A DNA stretch of 64,000 nucleotides. Source: Aerophototrophica crusticola (GTDB lineage Bacteria; Pseudomonadota; Alphaproteobacteria; Azospirillales; Azospirillaceae). Shown here in pieces: positions 1 to 64,000 of the stretch (the stretch's first letter is position 1; each line of letters begins with the position of its first letter). The position numbers and the translations under genes are program-made. The stretch is taken from NCBI GenBank assembly GCA_001939945.1, contig MOEB01000013.1:1-64000 (forward strand). The letters are read 5' to 3'. Under the pieces are notes generated by a model that saw only the letters and a list, made by a program, of their open reading frames with translations, was not told the DNA's origin and ran no database searches.

Positions 1-193
1 CGGCCCGGTTGGGCGCCATGGCCTGGGCGGGCACCGGGCGGGAGGCAGGGGGGGCGCCCGGGGGTGGCGCCGCGGCGGCACGGGCCCGCGGCCCCACCGT
101 CGTCCAGTCGGTGGGAACATCGTTCACGGCCTCGTCCACGCCGATCTCGGCCAGGAACCTCAGCACCGCGACACTGTGGACCAGAGCATTCAT
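1..193 (-). CDS. Uracil-DNA glycosylase, N-terminal part (runs off left edge)
   Basis: This minus-strand frame starts at an ATG at 191-193 and stays open to the window edge. The visible 64 residues begin MNALVHSVAVLRFLAEIGVD, followed by EAVNDVPTDW and an Ala/Pro-rich linker. A short helical segment of the form LRF/W-x-x-E-x-GVDEA followed by a low-complexity linker is typical of the extension before the catalytic domain in alphaproteobacterial family-4-type uracil-DNA glycosylases, which remove uracil from DNA. The gene is divergent from ETF-QO, an arrangement I recall from related genomes. The catalytic domain is outside the window, so the call rests on the N-terminus and the context. Confidence 0.5.
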   Translation of the reverse strand, partial: MNALVHSVAVLRFLAEIGVDEAVNDVPTDWTTVGPRARAAAAPPPGAPPASRPVPAQAMAPNRA

Positions 194-314
194 GCTTTGA
201 CCCTACCATCTGCCTATGGTGTCTTACACGGGCGAAATGCCGACCCGTTCAACGGGCGAAAAACCAGGGCGCCCAAGCGTCGGCAACAAGAAAGCGTAGG
301 GGTGGGACCGGGTT

Positions 315-1976
315 ATGGAACGGGAATTCATGGAATACGACGTCGTGATCGTCGGCGCCGGCCCTGCCGGGCTGTCCGCCGCGATCCGGCTGAAGCAACT
401 GTCGGCGGAGCAGGGCCACGAGGTCAGCGTCTGCGTGATCGAGAAAGGGTCGGAGGTCGGGGCCCACATCCTGTCCGGCAACGTCCTGGACCCCCGCGCC
501 CTGAATGAGCTGATCCCGGACTGGAAGGAAAAGGGCGCCCCGCTCAACACCCCTGTCACCGACGACCGGTTCTATGTCCTGTCCGACAAGGGCGGCATCC
601 GCATCCCCAACTTTCTGTTGCCGCCGCTGATGCACAATGACGGCAACTACGCCATCTCCCTCGGCAACCTGTGCCGCTGGCTGGGCCAGCAGGCGGAGGC
701 GCTGGGGGTGGAGATCTATCCCGGCTTCGCCGCGGCCGAGGTGGTCTACCACGACGACGGCAGCGTCAAGGGCGTCGCCACCGGCGACATGGGCATCGGC
801 AAGGGCGGGGAGCATACCGACCGCTATACCCCCGGCATGGAGCTGCACGGCAAGTACACCTTCTTCGCAGAGGGCGTGCGCGGCAACCTGTCGAAGCTGC
901 TGATGGAGCGGTTCCACCTGCGCGATGGGGTGGACACCCAGAAGTACGGCATCGGCATCAAGGAGCTGTGGCAGATCGACCCCGAGATGCACAAACAGGG
1001 CCTGGTCATGCACACCCAGGGCTGGCCCCTGGACGGCAAGACCGCCGGCGGGTCCTGGATGTACCATCTGGAGGACAACCAAGTCTCCATCGGCTTCGTG
1101 GTCAACCTGGACTACTGGAACCCGCACCTCAGCCCGTTCGAGGAGTTCCAGCGCTTCAAGCAGCACCCCTTCATCCGCAAGTACCTGGAGGGCGGCAAGC
1201 GCCTGGCCTACGGCGCCCGCGCCATCAACGAGGGCGGGTTGCAGTCCGTGCCGAAGCTGGTCTTCCCCGGCGGCGCCCTGATCGGCTGCTCCGCCGGCTT
1301 CGTGAACGTGCCGCGCATCAAGGGCACCCACAACGCCATGAAAACTGGCATGCTAGCGGCGGAGGCCGCGTTCGAGCGGCTGAAGGCCGGCGCCACCCAG
1401 GGCGACACGCTGGACAGCTATGAGGACGCCTGGAAGAAATCCTGGGTGCACGAGGATTTGTACAAGGTCCGTAACGTCAAGCCCGGACTGAAGGCGGGCT
1501 TGGCGCTGGGCAACCTGCATGGCGGCGTCCAGATGTGGGCCCACGACCTTGGCCTCGGCAAGCTGCTGCCTTACACCCTGCGCCACAAGAAGGCGGACCA
1601 CGAAAGCCTGGTGAAGGCGGATGAGGCGCCGAAGATCCGGTACCCGAAGCCGGACGGCATCATCAGCTTCGACCGGCTGTCCTCCGTGTTCATCTCGAAC
1701 ACGAACCATGAGGAGGATCAGCCCAGCCACCTCAAGCTGAAGGACCCAGCGGTCCCCATCGCCCACAACCTGCCCCTCTATGACGAGCCGGCCCAGCGCT
1801 ACTGCCCGGCGGGCGTGTATGAGGTGGTGCGCGACGACGCCGGCCAGAACCCGCGCTTCGTGATCAACGCGCAGAACTGCGTGCACTGCAAGACCTGCGA
1901 CATCAAGGACCCCACCCAGAACATTGTCTGGACCGTGCCGGAGGGCGGCGGGGGCCCGAACTACCCGAATATGTAA
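315..1976 (+). CDS. Electron transfer flavoprotein-ubiquinone oxidoreductase (ETF-QO)
   Basis: This 553-residue inner-membrane-associated flavoprotein passes electrons from reduced ETF, fed by acyl-CoA dehydrogenases, to ubiquinone. The N-terminus carries the FAD-binding dinucleotide fold GAGPAG at residues 14-19. The C-terminus carries the 4Fe-4S ligands, with Cys497 in YCPAG and Cys522, Cys525 and Cys528 in NCVHCKTC. The length matches the family. Translation may begin at 315 or at a second in-frame ATG at 330; the second would put the flavin motif nearer the N-terminus. The gene is divergent from the uracil-DNA glycosylase and appears monocistronic, followed by a palindromic repeat. The call is secure. 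Confidence 0.97.
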
Positions 1977-1992
1977 AGGTCGGGAATCCTGA

Positions 1993-2022
1993 GTCGGGGT
2001 GACGCGCGAGCTGAACCCCGAC
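1993..2022. repeat. REP-like palindrome
   Basis: An 8-bp perfect inverted repeat, GTCGGGGT (1993-2000) and ACCCCGAC (2015-2022), lies just after the ETF-QO stop. A second half-like GTCGGGGTTCGCTTC follows at about 2047-2061. It resembles the element at 13876-13943. It may act as a transcription boundary after ETF-QO. Confidence 0.6.
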
Positions 2023-2204
2023 GATCCATGGACGACCGTCGGACGTCGGGGTTCGCTTCCCTTGCCCTGACCGACAACTCAGCCCCTCTCGCCCCAGCAG
2101 CCTTATTGAACCGTTAAGCCCTTCCCGCGTACGCTTCGGTCGTGCGGGGGCTCGTGGGGGAACGGGTTCTTGCGCGTGGGATCTCGGGCGGGAGCTTGTG
2201 TGGC

Positions 2205-3935
2205 ATGGGCGGTTTCGGTCGGTGGTGTGGGGTCGCGGTCGTGGCGTTGCTGGCAGGGGGTGCCCCCGCCCTTGCCGAATCCTCCGAGGTCAGGTCCGGC
2301 CTGTCCGCCCCGGCCCAGGCCTATGCCGACTACCTGGCCGGGCGCATCGCCAGGGGTGCGGGGGATTGGGACAACGCGGCCAAGCGCCTGACCGGCGCGC
2401 TGCGGGCCGACCCGGCCAACACCGCCCTGGCCCGCCAGGCCTTCCTGATCCAGCTCGGGGAGGGCCGCTACGCCGACGCCCTGGATCTGGCCGCCAAGCT
2501 GAAGACCTCCGGCGCCGACAGCTTCCTGGCCGGCGCGCTCCAGGTTTCCGACCTTCTCTCCAGGAACAAGCTGCCCGAGGCCCGGGCCCGGTTGGCGGAG
2601 GTGCCCGCCGACGGCCTCGGCCAGTTCGTCGTGCCCCTGTTGGCGGCCTGGGTGGAGGTGGCGGCGGGCCAGCATGACGCGGCCCTGGCCAAGCTCTCCG
2701 TCCTGGAACAGACCCCCGGCTTCGTGCCCCTGCACCGCTTGCAGGCGGCCCTGATTGAGGATCTGCGCGGCAACGGCGCCGTGGCGGGGGAGCTGTATGC
2801 CAAGGCGCTGGAGGGCGGCACGCCCCTGCGGCTGATGCAGCTCGCCGGCAACTTCCATGAGCGCGCGGGCCGGGTTGAAGCCGCCCGCGCCCTGTACCTT
2901 TCCGTGAAGGCGGAGAACCCGGACAGCCTGGCGGCGGACGAGGCCCTGGCCCGCCTCGACAAGGATGGTCCCGCCCCACGCCGGCTGGTGGCCGACGCCA
3001 AGGACGGGCTGGCGGAGGCGCTGTTCGAGCTGGCCTCTGCCATGCACCAGGAAAGCGCCCAGGAAATGGCCCTGATGTTCGGCCGCCTGTCGCAGTTCCT
3101 GCGGTCGGACCAGGCCTTGGCCCGCATCATGACCGGCGACGTGCTCCAGGCCCGCTCCCGCCATGCCGACGCGCTGGTGGAATACAAGGCCGCCGTGGAC
3201 AGCGGCGGCAGTGCCGTGGCCTGGATGGCCCGGCTGCGGCAGGCGGACATGCTGCGCCGCCTGGACCGGGTGGACGAGGCGGCCAGGTTGCTGGAGGCCA
3301 TGGCGACGGAACGCCCGGCCCGGTCCGATGCCCTGGCCCGGCTGGGCGACGTGCTGCGCAGCCAGGAACGCTATGGGGAGGCGGCGGATGCCTACACCCG
3401 CGCCCTGACCCGGCTGGGGGAAAGCCCCAAGCTGACCGCGGGTCTGCTCTATGTCCGCGGCATGTCCCTGGATGCCGCCGGCCGCTGGGCCGAGGGGGAA
3501 GCGGACCTGAAGCGCTCGCTGGAGCTGAACCCGGACAACGCCTCCGTCCTGAACTACCTGGGCTACAGCTGGGCCGACCGGGGCGTGAACCTGATGCAGG
3601 CCCGCGCCCTGCTGGAAAAGGCGGTCGGCCTGAAGCCGGACGACGGCTACATCATCGACAGCCTGGGCTGGGTGAAGCTCAAGCAGGGTGACATCGCCGG
3701 TGCCGTGGAGCTGCTGGAGCGGGCGGTGGAGCTGCACCCGCTGGACCCCGCCATGAACGACCACCTGGGCGATGCCTACTGGGCCGCCGGCCGCAAGCAG
3801 GAAGCCCGCTTCCAATGGACCCGCGCCGCGCAGCAGAGCGCGGACAAGGACCTGAAGCAGGCCGCCGAGGACAAGCTGAAGAACGGCCTGCCCCTGCCCA
3901 AGACGGCAGAGACGGTGGTACCGAAGGGGGAGTGA
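2205..3935 (+). CDS. Secreted tetratricopeptide-repeat protein
   Basis: The protein has about 576 residues and begins with a signal peptide, MGGFGRWCGVAVVALLAGG followed by APALA, so it is probably periplasmic or outer-membrane associated. The rest is helical repeats. Clear TPR units lie in the C-terminal half, for example around GDVLRSQERYGEAADAYTRA, LKRSLELNPDNASVLNYLGY and VELLERAVELHPLDPAMNDH. I chose the ATG at 2205 over an in-frame GTG at 2142 because it starts directly at the signal peptide and has GGGAG about 10 bp upstream. It lies 79 bp before ispE in the same direction, a linkage common in alphaproteobacteria. Its partner and exact role are unknown. Confidence 0.9.
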   Translation: MGGFGRWCGVAVVALLAGGAPALAESSEVRSGLSAPAQAYADYLAGRIARGAGDWDNAAKRLTGALRADPANTALARQAFLIQLGEGRYADALDLAAKLKTSGADSFLAGALQVSDLLSRNKLPEARARLAEVPADGLGQFVVPLLAAWVEVAAGQHDAALAKLSVLEQTPGFVPLHRLQAALIEDLRGNGAVAGELYAKALEGGTPLRLMQLAGNFHERAGRVEAARALYLSVKAENPDSLAADEALARLDKDGPAPRRLVADAKDGLAEALFELASAMHQESAQEMALMFGRLSQFLRSDQALARIMTGDVLQARSRHADALVEYKAAVDSGGSAVAWMARLRQADMLRRLDRVDEAARLLEAMATERPARSDALARLGDVLRSQERYGEAADAYTRALTRLGESPKLTAGLLYVRGMSLDAAGRWAEGEADLKRSLELNPDNASVLNYLGYSWADRGVNLMQARALLEKAVGLKPDDGYIIDSLGWVKLKQGDIAGAVELLERAVELHPLDPAMNDHLGDAYWAAGRKQEARFQWTRAAQQSADKDLKQAAEDKLKNGLPLPKTAETVVPKGE

Positions 3936-3966
3936 CGGCCTTCAAGGCCAAGACCCCTGGCATCCG

Positions 3967-3998
3967 GGGCCGCCGGCGCTATGCTGGCGGCCCTTTCG
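3967..3998 (+). terminator. Hairpin between the TPR gene and ispE
   Basis: GGGCCGCC (3967-3974) pairs with GGCGGCCC (3986-3993) and is followed by TTTCGCTTT. It could be a weak terminator or attenuator. ispE starts only about 20 bp later, so complete termination seems unlikely. Confidence 0.4.
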
Positions 3999-4014
3999 CT
4001 TTGTCGGGGGCGTG

Positions 4015-4902
4015 ATGCCGACCCTGGTGCGGGCCGCGGCGGCGGCCAAGCTGAACCTCTACCTGCATGCCCTGGGCCGCCGGGATGACGGTTACCACCT
4101 GCTGGACAGTCTGGTGGCCTTCGCCAGCCCGCATGATGTGGTGACGGTGCGGGAATCCGATGGCTTCAGCCTGGAGATCACCGGCCCCTTCGCCGCCCCA
4201 CTGCTGGCGGAGGACCTGTCCCGCAACCTGGTGACCCGCGCCGCCCGGGCCCTGGCCGCGGCGCTGGGGCGTGCGCCGGACGTGGCGGTGACCTTGGAGA
4301 AGCACCTGCCGGTGCAGGGCGGCATCGGCGGCGGTTCATCGGACGCGGCGGCCACGCTGCGGGCCCTGGCGGCCTTGTGGGGCCTGGACCCGGATGACCC
4401 GGCACCCGCCCGGGTGGCGCCGGACCTGGGCGCCGACGTGCCCGTCTGCCTGTTCGGCCGCACCGCCTATTTCGGCGGGGTGGGGGAACTGGTGGAGCAA
4501 GCGCCTGAGCTGCCGCCCGGCCTGTCGCTGGTGCTGGTCAACCCCGGCGTCGGCCTGTCCACCAAGGACGTCTTCAAGGCCCGCACCGGTCCCTGGAGCC
4601 AATCCGGCCGGCTGGAACGGGCGGCGCGGGAGGTGGGGGAGTTCGTCGCCATGCTGGGCGCCAGGGACAACGACCTGATGGCCCCGGCCATCGCCCTGGC
4701 CCCCGTGGTCGGGCAAGTCATCGACGCGCTGGCGGCCACGTCAGGCTGCCACCTGGCCCGCATGTCGGGCAGCGGGTCCACCTGTTTCGGGCTCTACGCC
4801 TCACGGGCGGATGCCGACGCCGCGGCGAAAACGCTGACGGCCGCCAACCCCGGCTGGTGGGTGGCGGCCGCCGATTTCGTCAGGGATGTGCGCGACTTGT
4901 AG
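4015..4902 (+). CDS. ispE: 4-diphosphocytidyl-2-C-methyl-D-erythritol kinase
   Basis: IspE phosphorylates the 2-hydroxyl of CDP-methylerythritol with ATP, the fourth step of the MEP isoprenoid pathway in the cytoplasm. This 295-residue protein has the N-terminal substrate-binding segment AAAKLNLYLHALGRRDDGYH (residues 10-29), the GHMP-kinase ATP loop PVQGGIGGGSSDAAA (99-113), and the C-terminal glycine motif MSGSGSTCFG. A GTG immediately precedes the ATG, so translation could start one codon earlier. The TAG stop lies inside the REP-type repeat that follows. The call is secure. Confidence 0.96.
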   Translation: MPTLVRAAAAAKLNLYLHALGRRDDGYHLLDSLVAFASPHDVVTVRESDGFSLEITGPFAAPLLAEDLSRNLVTRAARALAAALGRAPDVAVTLEKHLPVQGGIGGGSSDAAATLRALAALWGLDPDDPAPARVAPDLGADVPVCLFGRTAYFGGVGELVEQAPELPPGLSLVLVNPGVGLSTKDVFKARTGPWSQSGRLERAAREVGEFVAMLGARDNDLMAPAIALAPVVGQVIDALAATSGCHLARMSGSGSTCFGLYASRADADAAAKTLTAANPGWWVAAADFVRDVRDL

Positions 4903-4985
4903 GTCGGATCAGGGAAGCGTAATCCGACGGCAGGCAGTGCGCTGGGGTGTCGGATTACGCGGCTTGCGCCGCTGATCCGACCTAC
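4899..4985. repeat. REP/BIME-type repeat, family GTAGGTCGGAT
   Basis: It starts GTAGGTCGGATCAG and ends with the reverse complement, CTGATCCGACCTAC. Internal arms CGTAATCCGAC and GTCGGATTACG make nested palindromes. The ispE TAG stop (4900-4902) is made of its first bases. Related copies lie at 38363-38392 and 39228-39321. Confidence 0.85.
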
Positions 4986-4992
4986 GGGACGC

Positions 4993-5175
4993 TTACTCGT
5001 CGTGGGCCGGGCGCAGATAGCGCAGGGGCCATGACAGGGCATAGCGCAGGGCGAACAGGCAGACGGCCATGTCGGCGCGCCGGCCGGTGTCCTGGGTGCG
5101 GAAGCCCGTGGGGATCAGTTCCCCCAGACCGATCAGCAGGTACCCGATCACGACAAGCCAGAAAACCTCGACCAT
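4993..5175 (-). CDS. Small membrane protein, 60 residues
   Basis: The protein starts MVEVFWLVVIGYLLIGLGEL and has one hydrophobic segment at about residues 4-23, then a basic stretch RTQDTGRRADM and an amphipathic C-terminus. The start at 5175 is well supported because GGGGAGG lies six bases upstream. It is convergent with ispE across the REP repeat. I do not recognise the family. It is probably an inner-membrane protein of unknown function. Confidence 0.7.
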   Translation of the reverse strand: MVEVFWLVVIGYLLIGLGELIPTGFRTQDTGRRADMAVCLFALRYALSWPLRYLRPAHDE

Positions 5176-5258
5176 CACAGCCTCCCCGCACGCGTCATGG
5201 GGGGCATTTTCGGGCGTGCAAGTTAAGGAGGGCTGAATCCGGTACACGCCCCTTGGGG

Positions 5259-6428
5259 TTAGCCCACCAGCGGCGGCAGGGCGCAATCCCGCAGCGTCGC
5301 CCCATCCAGCCGCCCGGGTGGCACCTGGACATTGGTCAGGGCGACCCATTCCAGCGTCGCCCCGCCGAACCGGGCCGGCAGCCGTCCGCCGCGGGCCAGT
5401 TCCAGGTCGCCCAGGTCCGCGGCCTCCAGCACCGTGTGGCGCAGTGTGGCATTCTCGAAGCTGGCGCCGCGCAGGTCCGCCCCCGACAGGTCGGTATAGG
5501 CCAGGGTCGCGGCGTGGAAGTCGCTGGCCGCCAGCTTGGCATGGGCCAGCTTGGCACCGGTCAGGTCGGCACCGCGGAAGCTGATGGCCGACAGCTCCCG
5601 CCCCCGCAGATCCACCCCGCGCAGCGCCTTGCCGACGAAATCCGCCCGCTGCCCCTCCTTGCCCCGGCTCTCCACCCAGGCCTCATGCCGGGCCACGATC
5701 CGGTCCACCTCCGCCAGCATCTTCAGGTGCTCCTGGAAGGCGGGGAGGCCGTGGAAAATGCGCCGTGCCTGGTCGTCCACGGTAAAGACGGCCTCGGCGA
5801 TGTTGGCGTTCAGGAAATTGGCACCCTGCATCCGGGCGCCCAGCAGGATCACGCCGGTCAGGTCGCTGTCCGACAGGTCGGCACTGCCCAAATCCGCGTT
5901 GCGCAGGTTCACCCCCCGCAGCCGCGCCTTGCGCAGCACGGCATCCTGCAACGACGCTTCCTCCATGTTGCAATAGGACAGGTCGGTGATGTACTCGCGG
6001 CTCACCACCTCATCGCCGTTCTTGCCCTGGCGATGCAGGGTGAAGGAGCCCACCCGCAGGTCGCTGCCGTCCAGCTTGGCCTGCTGCAGGTCCGACTTGT
6101 AGAAGCGGGCTCCGCGCAAGTTGGCGCGGGTGAAGTCGCAATGCTTCAGGTCCGAGCCGATGAAGAGGCTGTTGGACAGGTCCGCTTCCACGAAGCGGCA
6201 GCGTTGCAGGTCCGCCTGGGACAGGTTGCAGGCCAGCAGGGTGGACTTGGACAGGTCGAAGCCCGCCAGCTTCAGCCCCGACAGGTTGGCCAGCCGCGAC
6301 TCCAGCCGCTTACCCCCGCGGCCGCGCAGGAACAACCCGTGCTGGGCAAGCTGCACGGTGAACTGCTCATTGGGGCCGTGCGGGGTGACGGGCTTCTGCA
6401 TGGTCCGGGATGATCGGGGGCGGGGCAT
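5259..6428 (-). CDS. Pentapeptide-repeat protein
   Basis: About 389 residues, most of them tandem A(D/N)LxX pentapeptides that predict right-handed quadrilateral beta-helices. There are two repeat blocks: an N-terminal one from roughly LANLSGLKLAGFDLSKSTLL to FLNANIAEAVF, and a C-terminal one from LRGVDLRGRELSAISFRGAD onward. A non-repeat helical segment of about 60 residues (HGLPAFQEHLKMLAEVDRIV and after) separates them. Such proteins are often DNA mimics or scaffolds, but nothing here fixes a target. The start is uncertain: candidates are GTG 6470, ATG 6428 and ATG 6401, none with a good Shine-Dalgarno site. Confidence 0.88.
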   Translation of the reverse strand: MPRPRSSRTMQKPVTPHGPNEQFTVQLAQHGLFLRGRGGKRLESRLANLSGLKLAGFDLSKSTLLACNLSQADLQRCRFVEADLSNSLFIGSDLKHCDFTRANLRGARFYKSDLQQAKLDGSDLRVGSFTLHRQGKNGDEVVSREYITDLSYCNMEEASLQDAVLRKARLRGVNLRNADLGSADLSDSDLTGVILLGARMQGANFLNANIAEAVFTVDDQARRIFHGLPAFQEHLKMLAEVDRIVARHEAWVESRGKEGQRADFVGKALRGVDLRGRELSAISFRGADLTGAKLAHAKLAASDFHAATLAYTDLSGADLRGASFENATLRHTVLEAADLGDLELARGGRLPARFGGATLEWVALTNVQVPPGRLDGATLRDCALPPLVG

Positions 6429-6546
6429 GGACAGGATGCCGCCACGGCAACGGGGGTGGTTGAATAACACCCCCGGTCCAGTTGTTTAACCTGTTCACAA
6501 GCATAGGGTGGTGAGGGCGGCTGCACCCATGCGGCCCGGATGCTTC

Positions 6547-6996
6547 CTACAGCAAGTCCCGCAGCAGCGCCACCAGCGGGATGTCCGCCGGCGGCATGGG
6601 GTAGTCGCCCATGCGGTTGGGCCGGACCCAAGCCAGTTGCTGGCCTTCCAGCGGCTGTGGCGTGCCCTTCCAGACCCGGCAGACGAACAGCGGCATCAGC
6701 AGGTGGAACGCCTCATAACCATGGCTGGCGAAGGCGAAGGGTGCCAGACAGCTCTCCGCCGTGTCGATGCCCAGCTCCTCCTTCAGTTCCCGCACCAGGG
6801 CGGCTTCAGGCGTCTCCCCCTCATGCACCTTGCCGCCGGGGAATTCCCACAGGCCCGCCATGCTCTTGCCCGGCGGGCGCTGGGCCAGCAGCACGCGGCC
6901 GTCCGCATCCACCAGGGCCACCGCGGCCACCAGCAGGGTTTTCACCGGGCCACGGGGGGCGGCGTTCGTCCAACAGGGTGTCTCACCCTCGGCCAT
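6547..6996 (-). CDS. mutT: NUDIX hydrolase, probable 8-oxo-dGTP diphosphatase
   Basis: About 149 residues with a complete Nudix box, G-x5-E-x7-REUxEExGU, reading GKVHEGETPEAALVRELKEE followed by LGI. The surrounding GLWEFPGGK and AWV context is MutT-like, so it likely removes oxidised guanine nucleotides. I preferred ATG 6996 over 7014 because GGGAGG sits six bases upstream. The start overlaps the end of the preceding acetyltransferase gene, indicating coupled translation. The argJ-GNAT-mutT order is typical of alphaproteobacteria. Confidence 0.9.
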   Translation of the reverse strand: MAEGETPCWTNAAPRGPVKTLLVAAVALVDADGRVLLAQRPPGKSMAGLWEFPGGKVHEGETPEAALVRELKEELGIDTAESCLAPFAFASHGYEAFHLLMPLFVCRVWKGTPQPLEGQQLAWVRPNRMGDYPMPPADIPLVALLRDLL

Positions 6997-7552
6997 GCCG
7001 GGCCTCCCAGTCATGCCGGTCCAGCCGGTACAGGTTCATCGGGCCCGGATCGCCACGCAGGTAGCGGGGTGCCGCCGGGTCCACCCGGTCCAGGCGGAAG
7101 CCCAGCTTGCGCAGCACCGCGTTGCTGCCATGGTTCCCAGGGTCGGCGGCGGAGCGGACCCGGACCATGCCGATCTCCCGGAATGCCGCGTCCACCAGGG
7201 CGCCCGCGGCCTCCGTCATGATCCCCCGGCCCCAGGCGGCGGGGGTCAGCCAGTACCCCAACTCCCCGTCCCCGGGGGCGAAGTCGTTCACCCCGATGGC
7301 GGCGGCGCCCAGGATCGTGTCCTCCGCCCCCCGAAGGCAGATCGCCCGGTGGAACCGGTCGCCGCTCGCCTCCTTGGCCGCGCAGTCTTCCAGCCACCAA
7401 CGCGCGTCCGCCTCCGCATAGGGGTGTGGCACCCGGATCAGCCACTCCGCCACCTCCCACCGGCCCAATTCCCGCACCAGCACGGGCAGGTCCCCCTCCA
7501 CCAGGGGGCGGAGGGTCAGGCGGGGGGTGTGGAGCAGGGTGGGCCAGGGCAT
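6983..7552 (-). CDS. GNAT acetyltransferase (RimJ/RimL type)
   Basis: This 189-residue GNAT protein has the RimJ-like N-terminus LHTPRLTLRPLVEGDLPVLV, the acetyl-CoA-binding motif A region around LTPAAWGRGIMTEAAGALVD, and the late motif NAVLRKLGF. The RimJ/RimL subfamily acetylates N-termini of ribosomal proteins or small molecules; the substrate here is unknown. It sits between argJ and mutT on the same strand and overlaps mutT by 14 bp. Confidence 0.9.
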   Translation of the reverse strand: MPWPTLLHTPRLTLRPLVEGDLPVLVRELGRWEVAEWLIRVPHPYAEADARWWLEDCAAKEASGDRFHRAICLRGAEDTILGAAAIGVNDFAPGDGELGYWLTPAAWGRGIMTEAAGALVDAAFREIGMVRVRSAADPGNHGSNAVLRKLGFRLDRVDPAAPRYLRGDPGPMNLYRLDRHDWEARHGRG

Positions 7553-7604
7553 GGGCGGCTTACGCGTCAGGATCTTTCACAACCCTCGCCACCTGGAAGA
7601 CCGC

Positions 7605-7695
7605 TTCCCCCGCGAAGGCGGGGGTCCACGGTTCTTTGACCCAGGTCCGGTGGGGCCGTCGCTGAAAACTGTGGGCCCCCGCCTTCGCGGGGGAA
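7605..7695. repeat. Paired palindromic repeat, core CCCCCGCGAAGGCGGGGG
   Basis: Two copies of a TTCCCCCGCGAAGGCGGGGG palindrome point toward each other, separated by about 50 bp with partly complementary shoulders (GTCCACGGTTCTT versus AAAACTGTGGGC). The whole unit can fold into a long hairpin. A very similar pair lies at 44557-44647 and a single arm at 62346-62366. Confidence 0.85.
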
Positions 7696-7726
7696 ACAAA
7701 AATCCGGCGGGAAGCCTTGGGGCCCT

Positions 7727-8971
7727 TCAGTTCCGGTAGCTCCCGTTGATGTCGATGTAGCCGTGGGTCAGGTCGCAGGTCCACACGGTGGCCTCGCCGT
7801 GGCCCAGGCCGATGTCCACCTGGATGTCGATCTCCTGCCCCTTCATGTGGGCGGCGACGGGGGCCTCGTCATAGCCGGGGACCTCCATGCCGTCGCGGCA
7901 GATCTGGACGCCGCCGATGCTGATCACCAGCCGGTCGCGGTCCGCCCGCTCCCCCGACCGGCCGACGGCGGCGACGATGCGACCCCAGTTAGCGTCCTCC
8001 CCCGCCACGGCGGTCTTCACCAGGGGGCTGTTGGCCACGGTCAGGGCGATGCGCTTGGCGGCCGCGTCGCTGTCGGCGCCGGTGACGCGGACGCTGACGA
8101 ACTTGGTCGCCCCTTCCCCGTCGCGCACGATCTGCTGGGCCAGGTCCAGGCAGACCTCCTCGATGGCCGCGGCCAGGGCGGCCAGGCGGGGGTCGGTGGC
8201 CTCCAGGATGGGCATGTGCCCGGCCTTGGCCGTGGCGCACAGCACCAACGTGTCACTGGTGGAGGTGTCGCCGTCCACGGTGATGCTGTTGAAGCTGCGG
8301 TCGGTGGCCCGGCTCAGCACATGCTGCAACAGGGGGGCGGCCACGTCGGCGTCGGTGAAGACATAGGCCAGCATGGTCGCCATGTCGGGTGCGATCATGC
8401 CGCTGCCCTTGGCGAAGCCGGCCACGGTGACGGTCTTGCCGTCGATCTCCGCGAAGGCGGCGGCCCCCTTCGGGAAGGTGTCCGTGGTCATGATGGCCTT
8501 GGCGGCCTCTTCCCAGGCGGCCCCTTCGGCCGGCGCCAGCTTGCCGAAGGCTTCCGGCAGGTGCTTGGCGATCAGGTCGGCTTCCATGGGCTGGCCGATG
8601 ACGCCGGTGGAGGCGGGGAACACCTCGCTCTCCTTGCAGCCCGCCAGCCGCGCGGCGGCCGCCACCGTGGCGTCCACGAACGCCTCCCCCGCCTTGCCGG
8701 TGAAGGCGTTGGAGTTGCCTGCGTTCACCACCACCACCCTGGCATGGCCGCCCTTCAGGTTGGCGCGGCAGCGGTGCACGGGGGCGGAGGCGGTCAGGGA
8801 CCGGGTCAGCACGGCGGCCACGGTCGTGCCCGGGTCCAGCACCGCCACCAGCGTGTCGTTGCGGGGTGTCTTGTAGCGGATGCCGCATCGGTGCGCCGCG
8901 AACCGCACCCCCGCCACGGGCGGCAGGGTCGGGAAGGAAGCGGGGGCGAGCGGGGACACCTTGGACGCCAT
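7727..8971 (-). CDS. argJ: Bifunctional glutamate N-acetyltransferase / amino-acid acetyltransferase
   Basis: ArgJ transfers the acetyl group from N-acetylornithine to glutamate and can also acetylate glutamate from acetyl-CoA, closing the cyclic arginine pathway. Numbered from ATG 8971, the 414-residue precursor has STGVIG at 121-126, the MTTDTFPK block at 161-168, and the autocleavage site GMIAPDMATML, where cleavage falls between Ala198 and Thr199 and Thr199 becomes the nucleophile. An upstream in-frame start (9064) would add 31 residues lacking family similarity. It heads the argJ-GNAT-mutT group. Confidence 0.96.
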   Translation of the reverse strand: MASKVSPLAPASFPTLPPVAGVRFAAHRCGIRYKTPRNDTLVAVLDPGTTVAAVLTRSLTASAPVHRCRANLKGGHARVVVVNAGNSNAFTGKAGEAFVDATVAAAARLAGCKESEVFPASTGVIGQPMEADLIAKHLPEAFGKLAPAEGAAWEEAAKAIMTTDTFPKGAAAFAEIDGKTVTVAGFAKGSGMIAPDMATMLAYVFTDADVAAPLLQHVLSRATDRSFNSITVDGDTSTSDTLVLCATAKAGHMPILEATDPRLAALAAAIEEVCLDLAQQIVRDGEGATKFVSVRVTGADSDAAAKRIALTVANSPLVKTAVAGEDANWGRIVAAVGRSGERADRDRLVISIGGVQICRDGMEVPGYDEAPVAAHMKGQEIDIQVDIGLGHGEATVWTCDLTHGYIDINGSYRN

Positions 8972-9059
8972 GGCGCAGCGGCTCCTGTGGGACGGATCAA
9001 GCGGCGCCATGAAGACGAAGGGGCCGGGCGGGGTCAAGGGGGGAGTGTTTACGTTTTCC

Positions 9060-9150
9060 CTCAAGCGCCGGGCGGGCGCATCCGCACCCTTGGCTTACGC
9101 GGGCCCATACTTTGTTTGAGGGGGGCCCGCGCGGCTGCGGTCGCGGCCGT
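9060..9150. repeat. Modular repeat containing GCCCATACTTTGTTTGAGGG
   Basis: It contains a TCAAGCGCCGG edge, the string TTGGCTTACGCGGGCCCATA and ACTTTGTTTGAGGG, then a GGCCCGCG arm. The string GCGGGCCCATACTTTGTTTG recurs at 26110-26140, and the outer modules recur at 15099-15172. It lies upstream of argJ and holds no coding potential I trust. Confidence 0.7.
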
Positions 9151-9187
9151 GGACGGCCCCGGACCGGCCGGGGCCGCCCCTTGCGAC

Positions 9188-9346
9188 CTACACCCGCGGC
9201 GTGTCGCTGGTGCTGGCGAAGACGCTGTGCAGGAACCAGGCGAGCATGGTGCCCAGCAGCATCAGCCCGCCCCACTGCCGCTCCACTGTGGACAGGGCGG
9301 CGGCGGCGGCGATCAGGGCGCCATAGATCAACAGGGTGCGCTTCAT
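9188..9346 (-). CDS. Small membrane protein, 52 residues
   Basis: The sequence runs MKRTLLIYGALIAAAAALST, then VERQWGGLMLLGTMLAWFLH and SVFASTSDTPRV. It has two short hydrophobic segments with a polar turn, so it is a plausible inner-membrane miniprotein. There is no strong ribosome binding site and I do not recognise a family. It lies between argJ and the nnrU/globin group, in the same direction as both. Confidence 0.45.
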   Translation of the reverse strand: MKRTLLIYGALIAAAAALSTVERQWGGLMLLGTMLAWFLHSVFASTSDTPRV

Positions 9347-9447
9347 CGGTCAGGTATCCCATGCGTTCGCGCAAGGCCGGCCGCGGCTCTGGCGGCACCG
9401 GTCCTGGCGCGGGGTGTCACTGTCAGGGTTCAGCGGGCCCGGGGGCC

Positions 9448-9861
9448 TCAGGCATGGGAAAGGGAAGGCGGCCCGGTGGGCTGGCGCGGGCCCGTGCGCA
9501 CCGGTCGGGGGACCAGGTCTGGCGTAGCGGGCCAGGGGGTGGCGGCCGGCAGGGCAGGGGCAAAGGTGTGGTCACCGGCCGGCAGGGTGGCATCCGGGCC
9601 GGACGGCGGGGCCGGGGGCACCTCCCGCCGGGACTCGGCGGTGGCCGTGGCGACGGCCAGGGCCCGGCCCGCCTCCGCCCCGTCGCTGGCGGCGGCCCGC
9701 GGACCCTCGAGCGACAATGGCCCGGCGGGGCCCAGCCCCTGCCCGCCCACCAGGGCCAGCAACAGGGCGAACAGGCCCAGCATGAACCCCTCCGCCGGCC
9801 AACGCTCCGCCGGCCGCGCGGGCGGCAGGGGTTCGGGGCAGGGGTGCAAGGGCTCGGTCAC
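9448..9861 (-). CDS. Hypothetical single-pass membrane protein, Pro/Ala-rich tail
   Basis: 137 residues: a short proline-rich N-terminus, one clear transmembrane segment (GFMLGLFALLLALVGGQGL, about residues 25-43), and a low-complexity Ala/Pro tail. It begins 67 bp after the truncated haemoglobin gene on the same strand, so it may be cotranscribed. The composition makes chance coding possible at this GC content. No function can be assigned. Confidence 0.4.
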   Translation of the reverse strand: MTEPLHPCPEPLPPARPAERWPAEGFMLGLFALLLALVGGQGLGPAGPLSLEGPRAAASDGAEAGRALAVATATAESRREVPPAPPSGPDATLPAGDHTFAPALPAATPWPATPDLVPRPVRTGPRQPTGPPSLSHA

Positions 9862-9928
9862 GGGGGCTCCGGCGGTCGGGGGCGGATGGCCCCGGGCGTC
9901 CTCGGGATATGTAAGAAGGCGGGGCGGC

Positions 9929-10327
9929 TTACGCCAGACCCTGTTCGCGTGCCATGGCGATGCCCTGCATCAGGGCCGCGGCCATGCGCTCCGCCTTTTC
10001 CTGGAACTGGGCGGCGGCCTCGGGCACGTACAGGCTGGCCGCCGTCTCCGCGAACAGGGCCAGCCAGCGGCGGAAATGGTCGGGGCCCAGGCCGGGCAGC
10101 ATGGCGTGCGCCTGCATGGGCCGGCCGCCATAGCGCCCCGTCGCCAGCATCACCGACGACCAGAAGGCATGGACCTTAAGAAGGTGGTGTTTCCAGGCCT
10201 CGTCATCCGTGCCCACGGCCTGCTCGAAGACGGGGCCCAGCAGCGGGTCGTAGCGGGCCTTGTCATAGAAGGCGATCACCAGGTCGGCGATGGACTCGTC
10301 GTCGATGGTCTCGAAACGCTCGGTCAT
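9929..10327 (-). CDS. Group III truncated haemoglobin
   Basis: 132 residues with the group III truncated globin pattern: an N-terminal IADLVIAFYDKARYDPLLGP, then WKHHLLKVHAFWSSVMLATG, RYGGRPMQAH and LPGLGPDHFRRWLALF. The histidine in MQAHAMLPGL is the likely proximal haem ligand. Group III globins bind oxygen and nitric oxide with little-understood roles. It starts three bases after nnrU ends, so the two genes are almost certainly one transcript, which supports a nitrogen-oxide role. Confidence 0.93.
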   Translation of the reverse strand: MTERFETIDDESIADLVIAFYDKARYDPLLGPVFEQAVGTDDEAWKHHLLKVHAFWSSVMLATGRYGGRPMQAHAMLPGLGPDHFRRWLALFAETAASLYVPEAAAQFQEKAERMAAALMQGIAMAREQGLA

Positions 10328-10330
10328 GGC

Positions 10331-10909
10331 TCAGGTCCGGAGATAGGCGGCGGGGGCGACCCCCAGCGCCAGGGGATGCAGGGCCAGCAGCCCGGCCCAC
10401 AGGGCCAGCGTCGCCGCCGGCCGCCACAGGCCGATGCCGCGCCAGTCCACCCGCGTCGGGTGGGGCGGCGCCAGGGCCAGGTTCTTGCGCAGGGAGCCCA
10501 GCCCGATCAGGGCGAAGCCGGCGAACACCACGGCGCCCCGCGCGTCCGACACGGCGAACAGGTGCAGCAGGGCCCACAGGGTCACGCCCACGCTGCCCGG
10601 CGCCCGCACCAGCGTGTGGATGCCGCCCTCCCTGGTGGTCACCCGCGCCAGCATCAGGAACAGGGGTACCGGCATCAGCAGCACCGCCGCCCGTTTCCAG
10701 CCCAACCCCAAGTCCAGGGGCGACGGCGCCGGGTCGGTGGCCTGCCAGGCCCAGACCAGGAAGACCAGCGCGCCCAGCGACAGGGCGGAATAGGCCGCCA
10801 TGTAGGGCCCACGCCCCATGGCCGCCATCAACCGCGGCTTCACCCCCGGCCACCCCGGCCCCAGATGGCTGGCCGCCATCAGCAACGTCGCGCCCACCAA
10901 CGCGCCCAT
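10331..10909 (-). CDS. nnrU: NnrU-family membrane protein
   Basis: 192 residues with about five transmembrane helices. The opening MGALVGATLLMAASHLGPGW (short first helix, S/G-H pair), an Arg-containing loop, then RGPYMAAYSALSLGALVFLV and the LVRAPGSVGVTLWALLHLF block are typical of NnrU. NnrU was described in denitrifiers near nitric-oxide reductase genes and is related to the NnrU/MddA group of membrane methyltransferases. Here it precedes a truncated haemoglobin rather than nor genes. Confidence 0.9.
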   Translation of the reverse strand: MGALVGATLLMAASHLGPGWPGVKPRLMAAMGRGPYMAAYSALSLGALVFLVWAWQATDPAPSPLDLGLGWKRAAVLLMPVPLFLMLARVTTREGGIHTLVRAPGSVGVTLWALLHLFAVSDARGAVVFAGFALIGLGSLRKNLALAPPHPTRVDWRGIGLWRPAATLALWAGLLALHPLALGVAPAAYLRT

Positions 10910-11023
10910 GATCCCTGTCCCTTCGGTTCCCGCGACCAGCTAGGCCTTTCCGGGTCGGGTGGGAAGCCGCGCATGGTCGCAGGGGATGGTTGTCACGGGG
11001 GTGGTGCGGCGGGGAGGTGTTTG

Positions 11024-11218
11024 GGGAAAACGGATTTGAACGGATCAAGACGGATTGGAACGGTAAGGTCGGGCGCGAGACATGCCGCTTGCTTTGCCGA
11101 GATTGGAAACTGATCGCGCCGCAGGCGTAGCCATCCTGACTGCTGGGGCAACGCACGTCCCCAGGCAGGATGGAACTACCGTCTTCATCCGTTCCGATCC
11201 GTCCAAATCCGTTTTCCC
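11024..11218. repeat. 195-bp inverted-repeat element with 10-bp iterated arms (MITE-like)
   Basis: The two 40-bp arms are inverted copies. The left arm starts GGGAAAACGGATTTGAACGG and carries ACGGAT every 10 bp. The right arm ends with TCCGTTTTCCC and carries ATCCGT with the same 10-bp spacing. The centre holds a second, imperfect hairpin at 11131-11173 (CCATCCTG with CAGGATGG). It lies between the start of nnrU and the end of the SDR gene. I see no open frame inside and no obvious target-site duplication. Confidence 0.7.
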
Positions 11219-11277
11219 GACCCACGCCTCGACACGGGAGCGGTCCCCGGAAAGGACCGCCCCCGCACCGACAAGCC

Positions 11278-12027
11278 TTACGCCTCCATCCCGCCATCCA
11301 CGTCCAGCGCCACGCCGGTGATGTAGCTGGCGGCGGGGCTGGCCAGGAACAGGATGGCGGCGGCCACCTCCTCCGGCTTGCCATAGCGCTGCATGGCCGT
11401 CAGGGGACGGACCACACTGGCCAGGTCGCCATCGGCCGGGTTCATGTCCGTGTCGATGGGGCCGGGCTGCACCACGTTCACCCGGATGCCCCGGGGCGCC
11501 AGGTCTCGGGCCCAGCCGCGGCTCAGGTTGGCGACGGCGGCCTTGCTGGCGGCATAGGCGCTGACCCCCGCCAGCGGCACCCGGCGGCCCAGCACGCTGC
11601 CTGTCGTGACGATGGCCCCGCCTTCGGGCAGCAGCGGGACGGCGGCCTTCACCGCGGCCTGCACCGCCACGACATTGATGGTCCACTGGCGTAGGGACTC
11701 CGCCTCGTCCATCTGGTCCACCGGCCCGCCCAGGAAGACGCCGGCGTTGTTGACCAGGATGTCCAGCCGGCCGAAGGCGGCGTGCACCGCCCGCACCAGC
11801 TCCGCCACCGCGGCCGGGTCGGCGGAGTCCGCGCGATAGGCGGTCACCTCCGCGCCCTTGCCGCGCAGCTCCGCCACAAGCGCCTCGGCAGCCCCGGCAG
11901 AGGCGGCATAGCTGAAGGCCACCGCCGCCCCCTTGGCGGCCAGGGCCCGCACCGTTGCCGCGCCGATGCCGCGGCTGCCGCCCGTCACCAGGGCCACCTT
12001 GCCCGCGAACTCAAGCTCTGCACCCAT
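11278..12027 (-). CDS. SDR-family NAD(P)-dependent oxidoreductase
   Basis: A classical short-chain dehydrogenase of 249 residues: cofactor loop TGGSRGIG (15-22), NNAG (93-96), catalytic Ser143, and YAASK with Tyr158 and Lys162. GARY-type basic residues suggest NADPH, but this is not certain. ATG 12027 is preferred because GGAGG lies six bases upstream; an in-frame ATG two codons earlier overlaps that site. It is divergent from a TetR regulator with two palindromic operators between them, so it is probably that regulator's target. The substrate is unknown. Confidence 0.93.
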   Translation of the reverse strand: MGAELEFAGKVALVTGGSRGIGAATVRALAAKGAAVAFSYAASAGAAEALVAELRGKGAEVTAYRADSADPAAVAELVRAVHAAFGRLDILVNNAGVFLGGPVDQMDEAESLRQWTINVVAVQAAVKAAVPLLPEGGAIVTTGSVLGRRVPLAGVSAYAASKAAVANLSRGWARDLAPRGIRVNVVQPGPIDTDMNPADGDLASVVRPLTAMQRYGKPEEVAAAILFLASPAASYITGVALDVDGGMEA

Positions 12028-12076
12028 CTTCATCCTCCATGGCTTGTCGCCGGAACCTGTCCCGGTGCGTCATATG

Positions 12077-12088
12077 TACCGGTCGGTA
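12077..12088. promoter_or_regulatory. Palindromic operator 1 (TACCGGTCGGTA)
   Basis: A perfect 5-2-5 palindrome, TACCG-GT-CGGTA, about 50 bp upstream of the SDR start. It shares the GT centre and C(C/T)G..C(G/A)G arms of the second site at 12128. TetR-family binding is inferred from the sequence and position. Confidence 0.6.
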
Positions 12089-12127
12089 TGAAAATCGGCA
12101 CGTTGTACCCTGTCGTCAAGAGAATTA

Positions 12128-12143
12128 TATACTGGTCAGTATA
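12128..12143. promoter_or_regulatory. Palindromic operator 2 (TATACTGGTCAGTATA)
   Basis: A perfect 7-2-7 palindrome directly upstream of the Shine-Dalgarno site of the tetR-like gene. Its centre is 53 bp, about five helical turns, from operator 1. Binding here would block tetR-like transcription, giving autorepression. Confidence 0.65.
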
Positions 12144-12158
12144 AAAGGAGGGATTGCC

Positions 12159-12761
12159 ATGCCCCGGGGTCGCCCCCGGCAGTTCGACGCGGACGCGGCC
12201 CTGGACCGCGCGCTGGAGGTTTTCTGGCGCAAGGGCTTCGACGGCGCGTCCCTGACCGACCTGACCGAGGCCATGGGCATCAACCGCCCCAGCCTGTATG
12301 CCTGTTACGGCGACAAGGCCGCCCTGTTCGAGAAGGCGGTGGACCGCTACCTGTCGGGTCCCGCGGCCCCGGGCCTGCGCCTGCTGGCGGCGGCACCGAC
12401 GGCGCGGGACGGGGTGGCCGCCCTGCTGGCCGCCTCTGCCGCGGCGCTGGCCGCGCCCGGTAACCAGCCGACGGGCTGCCTGCTGGTCCACGGCGCCCTG
12501 TCCGGCAGCGGGGAATGCGCGGGCGTGGAGGACATGCTGGCCGCCAAGCGCGCCGGCACGGAAAGGGCCATCCGCGCCCGGATCGAGCGGGGCCTCGCCG
12601 ATGGGGACGTGCCCGCAGGGACGGACGCCGCCACCCTGGCCCGCTTCTATGCCACCGTGCTGAACGGCCTGGCGGTGCAGGCCCGCGGCGGCGCCACGGC
12701 GGCGGACCTGGAGGCCGTGGCCGGGATGGCCATGGCGGCTTGGCCGGCGGGGACGGGCTGA
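12159..12761 (+). CDS. TetR/AcrR-family transcriptional regulator
   Basis: 200 residues beginning MPRGRPRQFDADAALDRALE, then the helix-turn-helix around FDGASLTDLTEAMGINRPSL and the conserved YACYGDKAALFEKAVDRY. The C-terminal ligand domain resembles that of YcdC/AcuR-type regulators (GCLLVHGALS). The start is fixed by AAAGGAGGGA seven bases upstream. It is divergent from the SDR gene, and the two palindromes in the 131-bp gap are likely its operators. The inducer is unknown. Confidence 0.95.
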   Translation: MPRGRPRQFDADAALDRALEVFWRKGFDGASLTDLTEAMGINRPSLYACYGDKAALFEKAVDRYLSGPAAPGLRLLAAAPTARDGVAALLAASAAALAAPGNQPTGCLLVHGALSGSGECAGVEDMLAAKRAGTERAIRARIERGLADGDVPAGTDAATLARFYATVLNGLAVQARGGATAADLEAVAGMAMAAWPAGTG

Positions 12762-12919
12762 GCGGGCGCGCCTTGGGCACGATGGCCCGCCCCGGCTGTT
12801 GGGCCGGACCGGTTGGTTCTCCGCCGCGGACCCTTTGCGTTGCGCGCGCGGCTTCAATAGGATTGTGACACCCCCCAACCCTTTGCCTGGTCAACGATCG
12901 GGCCGACTCGGGACAGGCC

Positions 12920-13870
12920 ATGCCGCGCGGTGACCTTTTCTCCCCCCTCGACCCCTACCAGACCGGGCGCCTGAGGGTCAGCGACCTGCACACGCTGTAT
13001 TGGGAGCAGTGCGGCAATCCCAACGGGATGCCCGTGGTGTTCCTGCATGGCGGCCCGGGTGCCGGCGCCTCGCCCACCCACCGGCGCTTCTTCGACCCCA
13101 CCTTCTACCGCATCGTCATCCTGGACCAGCGCGGCTCCGGCCGGTCCACGCCGCTGGGGGAGGTGCGGGAGAACGACATCCCCCATCTGGTCGCGGACCT
13201 GGAGTTGCTGCGCGGCCAGCTTGGCATCCAGCGCTGGATGGTGTTCGGCGGCAGCTGGGGCTCCACCCTGGCGCTGGCCTATGCCCAGGCCCACCCGGAA
13301 CGGGTGATCGGCCTGGTGCTGCGCGGCATCTTCCTGATGCGCAAGCGGGAGATCGACTGGTTCCTGTACGAGATGCGGACCATCTTCCCGGAGGCCTGGG
13401 CCAACTTCGCCGGCTACATCCCGCCGTCGGAACAGCACGACCTGCTGGAGGCCTACTGGAAGCGCCTGTCAGACCCCAACCCCGCCGTGCGCATGCAGGC
13501 CGCCCGGATCTGGAGCGTGTATGAGGGCGCCTGCTCCACCCTGCTGCCCAGCCCGGAACTGGTCAGCGCGTCGGGGGAGGACACCCATGCCCTCGGCCTC
13601 GCCCGGATCGAGGCGCACTATTTCCGCAACAACCGGCTGACCCCGGAATCCAAGCTGCTGGACGACGTGCACCGCATCCGCCACATCCCCGCGGTGATTG
13701 TGCAGGGGCGCTACGACATCGTCTGCCCCATCCGCACGGCGGATGAGTTGCACCGCGCCTGGCCGGAGGCGGACTACATCGTCGTCCCCGACGCCGGCCA
13801 CAGCGCCATGGAACCCGGCGTGCGCGCCGCGCTGGTGCAGGCGACGGAACGGTTCAAGACGCTGGCGTGA
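12920..13870 (+). CDS. pip: Prolyl aminopeptidase (proline iminopeptidase)
   Basis: A 316-residue alpha/beta hydrolase that releases N-terminal proline from peptides. It has the family's oxyanion-hole segment FLHGGPGAGASPTHRRFFD, the nucleophile elbow GGSWGS (catalytic Ser), LDQRGSGRS, an Asp in the QGRYDIVCP segment and the His in DAGHSAMEP. The length fits the S33 family. It stands alone, followed by a REP-like repeat. Confidence 0.96.
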   Translation: MPRGDLFSPLDPYQTGRLRVSDLHTLYWEQCGNPNGMPVVFLHGGPGAGASPTHRRFFDPTFYRIVILDQRGSGRSTPLGEVRENDIPHLVADLELLRGQLGIQRWMVFGGSWGSTLALAYAQAHPERVIGLVLRGIFLMRKREIDWFLYEMRTIFPEAWANFAGYIPPSEQHDLLEAYWKRLSDPNPAVRMQAARIWSVYEGACSTLLPSPELVSASGEDTHALGLARIEAHYFRNNRLTPESKLLDDVHRIRHIPAVIVQGRYDIVCPIRTADELHRAWPEADYIVVPDAGHSAMEPGVRAALVQATERFKTLA

Positions 13871-13875
13871 GGTAT

Positions 13876-13943
13876 GTCGGGGTTCCCGTTGGTCACCCCG
13901 ACCTACGCCGTAGGTCGCGGGTGAGCGAAGCGAAACCCGACAT
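13876..13943. repeat. REP-like palindromic repeat
   Basis: It has a GTCGGGGT/ACCCCGAC palindrome, then CGACCTAC-GCC-GTAGGTCG, then GGGTGAGCGAAGCGAAACCC. It sits between the convergent pip and isomerase genes and shares pieces with the elements at 1993 and 4899. Confidence 0.7.
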
Positions 13944-13957
13944 CACAAGCACACCGC

Positions 13958-14599
13958 TCACCCCGCCGCCTTCGCCTCCGCCACCGCCTGCCGCAGCAGG
14001 GCCAAGCGGTCGTTGCCGAACACCATCTCCGTCGTGCCGTCCGGGCGGTGCACCACGAAGCTGGGGGCGCCGAAGCAGCCGGCCTTCAGGGCGGCCTGGA
14101 TGTTCTCCTCCAGCAGGCGGGCGGTCTCCGCCTCCTCCAGGGCTGGCTTGAACAGGTGCGGCTCGATGCCGGCGGTGTCGTTGGCGATGGACAGGCACAG
14201 GGCGTCGTCCGCCGGGCTCCTGCCCTCCACGAAAAGGGCCTTCATCAACGCCCGGGCGAAGACCTGCCCCGCGTCGAACCGCCGGGCGGCCACGCAGGCC
14301 AGGGCCAGCCGCTTCGGGTCGGGGATGGTCACGTCCGCGTGGTTGCGGAACGGCACCTTGTACAGCCGGGACCAGCGCTGCAGGTCCGTGACGCGGTAGG
14401 CGGGTTCGTACTGGCCGGAATGGGGCGTGGCCAGGCTGGGGTCATAGCCCGCCGCCTTGGCCAGCAGCCGGGCCGACAGGGGCACCCAGTCCACCCGGCA
14501 CCCCGTCTCCACCTGCAACGCCATCATCTGGGTGCCGGCCAGGTAGCAATAGGGGCTGGCCGGGCTGAAATAGAACTCGACGCGGATGGGGGCGGGCAT
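13958..14599 (-). CDS. 2-hydroxychromene-2-carboxylate isomerase / DsbA-like thioredoxin-fold protein
   Basis: 213 residues with a kappa-class GST/DsbA fold: VEFYFSPASPYCYLA at the N-terminus (Ser in place of the thioredoxin CxxC), a helical insertion, and the C-terminal GCFGAPSFVV with cis-Pro. The HCCA-isomerase family uses glutathione to isomerise hydroxychromene carboxylates in naphthalene degradation. No degradation genes are nearby, so the true substrate may differ. ATG 14599 is chosen because the upstream extension lacks family features. Confidence 0.88.
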   Translation of the reverse strand: MPAPIRVEFYFSPASPYCYLAGTQMMALQVETGCRVDWVPLSARLLAKAAGYDPSLATPHSGQYEPAYRVTDLQRWSRLYKVPFRNHADVTIPDPKRLALACVAARRFDAGQVFARALMKALFVEGRSPADDALCLSIANDTAGIEPHLFKPALEEAETARLLEENIQAALKAGCFGAPSFVVHRPDGTTEMVFGNDRLALLRQAVAEAKAAG

Positions 14600-14745
14600 G
14601 GTCCTGCGCTTCCGGGGTGTTGGTGGTCCCACAAGCCTTGCCAGGAACGGCCCCCCGCTGGCAAGCCCCCGGGCCCGGGCGGGCGTTGACAACGGCCCCC
14701 CGCATCCCCAAGCCTTTAGGGGACACGGCGAAAGGGGGCAGGGCC

Positions 14746-15093
14746 ATGGCTTACCGCGAATATGATGTCAGCAGCCGGAGCGAGGGCCTGCGCAACGCCG
14801 CGCTGGTGGCCTGGATCTGCTACGCGGTGGGCCTGCTCTCCTCCTGGCTGACGGGGCCAATCGGCTTTGTCGTCGCCCTGGTGAAGCGGGGCGACTCGGT
14901 CGGCACCGTGTATGAAAGCCACTTCAACGCCGTCATCCGCAGCGGCATCATCTGCTTCATCGGCTATACGCTGGGCTGGATCACGGTCTGGATCGGCATC
15001 GGCTTCGTGATCCTGTTCGCCGTCTGGCTCTACAACGTCTATGTGGTCATCCGCGGCTTCATGCGGCTGATGGAACGGCGGCCTTACGATTAA
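14746..15093 (+). CDS. Integral membrane protein, DUF4870-like (COG3671 type)
   Basis: 115 residues with three predicted transmembrane segments (AALVAWICYAVGLLSSWL, the segment around IICFIGYTLGWITVWIGIGF, and the ILFAVWLYNVYVVI end). The start at 14746 has AAAGGGGGCAGG upstream. It resembles small uncharacterised membrane proteins of the COG3671/DUF4870 group. No operon partner is visible. Confidence 0.8.
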   Translation: MAYREYDVSSRSEGLRNAALVAWICYAVGLLSSWLTGPIGFVVALVKRGDSVGTVYESHFNAVIRSGIICFIGYTLGWITVWIGIGFVILFAVWLYNVYVVIRGFMRLMERRPYD

Positions 15094-15098
15094 GTGTT

Positions 15099-15172
15099 CC
15101 TCAGGCGCCGGCACAGGCTCCGCCTGCTTGGCTTACGCGACCACGGGGTCGCGCGGCGGCAGTCGCCGCCGG
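15099..15172. repeat. Modular repeat TCAGGCGCCGG...GCTTGGCTTACGCG
   Basis: Three small hairpins in series: CAGGC-TCCGC-type arms, GCGACC-ACGG-GGTCGC, and CGGCGGC-AGT-CGCCGCCG. TCAGGCGCC and CTTGGCT(T/C)ACGCG also occur at 26051-26170, and the second string also at 9090. Confidence 0.65.
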
Positions 15173-15200
15173 GGCGGTTCCCGGTTGGCCGGCAACCGCC

Positions 15201-15590
15201 CTATCCCACCGCCCAGGCCACCCCGGCGACGATCCACAGGCCCAAGGCCACCAGCGCGGCCAGCTCCGCATGCTGGAACAGGCTGTCACGCAGCGCCTCC
15301 CCTACCAGCCGCTGGGCCACCTCGTCCGGCAGGCCGGTCTTCCGGTCCAGCATGATGAAGACCTCGGTCCGGCGGTAGGGGCGGGCCGTGGCGCGCCCGG
15401 CCATCAAGGCCAGGGTCATGGCCATCAGGCTGCACAGGATGGCGCCGGACTTGGCGGCCACGAAGGGGTCGAAGCTCAACCCCACCACCATGCAGAAGAT
15501 GCCAAGCCCGGCGAAGCCGCAGCCCCGCCGCACCGACAGGTCCGCACACCGCCGGATCGTCTCCATCCGCTCCACCGCACCCTCCATCAT
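15201..15590 (-). CDS. Hypothetical membrane protein
   Basis: About 129 residues with hydrophobic segments GFAGLGIFCMVVGLSF, AILCSLMAMTLALMAG and the C-terminal ELAALVALGLWIVAGVAWAV. A soluble loop between them contains TGLPDEVAQRLVGEALRDSL. The start may be ATG 15590 or ATG 15566. I do not recognise a family. It lies just downstream of hicB on the same strand. Confidence 0.7.
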   Translation of the reverse strand: MMEGAVERMETIRRCADLSVRRGCGFAGLGIFCMVVGLSFDPFVAAKSGAILCSLMAMTLALMAGRATARPYRRTEVFIMLDRKTGLPDEVAQRLVGEALRDSLFQHAELAALVALGLWIVAGVAWAVG

Positions 15591-15659
15591 CGTGACGGGG
15601 CTGTGCAACAGTTCGGAACAGGATGTATCGCGCCGATGGCTTGGCGCCAGGGTGAATCG

Positions 15660-16058
15660 TCAGGCGGCGTCCGACATCAGCTTCTTCGCTGCCCGGACCA
15701 GCAGGCCGGACCGGGTGAAGCCCTCCCGCGCCGCGAAGCGGTCGATCTCCGCCAGCACGTCGGTGGGGATGGTGATGTTGACCCGCGCCGTTTCTTGCCG
15801 CGCGGTGGTGAGCGGGACCAGCGCGACCACGGCGCCCGCGAATTCCGGCAGGGCCGACACCGTATCCAGGCTGGACGGGGCGGGCAGGGTCTCACCGTCC
15901 TCCGCCATGCCGCGGGCGTGGAAGGACAAGGCCTCCTCCGCCAGGGCCCGCGCGTCGTCCAGGGTCCGCCCAGCCGTGACGCAGCCCGGGAAGTCCGGGA
16001 AGGACACACCATAGTCGCTGTCCGGGTCCTTGTGGATCAGGGCGATGTAGTGGGGCAT
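15660..16058 (-). CDS. hicB: HicB-family antitoxin
   Basis: 132 residues. The N-terminal RNase-H-like HicB domain reads IALIHKDPDSDYGVSFPDFP followed by GC, and the C-terminus has a ribbon-helix-helix DNA-binding domain (VNITIPTDVLAEIDRFAARE). It neutralises HicA and probably represses its own operon. It follows hicA by 11 bp. Confidence 0.95.
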   Translation of the reverse strand: MPHYIALIHKDPDSDYGVSFPDFPGCVTAGRTLDDARALAEEALSFHARGMAEDGETLPAPSSLDTVSALPEFAGAVVALVPLTTARQETARVNITIPTDVLAEIDRFAAREGFTRSGLLVRAAKKLMSDAA

Positions 16059-16069
16059 GGCGTCCGTCC

Positions 16070-16258
16070 TCAGCGCAGGCGCAAACCGGCCTGCTTCTCG
16101 ATGCTCAGCAGCGTCTTCAGCGGCACGTCCCGCTTGGGGTGCGGGACCGTGACCCGGCCCTTCTTGGTCGGGTGCTTGAACTGCACGTGGCTGCCCTCCT
16201 GCCCGACCTGGAACCAGCCGTCCGCCTTCAAGGCGGTGATGATCTCACGGCTCCTCAT
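16070..16258 (-). CDS. hicA: HicA-family mRNA interferase toxin
   Basis: 62 residues starting MRSREIITALKADGW, with the dsRBD-like fold and catalytic His in QEGSHVQFKHP, then the family motif VTVPHPKRDVPLKTLLSIEK. HicA cleaves mRNAs during translation stress. An upstream in-frame start (16285) adds nine residues; ATG 16258 fits the family. The toxin-first gene order is standard for hicAB. Confidence 0.94.
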   Translation of the reverse strand: MRSREIITALKADGWFQVGQEGSHVQFKHPTKKGRVTVPHPKRDVPLKTLLSIEKQAGLRLR

Positions 16259-16292
16259 GATGTGTATCCACACACACGCTGGCAAGGGTCGA

Positions 16293-16607
16293 TCACAGCC
16301 GCGCCGCCGTCAGCAGCGCCGGCAGGGTCAGCAGCACGGCCCCGCCCAGCCAGATGGTCAGCGAGGTGCCGTCGCTGTCCTTCAGCCCCCGCACCCGCTC
16401 ATAGATGGCGGCGGGGACGCCGGACAGCATCACCGTCAGGGCCGAGAGCAGCAGGGAAGAGGCGTAGAACATCACCGGCCCGGTGCGGGGCAGCAGTTCC
16501 GGCATCCAGACCGGCGACAAGGCCAGCACCAGCAGCAGGGCGGGGGAGAAGATGCCGTTGATGACCGCGACGAAGGCGATGGCGATGGCAAGGTGGCGGC
16601 GTTCCAT
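16293..16607 (-). CDS. Hypothetical membrane protein, 104 residues
   Basis: Three hydrophobic segments: LAIAIAFVAVINGIFSPALL, VMFYASSLLLSALTVMLSG and a C-terminal TIWLGGAVLLTLPALLT. Its ATG overlaps the stop of the preceding membrane-protein gene by one base (TGATG-type coupling), so the pair is translated together. The family is unknown. It lies downstream of the symporter genes beyond a strong terminator. Confidence 0.75.
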   Translation of the reverse strand: MERRHLAIAIAFVAVINGIFSPALLLVLALSPVWMPELLPRTGPVMFYASSLLLSALTVMLSGVPAAIYERVRGLKDSDGTSLTIWLGGAVLLTLPALLTAARL

Positions 16608-16975
16608 CAGCGGGTCCCTCCCGGGGCTGCGGGGGCCGTGGCGGCGGGGGGCTGGCCCAACGGCAGGCTGCCCAGGCTGGGCGCCAGGCCGGCGGCGAAC
16701 ATTACGGTGAAGAAGGCGAACCGCGCCAGGAACAGCCACAGGGTCGCCAGCAGCGGCAGCAGGATGAAGGGCACCACCCGTGGCGTCAGCCAACCCGTGG
16801 CCTTCACCGGCCAGGCGGTGACCAGGACGAAGAAGCGCCAGATGTAGTTGCCCGAGTCGGGCGGCAGGATGAAGGACAGCACGAACCGGCCGAGGCAGGT
16901 CCAGGCCAGAAGGGACAGGGCATAGGTCCCCAGCCAGAAGGGCAGGTGGGCCCAATAGAAGGCGGCGTGTTCCAT
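16607..16975 (-). CDS. Hypothetical membrane protein, YggT-like
   Basis: 122 residues with segments WLGTYALSLLAWTCLGRFVL, FFVLVTAWPVKATGWLTPRV and VPFILLPLLATLWLFLARFA, then a Pro/Ala tail. The arrangement of a helix, a GRFVLSF segment and a PV-x(n)-TP loop recalls YggT-family proteins, but this is weak. It is translationally coupled to the gene ending at 16293. Confidence 0.72.
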   Translation of the reverse strand: MEHAAFYWAHLPFWLGTYALSLLAWTCLGRFVLSFILPPDSGNYIWRFFVLVTAWPVKATGWLTPRVVPFILLPLLATLWLFLARFAFFTVMFAAGLAPSLGSLPLGQPPAATAPAAPGGTR

Positions 16976-16998
16976 GATCTCCCGGGCTCGGTTCCGGC

Positions 16999-17029
16999 AA
17001 AAAAAGGGCCTGCCGGTCAGGGCAGGCCC
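16999..17029 (-). terminator. Rho-independent terminator after the symporter gene
   Basis: Read on the minus strand: GGGCCTGCC, loop CTGACC, GGCAGGCCC, then seven T. It lies 24 bp after the symporter stop. Confidence 0.92.
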
Positions 17030-17052
17030 GCGTCAGTCATGTGTTCAAGGGA

Positions 17053-19044
17053 TCAATCCACCGCGGACTTGGCATCGACCAGCTTCACCGCGCCCTTGGG
17101 GATGCGGATGCTGTCGATGAAGTCCTGCATGGCCTGGGACGGCTTGGTGGTGAACTGGCTCACCACATACATCACCAGGAACGAGATCGGCAGGCCGAAG
17201 ATCGCGCCGGAGATGTTGTTGATGCCGCACAGGCGGGCGACGAAGCGGCCACGCTGCATGCCGCCGTCGGCCCAGAGCAGGCCGCCGGACAGGGTATGCA
17301 TGATGCCGTCCCGGATCTCCGCCGGGGCGGCGATCTTGGCGACCTCATAGGCCTTGGCGATGGCCGCGGCGCTGCCGAAGGTCTCCACGAAGCCGATGCC
17401 GCCCCACTCTGACCACACCAGATAGCCTGTCGTGACCAGGTAACCCACGGCCATGCCCCAGATGGCGCCGGCATTGGTCGTGCCCTTGTACCAGACACCC
17501 ATCACCAAGGCCGCGAACAGGCCGCCCGCGGCGATGGAGAAGGCCCAGGCCACCAGGAACAGGATGTCGGCCCCCGCACTTGCCGCGAACCACGCCGACA
17601 GCACCGCGATGGCCAGCAGCAGGACGCGGGACACGAGCATGCGGCGCTCGGTCGGGGCCTGCGGGTCGATCATGCGGTAGTAGACGTCGTGGGACAGGGC
17701 GTTGGCGATGGCCAGCAGCAGGCCGTCGGCGGTGGACAGCGCCGCCGCCAGGCCGCCCGCCGCCACTAGGCCGGCGATGACGTACGGCATGCCGGCGATC
17801 TCCGGCGTGGCCAGCACGATGGCGTCGTTGTTGATGCGGAACTCCGCGAGCTGAAGGATGCCGTCGGCATTGCCCTTCACGCCCGCGCACATCTTGAACA
17901 GCTCCGCCGCGTTGGCCGCGTCGCAGGCACCCACCAGCCCGATGGCCCCCCAGGTCTGCACCCATTGGGGCAGGGCGGAGATGGGCTGGTTCAGGACGTG
18001 CTGGTAGACCTCCAGCTTGGCGAAGGCCGCGTAGGCCGGCGCCGTGAAGTACAGCAGGAAGATGAAGAACAGCGACCAGGCCACGGACTGCCGCGCCTCA
18101 CGCACACTGGGCGTGGTGAAGTAGCGCATCAGGATGTGCGGCAGGGACGCCGTGCCGACCATCAGGCAGAAGGTCAGCGCGAAGAAGTTGACGGCCGAGT
18201 TCATGTTGAACTGGCCATTGGCCCCCACGAAGGCCGCCGTGTGGGCCTGGGCGATGCCCAGCTGTTGCTCCAGGACGGCGATCTGTTCCAGCGCCTGCCC
18301 GTACATGATCTGCGGCAGCGGGACGCCGGTCAGTTCAACCGACATCATGACGGCCGGGATCAGGTAGGCGATGATCAGGATGATGTACTGCGCCACCTGG
18401 GTCCAGGTGACGGCGCGCATGCCGCCCATCAGCGAGCAGACCAGGATGCCCAGCAGGCCGACGAAGCAGGCGACCTCGAAGGACAGGCCCAGGAACCGTT
18501 GGGTGATGGTGCCCACGCCCACGATCTGGGCCGTGACATACACGAAGCTGGCGGTGACCAGCACGGCCACGCCGATCAGCCGGGCCGTGTTGCCGCCATA
18601 GCGGGCGCCCAGGAAATCGGGGATGGTGTACTGGCCGAACTTGCGCAGGTACGGCGCCAGCAGGATGGCCACCAGCATGTAGCCGCCGGTCCAGCCCAGG
18701 ATGAAGGCGAGGCCGCCATAACCCAGGGTGTAGAGGGAGCCGGCCATGCCGATGAAGCTGGCCGCGGACATCCAGTCGGACCCGGTGGCCATGCCGTTGT
18801 AGATGGCGGGCACCCTTCGCCCCGCCACGTAATATTCGGACAGTTGTTGGGTGCGGCTGATGATGCCGATGAAGGCATAGACACCGATCGTCAGGAAGAC
18901 GAACAGGTAGCCGATGATCTTGTCCGGCACGCCCATCTGCTCCAGGATCGCCAGGATGATGACGAAGCCTGCGAAGCCGCCGGTGTAGTAGCCGTAGATC
19001 CTGCCCAGGTTGCTGAGGAAATCCGAAGACTGTTGTTGGGCCAT
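17053..19044 (-). CDS. Sodium:solute symporter, large subunit (VC_2705/ActP-like)
   Basis: 663 residues with about 13-14 transmembrane helices. The SSS-family signatures SEYYVAGRRVPAIYNGMATG and ATGSDWMSAASFIGMAG are followed by helices containing IPDFLGARYGG and ALSTADGLLLAIANALSHDV. It belongs to the group paired with a small DUF4212 subunit, which is encoded just upstream. Members import acetate or other short organic acids with sodium. The substrate is inferred from the subfamily. It ends at a strong terminator. Confidence 0.93.
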   Translation of the reverse strand: MAQQQSSDFLSNLGRIYGYYTGGFAGFVIILAILEQMGVPDKIIGYLFVFLTIGVYAFIGIISRTQQLSEYYVAGRRVPAIYNGMATGSDWMSAASFIGMAGSLYTLGYGGLAFILGWTGGYMLVAILLAPYLRKFGQYTIPDFLGARYGGNTARLIGVAVLVTASFVYVTAQIVGVGTITQRFLGLSFEVACFVGLLGILVCSLMGGMRAVTWTQVAQYIILIIAYLIPAVMMSVELTGVPLPQIMYGQALEQIAVLEQQLGIAQAHTAAFVGANGQFNMNSAVNFFALTFCLMVGTASLPHILMRYFTTPSVREARQSVAWSLFFIFLLYFTAPAYAAFAKLEVYQHVLNQPISALPQWVQTWGAIGLVGACDAANAAELFKMCAGVKGNADGILQLAEFRINNDAIVLATPEIAGMPYVIAGLVAAGGLAAALSTADGLLLAIANALSHDVYYRMIDPQAPTERRMLVSRVLLLAIAVLSAWFAASAGADILFLVAWAFSIAAGGLFAALVMGVWYKGTTNAGAIWGMAVGYLVTTGYLVWSEWGGIGFVETFGSAAAIAKAYEVAKIAAPAEIRDGIMHTLSGGLLWADGGMQRGRFVARLCGINNISGAIFGLPISFLVMYVVSQFTTKPSQAMQDFIDSIRIPKGAVKLVDAKSAVD

Positions 19045-19054
19045 GGTGTCCTCC

Positions 19055-19324
19055 TCAGTCCTCGGCCACGCCGAATTCCTCGTCGATGGCGTTCTGCTTC
19101 CGGGCGAACCAGAAGAGCGTCACGACGAAGATGATCAGCGAGCCCTGCGCCGCCATGTAGAAGCCGAGCGGGAAGCCCAGGATCTTGATGGTGTTCAGGG
19201 ACGGGGCGAACAGATGGATGAAAAGGCTCGAGAAGAACCAGATGGCGAAGACGGTCCACATGAGCGTGGATGTCTTCTTCCAATAGGCTTTCGCCTTCTC
19301 GGGCGTGATGGTCGTGTCCGACAC
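19055..19324 (-). CDS. DUF4212 small subunit of the sodium:solute symporter
   Basis: 89 residues with two transmembrane helices: KKTSTLMWTVFAIWFFSSLF and then the GFPLGFYMAAQGSLIIFVVT segment with FWFARKQN. This is the small partner of VC_2705-type SSS transporters. GTG 19324 is chosen because GGGAGG is six bases upstream; an earlier GTG (19345) has no such site. It lies 10 bp before the large subunit. Confidence 0.93.
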   Translation of the reverse strand: MSDTTITPEKAKAYWKKTSTLMWTVFAIWFFSSLFIHLFAPSLNTIKILGFPLGFYMAAQGSLIIFVVTLFWFARKQNAIDEEFGVAED

Positions 19325-19556
19325 TAAAGCCTCCCTCACTGCCACGATTTGGGGTTTTGAACAGCGCCTGGTCCGGGGCTGAAAGCTCTGCCCGGAAAAG
19401 TAGACCTGATCCCCTATTGCGCCCCGTTGGCCGGGACGTCATGCTTTCGCCCAATACAAAGGCGTAGCGGCTTGATAGGTTTGACTTCTGTAACATCGAC
19501 CGAAGTTCGTGGCAACATATCCGTATAGAAGCGGAAGTCACACAAGGGATGGGGAC

Positions 19557-20177
19557 ATGGGGCTGCTGACTTGGTTTGGTATTCGCAGTCGCAAAAAACT
19601 GGATACCCTCAGCAGTGTTGGGGTCTTCCTCTCTTCCCAGGCGGCTTATGCTGCACAGCGGTCGACGACCACTTATTGTGAAGTGAAGGCTGGTGTTAAC
19701 CGCAACAAGCTGTTCTCCGAGCCCGCCTTCCTGGAGGAGCTGGGCCGCTGCCGGTGGGAGGCGTTCGCCGCCGTGCTGGCCGACGCCATCCTGATCACGG
19801 AGACCAAGCTGCGCCCCTTGTCCGGGGACCCCGCCGGTGTCACCCGCCTGGGAAACCGGCTGGGGCGGCTTTATGGGGAGCGCCTGGCGGCGGAGCAGCG
19901 GCCCGCCCACCGCCCCGACGGCTGGGACGACCTGACCGGCACTTTCCTGGCCCGGCTGGCCGAGGCCCAGGCCAACCCGCCGAAGCCGCCGCATGAGATC
20001 GCGAACCATTCGGTGCGGGTGGTGATGGACACCCTGCCCATCCATGCCGAGCACCGCCGCCACGACCGGGAAGCCATCTCCGGCGGCGTGAAGTTCTACA
20101 TCCTGGCCCTGCACGAGGCCCTGGAGAAGGAGCTGGATGCCCAGGCGGTCATGGCCGACCTCGCCGCGGGCGGGTAG
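19557..20177 (+). CDS. Conserved hypothetical protein
   Basis: 206 residues starting MGLLTWFGIRSRKKLDTLSS and mostly helical, with the segment WEAFAAVLADAILITETKLR and a C-terminal helical part around HSVRVVMDTLPIHAEHRRHD. No signal peptide or membrane segment is evident. The start at 19557 has AAGGGATGGGG upstream. The first 60 bp have lower GC than the rest. No function can be given. Confidence 0.8.
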   Translation: MGLLTWFGIRSRKKLDTLSSVGVFLSSQAAYAAQRSTTTYCEVKAGVNRNKLFSEPAFLEELGRCRWEAFAAVLADAILITETKLRPLSGDPAGVTRLGNRLGRLYGERLAAEQRPAHRPDGWDDLTGTFLARLAEAQANPPKPPHEIANHSVRVVMDTLPIHAEHRRHDREAISGGVKFYILALHEALEKELDAQAVMADLAAGG

Positions 20178-20247
20178 GACATATCGCTTCCACCCGCGCT
20201 GGACCGTTGCAAGCCGCGGGCGTTTTGGGGCAGAGTGCGCCCCGCGT

Positions 20248-20323
20248 GGGCCTGTAGCTCAACGGTTAGAGCCGGCCGCTCATAACGGTCTGGTTGCAGG
20301 TTCGAATCCTGCCGGGCCCACCA
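20248..20323 (+). tRNA. ileX: tRNA-Ile2 (anticodon CAU, lysidine type)
   Basis: A full cloverleaf: acceptor GGGCCTG pairs with CGGGCCC, the anticodon loop is CTCATAA on a GGCCG/CGGTC stem, the T-arm is GCAGG-TTCGAAT-CCTGC, and CCA is encoded. The anticodon CAT could mean Met or Ile2. C4-G69 and C5-G68, the pairs read by TilS, and the overall likeness to bacterial Ile2 favour Ile. Automated tools may label it Met. Confidence 0.9.
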
Positions 20324-20333
20324 TCCCCCTGGT

Positions 20334-20786
20334 TCACCGTCCCCGCTTCGCCTCGTTCACGGCCTTGTCCAGCTCCTGCAGGTAGCGGGATTTGTCCTGC
20401 TTGCTCATGGGCGGGCCGCCGCCCTGGACGACGCCCATGTCGCGCAAATCCTGCATCAGGGCGCGGGCGGCCAGGGCGCTGCCGATGTTGGCCTGGGTGA
20501 AGGGGCGCCCGTTGGTGCCGATGACCTTGCTGCCCTTGTCCAGGCAGCGCTTGGCCAGCTGGATGTCGGCGGTCACGACGATGTCGCCGGGGCTGGTATG
20601 CTCCGCGATCCAGTTGTCCGCCGCGTCGAACCCGTCGGAGACGACGACGAGCTGCACCTTGCCCTCTGCGGGCACGCGCAAGGGGCCGTTGGAGACCAGG
20701 TAGACCTGAAGGCCGTAGCGCAGCGCCACCCGGAAGGTCTCTTCCTTCACCGGGCAGGCATCGGCGTCGATGTAGATGTCCAGCAT
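20334..20786 (-). CDS. YaiI/YqxD-family (DUF188) protein
   Basis: 150 residues with the NYN/PIN-like motif IDADACPVKEETFRVALRYG, then VSDGFDAADNWIAEH, and VTADIQLAKRCLDKG, which bear the acidic residues of a nuclease-like site. This is the conserved DUF188 family of unknown biochemical role. ATG 20786 begins just before the motif. It is convergent with the tRNA gene, 11 bp away. Confidence 0.93.
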   Translation of the reverse strand: MLDIYIDADACPVKEETFRVALRYGLQVYLVSNGPLRVPAEGKVQLVVVSDGFDAADNWIAEHTSPGDIVVTADIQLAKRCLDKGSKVIGTNGRPFTQANIGSALAARALMQDLRDMGVVQGGGPPMSKQDKSRYLQELDKAVNEAKRGR

Positions 20787-20946
20787 GGCGGCAGGGATAG
20801 GGCAGGCGAGGCCCCGGCGCAAGGGCCGGATACCGTCGGCCGTCCTTGCCATGCTCATCTTCTACCCTGGGCGGGGGCTTGCGGCAAGCCCCCGGCCCTG
20901 GTCTAGAAACACTGTCCCGTCACACCTTAGCGAAGGGACAGATGCC

Positions 20947-21360
20947 ATGCGCGCCAGCGAGATTTCCTATCCCACGCCGTTCTTCCACGGCACCAAAGCC
21001 GAGCTGCGGCCCGGCGACCTGATCGTGGCCGGTCGCCCCTCCAACTATGGCAAGCGCAACCCCGCCTCCTGGGTCTACATGGCGGCCGCGCTGGATGCCG
21101 CCATCTGGGGGGCGGAGCTGGCGGTGGGCGAGGGGCCGGGACGCATCTACCTGGTGGAACCCACCGGCCCCATCGAGGACGATCCCAACCTCACCGACAA
21201 GAAGTTCCCCGGCAACCCGACGCGGTCCTACCGCTCCCGCGAGCCGCTGCGGGTGGTGGCGGAGGTCACGGGATGGCAGGGGCACCCGCCCGAACGGTTG
21301 CAGGAGATGCGTGCCGCCCTGGAACGGCTGAGGGCCCAGGGGGTCGAGGCCATCGACTGA
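20947..21360 (+). CDS. arr: NAD(+)-rifampin ADP-ribosyltransferase
   Basis: 137 residues, near-complete Arr. PTPFFHGTKAELRPGDLIVA, SNYGKRNPASWVYMAAALDA, AIWGAELAVGEGPGRIYLVE, PTGPIEDDPNLTDKKFPGNP and TRSYRSREPLRVVAEVTGW all match the family core. Arr inactivates rifamycins by ADP-ribosylating the C23 hydroxyl with NAD. The histidine in FHGT and the Tyr/Asp region are retained, so it looks active. No mobile-element signs flank it. It is probably an intrinsic chromosomal gene. Confidence 0.95.
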   Translation: MRASEISYPTPFFHGTKAELRPGDLIVAGRPSNYGKRNPASWVYMAAALDAAIWGAELAVGEGPGRIYLVEPTGPIEDDPNLTDKKFPGNPTRSYRSREPLRVVAEVTGWQGHPPERLQEMRAALERLRAQGVEAID

Positions 21361-21415
21361 CGCCTTTTCCACCCCCGCGCCCACGGCTTCCCCGCCGTGG
21401 GCGTCTGGGGACGTG

Positions 21416-21907
21416 TCACCCCGTCAGCCGGTCGAAATCCTCCCCCGCCACGGCCATCAGGTCCACCGGTTCCGATTCGGCGCCCAGGGAACGGTAGAAG
21501 AGTTGGGCGCGGACATTGTCCCGGCGCACGTGCCAGGCCACCCAGCCGCCCCCTTCCTCCTTGGCGATGCGGGCCACGGCGGCCAGCAGGGCCCGGCCCA
21601 CGCCGCGGCGGCGGGACAGGGGCTCCACATACAGGTCTTCCAGCACCACCCCGCCCTGGGCGGTCTGGCTGTCATAGCCGCGGGTCAGCAGCGCGATGCC
21701 CGCGGGCCGGCCGCCCAGCTCCGCAATCAAGGGCTCGAAAAGTCGCTTGGGCCCGAACCCCTGGCGGCGCCAGGCAGCGGCGGTCAGCAGCGGTCGGTCC
21801 AGCCCGTGTTCCCCCGCCAGGGATGCCAGCAGGGCGGCGGCTACCTCCGCATCCTCGGGCCGCCCCGGCCGCACGGCCGGGGCGTCAGCGGGCGGCGGGG
21901 CGGCCAC
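21416..21907 (-). CDS. GNAT acetyltransferase
   Basis: 163 residues with a standard GNAT core: VVLEDLYVEPLSRRRGVGRA (acetyl-CoA loop RRRGVGRA) and the late motif NVRAQLFYRSLGAE. The substrate is unknown; the closest look is to diamine or amino-acid acetyltransferases. It starts six bases after the leuB stop, so it is probably cotranscribed with leuB. Confidence 0.88.
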   Translation of the reverse strand: MAAPPPADAPAVRPGRPEDAEVAAALLASLAGEHGLDRPLLTAAAWRRQGFGPKRLFEPLIAELGGRPAGIALLTRGYDSQTAQGGVVLEDLYVEPLSRRRGVGRALLAAVARIAKEEGGGWVAWHVRRDNVRAQLFYRSLGAESEPVDLMAVAGEDFDRLTG

Positions 21908-21913
21908 GGGGCC

Positions 21914-23038
<1,125 letters not shown>

Positions 23039-23163
23039 CAGATCATTCCCGTTCGTTCTGTCTCGCGCCCCGCAGCCGGGCGCCCCGCGTCCATGTAAAC
23101 CAGCCCCCGGCTCCTTGGCAAAAGCCCAAGGGGCGCTGGGTCAATCCGCCGTCCCCCGGCCGG

Positions 23164-23778
23164 TCAGGAGGCCCAGAGCCAAGGCTGGCCCAGCTTCTGC
23201 CGCGACTCGTAATCGTCGATGGCCGGGGCGTCCCGCAGGGTCAGGCCGATGTCGTCCCAGCCGTTCAGCAGGCACTGGCGGCGGAACGGCTCCACCTCGA
23301 AGGGGATGCGCTCCCCGTCCGGGGTCTGGATGGCCTGGCTCTCCAGATCCACGGTGAAGGTGGCGTTGGCGCCGTTGTCGGCGGCGGCCATCAGCCGGTC
23401 CACCACCTCCTTGGGCAGGACGATGGGCAGGATGCCGTTCTTGAAGCAGTTGTTGAAGAAGATGTCGGCGAAGCTGGGGGCGATCACACAGCGGATGCCG
23501 CTGTCCAGCAGGGCCCAGGGCGCATGCTCACGCGACGAGCCGCAGCCGAAATTCTCCCCCGCCACCAGGATCTTGGCGTCACGATAGGCGGGCTGGTTAA
23601 GCACGAAGTCCGGCTTCTCGCTGCCATCCTCGTTGAAGCGCAGGGCGGCGAACAGCCCGGCGCCCAGGCCGGTGCGCTTGATGGTCTTCAGGTACCGGGC
23701 CGGGATGATCATGTCCGTGTCGACGTTCATCAGGCGCAGCGGCGCCGCGACCCCGGTCAGTTGGGTGAACTTGTCCAT
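23164..23778 (-). CDS. leuD: 3-isopropylmalate dehydratase small subunit
   Basis: 204 residues starting [40 protein letters not shown] and [17 protein letters not shown] are the swivel-domain signatures. LeuD works with LeuC to isomerise 2- to 3-isopropylmalate. leuC is not upstream in this window; the next gene in that direction is an unrelated solute-binding protein. ATG 23778 gives the family length. Confidence 0.97.
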
Positions 23779-23906
23779 AAGCAGATCCCGGTCATAAGGC
23801 GGTTCGGGTGGTTTTGTGCCATGTGCGTGCTTTGCGGCGCAACATAGGAACGCCGCTGGGCTGCCTTGCGCAAGACAAGGACCCGCGCCGGGCAAGGCCG
23901 CACCAG

Positions 23907-24716
23907 CTATTCCAGCCCTTCGGCCCGGGCCAGCCGGGCGCTGGTGCCGTCGGCCTCCATGGCCGAAAGCGCCGCGTCGAAGCGGGCCACCAGCTCCGCC
24001 GCCACGCTGGCACGGCTGAACAGCATGTGGGCCGTGTTGCCCTCCAGCCGCACGGGGTGGATGTCCACCGCGTCGTCCAGGCCCAGGCGCGGCATCAGGC
24101 GGCGCGCCACCTCATACCCGTCGACATAGCCATCCAGCCGCCCGCGTGCCAGCATGGTCAAGGCGCTCTCGCTGTTGGGGACGCCCACGATCCGCCCGGC
24201 CACCCGCGGGTCCCCCACGAAGCGGTCGATCTCCTCGCTGTGGCGGGCCCCGGCGATGACGCCCAGGCGGAAACCCTGTCCCGCCAGGTCGGCCAACCGT
24301 GTCGCGGGGAAGCGGTCGGCCTCCCCCTTGCGCACCAGCAGGACGTTCAGCCCGCTGCGCAAGGGGCGGGAGAAGCGGCCCATGGCCTGGCGCTCCGCCG
24401 TCACCCCAAGTCCGGCGACGGCGTCGATCAAGCCCTCCTGCACCAACACCAGGCTGCGCCTGCGCGGAACCTGCTCCCAGGTCACGGAACATCCGGCCCG
24501 GCGGGCGGCCTCCGTCACCAGGGCGTGGTCGATGCCGCGCATCCGGCCGTCCTCGTCCAAGTAATGGTAGGGTTCCCAGGGCCACCAGGCGAAGCGTAGG
24601 GCGCAGTCGGCCGCCTCGGCCGGCAGCACGGCGAGCAGCAGCAGGGCGAACGCCAGCGCGACGCCCTGGGCCGGGTTCCGGGATGCTCTCAATGGTTTTC
24701 GGGCCGAACCGATCAT
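23907..24716 (-). CDS. Periplasmic amino-acid-type solute-binding protein
   Basis: 269 residues with a signal peptide ([18 protein letters not shown]) and a family-3 solute-binding fold: [20 protein letters not shown], then [15 protein letters not shown] and [20 protein letters not shown]. No permease or ATPase gene is adjacent, so it may be an orphan binding protein. Ligand unknown. Confidence 0.85.
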
Positions 24717-24896
24717 GCCCGGACCATGCCCCGCGAAAGGGGTATTCGCCAGGGATAAAGGTGTTGAACCCTATGTTCGTGTGCAAAACCCCCTTGCCGT
24801 TGCGCCGCCGACACGGCAGCCGCGCCGCGGCCCGCCTTGCCCCGGCGGGGCCTGTCGGCTAGGAAAGGGACCCCTCCGTCCGGACTTGCCCCCGCC

Positions 24897-26015
24897 ATGA
24901 CCGAAGGCCCGCTCGCCCTCTACCGCGCCCGCCGGGGCACCGGCACGCTGAAGGCCGACCCGGCGCAGGAACTGGCGGCCGAGAAGCTGCAAAGCCTGTG
25001 GCACGCCCTGCTGGACTACCGCCCCGCCACGGGCCAGACCGGCTGGCGCGCCCGCTTCGGCCTGGCCCGCCGGCCCGACCCCGCCCCCCAGGGGCTGTAC
25101 GTCTATGGCGACGTGGGCCGCGGCAAGTCCATGATCATGGACCTGTTCTATGAGACGGCGCCGGTGGAGAAGAAACGCCGGGTCCATTTCCACGCCTTCA
25201 TGCTGGAGGTACACCAGCGGCTGCACGACCTCCGCCAGTCCGGCGACGCCAAGCCGGGGGAAGAGCTGCCCACCCTGGCCAAGGCCCTGGCGGGGGAGGC
25301 CTGGCTGCTCTGCTTCGACGAGTTCCATGTGGTGAACATCGCCGACGCCATGATCCTGGGCCGCCTGTTCACCGCCCTGTTCGAGCAGGGCGTGGTGGTG
25401 GTGGCCACCAGCAACTGGGCGCCGGATGACCTCTACAAGGACGGGCTGAACCGGCAGCTCTTCCTGCCCTTCATCGCCTTGTTGAAGGAAAAGCTGGACG
25501 TGCTGCACCTGGCCGGGGCGCGCGACTACCGCTTGGCCCGGCTGATGGGGGCCAAGGTCTACCACTACCCGCTGGGGCCCCAGTCCGCTGCCGCCTTGGC
25601 CCTGGCCTTCGCCGAGCTGACCGGCGACCATCCGGCCAAGCCCTGCCACCTCACCGTGTCAGGCCGCCGGGTAGAGGTGCCCAAGGCCGCCCGGGGTGTC
25701 GCCTGGTTCAATTTCCAGGACCTCTGCGCCAAGCCGCTGGGCGCCGGCGACTACCTCTCCATCGCCACCCACTTCCACACGGTGCTGGTGGAGGGGGTGC
25801 CGCGGCTGAAGGCCGACCAGCGGAACGAGGCCAAGCGCTTCATGACCCTGGTGGACGCCCTGTACGAGCACAAGGTGAAGCTCATCCTCTCCGCCGACGC
25901 CGCCCCCGACCGCCTCTACGCCGAGGGCCAGCACGCTTTCGAGTTCCAACGCACCGTCAGCCGCCTGATGGAGATGCAGTCGGAGACGTACCTGGGGGCG
26001 GAGCATTTGACCTGA
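24897..26015 (+). CDS. zapE: Cell division protein ZapE (AFG1-like ATPase)
   Basis: 372 residues. Walker A GDVGRGKS follows GLYVYG, Walker B is LLCFDEFHV, and sensor-type ATSNWAPDDLYKDGLNRQLF and the C-terminal AEGQHAFEFQRTVSRLMEMQ fit the AFG1/ZapE family. ZapE binds FtsZ and helps Z-ring constriction under stress. ATG 24897 is chosen; an earlier in-frame start (24837) adds residues without similarity. In many alphaproteobacteria this gene sits next to mdh; here about 8.9 kb intervenes. Confidence 0.94.
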   Translation: MTEGPLALYRARRGTGTLKADPAQELAAEKLQSLWHALLDYRPATGQTGWRARFGLARRPDPAPQGLYVYGDVGRGKSMIMDLFYETAPVEKKRRVHFHAFMLEVHQRLHDLRQSGDAKPGEELPTLAKALAGEAWLLCFDEFHVVNIADAMILGRLFTALFEQGVVVVATSNWAPDDLYKDGLNRQLFLPFIALLKEKLDVLHLAGARDYRLARLMGAKVYHYPLGPQSAAALALAFAELTGDHPAKPCHLTVSGRRVEVPKAARGVAWFNFQDLCAKPLGAGDYLSIATHFHTVLVEGVPRLKADQRNEAKRFMTLVDALYEHKVKLILSADAAPDRLYAEGQHAFEFQRTVSRLMEMQSETYLGAEHLT

Positions 26016-26050
26016 TACCCGCCGCCGTTGATCGTGACGGATTAACGGCC

Positions 26051-26170
26051 CCTCAGGCGCCCCCGGCTCGGGGGGCCGGGGCAGGCTCGCGCCGCCATCC
26101 GGCGGCTTGGCTCACGCGGGCCCATACTTTGTTTGAGGGGGCCCGCGGGCCGGCAGTCGCCGGCCTCCAA
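26051..26170. repeat. Modular repeat with GCCCATACTTTGTTTGAGGG
   Basis: It carries CTCAGGCGCC, GGCTTGGCTCACGCGGGCCC, ATACTTTGTTTGAGGGGG and a CCGGC-AGTCG-CCGGC hairpin. A further CTCAGGCGC lies at about 26198. The centre matches 9060-9150; the edges match 15099-15172. Confidence 0.75.
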
Positions 26171-26217
26171 GCGCATGAGTCAGAAACTCAGGCGCTTGGT
26201 GTAAGGCGCCGGACGCC

Positions 26218-27615
26218 TCACGGCTGCAACACCAGGCTGCTCCGGTCATGCCCGGCGAGGATGCGCACCGGCTGGCCGGCGGTCACGGGCAGGGGCTTCT
26301 CGAAGGTGTGCAGGATCTGCTTCCAGCCGCCGGTCTTGCCCGGCGGGTTCTCATAGGTCGCCCCGAACCCTAGATCGATCCGCAGCCATTGCAGGATGCC
26401 CACCGCCTCCCCGTCCGCCGCGGCGCGGAATTCCACCGGGGCCAGGGTCGGGGGGTGGTGGGGGTGGGTCAGGTCCAGGGACAGCAGGGTCACCACGGGG
26501 GACAGGGCCTGCCAGGCCAGCCCGTCCACGATCAGCCGCGGCGCCGACAGTTTCTGGTAGGCGGACAGGTCGAAGCCGCAGGCGCTGCCGACGAGGCTCT
26601 GCCGCGCCAGATCCTCACCCCCGACAAGACACCCCACCGCCGCCACCGCCCGGGGCAGGATGGTGGCGCCCGGTTTCAGCAGCCTGGCGTGCGCGTCCTC
26701 GAAGGTGGGCAGGATGCCCTCGGTCAGCAGGTCGCTGCTGATGATCTCCGACACCAGGATGTCCGCCGGGACGGGCAGGTCGGTGCCCACCGCCATCTGT
26801 TGGGACAGCTTCTCCACCAGCCGCACACGCTTGCCCAGCGGGTTGGCGGCCAGCACTTCCCGCGCCGCGGCGGCCACCATGGGCTCGCCTTCGCAGGCCA
26901 CCACCGTGCCGGCACCGCCCCGGGCCGCCATCAGGGACAGCAGGCCGCTGCCCGCCCCGATGTCCAGCACCACGGCATCCTGCCCGTGGGCCGCGACGGC
27001 GGCGCGGATGGCGGTGTCGAACGCCTCGTTCCGGGCCGTGTCGTTCACCATCGGCACGTGCCAGAAGGGCACCTTGGCGGACACGCAGCGCCGGGCCAAG
27101 TGGGCGAAGACGGGTGCCTCCGGCCAGCGCCGGGCGGCGTCCAGGCAAAGGGCGTGGGCCTCCCCATGGCGACCGCGGTCGAACAGCAGCATGGCCAGGT
27201 CGGCGGTGGGGGCCGGGCTTTCCGGCAGGGCCGCGGCGGCGGCGCGCAATCGCGCCTCGGCCTCCTCCGGCCGGCCAAGATGGGCCAGCGCCCGGCCGGA
27301 CTCCAGCAGGGCCACCGGGTGCTTGGGCGACAGTGCCAGCAGCGCGTTCCAGTCGGCCATGGCATCGCCATGCCGCCCCGCCTGCCAAGCCATGTTGGCC
27401 GTGATGGGCAGCAGGTCGGTGACCCGATAGCCCTTCCCCACGATGGCGCGGTACAGCCGCTCCGCCCCGCCCAGGTCGCCCTTCTCATGCAGCCCCATGG
27501 CCTGCGCCAGAAGCGACCGGCACAGGGACTGGTCCGCCTCCTCCAGGACGCTGTCCAGGCGGAAGGGTTCGGCATCGCCGGATGTCCCGGTTTTCGGATA
27601 TTCGCCTTCTGCCAT
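26218..27615 (-). CDS. TPR-domain protein fused to a PRMT-like methyltransferase
   Basis: 465 residues. Residues 30-165 are TPR-like helices (GRHGDAMADWNALLALSPKH; GRPEEAEARL). A class-I SAM methyltransferase follows, with motif I VLDIGAGSGLLSLMAARGG at 216-234, an acidic ribose-binding residue in ACEGE, and a double-E loop SEIISSDLLTEG (289-300) with Glu290 and Glu299. The loop and the ILPTFEDAHARLLKPGATIL segment after it are those of protein arginine methyltransferases, closest to PRMT7. A canonical THW loop is not evident. Substrate and activity are unproven. Confidence 0.85.
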   Translation of the reverse strand: MAEGEYPKTGTSGDAEPFRLDSVLEEADQSLCRSLLAQAMGLHEKGDLGGAERLYRAIVGKGYRVTDLLPITANMAWQAGRHGDAMADWNALLALSPKHPVALLESGRALAHLGRPEEAEARLRAAAAALPESPAPTADLAMLLFDRGRHGEAHALCLDAARRWPEAPVFAHLARRCVSAKVPFWHVPMVNDTARNEAFDTAIRAAVAAHGQDAVVLDIGAGSGLLSLMAARGGAGTVVACEGEPMVAAAAREVLAANPLGKRVRLVEKLSQQMAVGTDLPVPADILVSEIISSDLLTEGILPTFEDAHARLLKPGATILPRAVAAVGCLVGGEDLARQSLVGSACGFDLSAYQKLSAPRLIVDGLAWQALSPVVTLLSLDLTHPHHPPTLAPVEFRAAADGEAVGILQWLRIDLGFGATYENPPGKTGGWKQILHTFEKPLPVTAGQPVRILAGHDRSSLVLQP

Positions 27616-27682
27616 CAGGTGCGCGGCCCCCGGTCAATCCTTCCTGCCATAGCAGAAAAACCGGGCCGGGGGCAAAGCACCC

Positions 27683-28456
27683 CTACTTCTTCCAATCCTT
27701 CAGCCCGTACGCCTTCAAGATCTCCGCCAGCTTGCCGGATTTGCGAAGCTCCTCCACGCCCGTCTCCAGCATCGCCAGCAATTCCTGCGCCTTGGGGTGC
27801 TTGGGCGACAGGGCGACATAGACGGGGGCGCCCTCGCTGGCGACGGACAGGTCGAACAGGTTGCCCATGCCGATCAGGTTGATGCTGTACTCCAGCACCG
27901 CGTCGCCCTCGATGATCACGTCCAGCTTGCGCTCGGCCAGTTGGGTGATCAGGTCCTTGGTGGCGGTGTCGCCGGAAACCAGGGTGATGGCCGGCGTGCC
28001 CTTGTTGGCGGCGATATAGGCGTCGATCCGGTCGTCGTAGGTATAGTCCTGGATGGCGCCGAAGCGCTTGCCCTTCAGGCTGTCCGGGCCGGCATACTTG
28101 AACCCGCTGCCCTTGGCCGTGGCGAAGGCATAGGTGGTGTAGCCCTCGCTGTCCCTGGTCAGCAGCAGGTCCGGCGCGTCCTTCCTGGCGGCGCCCAGCA
28201 CGCCGGTGATCTCCCCCTTGCGGGCCGCCTCGATGGCGTCCTGGTAGGGCATCAGCTCATAGGTGACCGTGTAGCCCTTGGGCTCGTACACCGCCCGCAG
28301 GATGTCCAACAGGTACCCCTCCGGCTTCTTGCCGGGCGTGCAGTTGTAGGGGCACCAGAAATCAGCCTTGAAGGTCAGCGTCTCCGCGGCCTTGGCGGCG
28401 GCAGGGCCAAGGGCCAGGGCGGCCCCCAGGATTACGGCGATGATGGACCCGCGCAT
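27683..28456 (-). CDS. Periplasmic solute-binding protein, family 3
   Basis: 257 residues with signal peptide MRGSIIAVILGAALALGPAA, then FKADFWCPYNCTPGKKPEGY, LLDILRAVYEPKGYTVTYEL and GKRFGAIQDYTYDDRIDAYI, typical of amino-acid-type binding proteins. CPYNC carries a possible disulfide. GGGGGAGG lies five bases before ATG 28456. No ABC permease is adjacent; the neighbours are a tripartite tricarboxylate transporter and a methyltransferase. Confidence 0.9.
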   Translation of the reverse strand: MRGSIIAVILGAALALGPAAAKAAETLTFKADFWCPYNCTPGKKPEGYLLDILRAVYEPKGYTVTYELMPYQDAIEAARKGEITGVLGAARKDAPDLLLTRDSEGYTTYAFATAKGSGFKYAGPDSLKGKRFGAIQDYTYDDRIDAYIAANKGTPAITLVSGDTATKDLITQLAERKLDVIIEGDAVLEYSINLIGMGNLFDLSVASEGAPVYVALSPKHPKAQELLAMLETGVEELRKSGKLAEILKAYGLKDWKK

Positions 28457-28535
28457 GTGAACCTCCCCCCGGATGGTCAACCTGAGGGGGAGGGTAACCC
28501 GAAAGTGCCGCGGGCGACAGGCCCCCGGAACGGCA

Positions 28536-28567
28536 CCGCCCGCCCCGGGGGTGACCGGGGCGGGCGG
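28536..28567 (-). terminator. 13-bp GC hairpin after tctC
   Basis: CCGCCCGCCCCGG (28536-28548) pairs perfectly with CCGGGGCGGGCGG (28555-28567), about 28 bp downstream of tctC. There is no T-tract, so it may be a processing or stability hairpin rather than an intrinsic terminator. Confidence 0.5.
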
Positions 28568-28594
28568 CAGTCGGGTTGCCTGGATGGGGCGGGA

Positions 28595-29569
28595 TCAGTC
28601 CGCGTACACCCCGGCCGCGGTGATCACCGGCTTCCAGCGGTCGATCTCCGCCTTCACGAAGTCGCCCAGAACCTTCGGCGTGGCGCGCTCCTGGGCCACG
28701 GGCTCGGTGCCCAGCTCGCCGAAGCGGGCCTTCACCGTCTCATCCTTCAGCGCGGTCTGCAGCGCCTTGGACAGCTTGTCCACCACCGGGGCCGGGGTGC
28801 CCTTGGGCGCGTACAGCCCGTGCCACACAGCCACCTGCACGGCGGGCAGGCCGGCGTCCTTGGTGGTGGGCAGGTCCGGCAGGGACGGGACCTTGGTGGG
28901 CGTGGTCACGGCATAGGCCTTGATGGCCCCGCCCTTGATCTGGCCCGTGGTGTTGGTGGTCTGGTCGCACATCAGGTCCACCTGGCCGCCCACCAGGTCG
29001 TTCATGGCGGGGCCCGTGCCCTTGTACGGCACGGTGGTCAGCTGGGTGCCGATGGCCTGCATGAACAGCATGCCGCACAGGTGGGAGGCCGCGCCCACGC
29101 CGGCGTTGGCCAGGGTCACCTTGTCGGCGTTCTTCTTCACGTACTCCACCAGCTCCTTCAGGTCCTTCGCGGGGAAGTCCTTCTTGGCGACGATGGTCAT
29201 GGGCACGTCGGTGACCAGGCCCACCGGAGCGAAGTCGTTGGCCGGGTCATAGGGCAGCTTGCGGTACAGGGTGGCGCTGGTGGCCTGGCCGATATGGTGC
29301 AGCAGCAGCGTGTAGCCGTCCGGGTCGGCCTTGGCCACGCGGGCGGCGCCCAGCGTGCCGCCGGCGCCGCCGACATTCTCCACCACGATCTGCTGGCCCA
29401 GGCTCTGGCTCATGCTCTGGGCCACCAGCCGGGCCACCGTGTCGGTCGGGCCGCCCGCGGCGAAGGGCACCACCATGGTGATGGGCCGGGTCGGATAGTC
29501 CTGGGCCGTGGCCGTGGCGGAGACGCCGACGGCCAGCAGCGCCGCGGCGGCAAGGGTCTTGAAGCGCAT
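28595..29569 (-). CDS. tctC: Tripartite tricarboxylate transporter substrate-binding protein
   Basis: 324 residues with signal peptide MRFKTLAAAALLAVGVSATA. Family landmarks are YPTRPITMVVPFAAGGPTDT, ENVGGAGGTLGAARVAKADP and DGYTLLLHHIGQATSATLY. TctC delivers carboxylates to TctAB in the periplasm. It is the last gene of tctB-tctA-tctC. Ligand is unknown; family members bind citrate and many other carboxylates. Confidence 0.95.
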   Translation of the reverse strand: MRFKTLAAAALLAVGVSATATAQDYPTRPITMVVPFAAGGPTDTVARLVAQSMSQSLGQQIVVENVGGAGGTLGAARVAKADPDGYTLLLHHIGQATSATLYRKLPYDPANDFAPVGLVTDVPMTIVAKKDFPAKDLKELVEYVKKNADKVTLANAGVGAASHLCGMLFMQAIGTQLTTVPYKGTGPAMNDLVGGQVDLMCDQTTNTTGQIKGGAIKAYAVTTPTKVPSLPDLPTTKDAGLPAVQVAVWHGLYAPKGTPAPVVDKLSKALQTALKDETVKARFGELGTEPVAQERATPKVLGDFVKAEIDRWKPVITAAGVYAD

Positions 29570-29617
29570 GGGTCCTCCCTGGGGATTCGGTTTCTGGTTG
29601 GGGAACAGGCGAACGGG

Positions 29618-31123
29618 TCACTCTTCCTCGTGGAAGACTTCCTCCCGCCGCTTGCGGATGGAGGGCAGCAGCACGAGGGCCAGCAGCCCCGCCGCCACCA
29701 GCAGCAGCACCAGGCTGATGGGGCGGGTGACGAAGATGGTGGGGTCGCCGCGGGCGATCAGCATGGCCCGGCGCAGGTTCTCCTCCAGCAGCGGGCCCAG
29801 CACGAAGGCCAGCAGCAGGGGTGCCGGCTCGAAATGGTGCTTCATCAGGAAATAGCCCACGACGCCGAAGATGGCGACCAGCACCACGTCGAAATAGCTG
29901 CTGTTGATGCTGTACACGCCGATGCAGCAGAACAGCAGGATGGCCGGGTACAGCAACCGGTAGGGCACCTTCAGCAGCCGCACCCAGATGCCCACCAGCG
30001 GCAGGTTGATGATGACCAGCATGGCGTTGCCGATCCACATGCTGGCGATCATGCCCCAGAACAGGGTCGGGTTCTCCGTCATGACCGTGGGGCCGGGGAC
30101 GATGCCCTGGATGGTCATGGCGCCGACCATCATGGCCATCACGGCGTTGGGCGGGATGCCCAGGGTCAGCAGGGGGATGAAGCTGGTCTGGGCGCCGGCG
30201 TTGTTGGCGCTCTCCGGCCCGGCCACGCCCTCGATGGCGCCCTTGCCGAAGCGGCTGCGGTCCTTGGCCAGCTTCTTTTCCAGCGTATAGCTGGCATAGG
30301 GCGCCAGCACCGCCCCGTTACCCGGCAGGATGCCCAGGATGCTGCCGATGCCCGTGCCGCGCAGCACGGCGGGGAAGCACTGCTTGATGTCGTGCCAAGT
30401 GGGCATCAGCCCGTGGATATGGCCGGGAAGGACCGTCCGTTCCTCATGCTTTTCCAGGTTCCGCAGGATCTCCGCCACGCCGAACAGGCCCACGGCCAGG
30501 GTGGTGAAGTTGATGCCCTCGGCGATCTGCGGGATGCCGAAGGTCAGGCGCGGCTCCCCCGACTCCAGGTCGGACCCCACGGTGCCCAGCAGCAGGCCCA
30601 GCAGGATCATGGACACGGCCTTCACCACCGACCCGCTGGCCAGCACGGTGGCGCCCACCAGGCCCAGCAGCATCAGGCTGAAATACTCCGCCGGCCCGAA
30701 CTTCTGCGCAAGGGCGGCCAGCAGCGGCCCGAACAGGGCGATCATGAACGTGGCCACAGTCCCGGCGAAGAAGCTGCCCAGGGCCGCGATGGCCAGGGCC
30801 GGCCCGGCGCGGCCCTGCTTGGCCATCTGGTGGCCGTCCAGGGTGGTGACCACGCTGGACGTCTCCCCCGGCATGTTCACCAGGATGGCCGTGGTGCTGC
30901 CGCCATACTGGGCGCCGTAATAGATGCCCGCCAGCATGATCAGGGCGCCCAGCGGGTCCAGGTAGAAGGTGATGGGCAGCAGGATGGCGATGGTGGCGAT
31001 GGGCCCCAGCCCCGGCAGCACGCCGATCAGGGTCCCCACCAGGGCGCCGATGAAGCACAGGCCCAGGTTCAGCGGCGTGAACGCGGCGCCGAAGCCCATG
31101 GCCAGGTTGGAAAAGACATCCAT
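29618..31123 (-). CDS. tctA: Tripartite tricarboxylate transporter, large membrane subunit
   Basis: 501 residues with about 11-12 helices. FIGALVGTLIGVLPGLGPIA, IYYGAQYGGSTTAILVNMPG and ALLTLG-type loops (SFIPLLTLGIPPNAVMAMMV) are the duplicated TctA signatures that line the transport path. It is followed by tctC 48 bp on and preceded by tctB six bases away. Confidence 0.96.
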   Translation of the reverse strand: MDVFSNLAMGFGAAFTPLNLGLCFIGALVGTLIGVLPGLGPIATIAILLPITFYLDPLGALIMLAGIYYGAQYGGSTTAILVNMPGETSSVVTTLDGHQMAKQGRAGPALAIAALGSFFAGTVATFMIALFGPLLAALAQKFGPAEYFSLMLLGLVGATVLASGSVVKAVSMILLGLLLGTVGSDLESGEPRLTFGIPQIAEGINFTTLAVGLFGVAEILRNLEKHEERTVLPGHIHGLMPTWHDIKQCFPAVLRGTGIGSILGILPGNGAVLAPYASYTLEKKLAKDRSRFGKGAIEGVAGPESANNAGAQTSFIPLLTLGIPPNAVMAMMVGAMTIQGIVPGPTVMTENPTLFWGMIASMWIGNAMLVIINLPLVGIWVRLLKVPYRLLYPAILLFCCIGVYSINSSYFDVVLVAIFGVVGYFLMKHHFEPAPLLLAFVLGPLLEENLRRAMLIARGDPTIFVTRPISLVLLLVAAGLLALVLLPSIRKRREEVFHEEE

Positions 31124-31129
31124 GGGCGG

Positions 31130-31585
31130 TCAGAACCTCGGCCAGACGGCGAAGGGCAGGCCCAGCGCCACCTTGAACAGCAGGACGGTGAACAGGACCA
31201 GGGCGCCGCCGAAGATGATGGTCTCCCGCCAGCGCAGGTCCGGGGCGGCGAAGGAGGCGACCAGCACGATCCCCGCCCCCGACAGCACCAGTCCCAGCGG
31301 CCGTATGGCGAAGGCGAACAGCACGATGGCGCCGATGACGGGGATGATGTGCCGCCAGCCCCAGCGGTCCAGCGGCGGCCCGTCATGGACCAACCCGCGG
31401 CCGGCGATGAACAGGCCGAACAGCCCCACCAGCCAGGACAGCACGGTGGGGAAATAGCCCGGCCCCATGCGCATGGCCGTGCCCATCTTCAGCTCACCCA
31501 GCTGGGACCAGGCCACCGCGGCCACCACCACCAGGGCAAGCCCGCCCACCACGTCCTGGGGGCTGCGGATGCGGGGGCTAGCCAT
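31130..31585 (-). CDS. tctB: Tripartite tricarboxylate transporter, small membrane subunit
   Basis: 151 residues, four transmembrane helices (DVVGGLALVVVAAVAW, VLSWLVGLFGLFIAGRG, a paired segment through ALVLFTVLLFKVALGLPF). ATG 31585 is preferred over an upstream TTG. It is the first gene of tctBAC. Confidence 0.9.
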   Translation of the reverse strand: MASPRIRSPQDVVGGLALVVVAAVAWSQLGELKMGTAMRMGPGYFPTVLSWLVGLFGLFIAGRGLVHDGPPLDRWGWRHIIPVIGAIVLFAFAIRPLGLVLSGAGIVLVASFAAPDLRWRETIIFGGALVLFTVLLFKVALGLPFAVWPRF

Positions 31586-31770
31586 GGGCGGGCCTGGGGG
31601 AACCAAGACACCCCGTCACGCGCACGCTCCCCATCGGCCGTCCTCCCCTGCGCGGTCGGGGCTTCATGCCCCTACTTTGGAGGGTAAACTATCCCGTACG
31701 GCAGGAGGGCGCAAGAAGCCAAGCAATCCAAGGGCTTGCGCTGCACTGCGGTATAGGGAGGCCCACCCTG

Positions 31771-32220
31771 CTACTGGCTCCACATCACCCGACCGATGTC
31801 ATATCTGACTTGGATGCCGCCGACGCTGGTTTCCCTGATGTCCAGGGACGCGACCGTGCCGATCGACACCAGCAATGTCCCATCCCCGTCCCAAGAAATG
31901 CTGGGATCGGCTTCTCCCGCACTGACGAAAGAATAGGCCGGGCCGTACTCGACCAGGGTGACGGGCTCTTGCCCCGGCGCTACGATCATGATGGCGACCC
32001 GATGGGACGTGCCCAACTGCCCGCACAGCCGATCCACCTTGACGATCCGGGTGCCGTCATGGGGCTCGCCGACCATTTCCTCGATTGTCTCGCACGACGA
32101 AGGCCAACCCCAAAAGGCCGCGAGGTACAGGGACCAGCCAAGCCCGACAGCGACGACCAAGCCGGCCAGGGCGAACCCTTTCCCAACCCAGGACAATCCT
32201 CTCCACTGCGCCACGGCCAT
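31771..32220 (-). CDS. Hypothetical membrane-anchored protein
   Basis: 149 residues. One N-terminal transmembrane helix (GFALAGLVVAVGLGWSLYLA) is followed by an extracytoplasmic domain with two Cys (SSCETIEEM, DRLCGQLG) and beta-rich sequence (GDGTLLVSIGTVASLDI). It has lower GC than its neighbours. No clear ribosome binding site. Family unknown. Confidence 0.65.
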   Translation of the reverse strand: MAVAQWRGLSWVGKGFALAGLVVAVGLGWSLYLAAFWGWPSSCETIEEMVGEPHDGTRIVKVDRLCGQLGTSHRVAIMIVAPGQEPVTLVEYGPAYSFVSAGEADPSISWDGDGTLLVSIGTVASLDIRETSVGGIQVRYDIGRVMWSQ

Positions 32221-32352
32221 GAGGAGCCGCCCCTGACCTCGTCATCCCCAGGCCCACAGGAAGCCATGCCGCCGCGCAGGGCACAAGCCACGGAAGGCGA
32301 TGTTTGGCGACAAAGCCCGGAATGGTGGCTGCCGGCGCCGGGGCCGGCGGCC

Positions 32353-32754
32353 TCAGTCCCCCGTGAACTCCGTACCCGACTCCACGAAGGCCAGCCGGTT
32401 GCCGAACGGGTCACGGCAATAGAAGCTGCGCTCGCCCCAGGGCCGGTCCTCGATCCGGCCGGGCACGCCATGGTCCTCCGACACGGCCAGGTCGAAGGCG
32501 GCACCCGCCGCATCCGCCCTTGCCAGGAAAGCCTCCAGATCATGGACCGCCAGGTAGACATGGTCGGGCAGGGGCCCGGGGAAGCCGCCGTCCCCCTCGG
32601 CCTGCGCGTCCAGGCAGGCCAGGATGGACCGGCCCACGTCGAAATAATGCCGGCCGGGGGACACCCGGCGCCCCGGCTGGCCCAGCACCTGGGCATAGAA
32701 GCGGGTGGCGGCGTCGATGTCGGTGACGGGCAGCGTCAGGCGGAACAGGCGCAT
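32353..32754 (-). CDS. VOC-family (glyoxalase/bleomycin resistance) protein
   Basis: 133 residues with two beta-alpha-beta-beta-beta modules: MRLFRLTLPVTDIDAATRFY and VYLAVHDLEAFLARADAAGA, ending SFYCRDPFGNRLAFVESG. The CRDPFGNRL segment is the usual metal-site tail of VOC proteins. The start at 32754 has GGAGGCCGGAG upstream. Substrate unknown. Confidence 0.9.
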   Translation of the reverse strand: MRLFRLTLPVTDIDAATRFYAQVLGQPGRRVSPGRHYFDVGRSILACLDAQAEGDGGFPGPLPDHVYLAVHDLEAFLARADAAGAAFDLAVSEDHGVPGRIEDRPWGERSFYCRDPFGNRLAFVESGTEFTGD

Positions 32755-32911
32755 CTCCGGCCTCCCCGGTCTGTGGTCCACGGCCCCTAACATAGTGCCA
32801 ACCGACCCGGTCTCCCACGGGGCGTCTCGTCACTCCCCGCCCGTGACCTATGGCATCCGGGTGGGTGCGCGCCGGTTGAAAGGGGGATGCCCCCTGGGCG
32901 ATGCTGCGCGG

Positions 32912-34105
32912 ATGAGCGATCTGCTGCCCTACGAACAGGCCAAGGCCCTGGCCGCGCACCCGGACCCGTCGGTGCGCGGCTGGCTGGCCACGCGCCCCGA
33001 CGTGCAGCCGGAACTGCTGTTCTTCCTGGCCGAGGACCCGGACGTGGGCGTGCGCCGGGCCATCGCCGGCAACGATGCGACCCCGGTCCAGGCCGCCCGC
33101 CGCCTGTCCCGCGACGCGGACGCCGACGTGCGGCGCCTGCTGGGGGCCAAGTTGGCGCGGGCCCTGCCGCACCTCACGGGGGCGGAACTCGCCAGTCTGC
33201 GCGACCTGGCCCACCAGGTGCTGAACGACCTGGCCGCCGACCAGGTGGTGCGGGTGCGGGCGGCCCTGGCCAGCACCCTGGCCGACGTGGAGGTGGCGCC
33301 GCCCCGGCTGGTGGCCCGCCTGGCCCGCGACGTCTCCCGCGAGGTGGCGGAGCCGGTGCTGCGCACCTGCGTCACCCTGACGGATGAGGAATTGCTGTCC
33401 ATCATCGCCAGCCAACCCCTGCCCTGGGTGCTGGAGGCCATCGCCCGCCGCCCCACGGTCAGCCAGCAGGTGGCGGACAGGCTGGAGGCCACCGGCGACC
33501 CGGACGCCCTGGCCGCCCTGCACGCCAACCCCGGCGCCCCGCACTCGCCGGGCACCGGCACCGCCCTGGTGGAGGTGATCCCGCCCCCGCCCGTCAGGTC
33601 GGGCCTGCCCGCCACCCTGACCGGCCGCATCGCCGAGGTGGTGGGCAGCGGCATCCGGGACGAGCTGGCGGCGGAGGGCTTCGACCGGGAGGCGCGCGAC
33701 ACCGTGGTGGCCGTCACCGGCCGCCGGCTTGACTGGGCCCGCGGCTATGCCGACCGGGAACCGCCGGAAAAGCGCGCCCTGCGCCTGATGGAGGAGGGGA
33801 CGCTGGACGAGGAGGCGGTATGGGACGCCCTGTCCTGGGGCGACATGACCTTCACCCGGGCCGCCCTGGCGCTGAAGGCCCGCATCCCCCTGCCGGTGGT
33901 CCAGCGCATCCTGGACACCCAGGGCCCCAAGGCCATCACGGCGCTCGCCTGGAAGGCCGGCCTGTCCATGCGCTGCGCCCGCGCCCTCCAAGCCAAGGCG
34001 GGCGTCCCGCCGCGCAAGCTGCTGAACGCCCGCCACGGCACCGACTATCCCCTGGGCGAGGTGGAGATGCTGTGGCAACTGGAGCTGTTCGGGATCAGCG
34101 GCTGA
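32912..34105 (+). CDS. DUF2336 HEAT-like repeat protein
   Basis: 397 residues. The first half is HEAT/armadillo-like: AAHPDPSVRGWLATRPDVQP, EDPDVGVRRAIAGNDATPVQ and SLADVEVAPP-type turns. The second half (GRIAEVVGSGIRDELAAEGF to LELFGISG) is a helical bundle that matches the C-terminal part of DUF2336 proteins, common in alphaproteobacteria and of unknown role. ATG 32912 gives the family start MSDLLPYEQAKALAAHPDPS. Confidence 0.88.
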   Translation: MSDLLPYEQAKALAAHPDPSVRGWLATRPDVQPELLFFLAEDPDVGVRRAIAGNDATPVQAARRLSRDADADVRRLLGAKLARALPHLTGAELASLRDLAHQVLNDLAADQVVRVRAALASTLADVEVAPPRLVARLARDVSREVAEPVLRTCVTLTDEELLSIIASQPLPWVLEAIARRPTVSQQVADRLEATGDPDALAALHANPGAPHSPGTGTALVEVIPPPPVRSGLPATLTGRIAEVVGSGIRDELAAEGFDREARDTVVAVTGRRLDWARGYADREPPEKRALRLMEEGTLDEEAVWDALSWGDMTFTRAALALKARIPLPVVQRILDTQGPKAITALAWKAGLSMRCARALQAKAGVPPRKLLNARHGTDYPLGEVEMLWQLELFGISG

Positions 34106-34106
34106 T

Positions 34107-34131
34107 CCCCCCTTTCCCTGGGGAAGGGGGG
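34107..34131. terminator. Convergent terminator-like hairpin
   Basis: CCCCCCTTTCC pairs with GGGGAAGGGGGG between two convergent genes, with A-rich and T-containing edges. It could work in both directions. Confidence 0.55.
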
Positions 34132-34139
34132 AAGAATGC

Positions 34140-34601
34140 TTACGGCCGCGGCGTCCCGTTCAGGGCACCGGCCCCGGCGCGCTCCCGGGTCTGGGCCGGG
34201 TCGCTCAGGCGGGATTCAGGCTCCCCCGGCAGGCCGGGGCGGGCAGGGGGCGGGCCGGACTGGGTGTCGCCGATCCGGCTCACCGGGCGCAGGCCGGGCC
34301 CGCTGCCGTCGAACCGGACCAGCACCGGCGGGTTGGCCAGATAGGCCTCGCACTGGCGGTACAGCTCCAGCTTGTCCTCCGGCCACTCGTCATAGCTGGT
34401 GAAGGGCCGGAAGATGAAGGGGATGGCCTGCACGTCGGGCGGGATGGCGATGTCCAGGAAGTTGAAGTTCACCTCGCAGGCATTGGCCGGGGTGGTGGCA
34501 TAGGTGGCGCTGGTGGGCGCCTGGGACAGGGCCGGGCCCGCCCCGGCGGCCAGGGCGAGCAGGGCGGGTGCGGCGCATCGGCGCAGACGGGGTAGCGGCA
34601 T
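34140..34601 (-). CDS. Hypothetical secreted protein
   Basis: 153 residues with a signal peptide (MPLPRLRRCAAPALLALAAG, cleavage near ALSQA). The mature part holds NACEVNFNFLDIAIPPDVQA and IPFIFRPFTSYDEWPEDKLE, then a Pro-rich C-terminus. One Cys pair (NACEVN, YRQCEAY) may form a disulfide in the periplasm. Family not recognised. Confidence 0.75.
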   Translation of the reverse strand: MPLPRLRRCAAPALLALAAGAGPALSQAPTSATYATTPANACEVNFNFLDIAIPPDVQAIPFIFRPFTSYDEWPEDKLELYRQCEAYLANPPVLVRFDGSGPGLRPVSRIGDTQSGPPPARPGLPGEPESRLSDPAQTRERAGAGALNGTPRP

Positions 34602-34771
34602 GGCAGCCTCGGCATGCAGGCAGGGGGAAGGCGGGCCCCGCGTGCGGACGCACGGCGCGGGACGGTAAGGCAACCCGCCCCGGCAACGCTTGTTCCACAA
34701 GGGTTTGGCCGGCAGCGCCGCATCCCCGGCCGGTGCCGCCCGGACGCCCCGGCCCCTAACCCCAAGTCTTC

Positions 34772-34800
34772 TTGCGGGGGCTGCGGAATCAGGCTAGAGC
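34772..34800 (+). promoter_or_regulatory. Possible sigma-70-type promoter of mdh
   Basis: TTGCGG (34772-34777), a 17-bp spacer and TAGAGC (34795-34800) lie about 114 bp before mdh. The match is imperfect and inferred. Confidence 0.3.
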
Positions 34801-34898
34801 ACCCCCGGCCCCGGTAACGCGCCGTCCTCCGGTACAGGCGCCGCCGCGGCCCCGAACAAGGCAGGCCCCAAGGCCTCCCGCACGCGAACCTGAGCTAA

Positions 34899-35879
<981 letters not shown>

Positions 35880-35909
35880 TCCCCCTCCGGTCGCCGAAGC
35901 CTGACACAG

Positions 35910-35947
35910 CCCCCGCGCCGGGTGACCGGCGCGGGGGTTTTTGTTTT
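35910..35947 (+). terminator. Rho-independent terminator of mdh
   Basis: CCCCCGCGCCGG, loop GTGA, CCGGCGCGGGGG, then TTTTTGTTTT. It is the clearest intrinsic terminator on the plus strand here. The 313 bp to sucC hold no gene I can support. Confidence 0.95.
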
Positions 35948-36260
35948 GCGCGCCGGGTCCTGTCCGTCGGTGCCCTGGTAACACGCCACGCGCGACTACC
36001 AGTCTCGCTGCGCGCGCGCTTCGTTTTCCGCACCGCCCGTATCGCCCCGCGACAGAACCTATCCTTGTCCCGCGGAATCGTGTGGCGAAAGCTTCGCTGC
36101 CATGCAGCAGGGCGCGACCAATGGCCGGTTGAACCCTTCTTCCGCGGTGCTAAAGTGCGGCCCGCGTGGGGGACCTGCCCCTCGCGTGCGGCTTGGTCCG
36201 CGCGGTCCTGCCCGCGCGCCGGGCCGGACCGTCTCCCATCCAGAGCAAGACGGCGGACCG

Positions 36261-37457
<1,197 letters not shown>

Positions 37458-37458
37458 C

Positions 37459-38334
37459 ATGGCCGTTCTCGTCAACAAGGACACCAAGGTCATCTGCCAG
37501 GGCTTCACCGGCGCCCAGGGGACCTTCCACTCCGAGCAGGCCATCGCCTACGGCACCAAGATGGTCGGCGGCGTCACCCCCGGCAAAGGCGGCACCAAGC
37601 ACCTGGACTTGCCCGTGTTCGACACGGTGGCCCAGGCGGTGGACGCCACCGGCGCCAACGCCAGCGTGATCTACGTCCCGCCCCCGTTCGCGGCCGACGC
37701 GATCCTGGAAGCCATCGACGCCAAGATCCCCCTGGTGGTCTGCATCACCGAGGGCATCCCCGTCCTGGACATGGTGAAGGTGAAGCGGGCGCTCGCTGGT
37801 TCCGGCACCCGCCTGATCGGGCCGAACTGCCCGGGCGTCATCACCCCGGACGAGTGCAAGATCGGCATCATGCCGGGCCACATCCACAAGCGGGGCAAGA
37901 TCGGCATCGTCAGCCGCTCCGGCACCCTGACCTATGAGGCGGTGGCCCAGACCACCGCCGCCGGCCTGGGGCAGAGCACCTGCATCGGCATCGGCGGCGA
38001 CCCGGTCAACGGCACCAACTTCGTGGACGCGCTGGAGCTGTTCGCCAACGACCCGGAGACCGAAGGCATCATCATGATCGGTGAGATCGGTGGTGACGCG
38101 GAGGTTAAGGGCGCGGAGTACATCAAGAACAGCGGCCTGACCAAGCCCGTCGTCGGCTTCATCGCCGGCCGCACGGCCCCCCCGGGCCGCCGCATGGGCC
38201 ACGCGGGTGCGGTGATCTCCGGCGGCAACGACACGGCGGAGTTCAAGCTGGCCGCCATGAAGGAAGCCGGCATCCACATCAGCGAAAGCCCCGCCAGCCT
38301 CGGCAGCACCATGCTGAAGGCCCTGAAGGGCTGA
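37459..38334 (+). CDS. sucD: Succinyl-CoA ligase, alpha subunit
   Basis: 291 residues. CoA-binding N-terminus [20 protein letters not shown], then [20 protein letters not shown], and the phosphohistidine in [13 protein letters not shown]. Tightly coupled to sucC. The 2-oxoglutarate dehydrogenase genes (sucAB), which follow sucCD in many relatives, are absent here; a terminator and a MOSC gene follow. Confidence 0.97.
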
Positions 38335-38362
38335 CGCCCGCGCCGTCCGACCTGCGGCCCCC

Positions 38363-38392
38363 GTAGGTCGGATTAGTGCAGCGTAATCCGAC
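38363..38392. repeat. Short REP, family GTAGGTCGGATTAG
   Basis: GTAGGTCGGATTAG...CGTAATCCGAC forms a simple palindrome after sucD, just ahead of the terminator. It is a single-unit relative of the copies at 4899 and 39228. Confidence 0.8.
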
Positions 38393-38435
38393 AGCCCCGG
38401 CCCCAATGCCGGGGCAAGCCGGACAGAACAAGACG

Positions 38436-38470
38436 AAAGCCGCCCGGGTGCGAACCCGGGCGGCTTTTTC
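38436..38470 (+). terminator. Rho-independent terminator of sucCD
   Basis: AAAGCCGCCCGGGT pairs with ACCCGGGCGGCTTT around loop GCGA, ending TTTTTC. Confidence 0.92.
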
Positions 38471-38541
38471 TTCGCCCATCTGGCCGGTGCCGCCCTGCTC
38501 TGGCATGGTGTGGCGTGAGGAACTTACCCTGGAGATCCCCC

Positions 38542-39231
38542 ATGCTGATCGATGCCGTCCTCGTGGGCACCCCGCAACCGTTGGGACCCAAGGGCGTGCC
38601 CAGCAGCATCGCGGCGCGGGAACCTATGACGGGGCCCGTGCCGGTGGGGGAGCTGGGCCTGATGGGCGACCAGGTGGGGGACCCCAAGGTGCATGGCGGG
38701 CCGGAGAAGGCGGTCCACCTCTACCCAAGCGACCACTACGCCGCCTGGGCCGCGGAACAGCCGGCCATGGCCCCGCTGCTGGGAGCGCCCGGCGCGTTCG
38801 GGGAGAACCTGTCCGTCGCCGGGGTGACGGAGGGCGATGTCTGCCTGGGCGACGTGGTGCGCGTCGGCACGGCCCTGCTCCAGGTCTGCCAGACGCGCCA
38901 GCCCTGCTGGAAGCTGGGCGCCCGGTTCGGCATCCCGGAGCTGCCCCGCCTGTTCCAGCGCACCGGGCGCACCGGCTGGTACTACCGGGTGCTGGAGCCC
39001 GGCGCCCTGTCCGCCGGGGAGCGGCTGGAGCCGGTGGAGCGCCCCAACCCCGCCTGGCCCCTGTCCCGGGTCATCGCCACCCTGTATGACCGCACCCTGG
39101 ACACGACCGCCCTGGCCGACCTCGCCGCCTGCGCCGGCATCAGCGCCAACCTGAAGGCCCTGACCCTCCGCCGGATCGAGACCAGTGCCGTGGAGGACTG
39201 GAGCCGCCGGCTGGACGGGGTGGGGGCGTAG
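38542..39231 (+). CDS. MOSC-domain protein (YiiM-like)
   Basis: 229 residues. The MOSC core includes GLMGDQVGDPKVHGGPEKAV (HGGxxKAV motif), LYPSDHYAAW, GENLSVAGVTEGDVCLGDVV and VCQTRQPCWKLGARFGI with the conserved Cys. YiiM-type proteins reduce N-hydroxylated substrates with molybdenum cofactor. ATG 38542 has TGGAG nearby. The TAG stop lies in the REP repeat at 39228. Confidence 0.93.
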   Translation: MLIDAVLVGTPQPLGPKGVPSSIAAREPMTGPVPVGELGLMGDQVGDPKVHGGPEKAVHLYPSDHYAAWAAEQPAMAPLLGAPGAFGENLSVAGVTEGDVCLGDVVRVGTALLQVCQTRQPCWKLGARFGIPELPRLFQRTGRTGWYYRVLEPGALSAGERLEPVERPNPAWPLSRVIATLYDRTLDTTALADLAACAGISANLKALTLRRIETSAVEDWSRRLDGVGA

Positions 39232-39321
39232 GTCGGATTAGAGGCGAAGCCTCGTAATCCGACGGCACCAAACACGCTCACGATGTCGGAATACGGCGTG
39301 TGCGCGCCTGTTCCGACCTAC
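39228..39321. repeat. REP/BIME repeat that carries the stops of both flanking genes
   Basis: Starts GTAGGTCGGATTAG and ends TTCCGACCTAC. The MOSC TAG (39229-39231) and the minus-strand TAG of the DUF4440-like gene (39318-39320) are both formed by its termini. Internal arms include CGTAATCCGAC and GTCGGAATACG. Confidence 0.85.
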
Positions 39322-40175
39322 GATTTGGCCGGCGGGACCGGCAGCAGCTCGTCGAACACCAGCTTCCACCCCTGCGTCCGGTTCTGCCAGATGCGGACAT
39401 AGTGGCCCCGGTGGGGTTGGCCGTCCTTGCCGGTCCAGGCGGCGCTGCCATAGGTGAAGGCCAGGTCACCGGCGGACGAGGCCTTCCCACCCAGCGCGGC
39501 AAAGCTCAGGGCCGGCGCCCGGCGGGACAGTTCGGCGGTGACAGCCTCCGGCGTCGTGGCCGGCTGCTCCGGCGATCCCATCACCCGCGCGTCGGGGGCA
39601 AGGTGGGCAAGGTAGGCGGCCCTGGCATCGCTCGCGGCCTGCGCGGCCAGGGCGCTCTCCAGGGCCGTCACCTGCTTCATGGCCGCCTCTGCCGAGCCCG
39701 CGGCGGCCGTGGCGGGGGGCAGGCTGGCGGGTTCCGTGTCCGGGCCCAGGGGCGACTTATCCTTGTTCCGCGGGCCGCCGTCATAGACCCACTTCCAGGA
39801 CCCGTCCGGCTGCCTGACCCAGACGGTGAAGAAATGGCCGAAGCCTTTGTCGCCGATGGCGAAGGGTCCCATGGTGAAGCCCATGTCGCCGGACCGCGCC
39901 ATGCCCGCCCAGACCGGCCACCAGGTCAGCGGCACCGGGTCCTTGCCCTCCGGCAGCTTGGCCAGGTTCGCTTGCGCGTTCACCGGTTCCGGGCTGAAGG
40001 TGATGCCGTCCGGGGCGGCGTTGCGCTTGAACGCCGCCACCCAGCCCAGCTCCAGGCCCTGGGCTGCGAAGGCCCGCTCCGCCGCCACCACGGGGGCAGT
40101 GTCGTTGGCGAGGGTCGGGGCGGTGACAAGGGCTAGCATCAGGGACAGGCCGGCAACGGAAAGTGTCCTGGGCAT
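39318..40175 (-). CDS. Secreted DUF4440/SnoaL-like protein
   Basis: 285 residues with signal peptide MPRTLSVAGLSLMLALVTAP. It appears to have two NTF2-like halves: AAFKRNAAPDGITFSPEPVN to GSWKWVYDGGP, and AAYLAHLAPDARVMGSPEQP to GWKLVFDELLPVPP. Both end with the W-K-(W/L)-V pattern of SnoaL/DUF4440 proteins. Periplasmic or extracellular; function unknown. Confidence 0.85.
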   Translation of the reverse strand: MPRTLSVAGLSLMLALVTAPTLANDTAPVVAAERAFAAQGLELGWVAAFKRNAAPDGITFSPEPVNAQANLAKLPEGKDPVPLTWWPVWAGMARSGDMGFTMGPFAIGDKGFGHFFTVWVRQPDGSWKWVYDGGPRNKDKSPLGPDTEPASLPPATAAAGSAEAAMKQVTALESALAAQAASDARAAYLAHLAPDARVMGSPEQPATTPEAVTAELSRRAPALSFAALGGKASSAGDLAFTYGSAAWTGKDGQPHRGHYVRIWQNRTQGWKLVFDELLPVPPAKS

Positions 40176-40535
40176 GGGGCGGGAACTCGCAAAAGGGTCG
40201 GTCGCCAGACCCTACCCCCGGCCCAGCGCCCCCGGAACCCATGGCCCCGACCCTGCAAGCAATTCCCCGCGCACGGGCCGGGGACCAGCAACGAAGGGGA
40301 CGCCCGATGCGGATGGCGGCGGCGCTGGTGGACAAGGCACAAGGCATGAATCTCGGCGGGCTGACCATCGATCTGCGCGGCGGCAAGAAACAGCGGCCTG
40401 TTCCGCCCGCGCAGACTGTGGCGCGACAGCAAGACTCGCCCCCGTTTCGTGTCCGATACGCCACAATTGTGGCACCTTCACCGTCTCTCCTGTGGGAGAG
40501 TAAGGAAGGGCACCGGCTGGAAGGGGGAGGGGGGC

Positions 40536-42329
40536 GTGGAACTTGTCAACCACATCATCCTGCTCGCCGGCCTGTTGCTGCTGCTGGCCATCTTCGCGGG
40601 ACAGGTGTCGTCGCGCATCGGCGCCCCGGTGCTGCTGGTGTTCCTGGCGCTGGGCATGCTGGCGGGGGAGGATGGCTATGGCATCTTCTTCAATGACTAC
40701 CAGCTCGCCTACCTGATCGGCAGCCTGGCCCTGGCCGTCATCCTGTTCGACGGCGGCCTGCGCACCAGGGCCGAGACTTTCAAGCTGGCCCGCTGGCCGG
40801 CCCTCAGCCTCGCCACGGTGGGGGTGGTGGTCACGGCGGGGGTCACGGGCCTCGCCGCCGCCCTCGCCCTGGACCTCGGCTGGCGGGAGGGGCTGCTGGT
40901 CGGCGCCATCGTGGCGTCCACCGACGCGGCGGCGGTGTTCTTCCTGCTGCACCTGCGCGGCCTGGGCCTGCGCGCCCGGGTCAGCGCCACGCTGGAGGTG
41001 GAATCCGGCCTTAACGACCCCATGGCCGTGTTGCTGACGGTGGTGGCCATCACCCTGGTCACGGCACCCGGCCCTATCTCCGGCTGGCACCTGGCCCTGG
41101 AGTTCGTGCTGGAGATGGGCGGCGGTGCGGCGCTGGGCGTCATCGCCGGTTTCGCCCTGGTGGGGCTGGTCAACCGGCTTGAGCTGGCCGACGGCCTCTA
41201 TCCCATCCTGGCCCTGTCGGCGGCCCTGTTCGTCTATGGCTTGGCCCAGGCCCTGGGCACGTCGGGCTTCATGGCCGTGTACCTGGCCGGCTTCATCCTG
41301 GGCAACAAGCGGCACAAGGCGGACCGGCTGATCCGCCGCTTCCATGACGGGCTGGCCTGGCTGGCGCAGATCACCCTGTTCGTCATGCTGGGCCTGCTGG
41401 TGACCCCGTCCAAGCTGGAGCCCTTCGCGGCAGAGGCGGTGCTGGTCGCCCTGGCCCTGGTCTTCCTGGCCCGGCCGCTGGCGGTGTTCATCAGCCTGGC
41501 GCCCCTGCGGTTCAGTTGGGGCGAGCTGTGGTTCATGTCCTGGGTGGGCTTGCGCGGGGCGGTGCCCATCGTGCTGGGCACCATGCCCGTGCTGGCCGGG
41601 GTGCCGGGGGCGGAGACCTATTTCGGCATCGCCTTCGTGGTGGTGCTGGTGTCCCTGGTGGTACAGGGCTGGACGGTGGGCCTCGCCGCCCGCCTGCTGG
41701 GAATGCTGGCCCCGGCGGAGCCGGAGGCACCCACACGGGCGGACTTCGACCTGGCCGGCGAGGAGGGCCGCCAACTCGCCGTCTTCACCGTCGCCCCGGA
41801 CAGCGAGGCGGCGACCCGCACCCGCGGGCGCCTGCTGATCCCGGAGAACGTGCAGGTCCTGACCCTGATCCAGAACGGCTGCCCGGTCAGGCCGGAGGAC
41901 GCGGCCGGCCTGCAACCCGGTGACGCGGTGCTGTGCCTGGGCGACCCGCCGGCTTTGGCGGTGATGGACCGGTTGTTCGGACGCCGCGCCGCCGGCGTGG
42001 CGCAACGGCAGGGCATCGGCGATTTCCAGCTCCAGGCCGACACCCCGGCGCGGGAGGTGGGCCTGCTCTATGGCTTCGACCCCGGCCCTGACGGGGACCT
42101 GATGCTGGGCGCATTCCTGGCCAAGCGCCTGGGCCGCACCCCCGCCCTGGGTGATCGGGCGCGGGCGGGGGAGGTGGAGCTGGTTGCCGCCCAGATGGAT
42201 GGTGACCGGCTGGTCCAGGTGGGCATCGACCTGACGCCAGAGGAGGAGCGCGGCTGGTCCCGGGTCAAGACCCGCCTCGCCGGCTTTCGCCGCCGCCCGA
42301 AACAGGCGCCACTTGAGGCGGCGGAGTAA
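40536..42329 (+). CDS. Potassium/proton antiporter, CvrA/NhaP2 type
   Basis: 597 residues from GTG 40536, which has AAGGGGGAGGGGGG upstream. The N-terminal part is a 12-13-helix CPA1 exchanger (AIVASTDAAAVFFLLHLRGL, with the paired VESGLNDPMAVLL and GLRGAVPIVLGTMP). A cytoplasmic RCK_C-like domain follows (FTVAPDSEAATRTRGRLLIP), then a CorC/HlyC-type tail. It likely exports K+ in exchange for H+. A longer in-frame start (40449) is not preferred. Confidence 0.93.
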   Translation: MELVNHIILLAGLLLLLAIFAGQVSSRIGAPVLLVFLALGMLAGEDGYGIFFNDYQLAYLIGSLALAVILFDGGLRTRAETFKLARWPALSLATVGVVVTAGVTGLAAALALDLGWREGLLVGAIVASTDAAAVFFLLHLRGLGLRARVSATLEVESGLNDPMAVLLTVVAITLVTAPGPISGWHLALEFVLEMGGGAALGVIAGFALVGLVNRLELADGLYPILALSAALFVYGLAQALGTSGFMAVYLAGFILGNKRHKADRLIRRFHDGLAWLAQITLFVMLGLLVTPSKLEPFAAEAVLVALALVFLARPLAVFISLAPLRFSWGELWFMSWVGLRGAVPIVLGTMPVLAGVPGAETYFGIAFVVVLVSLVVQGWTVGLAARLLGMLAPAEPEAPTRADFDLAGEEGRQLAVFTVAPDSEAATRTRGRLLIPENVQVLTLIQNGCPVRPEDAAGLQPGDAVLCLGDPPALAVMDRLFGRRAAGVAQRQGIGDFQLQADTPAREVGLLYGFDPGPDGDLMLGAFLAKRLGRTPALGDRARAGEVELVAAQMDGDRLVQVGIDLTPEEERGWSRVKTRLAGFRRRPKQAPLEAAE

Positions 42330-42339
42330 GCGCTGACCC

Positions 42340-43125
42340 TCAGGAATACGGGAACCGTGGCGGCCGCTTCTCCCCGAAGGCCCGCAGCCCCTCCTGGAAA
42401 TCCTCACCCTCCACCGCGTCCAGGAACTCGGCCACCGTCCCCGGCGTGTCGGACACCTGCCCGGCCAGTACGTGGGCCACCATCCGCTTGGTCGCCCGGG
42501 CCGTGTACTGGGAGGTGGCGGCCACCTGGGCGGCATAGTCCAGCACCGCCTGCTCCAGCTCCACCGCCGGCACCACCCGGTTCACCAGCCGCAGGGACAG
42601 CGCTTCCGCCGCGTCCACCAGCCGGCCGGTGAACAGCAGGTCCTTGGCCACCGCCGGCCCCACCGCCTGGACCAAACGCTTCGTGTCCCCCAGCGGATAG
42701 ACCAGCCCCAACTTGGCCGGGGTGATGCCCAGCCGGGCCGTATCGGCGGCGAAGCGCAGGTCGCAGGCCAGCGCCAGCCCCATCCCGCCGCCCACGCAAG
42801 CCCCCTCGATCAGGGCGATGCTGGGCTTGGCAAAGTCCGCCAGCCCGTCCATGGCCGCGGCGATGTCGGCGGCATAGCGGGCCGTGGAGTCCCGCGTGGC
42901 ATAGGCCGTCCCGAACTCCGCGATGTCCGCCCCGGCGGCAAAGCAGCCGCCCGCCCCGCGCACCCCCAGCACCTTGATGCCCGGGTCCGCCGCCGCCCGC
43001 GCAAGCAGGGGCGGGATCGCCTGCCACATGGCCTGGTCCAGGGCATTGCGCTTCCCCGGCCGGTTCAGCACCAGCCAGGCCAAGCCGTCGGCGGCGGGGG
43101 AGAGATAAACGGGGTCGGTGGTCAT
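42340..43125 (-). CDS. Enoyl-CoA hydratase/isomerase family protein
   Basis: 261 residues with the crotonase fold: LNRPGKRNALDQAMWQAI, oxyanion-hole GAGGCFAAGADIAEFG, and IEGACVGGGMGLALACDLRF. The family's catalytic Glu region reads PAKLGLVYPLGDTKRL, where one of the usual acids is replaced, so the reaction may not be simple hydration. Convergent with the antiporter gene 10 bp away. Confidence 0.92.
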   Translation of the reverse strand: MTTDPVYLSPAADGLAWLVLNRPGKRNALDQAMWQAIPPLLARAAADPGIKVLGVRGAGGCFAAGADIAEFGTAYATRDSTARYAADIAAAMDGLADFAKPSIALIEGACVGGGMGLALACDLRFAADTARLGITPAKLGLVYPLGDTKRLVQAVGPAVAKDLLFTGRLVDAAEALSLRLVNRVVPAVELEQAVLDYAAQVAATSQYTARATKRMVAHVLAGQVSDTPGTVAEFLDAVEGEDFQEGLRAFGEKRPPRFPYS

Positions 43126-43229
43126 GGGCAGGTCCGAGCAGGGTCATTCAGCCGACAGATACCGTCCGGTTGCCATCGGCGCCGGATTAGGGCCCCGCCC
43201 CCCGTCCGCTCGTCAAGTCCCGCTGGGGT

Positions 43230-43562
43230 TCACCGGTTGATCATGTAGCGCGCCAGGAACCGGGCCACGGTCTGCCTTGTGGCGTCGGGCAGGGCGTCGA
43301 AGTTGATCTTGGCCGTGTCCTTGCCCACGCTGGCCACGGTGCCGCTGCCTTTCAGGCGCAGGTTTTCCTTGGGGTCCTTCAGGGCCAGGTCGAAGCTGAC
43401 CTTCTGGCCCACCGCCAGCTTGGCCTTGCCGCTGACGGTCACGCTGTTCACGCCAAGGTTGGCGACGGACAATTGCTTGCCATCGATCAGCAGGTGCGCC
43501 GTGTACTTCGACACCGCCACCTTCTCGACGACGGTGACCTTCAAGAAATCCAGCATGCCCAT
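43230..43562 (-). CDS. PilZ-like domain protein
   Basis: 110 residues with beta-rich sequence: LLIDGKQLSVANLGVNSVTV, KLAVGQKVSFDLALKDPKEN, GSGTVASVGKDTAKINFDAL. The layout and final helix (RQTVARFLARYMINR) resemble PilZ proteins, but the RxxxR and D/NxSxxG c-di-GMP residues are not clearly present. Cyclic-di-GMP binding is therefore doubtful. Confidence 0.7.
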   Translation of the reverse strand: MGMLDFLKVTVVEKVAVSKYTAHLLIDGKQLSVANLGVNSVTVSGKAKLAVGQKVSFDLALKDPKENLRLKGSGTVASVGKDTAKINFDALPDATRQTVARFLARYMINR

Positions 43563-43750
43563 GAGCGGGCCCCCCGTCGCCTGTTTCCCACAAAAGTATG
43601 TTAATTCTATCGATCGGGGAAGATGTCGATTCGGTTAAGGGGGTGTCGCCGCCGCCGGCGTCGGCGGATGCCGCCAAGTCGGGGCAAGTGCAACCGAATC
43701 CCGCTTCGGGCGTTGCTAGCACGGGCAAACGAAGCGGGAAGGAACCCCCT

Positions 43751-44482
43751 ATGGCCACGCGTACCGAGGAGATCGAGCGGGAGATCGAGCGTACCCGTGA
43801 GGAGATGACGCGCACGGCGGCGGAGATCGAGCGGCGGCTGAAGCCGGACCATGTGATCGACAGTGCCATGGGGTGGGTGCAGGGCAACCCCCGCGGCCAG
43901 GCCATGGCCAACCAACTGCTGGACGTGGTCAGCCGCAACCCCCTGCCCATCGCCCTGATCGGCATCGGCGTTGCCTGGCTGGCCTTCGAGATGACCCGCG
44001 GCCAGAAGCGCGGCCGGCTGAACCAGTACACCCCCATGCGCCGCCGCATGGGCCCGAACGAGCCGGCGTCGCGCCACCACATGCATGTGGAGGACGGTGG
44101 CCGCGCCTATCCCAAGGGCTCCTCGCCCGACCCGGATGAGCTGATCGGCCGCGTGCCGTCCGGTGAGCGGGCGTCTGACGCCGCCGCGGCCTTCGAGGGA
44201 CAGGGCATGGCTGGCGGCACTGCCGGTGCCGGCTCCCGCGAGGCCATGCTGCGCGACCGCCTCGGCCCGAACGAGCCGGCATCGCGCCACCACACCCATG
44301 TGGAGGACCGGGGCCAGGCCGTGCCCCCGGGCAGCAGCCCCGACGCGGATACCCTGATCGGCCGCAAGCCCAGCGGCGAGCGGGCGTCAGAGGCCGCCGA
44401 GGCCTTCGAGAAGCAGGATGGTACCGCCGGCGGCTCCGGCAAGACCGGCCCGGTGCACAGCTACACGACGCCGGGCACGTAA
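43751..44482 (+). CDS. DUF3618 protein with internal 50-residue duplication
   Basis: 243 residues. Residues 1-85 fit DUF3618: a charged coiled-coil TRTEEIEREIERTREEMTRT, then a hydrophobic segment PIALIGIGVAWLAFE. The C-terminal part has two near copies, residues 100-149 and 171-220, each starting GPNEPASRHH-x-HVED and running to SGERAS-x-AA-x-AFE. The copies are 71 residues apart. Probably membrane-associated; function unknown. Confidence 0.85.
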   Translation: MATRTEEIEREIERTREEMTRTAAEIERRLKPDHVIDSAMGWVQGNPRGQAMANQLLDVVSRNPLPIALIGIGVAWLAFEMTRGQKRGRLNQYTPMRRRMGPNEPASRHHMHVEDGGRAYPKGSSPDPDELIGRVPSGERASDAAAAFEGQGMAGGTAGAGSREAMLRDRLGPNEPASRHHTHVEDRGQAVPPGSSPDADTLIGRKPSGERASEAAEAFEKQDGTAGGSGKTGPVHSYTTPGT

Positions 44483-44556
44483 GCACCCGAGGTCACCCCG
44501 GACTTGGCCCCAAGCGCCAATTCAGGGCTGGGCCGTCTGGTGCAGACACTACCGCG

Positions 44557-44647
44557 TCCCCCGCGAAGGCGGGGGCCCACAGTTTTTGACCCGGTGTGTG
44601 CCGTCACTGTGGTTGAAGAACCGTGGACCCCCGCCTTCGCGGGGGAA
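44557..44647. repeat. Paired palindromic repeat, core CCCCCGCGAAGGCGGGGG
   Basis: Two palindromes face each other as at 7605-7695, here with shoulders CCCACAGTTTTTGACC and GAAGAACCGTGGACC. It fills most of the gap between the convergent DUF3618 and carA genes. Confidence 0.85.
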
Positions 44648-44723
44648 GCACAATGAACCCCAGGCCAGCCAACGCCGCGCTTGTCTGGTCAAGCCTGGGG
44701 TGACATCAGGTGCCCCCCAACCC

Positions 44724-45908
<1,185 letters not shown>

Positions 45909-46162
45909 GGGCTGGCACCTTCTCTCGGCGGGTCGGCAGGCACATATGGTGTGGGGCCGCGCCCGTCGGGGGGCAGGGCCTCGCGCCGAGTGGTCCAGAT
46001 AGACAAGGGCCGCCGGGCGGTCAACCCGCGCTTCGCGCGCATCTGGGCCGACCTGCCGCGCAGGCGCGCCGTTTTCGCCGGGATGATCCCCCCTTGCGGG
46101 CTGGCCTGCGGGCCCCGGCTCGCGTAATCTGCCCGCTTGTCTTTAGATCGAGGTATCCTGCC

Positions 46163-46624
46163 ATGCTCCGCACGCGGTTGAACGAGGCCTTGAAGGAGGC
46201 CATGCGCGCCAAGGACCAGCGCGCCACCGCCACCATCCGCCTGATCCTGGCCGCCCTGAAGGACCGGGACATCGCCGCCCGCGGCCGCGGCCAGATGGAC
46301 GGGATAGACGACGCGGAACTTGCCTCCATGCTGCAGACCATGGTCAAGCAGCGGCGTGAGTCCATCGACCTCTATGAGCAGGGCGGCCGCGTTGAGCTGG
46401 CCCAGCAGGAGCGGGAGGAGATCGCGGTCATCGAGGGCTTCATGCCCAAGCAGCTCTCCGAGGAGGAGACGACGCAGGCCGTGGCCGCCCTGATCCAGGA
46501 GATCGGCGCCACTGGCATCAAGGACATGGGCCGCGTGATGGCCGAACTGCGCACCCGCTACGCCGGCCAGATGGACTTCGGCAAGGCCAGCGGCCTGGTG
46601 AAGGGCACCCTCGCCGGGGCCTGA
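46163..46624 (+). CDS. GatB/YqeY-domain protein
   Basis: 153 residues. LRTRLNEALKEAMRAKDQRA, then VKQRRESIDLYEQGGRVELA, QQEREEIAVIEGFMPKQLSE and KASGLVKGTLAGA are the YqeY family blocks. The domain is shared with the tail of GatB; it probably binds tRNA, but its role as a free protein is not settled. Usually found before dnaG in alphaproteobacteria, as here with an insertion. Confidence 0.95.
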   Translation: MLRTRLNEALKEAMRAKDQRATATIRLILAALKDRDIAARGRGQMDGIDDAELASMLQTMVKQRRESIDLYEQGGRVELAQQEREEIAVIEGFMPKQLSEEETTQAVAALIQEIGATGIKDMGRVMAELRTRYAGQMDFGKASGLVKGTLAGA

Positions 46625-46632
46625 CTTCTTGC

Positions 46633-46710
46633 ATGGCCGGCTTCCGCTTCGCCGGGCAGGGGGACGAGGGGCGCCTGGACGCGTTCCTCGCCGCCCATGC
46701 GGACAGCTCC
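46633..46710 (+). pseudogene. Truncated GNAT acetyltransferase gene, 5' end only
   Basis: Eight bases after yqeY an ATG opens a frame reading MAGFRFAGQGDEGRLDAFLA then AHADSS. This closely resembles the start of a GNAT subfamily with an E-x-RLDAFLAAH-x-x-SS(MFL) beginning. After Ser26 the similarity stops, and the frame runs only to a TGA at 46798. The break lies next to the BrnT/antitoxin module, so the rest was probably lost when that module arrived. I see no 3' remnant. Confidence 0.45.
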
Positions 46711-46747
46711 GGCGTTGGGGGCCTGCGGGATCATCCTGTCCCGAGTG

Positions 46748-47113
46748 TCAAGCCGCCAAGGCGCGACGGGCGGCTTCCGGGTCATGCTCCACCAGGGTGA
46801 TGAAGGCCCTTGCCGTGGCGTCCGGCGTGCCGCGGCCCTGTTCCCAGTCCCGCACCGTCCCCACCGGGATGTGGAAGGCGCTGGCGAATGCCTGTTGGCT
46901 CAACCCCATCCGCTCCCGCAACAGCCTGACGCGCCGGCCGAACCGTCCGGTGGAAAGGGCCCCGGCCGACAGGGGCTGCGCGTCCGGGTCCGCCAGGGCC
47001 GCCGCCTCGGCTTCCGCCTCAGTCATGCGGCGCAGGCGATCCCAATCGGTCTTGCCGGGCACCGGCTCCTGCCCGTCCGGGACATCAACCGAGAAAGTAT
47101 TCGTCTTGCTCAT
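46748..47113 (-). CDS. XRE-type antitoxin partner of BrnT
   Basis: 121 residues. An acidic N-terminal part (DWDRLRRMTEAEAEAAALAD) would contact the toxin, and the C-terminal XRE helix-turn-helix reads VRLLRERMGLSQQAFASAFH then IPVGTVRDWEQGRGTPD. Its start overlaps the end of brnT by 29 bp, as in toxin-first modules. It probably represses the module through the palindrome upstream of brnT. Confidence 0.9.
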   Translation of the reverse strand: MSKTNTFSVDVPDGQEPVPGKTDWDRLRRMTEAEAEAAALADPDAQPLSAGALSTGRFGRRVRLLRERMGLSQQAFASAFHIPVGTVRDWEQGRGTPDATARAFITLVEHDPEAARRALAA

Positions 47114-47366
47114 GGCGTGTCGCCTTCCGGGCTGACAGGATGCGCGTGACGGACCCAAGCGGCCTGCCGCGCGGTGTGGTAACGACGAACAGGATGCCGC
47201 TCCGCGACATGCCGATGACCTGAACACGGTCCTCACCATAATCAAACCGGTCATCCACCTTCTCGATCCGGTTCGGGTCGTGCAGCGCGGGGATGGCATC
47301 CCAGAAATCCACGCCGTGCTTGGCGAGGTTTGTGACGGCCTTGTCCGGGTCCCACTCATAGCGCAT
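47085..47366 (-). CDS. brnT: BrnT-family toxin
   Basis: 93 residues starting MRYEWDPDKAVTNLAKHGVD, then FWDAIPALHDPNRIEKVDDR, and ending LSARKATRHEQDEYFLG. The EWDPxKAxxNxxKHGVxF opening and the ISARKA(T/S)xxExxxY ending are the RelE-like BrnT signatures. BrnT degrades RNA and blocks translation. The gene is divergent from dnaG. Confidence 0.93.
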   Translation of the reverse strand: MRYEWDPDKAVTNLAKHGVDFWDAIPALHDPNRIEKVDDRFDYGEDRVQVIGMSRSGILFVVTTPRGRPLGSVTRILSARKATRHEQDEYFLG

Positions 47367-47375
47367 GCAGGGATG

Positions 47376-47392
47376 GTACGGGCAGCCCGTAC
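47376..47392. promoter_or_regulatory. 17-bp perfect palindrome, likely toxin-antitoxin operator
   Basis: GTACGGGC-A-GCCCGTAC lies 10 bp upstream of the brnT ATG. BrnT-antitoxin complexes repress their own promoter, so this is the likely binding site. It is also in the dnaG upstream region. Confidence 0.7.
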
Positions 47393-47524
47393 GCCTGTCA
47401 AGGAAAGGCGTTTGCCTGTGGACAAACGGTAACCTGGGGATAAGTCGGGGTCCCGGTGGTACGCCGGGCGTGGGGTGCGTTATCATCCGCGACTTGACCT
47501 TCCCGGAACCCGGCCCCCGGCGCC

Positions 47525-49387
47525 ATGGCACTGCCCCCGCAGTTTCTAGAGGAGTTGCGCACGCGCCTCCCCCTGTCCGACGTGGTGATGAAGCGCATCC
47601 GCCTCATCCGCGCCGGCCGGGAGTTCAAGGCCCCGTGCCCCTTCCACAACGAGAAGTCCCCCAGCTTCTACGTCAACGACCAGAAGGGGTTCTTTCATTG
47701 CTTCGGTTGTGGGGCCCATGGCGACCAGATCGGGTTCGTCATGCGGCACGACAACCTCTCCTTCATGGAGGCGGTGGAGCAACTCGCCGCCGAGGCCGGG
47801 CTGCCCGTGCCCAAGGCCAGCCCCCAGGAACGCCAGCGCTATGAGCGGCAGAAGTCCCTCTACGACCTGGTGGAGCGGGCGGCGAAGTATTATGAGCAGC
47901 AGCTCTTCACCCAGGCCGGGCAGAAGGCGCTGGACTACCTGCGCCGCCGCGGCCTGGACGAGGAGGCCATCGCCCGCTTCCGCCTGGGCTTCGCGCCACA
48001 GGACGGGTCCGGCCTGCATGGGATGCTGACCCAGGCCGGCTATGCCGAGGCGGACATGATCGAGGCGGGGCTGTTCAAGCGGCCCGACGCTGGGCGCGGG
48101 GCGCGGGCCTTCTTCTGGGGCCGGGTCATGTTCCCCGTGACCGACCGACGCGGCCGGGTGGTGGCCTTCGGCGGCCGGATCATGGAGGGGGAGGGGCCCA
48201 AATACATCAACTCCGCCGACAACCCGCTCTTCCACAAGGGGCACCTGCTCTACGGCATGTCCCGCGCCCGGCAGGCGGCGGCGGACGGGCACACGCTGAT
48301 CGTCACCGAAGGCTACATGGACGTGATCTCCTGTGTCCTGGCCGGGTTCGAGGGGGCGGTGGCGCCCCTCGGCACCGCCTTGACGGAGACGCAGATCCTG
48401 GAGCTGTGGAAGCTGGCGCCGGAGGGGCGGCGCACGCCCATCCTCTGCTTCGACGGCGACAATGCCGGCCGGCGGGCGGCCCAGCGGGCGGTGGAGCGGC
48501 TGCTGCCCCTGCTGGTCCCCGACCACAGCGCCTGCGTCGCCTTCCTGCCGGAGAAAGAGGACCCCGACAGCCTGATCCGCACCGGCGGCAAGGCCGCCCT
48601 GCAAGCCGTGCTGGAGCGGGCCAAGCCCCTGTCCGAAGTGCTGTGGGAGATGGAGTCGGTCGGTCGTGACCTGTTCCAACCCGACGCCAGGGCAGGACTG
48701 GAGGCGGCCCTGTTCGAGCGTTGCGCCCAGATCAAGGACCAGCGCGTCCGCCGCGCATACGAGCAGGACATGCGGGACCGGCTGTTCAAGCTGTCCCGCC
48801 AGCACCGGGCCAAGGGCGGGCCCCCCCGCGCCGGCGGCGGCCAGCGGCGGCCGGCACCGGGGGAGGTGCCGGTCAGCCGGCTGTTCGACCGGGCCATGGT
48901 CACCGGCCGCATCCAGGTGGATTTCTCCGCCCAGGCCCGCACGCTGTTGGGCGGCATGCTGCGCAACCCGCGCTACTTCGACCAGTTCGGGGAAAGGCTG
49001 GCTGCCATCACCCTGGACAACGCGGCCCTTGAGGAACTGCGGCAGGAGATCGTCAACCAGCTCACCTCCCAGCCGGACATGGACGGCGAATCGCTGGTCC
49101 GCATCCTGTGCGAGCTGGGGCTAGAGGAAACGGTCAACGACGTGCTGCGGTACCTGGAGCTGCGCGGCCTCGCTTGGTTCTCCGGTGCCAACCCGGACGT
49201 GGAGAAGGCCGCCCGCGACCTGCTGGACATCGCCCGCAAGGTGGAGGACCGCGACCTGCGCCGGGAGCTGGCGGAGGCGGAAGAGAATCTGCGCCGCGAT
49301 TTCTCCGAGGAAAACCTGTCCCGCCTGGACCAGTTGCGCCGTGAGTATCTAGCGGCCCGCGGGTTGTCGTTGGATGGGGAAGGGTAA
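47525..49387 (+). CDS. dnaG: DNA primase
   Basis: 620 residues. The zinc-binding domain has Cys38, His41, Cys59 and Cys62 (CPFHNEKSPSFYV, FFHCFGCGAHGD). The primase core includes FWGRVMFPVTDRRGRVVAFG, the TOPRIM Glu in TLIVTEGYMDVISC and the acidic CFDGDNAGRRAAQRAVERLL. The C-terminal helicase-binding domain is present. It makes RNA primers for replication. It precedes rpoD by 573 bp. Confidence 0.97.
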   Translation: MALPPQFLEELRTRLPLSDVVMKRIRLIRAGREFKAPCPFHNEKSPSFYVNDQKGFFHCFGCGAHGDQIGFVMRHDNLSFMEAVEQLAAEAGLPVPKASPQERQRYERQKSLYDLVERAAKYYEQQLFTQAGQKALDYLRRRGLDEEAIARFRLGFAPQDGSGLHGMLTQAGYAEADMIEAGLFKRPDAGRGARAFFWGRVMFPVTDRRGRVVAFGGRIMEGEGPKYINSADNPLFHKGHLLYGMSRARQAAADGHTLIVTEGYMDVISCVLAGFEGAVAPLGTALTETQILELWKLAPEGRRTPILCFDGDNAGRRAAQRAVERLLPLLVPDHSACVAFLPEKEDPDSLIRTGGKAALQAVLERAKPLSEVLWEMESVGRDLFQPDARAGLEAALFERCAQIKDQRVRRAYEQDMRDRLFKLSRQHRAKGGPPRAGGGQRRPAPGEVPVSRLFDRAMVTGRIQVDFSAQARTLLGGMLRNPRYFDQFGERLAAITLDNAALEELRQEIVNQLTSQPDMDGESLVRILCELGLEETVNDVLRYLELRGLAWFSGANPDVEKAARDLLDIARKVEDRDLRRELAEAEENLRRDFSEENLSRLDQLRREYLAARGLSLDGEG

Positions 49388-49960
49388 CCACTTCCCAAGC
49401 CATGGGGAGGGTACGTGATGACCGCTCCACGGGTGACACCTTTCGGAGTCGCATGCCTGACTTCCGAATCGACACTTGACGGCGGCCGATTATGTCGCCA
49501 CCTGTCTCGTCGCTGCTTGTCCGAGACGCTGGATAGTCCGCTGAGTGCGGACGCGCCGTTGCCGCGCACCACAGAGCGTCCTCGAGGGTGGCGTAACGCG
49601 GCTGGCAGGCGGTTTGCTCCAGCCCGGGGGAAATCCTGCTGCGGCAGGGTCGGGGAGAAGGCGTCCCGCCGGCAGGGCCGGTCCAAGGGATGCGAATCTT
49701 CCGGACCTCGCGGAGCGGGAAATCTTGTCCGGATGCTGGGGTGGAACCACCCGACAGGGAAGCATGGTCGTGGGACGCCGCGTGTCGGTACCACCCCGGA
49801 CCATTGTTTCCAACAACTGTGTCGTCCTGAACACAGGGTGGGGCTGGCGTGCGGATAACAGACGGCAGGAGAGGGACGTCGGTCGGCCGGGGGCCAAGGG
49901 CCCGGGTCGGCCATGTGCGTTTAACGGGTGCATCCGTGTCGAGTCGGGGGCAGTGAGCGA
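49388..49960. other. Gene-free spacer between dnaG and rpoD
   Basis: 573 bp with no plus-strand frame I trust. A minus-strand frame runs through it into antisense of rpoD but looks like composition effect. The spacer probably holds rpoD promoters, but I could not identify a convincing -35/-10 pair. There is no Shine-Dalgarno match beyond GTCGGGGGCAGTG just before the rpoD ATG. Confidence 0.5.
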
Positions 49961-51922
<1,962 letters not shown>

Positions 51923-51946
51923 CCTCCGGGACAGGGTCCGCGTACC

Positions 51947-51976
51947 AAAGGCCGGCGGGGCGACCCGCCGGCCTTT
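51947..51976 (+). terminator. Terminator-like hairpin after rpoD
   Basis: AAAGGCCGGCGGG pairs with CCCGCCGGCCTTT around loop GCGA. The T-tract is short (TTTGCCGTT). Confidence 0.75.
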
Positions 51977-52062
51977 GCCGTTCAAGGGGGAGAGCGCCTC
52001 GCCGTTGACGGGGCGATTGGGGGGTTGCACCATCATCCAGCAGGAAGGGCAGGGGGTGCGGC

Positions 52063-52290
52063 ATGGACCAGGAAGACGACATGGGCCATCACAGTATCCC
52101 GCTTGATGCGGCAGATGCCGGTCCTGCCGGGACGATGGCCGGACCCGGCTCCTTCGACGGCTCTGGCCGCCTGGGCATGTCGGTGCAGGGCCGGCGGGAA
52201 GCGGAGCGGATCGCCGATGAGGCGATGCGCGAATGGAACCGGTACATCGCAATCCATGGCCATTTCGCCGATGACCAGGATATCGATTGA
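52063..52290 (+). CDS. CcdA-like antitoxin
   Basis: 75 residues. The N-terminal part is low complexity (GPAGTMAGPGSFDGSGRLGM). The C-terminal part AERIADEAMREWNRYIAIHG followed by HFADD is the CcdA-type toxin-binding tail, where a Trp/Tyr-rich helix precedes an (N/H)G-x-FADE/D motif. The usual ribbon-helix-helix is not obvious. It ends six bases before the CcdB-like gene. The pairing is the main evidence. Confidence 0.7.
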   Translation: MDQEDDMGHHSIPLDAADAGPAGTMAGPGSFDGSGRLGMSVQGRREAERIADEAMREWNRYIAIHGHFADDQDID

Positions 52291-52296
52291 TCGCCG

Positions 52297-52614
52297 ATGG
52301 CCCAGTTCGATATCTGCTTGAACAATGGGCCGACAAAGTCGGCGTTTCCCTGTCTGTTGGTCCTGCAATCAAGCCTGTTCCGGGGTGCCGAGCGATGGGT
52401 TGTCATCCCCCTTGTCCCCGGCATTGGCTTTGCCAAGCAGGACCCCCGGCTGTCGCCCGTCCTGAAGATCAATGGCGCGCCATTCCTATTGGCAACCCAA
52501 TCTATCACCAACGTGCCTGTAAGGCAGTTGGGCGAGGTGGTCGGGAGCGCTCGGAAACAGGCAGAGACGATCATCGCGGCCGTTGACTGGCTGATGAATC
52601 GGGGGTGGGACTAA
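52297..52614 (+). CDS. ccdB: CcdB-family toxin
   Basis: 105 residues. AQFDICLNNGPTKSAFPCLL, then LFRGAERWVVIPLVPGIGF, INGAPFLLATQSITNVPVRQ and LGEVVGSARKQAETIIAAVD with final WLMNRGW follow the CcdB pattern, including the C-terminal helix ending in W-G. CcdB poisons DNA gyrase. GC is lower than the neighbours, in keeping with transfer. It lies just downstream of rpoD's terminator. Confidence 0.88.
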   Translation: MAQFDICLNNGPTKSAFPCLLVLQSSLFRGAERWVVIPLVPGIGFAKQDPRLSPVLKINGAPFLLATQSITNVPVRQLGEVVGSARKQAETIIAAVDWLMNRGWD

Positions 52615-52634
52615 AATTTTCCCGGAGGTTTGCC

Positions 52635-53195
52635 ATGACCCAGCGGATGAGCCGTGAAGCCTTCCACCGGTGGGTGGAGGAGCAGGGGGGCGGGCAGCGC
52701 TATGAACGGGCAACCGGCCAGCCTGTGGCCATGTCCCCGGAAAAGGTCGGCCACGCCCGGGTAAAGGCGGAGATCTGGTCGGCCTTCCGCCAGCAACTCC
52801 TCGCCCGCGACCTGCCCTGCGAGGTGCTCCCCGACGGCATTACGGTCGAGGTCGGCGACGATGCGGACTACGAGCCCGACGTGGTTGTCAATTGCGGCCC
52901 CCGCCTGTCGCCGGAGGCCACCGCCGCCCCGACCCCGGTCATCATCGTCGAGGTCCTGTCCCGCGGCACCAAGGGCGTGGATGTGGGGGAGAAGTTCGCC
53001 GACTATTTCCGCCTGCCCAGCCTGCGCCACTACCTGCTGGTCAGCTATGTCAGGCGCCGGGTCATCCACCACCGCCGCCAGGACGACGGCACCATCCTCA
53101 GCGCTATCCATGCCGGCGGCGTCCTCACCCTCGACCCGCCCGGCCTGGACCTGGACATCGACGAGGTCTACCGGCTGGCCGAGGTGGGTGTCTGA
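52635..53195 (+). CDS. Uma2-family endonuclease (DUF820)
   Basis: 186 residues. A PD-(D/E)xK-like core: ERATGQPVAMSPEKVGHARV, then GITVEVGDDADYEPDVVVNC, PVIIVEVLSRGTKGVDVGEK and FADYFRLPSLRHYLLVSYVR. Asp in YEPDVVV and Glu/Lys in IIVEVLS...K fit the Uma2 nuclease fold. Physiological targets are unknown; family members are often near mobile elements. GGAGG lies seven bases before ATG 52635. Confidence 0.93.
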   Translation: MTQRMSREAFHRWVEEQGGGQRYERATGQPVAMSPEKVGHARVKAEIWSAFRQQLLARDLPCEVLPDGITVEVGDDADYEPDVVVNCGPRLSPEATAAPTPVIIVEVLSRGTKGVDVGEKFADYFRLPSLRHYLLVSYVRRRVIHHRRQDDGTILSAIHAGGVLTLDPPGLDLDIDEVYRLAEVGV

Positions 53196-53213
53196 GGCGG
53201 ACCGTGACCACCC

Positions 53214-55586
53214 TCACCCCGCCTCCGCCATCGGCACCAGGTCGCGGACCAGCGCCCGCACCGCCGGCCCCGCATCCCCGGCGAAGCGCAGGTTGGTGCC
53301 CTTGGCGGCCTGGGCCAGCACGGTGAAGGGCAGGGCGGGGGTGCCGTCCAGCCGCAGCAGGCCGTTGCCGCCCACGGGCAGGTCCGGGGCGCCGGCGACC
53401 AGGGCGCCACCGTCGGAGATGTCGATGACCTGCACCGGGTGGGTGCCCGGGCCCAGCTCCAGCGTGCCCGGCCGGTCCAGCCGGTAGCGGGGGCCGCCGC
53501 GGCGGTCCACCTCGGTGGTGCTGGTGCGCACCACGCGGATCAGCGTCTCGCACAGGGCGGTGATGCTGTCGGATAGCTCCCCCGCGATGGCCTGCACCTG
53601 TTGCGCCCGCTCGCCCGAGGTGGCGGCCTCGCCGGAGACCTGGGTGATGCAGTGGGCCACGTCGCGGGCGGCCTCCGCTGTCTGGGCCACGTTGCGGGCG
53701 ATCTCCTGGGTGGCGGCGGATTGCTGCTCCATGGCCGCGGCGATGGCGGTGGAGACCTCGTCCATGTTGCGGATGGCGCCGCCCATGTCCCGCACGGCGG
53801 ACACGCTGGCGCCGGTGATGTCGCTGATCTCTGCCAGCTTCACGCCGATGTCGGCGGTGGCCTGGGCCGTCTGGCTGGCCAGGCTCTTCACCTCCGCCGC
53901 CACGATGGCGAATCCGCGGCCTGCCTCCCCGGCGCGGGCGGCCTCAATGGTGGCGTTCAGGGCCAGCAGGTTGGTCTGCTCGGCGATGCCGCGGATCAGC
54001 TCCGCCACCATGCCGATCTGGCCCACCGAGTCGGCCAGGCTGCCGATGATGCCGGCGGCCTCCTCCCCCTTGCGCACGGCCCCGCCGCTGACCTGGGTGG
54101 CCAGGGTGACCTGGCTGGCGATCTCCTGGATGGAGGCGGTGAGCTGCTCCGTGGCCGTAGCCACGGCCTGGGCGGTGGCCAGCGCCTCCTCCGCCGCGGC
54201 GGCGACGCCTTGGGAATTGTCCTGCACGTGCCGGGCGGACCCGGCCATGGCGGTGGCGGCCTCGGCCATGGCGGCGGTGCGCTCCGCCACCAGCCCCACG
54301 GCCTGCCGCGTCTCCCCCTCCACGGTCCCGGCCATCAGTTGCAGGGCCTCCCGCCGCACCCGCTCCGCCGCGGCGCGGCTACCCTCCTGCTCGGCCAGCA
54401 GCTGGGCCCGCTCCAGCCCCTGGCGCTGGAAGACCAGCACGGCCTGCGCCATGGCGCCGATCTCGTCCCGACGGTCCTGGCCCGGCACGGTGACAGCCCA
54501 GTCCCCGTCCGCCAGCCGCGCCATGGCCTTGGTCATGCCCCGCAGCGGCTGCACCACCTGCCGCACGATGACGAAACCGCTGGCCAGCCCCAGCCCCGCC
54601 GCCACGCCCAGGACGGCCAGCGCCAGGGCGATGTTCAGGCGGGCCGCCGCCTTTGCCGCCTCCACCCGCTCATCCACCTGCACCGACAGCTCGCGTGAGG
54701 CCGCGGCCATGGCCTCGATCCCCTGGGCGGCCAGGGCGAACCAGTCCGTGGCCGGGGCGGGGTAGTCCAGGTTCTTCGCGCTGGCTTCCATCAGCCGGCG
54801 CCGTAGCGCATCCACCTGGCCGAAATACCGCTCCCGGATGCCCTCCGCGGCGGGGGTCAGGCTGGGGAAGCGGCCCATGCCGCCGCCGAAGCTTTCCCAC
54901 GCCCCCTCGATCCGGCCATGGGCGCGGGACACCTGGTCCAACTGCGCCGGGGTCAGGGGCAGGCCGCCGGCCACCACCCCGGCCAGCAGGCCCCGCTCCC
55001 GGCTGGCGAACTCCGCCACCAGCATCAGGTCCTCCGCCAAGTGGAACCCGGCACGCAGGTCGCCGCCCAGCGCCGCCCCACCCGATTCCAGCGCCGCCCC
55101 CCACAGGGCCAGGGTCGCGTCGGCCACGCCGTTGGCGGTGGGCAGCCAGTCCCGCCGCAGGTCGAAAGGCACGCTGCCGCCGGCGGCCAGGGCCTTGTCC
55201 AGGGCGGCGCGCTGGGCGTCCAGCTTGGCCTTGGCGTCCCGCAGGCCCTGCGCGGCCTTGGCGAGCTCCGGCGCCGCAAGGTTGTCACCCATCTCCGCCA
55301 ACAGGGCCTTGAGGCGCCGGTCCGTCTCCGCCCGGTCCCGCGGCACCGCCCCCTTCAGGGCGTCCGTCGCCGCCCGCGGGTTGCCGGCCAGCAGGTTCAG
55401 CCCGTCCCGCTCCGCTCCCACGGCCCAGACCAGTTCCTGCACGGCCAACGCGACCCGCTCCAGCCGCTCGGCCCCGCTTGCGGCGCGCAGCTCCCCCAAG
55501 GCCCGGGACATCTGGGCCACGGCGAACCCCAGCACCAGAACCACGAGCAGCGCGCCTATCGTGAAAAGTTTGGACCGGATGGACAT
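53214..55586 (-). CDS. Methyl-accepting chemotaxis protein with C-terminal PilZ domain
   Basis: 790 residues from ATG 55586. A TM helix at about 6-26 and one near 317-342 flank a helical periplasmic sensor of nitrate-sensor/4HB style. Then HAMP (343-395), the signalling hairpin with [20 protein letters not shown] at 532-551, and a PilZ domain after 695 with RRGGPRYR and DISDGGA, the c-di-GMP-binding motifs. Azospirillum Tlp1 has the same layout and links c-di-GMP to energy taxis. The ligand here is unknown. Confidence 0.94.
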
Positions 55587-55773
55587 GGCATGACCGTCTG
55601 CAACCCTGGCTACGCGATCTTTAACCTGTCCCAATGGGATAGGCCAGGGGTGATAAGCATTCGGAAAAGAGAACAGCCAGTATTGTTACAGTATTATTGC
55701 CGTCTTATGACAGTGCCTCAGGACAAACGGCAGGATTGGTGGGCCCCCTGTTCCGATGCGAGGCCGCGGATGC

Positions 55774-57042
55774 TCACGGCTCCGGCCAGGGTTCCTCCGC
55801 CGGGATGACCGGCCGGTCCGGCAGCCGGCGCAGCACCTTGTCGATGTAATCGGACAGGGCGGCTGCCGTGCCCACGTCGCGCCCCTGCGCCTCCGACAGG
55901 TACCAGCGGTGCTCCAGCACCTGGAAGTACAGCTCCGGGTCGTCCAGCTTGCCGCGCAAATCTTCCGGCACGGCGTCCAGCAGGGGGGCGTAGATCTCGT
56001 GCAGCCAGCGGTGCGCGGCCGCCCCCTCCGGCAGGGGCCGGCCCTCCGCCAGTTCCAGCCGCGCCTTGAAGCGGCGGATGTCGTTCAGCAACTGGCGGCT
56101 CTGGTTCTCCTCCGCGTCCAGCCCGGTCAGCTGGTGCAGGCGCCGCTTGTGGTGCCCTGCCTCCACCACCTTGGGCCGCATGACCAGCCGCAGCCCCTCC
56201 CGCCGGCCGGGGACCCGGTTGGGCAGGTCGTCCGCCGTGACCAGGTCCAACTCCTCCACGTCGAAGCCGAAATCGTTCAGGGCCTTGATGCGGGTCTGCA
56301 CCCGGTATTGCTCCTCCGGCCCGAACACCTCGTCCCGCGTCAGCTCATGCCACAGCCTGTGGTACCGGACCTCCATCTCCTCCGCCACGGCCAGGGGGTC
56401 GAAGCCGTCGGGCAGGCCGGGGCCGGCGGCCAGGTCCATCAGCTCCCCCGCCATGTTCAGCCGCGCCAGCTCCACGTCATAGGCGCGCATGCCGTCGGAC
56501 ATCTCCGGGTGCAGCTCCCCCGTCTCCGCGTCCACCAGATAGGCCGCCAAGCGGCCGGCGTCGCGGCGGAACAGGGTGTTGGACAGGGAGCAGTCGCCCC
56601 AGTAGAAGCCGGCGATGTGCAACCGGATCAGCAGGTCCACCAGCGCGTCCAGCAGCTTGTCCCCGCGGGCCAGCGGGTCGCCCCCCTCGAACAGCACGCG
56701 ATAGGGCATGGCCCGCTCCAGGTAGCGGGTGACCAGGATGGTCATCAGGGGCCGCCCCTCCGGGCTGATCCGGCCCGTCACCAGCCCCACCGCCTCCACC
56801 GACGGCAAGCCGCGGTCCCGCAGGGTGCGGAGCAGCTCATACTCCCGCAGCGCCACCCGCTCCGGCACCTCCTTCAGGGCGAAGACCGTGTCGCCGTCGC
56901 CATGGACGAAGCGCACCACGTTGCGGCTGATGCCCCGGGGCATCTGCACCAGCAGCTCATCCGGCCAGGTCTCCAGCGGCAGTTCCCAGGGCAGGCCCAC
57001 GCCCAGGGCGAAGCTGTCGGCGGCGGTCAGCTTGATGCGCAT
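55774..57042 (-). CDS. DUF4032 protein, kinase-like fold
   Basis: 422 residues. The first 200 look like a protein- or lipopolysaccharide-kinase fold: Lys57 in VFALKEVP, Glu in ALREYELL, then IRLHIAGFYWGDCSLSNTLF (Asp150 and Asn155 as a catalytic loop) and YLVDAETGEL (Asp171 as metal ligand). The C-terminal half is the DUF4032 domain with an HHKRRLHQLTGL stretch. Substrate unknown. It is upstream of malQ's far end and near the phosphorylase-kinase-like gene, which suggests a link to glycogen. Confidence 0.85.
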   Translation of the reverse strand: MRIKLTAADSFALGVGLPWELPLETWPDELLVQMPRGISRNVVRFVHGDGDTVFALKEVPERVALREYELLRTLRDRGLPSVEAVGLVTGRISPEGRPLMTILVTRYLERAMPYRVLFEGGDPLARGDKLLDALVDLLIRLHIAGFYWGDCSLSNTLFRRDAGRLAAYLVDAETGELHPEMSDGMRAYDVELARLNMAGELMDLAAGPGLPDGFDPLAVAEEMEVRYHRLWHELTRDEVFGPEEQYRVQTRIKALNDFGFDVEELDLVTADDLPNRVPGRREGLRLVMRPKVVEAGHHKRRLHQLTGLDAEENQSRQLLNDIRRFKARLELAEGRPLPEGAAAHRWLHEIYAPLLDAVPEDLRGKLDDPELYFQVLEHRWYLSEAQGRDVGTAAALSDYIDKVLRRLPDRPVIPAEEPWPEP

Positions 57043-57120
57043 TGCGGGTCATCCAGCACGGAGGGCGGGCGCTTGCTCGGGCGGACCCGGCATGGGGTGG
57101 CGTCGAACACTACCCAACCG

Positions 57121-57251
57121 TCCCCTCCCCCTGAGGGGGAGGGACAGGGAGAGGGGTTAGGACCTTTCCGGAAAGGGAAGCCTGTGAAAAGGCGCCTGCT
57201 GTCCTGGTCTCACCACCCCTCTCCCTGTCCCTCTCCCCCTGGGAGAGGGGA
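57121..57251. repeat. Inverted-repeat element, CCCTCTCCCTGTCCCT arms
   Basis: Left arm GGGGGAGGGACAGGGAGAGG and right arm CCTCTCCCTGTCCCTCTCCC are inverted copies separated by about 55 bp. A CCTTTCCGGAAAGG palindrome lies between them. It sits between the malQ stop and the DUF4032 start. This motif type is common between genes in many GC-rich bacteria. Confidence 0.7.
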
Positions 57252-57293
57252 CGCGACCGCATCGTCCAGCCTTGTCCCCGGCGAGGTTCGGCC

Positions 57294-58823
<1,530 letters not shown>

Positions 58824-59060
58824 CGGGATCGTCTGTCAGGGGTGGGCCGGTTACGGGCGGTATGTCGGGATCGTTGCGGCGAACGCAAGGTTGCGGCGGC
58901 TGCAATTTTGTAACGATACTACGGTGGGTCCCCCACCGGTCAAATCACAAACGGTGGACACGGGCCCGACCGGGGCGGGGGTCTGCTTTCCCTGGCCGGA
59001 GCGTGTGGCCGGCAGCTACCGCCAATGCGCTGCGGCCTTGCCCCGGGCTTGCGTGATCCG

Positions 59061-59080
59061 GTAACGCTGTTACAGTGTTA
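59061..59080. promoter_or_regulatory. Operator-like inverted repeat GTAACGCTGTTAC
   Basis: GTAAC-GCT-GTTAC is perfect and lies inside a larger imperfect palindrome TAACGCTGTTACAGTGTTA. A related half site, TTGTAACGATAC, is at about 58907-58918. It resembles LacI/GntR-type operators and lies between the divergent malQ and phosphorylase-kinase-alpha-like genes. No regulator gene is nearby. Confidence 0.4.
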
Positions 59081-59210
59081 GGCCGGTTGGGCGTTCGTGG
59101 CGGTACCGCCGTGCCCGGCCCCGGCGCGACGCCAACGGACCACCGCCAACGGACCACCCTGGGCACCGCCCACGAGGACCATTCCCGGCCCCTGCCAAGG
59201 CGCATCCCCC

Positions 59211-62200
59211 ATGCCTCCCTCGCTCCTGCCGCTGGCCGGCCCGGTCGGGTCCGACCCCGCCAAGGCCGCCCTCGACCGACTGCACGACCATGTGGCGAAG
59301 GTGATCCTGTCCCGGCAGCACCCGGTGACCGGGCTGCTGCCGGCCAGCACGGCGGTGACGGTGCATGGCAACTACACCCACGCCTGGGTGCGGGACAATG
59401 TCTACAGCATCATCGGCCCCTGGGCCCTGGCCCTGGCCTATCGCCGCCGCGGCGATTCCGCCGCCCGGGCGCGCCTCTTGGAGCAGAGCGTGGTCAAGAC
59501 CATGCGCGGCCTGCTCCAGGCCATGATGAAGCAGGCCGCGAAGGTGGAGCGGTTCAAGCACACCCAGGACCCCCTGGACAGCCTGCACGCCATCTATTCG
59601 GCCAGCACGGGCGAGGCGGTGGCCCCCGACGACGGCTGGGGCCATCTGCAGGTGGACGCCACCTCCCTGTTCCTGCTGATGCTGGCGCAGATGACCCGGT
59701 CGGGCCTGTCGCTGGTCTATACGATGGACGAGGTGGCCTTCGTCCAGAACCTGGTCCACTACATCGGCCCGGCCTACCGCATCGCCGACTACGGCATGTG
59801 GGAGCGGGGGCGGAAGATCAATGACGGGGCGGTGGAGCTGAACGCCAGCTCCATCGGCATGGCCAAGGCCGCGCTGGAGGCGCTCCAGGGCCTGGACCTG
59901 TTCGGGGAGGACGGGGGCCGCGTCGCCGTCGTCCACGCCGTGCCGGATGAGATCGCCCGCGCCCGGGCGACGCTGGAGGCGCTGCTGCCCCGCGAGTCCG
60001 GCTCGAAGGAGGTGGACGCCGCAGTCCTGTCCGTCATCGGCTGGCCCGCCTTCGCGGTGGAGGACCCCGCCGTCCTGGCCCGCACGCGGCGGGAGATCGT
60101 GGAGAAGCTGGAAGGCCCCTGGGGCGCCAAGCGCTTCCTGCGCGATGGCCACCAGACCGCCCTGGAGGACCACAGCCGCTTGCACTATGAGGCGGGGGAG
60201 CTGGAACGCTTCCGCGGCATCGAGTCCGAATGGCCGCTGTTCTTCACCTACCAGTACGTCACCGCCCTGATGCTGTGCGACCGGGCCACGGCCACCTCCT
60301 ACCGGGCGAAGCTGGACGGGCTGCTGGTGGAGCGTTACGGCGAGGCCCTGCTGCCCGAGCTGTACCTGGTCCCGGCCGAGTTGGCGGAAGCCGAGCGTGC
60401 CGCCCCCGGCAGCCAGCCCCGCGTGCCCAACGAGAACGTGCCCCTGCTCTGGGCGCAGAGCCTGTACGTGCTGGGCCTGCTGCTGGAGGAAGGGCTGCTT
60501 TCCCCCGGCGACGTGGACCCGCTGGGCCGGCGGGACCGGGTGGGCCTGAAGCCGCCCGTGCCCCTGCGGCTGGTGGTGCTGGCGGAAGATGAGGGGGTGC
60601 GCATGGCCCTGCGCCAGCGGGGCATACAGGCCCAGACCCTGGCCCAGGCGGGCGGGGCCATCCATGTCTGCCATGCGGATGTGCTGGGCCGGGCCCTGTC
60701 GTCCCTGGGCGCCTGCCCGGCCCTGGGCCTGACCGGCCGGCCGCCGCGGCGGCTGGGCAGCCTGGTCACGGCCAACGGCTTCCGCCTGTCCGGCCAGCCT
60801 ACCGTCTTCGTCCCGTCCTTCGTGGATGAGGCGGACGGTTTCTATTTCACCCTCGACCCCTGCTTCGTGGGGGAGCGGTTGCTGGCCGAGGTGGCCTATG
60901 TCAACCGGAACTGGACCTATGGCCGCCCGCCGCTGATGGTGCTGCCGGTGACCCGCTCCATGGCCGGGGCGCCGGCCTTCGACACCCTGGCCCAGACCCT
61001 GGCGGACCTGCTGGCCGGCCGGGTGCCCGACCTGGCCGTGCGGGGCGGGGAGCTGGGGGAAAGCTTCGCCGCCACCCGGGTGGTGTCCCTGGACGGGGCC
61101 GCCCCCGGCGTGCCCATGGGCCCCGCCGCCGGTCGCGGGCCCGCCAGCCCCGGCCCGGCCGAGTTGGACCGCCTGTCCCTGGCAGAGGCCGGCGCGGAGG
61201 GCTGGGACGATGACCTCTACCGCGCCGCGGCGCAGGTGGGCCGCTGGGACCTGGTGCGCCGCGCCGCCGCCCGGCTGGGCCGCCATGACGAGCGGTTGCA
61301 GGACGCGGTGAAGGAACTGGTGGTGCGGCAGAAGCGGGTGCTGCTCGGCCCGCCCGGCGACCCCAGCCTGGCCATCGACCGGCCCATGGACAACGCCGCC
61401 ATCACCGCCCGCCTGTCCGCCGCGGCCGGCGGTGACCCGGCCCTCGCCATGCTGCATGAGGAGGTGCTGCTGTTCTGCGGCACCCTGGTGAAGGGCAGCC
61501 CCGACCTGTTCGCCCATGTGCTGACCGTGCGGCCGGTGGATCTGGCCGGCCTGCTGGTGCGCGGCCTGATGCGGGAACGGGGGCTGGACCTCGCCGCCGC
61601 CCGACTGCGGCTGGAGCAGGAAAGCCCCCATGCCGTGCTGACCCGCCTGCGCCGGCTGGTCAGCGCCTGCCCCGGCATGACGGGGGAGTTCTGCCTGCCC
61701 GTCCTGTCCCGCAGCATCCTGTCGGACCCGGCGGACGCCCCGCCCGGCTTCGGCCTGGACGCCCAGGACGGCGCCTGGGCCGCCCACGCGCTGGCCACGG
61801 GCGGTGACTGGTGGGCTTGGCGCGACGTGACCGGCACCCTGTTGCCGGTACCGGAAGCCTTCTTCGCCCGGGTCTGGGACGTGCTGGAACATTGCGAGGC
61901 CCTGGCCCTGGCCGACCCGGGCAATCCCGCCCACCGGCTGGACAGCACCCTGCTGCGCGCCGACCGCACCCCGGCGGAACGGGACTTCGCCCGCGAGGTG
62001 GAATCCCGCCTGGACCGCATCGGCAGCCCGGAATACCGGCAGTTGACGGTAGAGGCCCTGTGGGCCGTGTCGGAACTGCTCCGCGCCCGGCCCGACCTGG
62101 CCGTGGCCGGCACGCTCGCCACCGACGACCTGCTGGCGGCGGCCGTGCGCCGCCACTGGCAGGCCCTGGCCCCGGATGGATCGGACCTGCCGGCAGAGGC

Positions 62201-62306
62201 CTGGCAGCGCTTCTACGCCCTGTCCCCGGCCCGTGTGGCCGAACACGTGGCCGCCGCCTTCCTGTCCCGCGCCGCCGCGATGCCCAGGGTGGGGCGGGCG
62301 GCGTAA
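59211..62306 (+). CDS. GH15-like protein similar to phosphorylase kinase alpha/beta subunits
   Basis: 1031 residues from ATG 59211. The (alpha/alpha)6 N-terminal domain carries HAWVRDNVYSIIGPW (57-71), LLEQSVVKTMRGLLQAMMKQ, TQDPLDSLHAIYSA, WGHLQVDATSLFLLMLAQMT (143-162), ADYGMWERG (192-200) and NDGAVELNASSIGMAKAALE. Each block closely matches eukaryotic phosphorylase b kinase regulatory subunits, whose N-terminus is a GH15 glucoamylase fold. The C-terminal 500 residues also follow that layout. Whether it binds or cuts glucans is unknown. Near malQ and DUF4032. Confidence 0.9.
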   Translation: MPPSLLPLAGPVGSDPAKAALDRLHDHVAKVILSRQHPVTGLLPASTAVTVHGNYTHAWVRDNVYSIIGPWALALAYRRRGDSAARARLLEQSVVKTMRGLLQAMMKQAAKVERFKHTQDPLDSLHAIYSASTGEAVAPDDGWGHLQVDATSLFLLMLAQMTRSGLSLVYTMDEVAFVQNLVHYIGPAYRIADYGMWERGRKINDGAVELNASSIGMAKAALEALQGLDLFGEDGGRVAVVHAVPDEIARARATLEALLPRESGSKEVDAAVLSVIGWPAFAVEDPAVLARTRREIVEKLEGPWGAKRFLRDGHQTALEDHSRLHYEAGELERFRGIESEWPLFFTYQYVTALMLCDRATATSYRAKLDGLLVERYGEALLPELYLVPAELAEAERAAPGSQPRVPNENVPLLWAQSLYVLGLLLEEGLLSPGDVDPLGRRDRVGLKPPVPLRLVVLAEDEGVRMALRQRGIQAQTLAQAGGAIHVCHADVLGRALSSLGACPALGLTGRPPRRLGSLVTANGFRLSGQPTVFVPSFVDEADGFYFTLDPCFVGERLLAEVAYVNRNWTYGRPPLMVLPVTRSMAGAPAFDTLAQTLADLLAGRVPDLAVRGGELGESFAATRVVSLDGAAPGVPMGPAAGRGPASPGPAELDRLSLAEAGAEGWDDDLYRAAAQVGRWDLVRRAAARLGRHDERLQDAVKELVVRQKRVLLGPPGDPSLAIDRPMDNAAITARLSAAAGGDPALAMLHEEVLLFCGTLVKGSPDLFAHVLTVRPVDLAGLLVRGLMRERGLDLAAARLRLEQESPHAVLTRLRRLVSACPGMTGEFCLPVLSRSILSDPADAPPGFGLDAQDGAWAAHALATGGDWWAWRDVTGTLLPVPEAFFARVWDVLEHCEALALADPGNPAHRLDSTLLRADRTPAERDFAREVESRLDRIGSPEYRQLTVEALWAVSELLRARPDLAVAGTLATDDLLAAAVRRHWQALAPDGSDLPAEAWQRFYALSPARVAEHVAAAFLSRAAAMPRVGRAA

Positions 62307-62345
62307 GGGGGCGTCGCTCAGTCCTTCAATTTAGGGGAAATGTGC

Positions 62346-62366
62346 TTCCCCCGCGAAGGCGGGGGA
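62346..62366. repeat. Single-arm palindrome TTCCCCCGCGAAGGCGGGGG
   Basis: One copy of the core palindrome that is paired at 7605 and 44557, between two convergent genes. It may serve as a terminator. Confidence 0.75.
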
Positions 62367-62413
62367 GGCATCCACCTTTTAATCACCGGAAAAGCCGCGG
62401 GAAGAGGACGCCC

Positions 62414-62773
62414 TCACCACTTCCGCTCGGTCTTCAGCCCGCCCGTGTTCAGGGCGTCCAGGATGCCGCCGCCGCTGGGCTTGCCGGCCGGGCGGGACAG
62501 GCGGGGGTTGGTGCGGCGGTTGGCCCGCTCCATCACCTTGATGGCCGTCTCGGTGGCGTCGGTGTGGATGCGCCGGCGCACGTCCGGCTCCAGGGACTCG
62601 AAGGCCTGCTGGGCGAAGGTCAGGGCGGACTCGGACTTGGTCTCCACCACCTGCCGCAGGGCGTTGGCCGCCATCAGGCATTCCAGCCGCTCCGGCCCGG
62701 TGATGTCGTCCAGCACGTTCGCCAGGATACCGATCGCCTCCAGCATCTTGGGATCGTTCAACTGCAGGGACAT
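62414..62773 (-). CDS. Conserved hypothetical protein, 119 residues
   Basis: MSLQLNDPKMLEAIGILANV and VLDDITGPERLECLMAANAL are helical; the tail RTNPRLSRPAGKPSGGGILD is basic and flexible. No membrane segment. Start at 62773 is chosen over 62839. The family is not recognised. It is divergent from the helicase gene. Confidence 0.8.
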   Translation of the reverse strand: MSLQLNDPKMLEAIGILANVLDDITGPERLECLMAANALRQVVETKSESALTFAQQAFESLEPDVRRRIHTDATETAIKVMERANRRTNPRLSRPAGKPSGGGILDALNTGGLKTERKW

Positions 62774-62861
62774 CACGACAGACCTCCGGACCTCGATAAC
62801 CCCATCTTTCCACCCCTTGCGCCGGACCGCAACGCCCACGCAAGCGATAGGGACCAGTTAA

Positions 62862-62943
62862 CCCAGCGGCACGGGGCATAGCTCCATGCCGCTGGGGGCC
62901 GGTGATCGGCCGCGATCACCGGCCACGGACATAAGGCCATGTC
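62862..62943. repeat. Three consecutive hairpins upstream of the helicase gene
   Basis: CCCAGCGGCA/TGCCGCTGGG, then GGCCGGTGATC/GATCACCGGCC, then GACAT/ATGTC, within 82 bp. A TCAGGCGCTCCCC string, part of the modular repeat family, follows at about 62962. Confidence 0.65.
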
Positions 62944-62993
62944 GCCCGCGAGGGGAAGACTCAGGCGCTCCCCGTGCTATATATGTTCTCACC

Positions 62994-64000
62994 ATGACCG
63001 ACCTGTTCTCCCCCCCGCCCGCCGGCCCCGGCGGCAAAGGCCCCGCCCCGGCGTACCCCGCCCCGGCCCACCTGCCCTACCTGCAGGGCCTGAACCCCAT
63101 GCAGCGCGCGGCGGTGGAGGCGCTGGACGGCCCCGTCCTGGTGCTGGCGGGGGCCGGCACCGGCAAGACCCGGGTGCTGACCACCCGGCTGGCCCATTTG
63201 CTGCTGACCCGCCGGGCCAACCCCTGGCAGGTGCTCACCGTCACCTTCACCAACAAGGCCGCGCGGGAGATGCGCGACCGGGTGGACAATTTGCTAGGCG
63301 GCCAGTCGGAGGGCTGGTGGATGGGCACCTTCCACGCCCTCGCCGCCCGCATCCTGCGCCGCCATGCGGAGCTGGTGGGCCTGAAGCCCAACTTCACCAT
63401 CCTGGACACGGACGACCAGATCCGCCTGCTGAAGCAGATCCTGGAGGCGGAGAACATCGATTCGAAGAAGTGGCCCGCCCGGGTCATCCTGAACGCCATC
63501 GAGCGCTGGAAGGACCGCGCCCTGACGCCTGACCGGCTGAAGCGGGAGGACACGGGCGACGTGGCCAACGGCAAGCTGCTGGACATCTACCGCCAGTACC
63601 AGGACCGCCTGCGCACCCTGAACGCCTGCGACTTCGGCGACCTGCTGCTGCACAACATCACCCTGTTCCAGACCCACGACGACGTGCTGAAGGAGTACCA
63701 GAACCGCTTCCGCTACATCCTGGTGGACGAGTACCAGGACACCAACGTGGGGCAGTATCTGTGGCTCCGCCTTCTGGCCCAAGCGCACAAGAACATCTGC
63801 TGCGTGGGCGACGACGACCAGTGCGTCGCCGCCGGGACCCCGGTCACCCTGGCAGATGGTTCCACCCGGCCGGTGGAGCAGGTGCGGGAGGGGGACTTGG
63901 TCCTTTCCGCCCAGGGCGGCGGCCGGTTCGGGCCGTCCCGCGTGCTGCGGGTCCACGCCAAGCGGCATGATGGCCCCCTGGTGCGGGTGACGCTGGAGGA
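62994..64000 (+). CDS. UvrD/PcrA/Rep-type DNA helicase, N-terminal part, interrupted by an intein (runs off right edge)
   Basis: The visible 335 residues start MTDLFSPPPAGPGGKGPAPA. Motif Q/N region LNPMQRAAVEAL, Walker A GAGTGKT (53-59), motif Ia TVTFTNKAAREMRDR, FHALAARILRRHAE, and motif II DEYQDTN (245-251) are clear. Motif III begins ICCVGDDDQ at 268-276 but then, instead of SIYxxRGA, continues as an intein from Cys277. The helicase unwinds DNA in excision and mismatch repair. The C-extein is outside the window. Confidence 0.93.
   Translation, partial: MTDLFSPPPAGPGGKGPAPAYPAPAHLPYLQGLNPMQRAAVEALDGPVLVLAGAGTGKTRVLTTRLAHLLLTRRANPWQVLTVTFTNKAAREMRDRVDNLLGGQSEGWWMGTFHALAARILRRHAELVGLKPNFTILDTDDQIRLLKQILEAENIDSKKWPARVILNAIERWKDRALTPDRLKREDTGDVANGKLLDIYRQYQDRLRTLNACDFGDLLLHNITLFQTHDDVLKEYQNRFRYILVDEYQDTNVGQYLWLRLLAQAHKNICCVGDDDQCVAAGTPVTLADGSTRPVEQVREGDLVLSAQGGGRFGPSRVLRVHAKRHDGPLVRVTLE
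63822..64000 (+). other. Intein N-terminal splicing segment in the helicase
   Basis: From Cys277 the protein reads CVAAGTPVTLADGSTRPVEQ then VREGDLVLSAQ. Cys1, G-x-x-V/I, the ADGS-xxPVEQV-x-x-GD-xV segment are Hint-domain block A. The following VRVTLEE is like the start of block B, whose TxxH is just outside. The insertion point is VGDDDQ|S, the nucleotide-contacting motif III, a typical intein site. Splicing would need the C-terminal HN and +1 Ser beyond the window. Confidence 0.85.

What the first reader, a model, noticed from the sequence alone, without database searches (positions are those of the whole stretch)
55774..62306. Possible bacterial phosphorylase-kinase-like system: DUF4032 kinase fold, MalQ, and a PhK alpha-like GH15 protein
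Seen: the 59211-62306 protein has long uninterrupted stretches that match the regulatory alpha/beta subunits of eukaryotic phosphorylase kinase (WVRDNVYSIIG, WGHLQVDATSLFLLMLAQMT, ELNASSIGMAKAALEAL). Nearby, the 55774-57042 DUF4032 protein has residues placed like a protein kinase (Lys57, Asp150/Asn155, Asp171). Between them is malQ, a glycogen/maltodextrin enzyme. Known: in eukaryotes the PhK alpha/beta subunits control a kinase that activates glycogen phosphorylase. Inference: these three genes may be a bacterial module in which a glucan-sensing GH15-like subunit controls a kinase-like partner. I am not aware of a described bacterial system of this kind, though GH15-type PhK homologues are known in cyanobacteria and other bacteria.
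Basis: partly seen in the sequence, partly recalled or inferred. Interest (0 to 1): 0.78.

Follow-up and report, generated by a model that had tools for sequence, protein, structure and literature searches.

The report
Bacterial phosphorylase-kinase-like protein beside malQ
A bacterium carries a full-length relative of the big regulatory subunits of animal phosphorylase kinase, but across bacteria this protein travels with sugar-breakdown genes rather than with a kinase partner, so it is probably a sugar-cutting enzyme related to the protein from which the animal regulator evolved.

Summary
59211-62306 (+) encodes a full-length phosphorylase kinase (PhK) alpha/beta homologue: profile E=0 to human PhK-alpha, and a predicted fold matching it over 933 residues (Z 49). 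55774-57042 (-) encodes a DUF4032 protein with an intact kinase signature. malQ lies between them. The "bacterial PhK module" is not supported as a general system. In 59 Azospirillaceae genomes PhK-like occurs in 11 and DUF4032 in 4, together only here (p=0.57). Of 46 PhK-bearing genomes from other groups, 2 have DUF4032. Both are Saccharospirillaceae, where the genes share a cluster in 10 of 10 genomes carrying both, but 9 more have DUF4032 without PhK. DUF4032 follows malQ and the sugar ABC ATPase UgpC/MsmK. PhK-like follows glucokinase (directly adjacent in 29 of 91 loci), malQ, glgB/glgX and Entner-Doudoroff genes. At least five PhK-bearing genomes lack a detectable glycogen phosphorylase. 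Both GH15 catalytic glutamates are invariant in 104 of 104 bacterial sequences; human PhK-beta has lost one. Best reading: a cytoplasmic GH15-type glucosidase with PhK architecture that releases glucose for glucokinase; DUF4032 is a separate glucan-cluster kinase-like protein. A facultative complex where both co-occur is not excluded.

The parts
59211..62306 (+). PhK alpha/beta-like protein (1031 aa; GH15 domain + D2-D5 incl. KPBB_C)
59211..60500 (+). GH15 (glucoamylase-like) domain, about residues 1-430; no signal peptide apparent in the sequence
   Evidence: aligns to Kribbella isomaltose glucohydrolase 5z3a (Z 28.6) over model residues 1-430
59802..59804 (+). Glu198, predicted GH15 general acid (human PhK alpha Glu185)
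   Evidence: invariant in 104/104 bacterial sequences
60357..60359 (+). Glu383, predicted GH15 general base (human PhK alpha Glu371; Lys in human beta)
61599..62261 (+). KPBB_C domain (residues 797-1017; D4-D5 region of PhK)
   Evidence: E 3.3e-43; residues 865-1022 match human alpha 1052-1212
57294..58823 (-). malQ, GH77 4-alpha-glucanotransferase
   Evidence: flanks PhK-like divergently in all genus loci with enough sequence and in G013
55774..57042 (-). DUF4032 protein: N-terminal Kdo/APH-type kinase signature, C-terminal DUF4032 domain
56872..56874 (-). Lys57 of DUF4032 protein (kinase VAIK-type lysine)
   Evidence: 22/22
56593..56595 (-). Asp150 of DUF4032 protein (catalytic loop WGDxSLSN, with Asn155)
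   Evidence: 22/22
56530..56532 (-). Asp171 of DUF4032 protein (DFG-equivalent VDAE)
   Evidence: 22/22
58824..59210 (.). 387-bp divergent malQ / PhK-like intergenic region; one weak sigma-70-like site on the - strand at 58943-58916
57119..57253 (.). 39-nt inverted repeat pair (90% complementary) between malQ and DUF4032; REP-like, only copy in the window

Best explanation
The 59211-62306 product is a cytoplasmic bacterial member of the PhK alpha/beta family that most likely works as a GH15-type exo-glucosidase on glycogen- or maltodextrin-derived glucans (perhaps short or alpha-1,6 products), releasing glucose that glucokinase captures. Its D2-D5 region probably serves oligomerisation or scaffolding. 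The DUF4032 protein is an independent, probably active kinase-fold protein belonging to malQ and UgpC/MsmK alpha-glucan clusters; its substrate is unknown. The two share a neighbourhood because both are glucan-use genes, not because they form an obligate PhK-like holoenzyme. Shown: homology, full-length fold match, invariant catalytic pair, gene neighbourhoods, co-occurrence counts, absence of detectable glycogen phosphorylase in some carriers. Inferred: hydrolytic activity, substrate, independence of the two proteins.
For: Glu198/Glu383 and the GH15 -1 subsite Arg61/Asp62/Trp197 are invariant in bacteria, while human beta has lost Arg and the base Glu (the scan pattern used contains Arg61/Asp62 but not the two Glu). 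Glucokinase (Pfam E 4.9e-12 on the N-terminal 74 residues of a family representative) lies directly next to PhK-like on the same strand in 29 of 91 loci, in several lineages and on either side. Entner-Doudoroff operons zwf-pgl-edd-eda with PhK and glk occur in Campylobacterota and Saccharospirillum (gene names by sequence reading and clustering). glgB/glgX/malQ operons with PhK occur in G343, G200 and G216. PhK-bearing genomes without any PF00343 phosphorylase match: G343, G216, G244 (listed 100% complete), G487, G516. Methanotrophs recapture glycogen-derived free glucose by glucokinase (PMC6406325, PMC8062543). DUF4032 distribution is independent of PhK.
Against: Human PhK alpha keeps the same catalytic pair yet showed no activity on maltose, isomaltose or glycogen (PMC10978961). 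The loop holding Glu198 is predicted with low confidence. No activity has been measured for any bacterial member that I found. In 10 of 10 Saccharospirillaceae genomes carrying both, PhK and DUF4032 are in one cluster. Most PhK-bearing genomes do have glycogen phosphorylase.
Confidence: 0.55

Rival explanations
1. One reading: the PhK-like protein senses glucan and controls DUF4032 as its kinase subunit, at least in genomes that have both.
For: DUF4032 has an invariant kinase signature. The genes are neighbours here and in one cluster in 10/10 Saccharospirillaceae genomes with both.
Against: PhK without DUF4032 in 10/11 Azospirillaceae carriers and 44/46 others. DUF4032 without PhK in 3/4 Azospirillaceae, in 9/19 Saccharospirillaceae, and no PhK gene among the neighbours in the Actinomycetota plasmid loci. 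No association by Fisher test. DUF4032 has no PhK-gamma-like autoinhibitory or calmodulin-binding tail in its recognised domains.
Confidence: 0.08
2. The bacterial PhK-like protein is a catalytically dead regulatory scaffold (sugar sensor) controlling another glucan enzyme such as MalQ, GlgB or GlgP, without a dedicated kinase.
For: Full D1-D5 architecture is kept and human alpha is inactive despite intact catalytic residues. Recurrent malQ adjacency.
Against: Complete invariance of the catalytic pair and the glucokinase/Entner-Doudoroff operons fit glucose release better. GlgP is absent in several carriers.
Confidence: 0.27
3. It regulates glycogen phosphorylase through some other Hanks-type kinase encoded elsewhere, as in animals.
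For: All 11 genus genomes have a phosphorylase, and its N-terminus carries a Ser/Thr at the Ser14 position.
Against: Phosphorylase is undetected in at least five carriers. The Ser/Thr is also present in PhK-negative relatives and absent in PhK-positive methanotrophs. No CaaX motif in any bacterial member.
Confidence: 0.04

Closest known systems
Phosphorylase kinase alpha subunit (human PHKA1; PDB 8jfk, 8jfl)
   Same: Full-length homology (profile E=0; about 36% identity over 933 structurally aligned residues), D1-D5 architecture, intact GH15 catalytic pair
   Different: No CaaX end; no gamma or calmodulin partner in the neighbourhood; linked to glucose-catabolic genes; occurs in genomes without detectable glycogen phosphorylase
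Phosphorylase kinase beta subunit (human PHKB)
   Same: Same architecture (Z 36-40)
   Different: Beta has lost the catalytic base (Lys) and the -1 Arg (Gln); the bacterial protein keeps both
GH15 isomaltose glucohydrolase of Kribbella flavida (5z3a) and GH15 glucoamylases
   Same: D1 fold (Z 28.6 and about 22-26) and general acid/base positions (family facts from PMC12446779)
   Different: Those lack the PhK-type D2-D5 part, and sequence search of the PDB with the bacterial profile finds only PhK subunits as real hits
DUF4032 family (PF13224) and Kdo/WaaP, APH kinases (PF06293, PF01636)
   Same: P0001 is a full member; 20/20 homologues match Kdo and 12/20 match APH
   Different: No paper in the searched library names DUF4032; it is linked to malQ and UgpC/MsmK, not to lipopolysaccharide genes

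Membership tests
PhK alpha/beta protein family (homology) | N-terminal GH15 domain plus C-terminal KPBB_C | tested here: met
PhK alpha/beta protein family (homology) | Full-length D1-D5 fold | tested here: met
   pTM 0.89; Z 49 over 933 residues to 8jfk_A
Phosphorylase kinase holoenzyme subunit | C-terminal CaaX farnesylation motif | tested here: not met
   none of 104 bacterial proteins; P0003 ends ...VGRAA
Phosphorylase kinase holoenzyme subunit | Dedicated kinase partner encoded with it | tested here: not met
   DUF4032 absent from 44/46 carriers; few kinase-like motifs among neighbours (the regex has limited sensitivity); Hanks kinases elsewhere in the genome not searched
Phosphorylase kinase holoenzyme subunit | Glycogen phosphorylase as target | tested here: inconclusive
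   Present in this genome but undetected in at least five other carriers
GH15 glucoside hydrolase | General acid and base Glu conserved | tested here: met
   104/104
GH15 glucoside hydrolase | Hydrolytic activity | not testable with these tools
   needs purified protein
Secreted glucoamylase | Signal peptide | tested here: not met
   No hydrophobic leader in P0003 by inspection of the sequence; a separate GH15 protein with a leader lies on C203
DUF4032 kinase-like family | PF13224 domain and catalytic Lys/Asp/Asn/Asp | tested here: met
DUF4032 kinase-like family | Phosphotransfer activity | not testable with these tools
   structure model failed (pLDDT 43); needs assay

The most novel reading that the evidence does not exclude
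In lineages that keep both genes around malQ (this genome and Saccharospirillaceae), the PhK-like protein binds glucan and switches the DUF4032 kinase, a bacterial analogue of phosphorylase kinase with an unrelated catalytic subunit acting on maltodextrin uptake (UgpC/MsmK) or MalQ.
Probability: 0.07. Interest if true: 0.88.

Novelty: new variant of a known kind. Interest (0 to 1): 0.55.

Why it matters
The role of the glucoamylase-like domains of animal phosphorylase kinase is an acknowledged open question (PMC10978961). A widespread bacterial family with the same full-length fold, an invariant active site, glucokinase-linked operons and occurrence without glycogen phosphorylase gives a simple system in which to test whether PhK alpha/beta began as a glucan hydrolase. 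It also offers a candidate for an unnamed enzyme that could supply glycogen-derived glucose in methanotrophs. Separately, DUF4032 emerges as an uncharacterised kinase-fold family tied to malQ and sugar ABC ATPases in Pseudomonadota and Actinomycetota.

Tried and rejected
1) DUF4032 fold prediction: only 3 sequences were eligible for the alignment, pLDDT 43, not used. A profile search of the PDB gave only weak HopBF1 hits (E 0.04). 2) GlgP N-terminal Ser/Thr at the Ser14 position in the genus: it occurs in PhK-negative relatives and not in PhK-positive methanotrophs, so it is treated as coincidence; for many genomes the anchor motif was not found. 3) DUF4032 hits in f47 genomes and in Deinococcota are weak or partial and were not counted as true members. 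4) Origin of human PhK: in the tree human alpha and beta fall outside the bacteria, but branches are long and the root is a midpoint, so no claim is made. 5) No defence-system match. 6) Literature: no described bacterial PhK-like system or DUF4032 paper found; Pallen 2003 is not held.

Full report
Observation. The 1031-aa protein is a full-length PhK alpha/beta homologue: GH15 plus KPBB_C by Pfam, phmmer E 5.6e-179 to human alpha and 1.2e-133 to beta, and with a 44-sequence profile E=0 to alpha and 3e-270 to beta, with no glucoamylase in the list. An AlphaFold2 model (pLDDT 83.7, pTM 0.89) aligns to human PhK alpha over 933 residues at Z 49 and to beta at Z 36-40; its first 430 residues align to Kribbella isomaltose glucohydrolase at Z 28.6. 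The 422-aa protein carries PF13224 and a Kdo/WaaP kinase match. Its Lys57, Asp150, Asn155 and Asp171 are invariant in 22 homologues, all 20 scanned homologues match the Kdo family and 12 match APH.

Is there a module? Co-occurrence was tested four ways. (i) Among 59 Azospirillaceae genomes, PhK-like is in 11 and DUF4032 in 4; only this genome has both (Fisher p 0.57). Within the genus PhK-like is in 10 of 11 genomes, and the one without it, G028, has DUF4032. (ii) In 398 Pseudomonadota genomes, PhK-like is in 8 and convincing DUF4032 only in this genome. (iii) Of 46 PhK-bearing genomes from other groups (Cyanobacteriota, Methylococcales, Campylobacterota, Deinococcota and others; loci), 2 have DUF4032. 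(iv) Those two are Saccharospirillaceae, so that family was examined: 10 of 22 genomes have both, 1 has PhK only, 9 have DUF4032 only and 2 have neither (p 0.5). In all ten with both, the genes lie on one strand in one cluster, glk-(eda)-PhK-(malQ)-msmK-DUF4032, and most of the genomes without PhK keep a similar cluster minus PhK. So the two genes share a neighbourhood in two distant families, which is real support for a common pathway, but neither needs the other.

What DUF4032 follows. It sits directly downstream of malQ in 4/4 Azospirillaceae loci, directly downstream of the sugar ABC ATPase UgpC/MsmK in 16/19 Saccharospirillaceae loci, and next to or near UgpC in Arthrobacter (twice) and Actinomyces plasmid records, though not in the Streptomyces or Nonomuraea loci. 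Its substrate is unknown.

What PhK-like follows. In the genus and in G013 it is divergent from malQ wherever the contig is long enough. Over 91 loci, glucokinase is in 30 neighbourhoods, 29 directly adjacent, always on the same strand, in Methylococcales, Campylobacterota and other Gammaproteobacteria, on either side. Sulfuricurvum and an uncultured Campylobacterales have PhK-glk with zwf-pgl-edd-eda, and Saccharospirillum has the same set (these names rest on reading the sequences, only glucokinase was run against Pfam). G343 has rpiR-glgB-glgX-malQ-PhK, and G200/G216 have PhK-glgB-glgX. No PF00343 phosphorylase was found in G343, G216 or G244 (each listed 100% complete), nor in G487 or G516, so regulating that enzyme cannot be its general role.

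Active site. Glu198 and Glu383 equal human alpha Glu185 and Glu371, reported as the intact catalytic pair (PMC10978961). They are invariant in 104/104 bacterial sequences, as are Trp197 and Arg308; Arg61 and Asp62 are invariant where aligned. Human beta has Gln for Arg61 and Lys for Glu383. Arg61/Asp62 were part of the search pattern, so only the Glu pair is unbiased evidence. No bacterial member ends in CaaX.

Mechanism. The best-supported reading is a cytoplasmic GH15-type exo-glucosidase that feeds glucokinase, with PhK-type D2-D5 as a structural or oligomerisation platform. In methanotrophs glycogen-derived free glucose is known to be recaptured by glucokinase (PMC6406325, PMC8062543), and PhK-like is glk's neighbour there. 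The weak point is that human alpha, with the same catalytic pair, was inactive; a sugar-sensing pseudo-enzyme is the main rival.

Novelty. Bacterial members of the Pfam families exist, but the literature searched describes neither their function nor DUF4032. The window is one instance of a widespread family, unusual in having both genes flank malQ.

Noticed in passing
62994-64000 (continues to G000:C35 about 66500; locus L253:95-3601): UvrD/PcrA-type helicase gene with an in-frame intein inserted at GDDDQ^CVAAGTPV...ANGIVTHN^SIYGWRGA.
   Followed up: yes
57119-57253: 39-nt inverted-repeat pair (90% complementary) between malQ and DUF4032; looks like a REP doublet; the gap between the two genes is 251 bp here but 4-135 bp in relatives.
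   Followed up: partly
L179-L195, L198-L200: DUF4032 is linked to the sugar ABC ATPase UgpC/MsmK across Saccharospirillaceae and Actinomycetota, a lead to its function.
   Followed up: partly
L188:8877-10103, L198, L200: DUF4032 appears split into two ORFs in G507 and in two Arthrobacter plasmid copies; frameshift or sequencing error not resolved.
   Followed up: no
L201-L212: GlgP of this genus has a Ser/Thr at the exact position of muscle phosphorylase Ser14, also in PhK-negative relatives.
   Followed up: partly
L032:1541-3697 (G000:C203): The same genome has a second GH15 protein that starts with a hydrophobic leader, so it is probably exported.
   Followed up: no
L033, L034, L168-L178: KPBB_C scores are far higher in Saccharospirillaceae and one gammaproteobacterial genus (E 1e-69 to 1e-91) than in Azospirillaceae (1e-39 to 1e-44), suggesting fast divergence of the C-terminal region in the window's lineage.
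   Followed up: no
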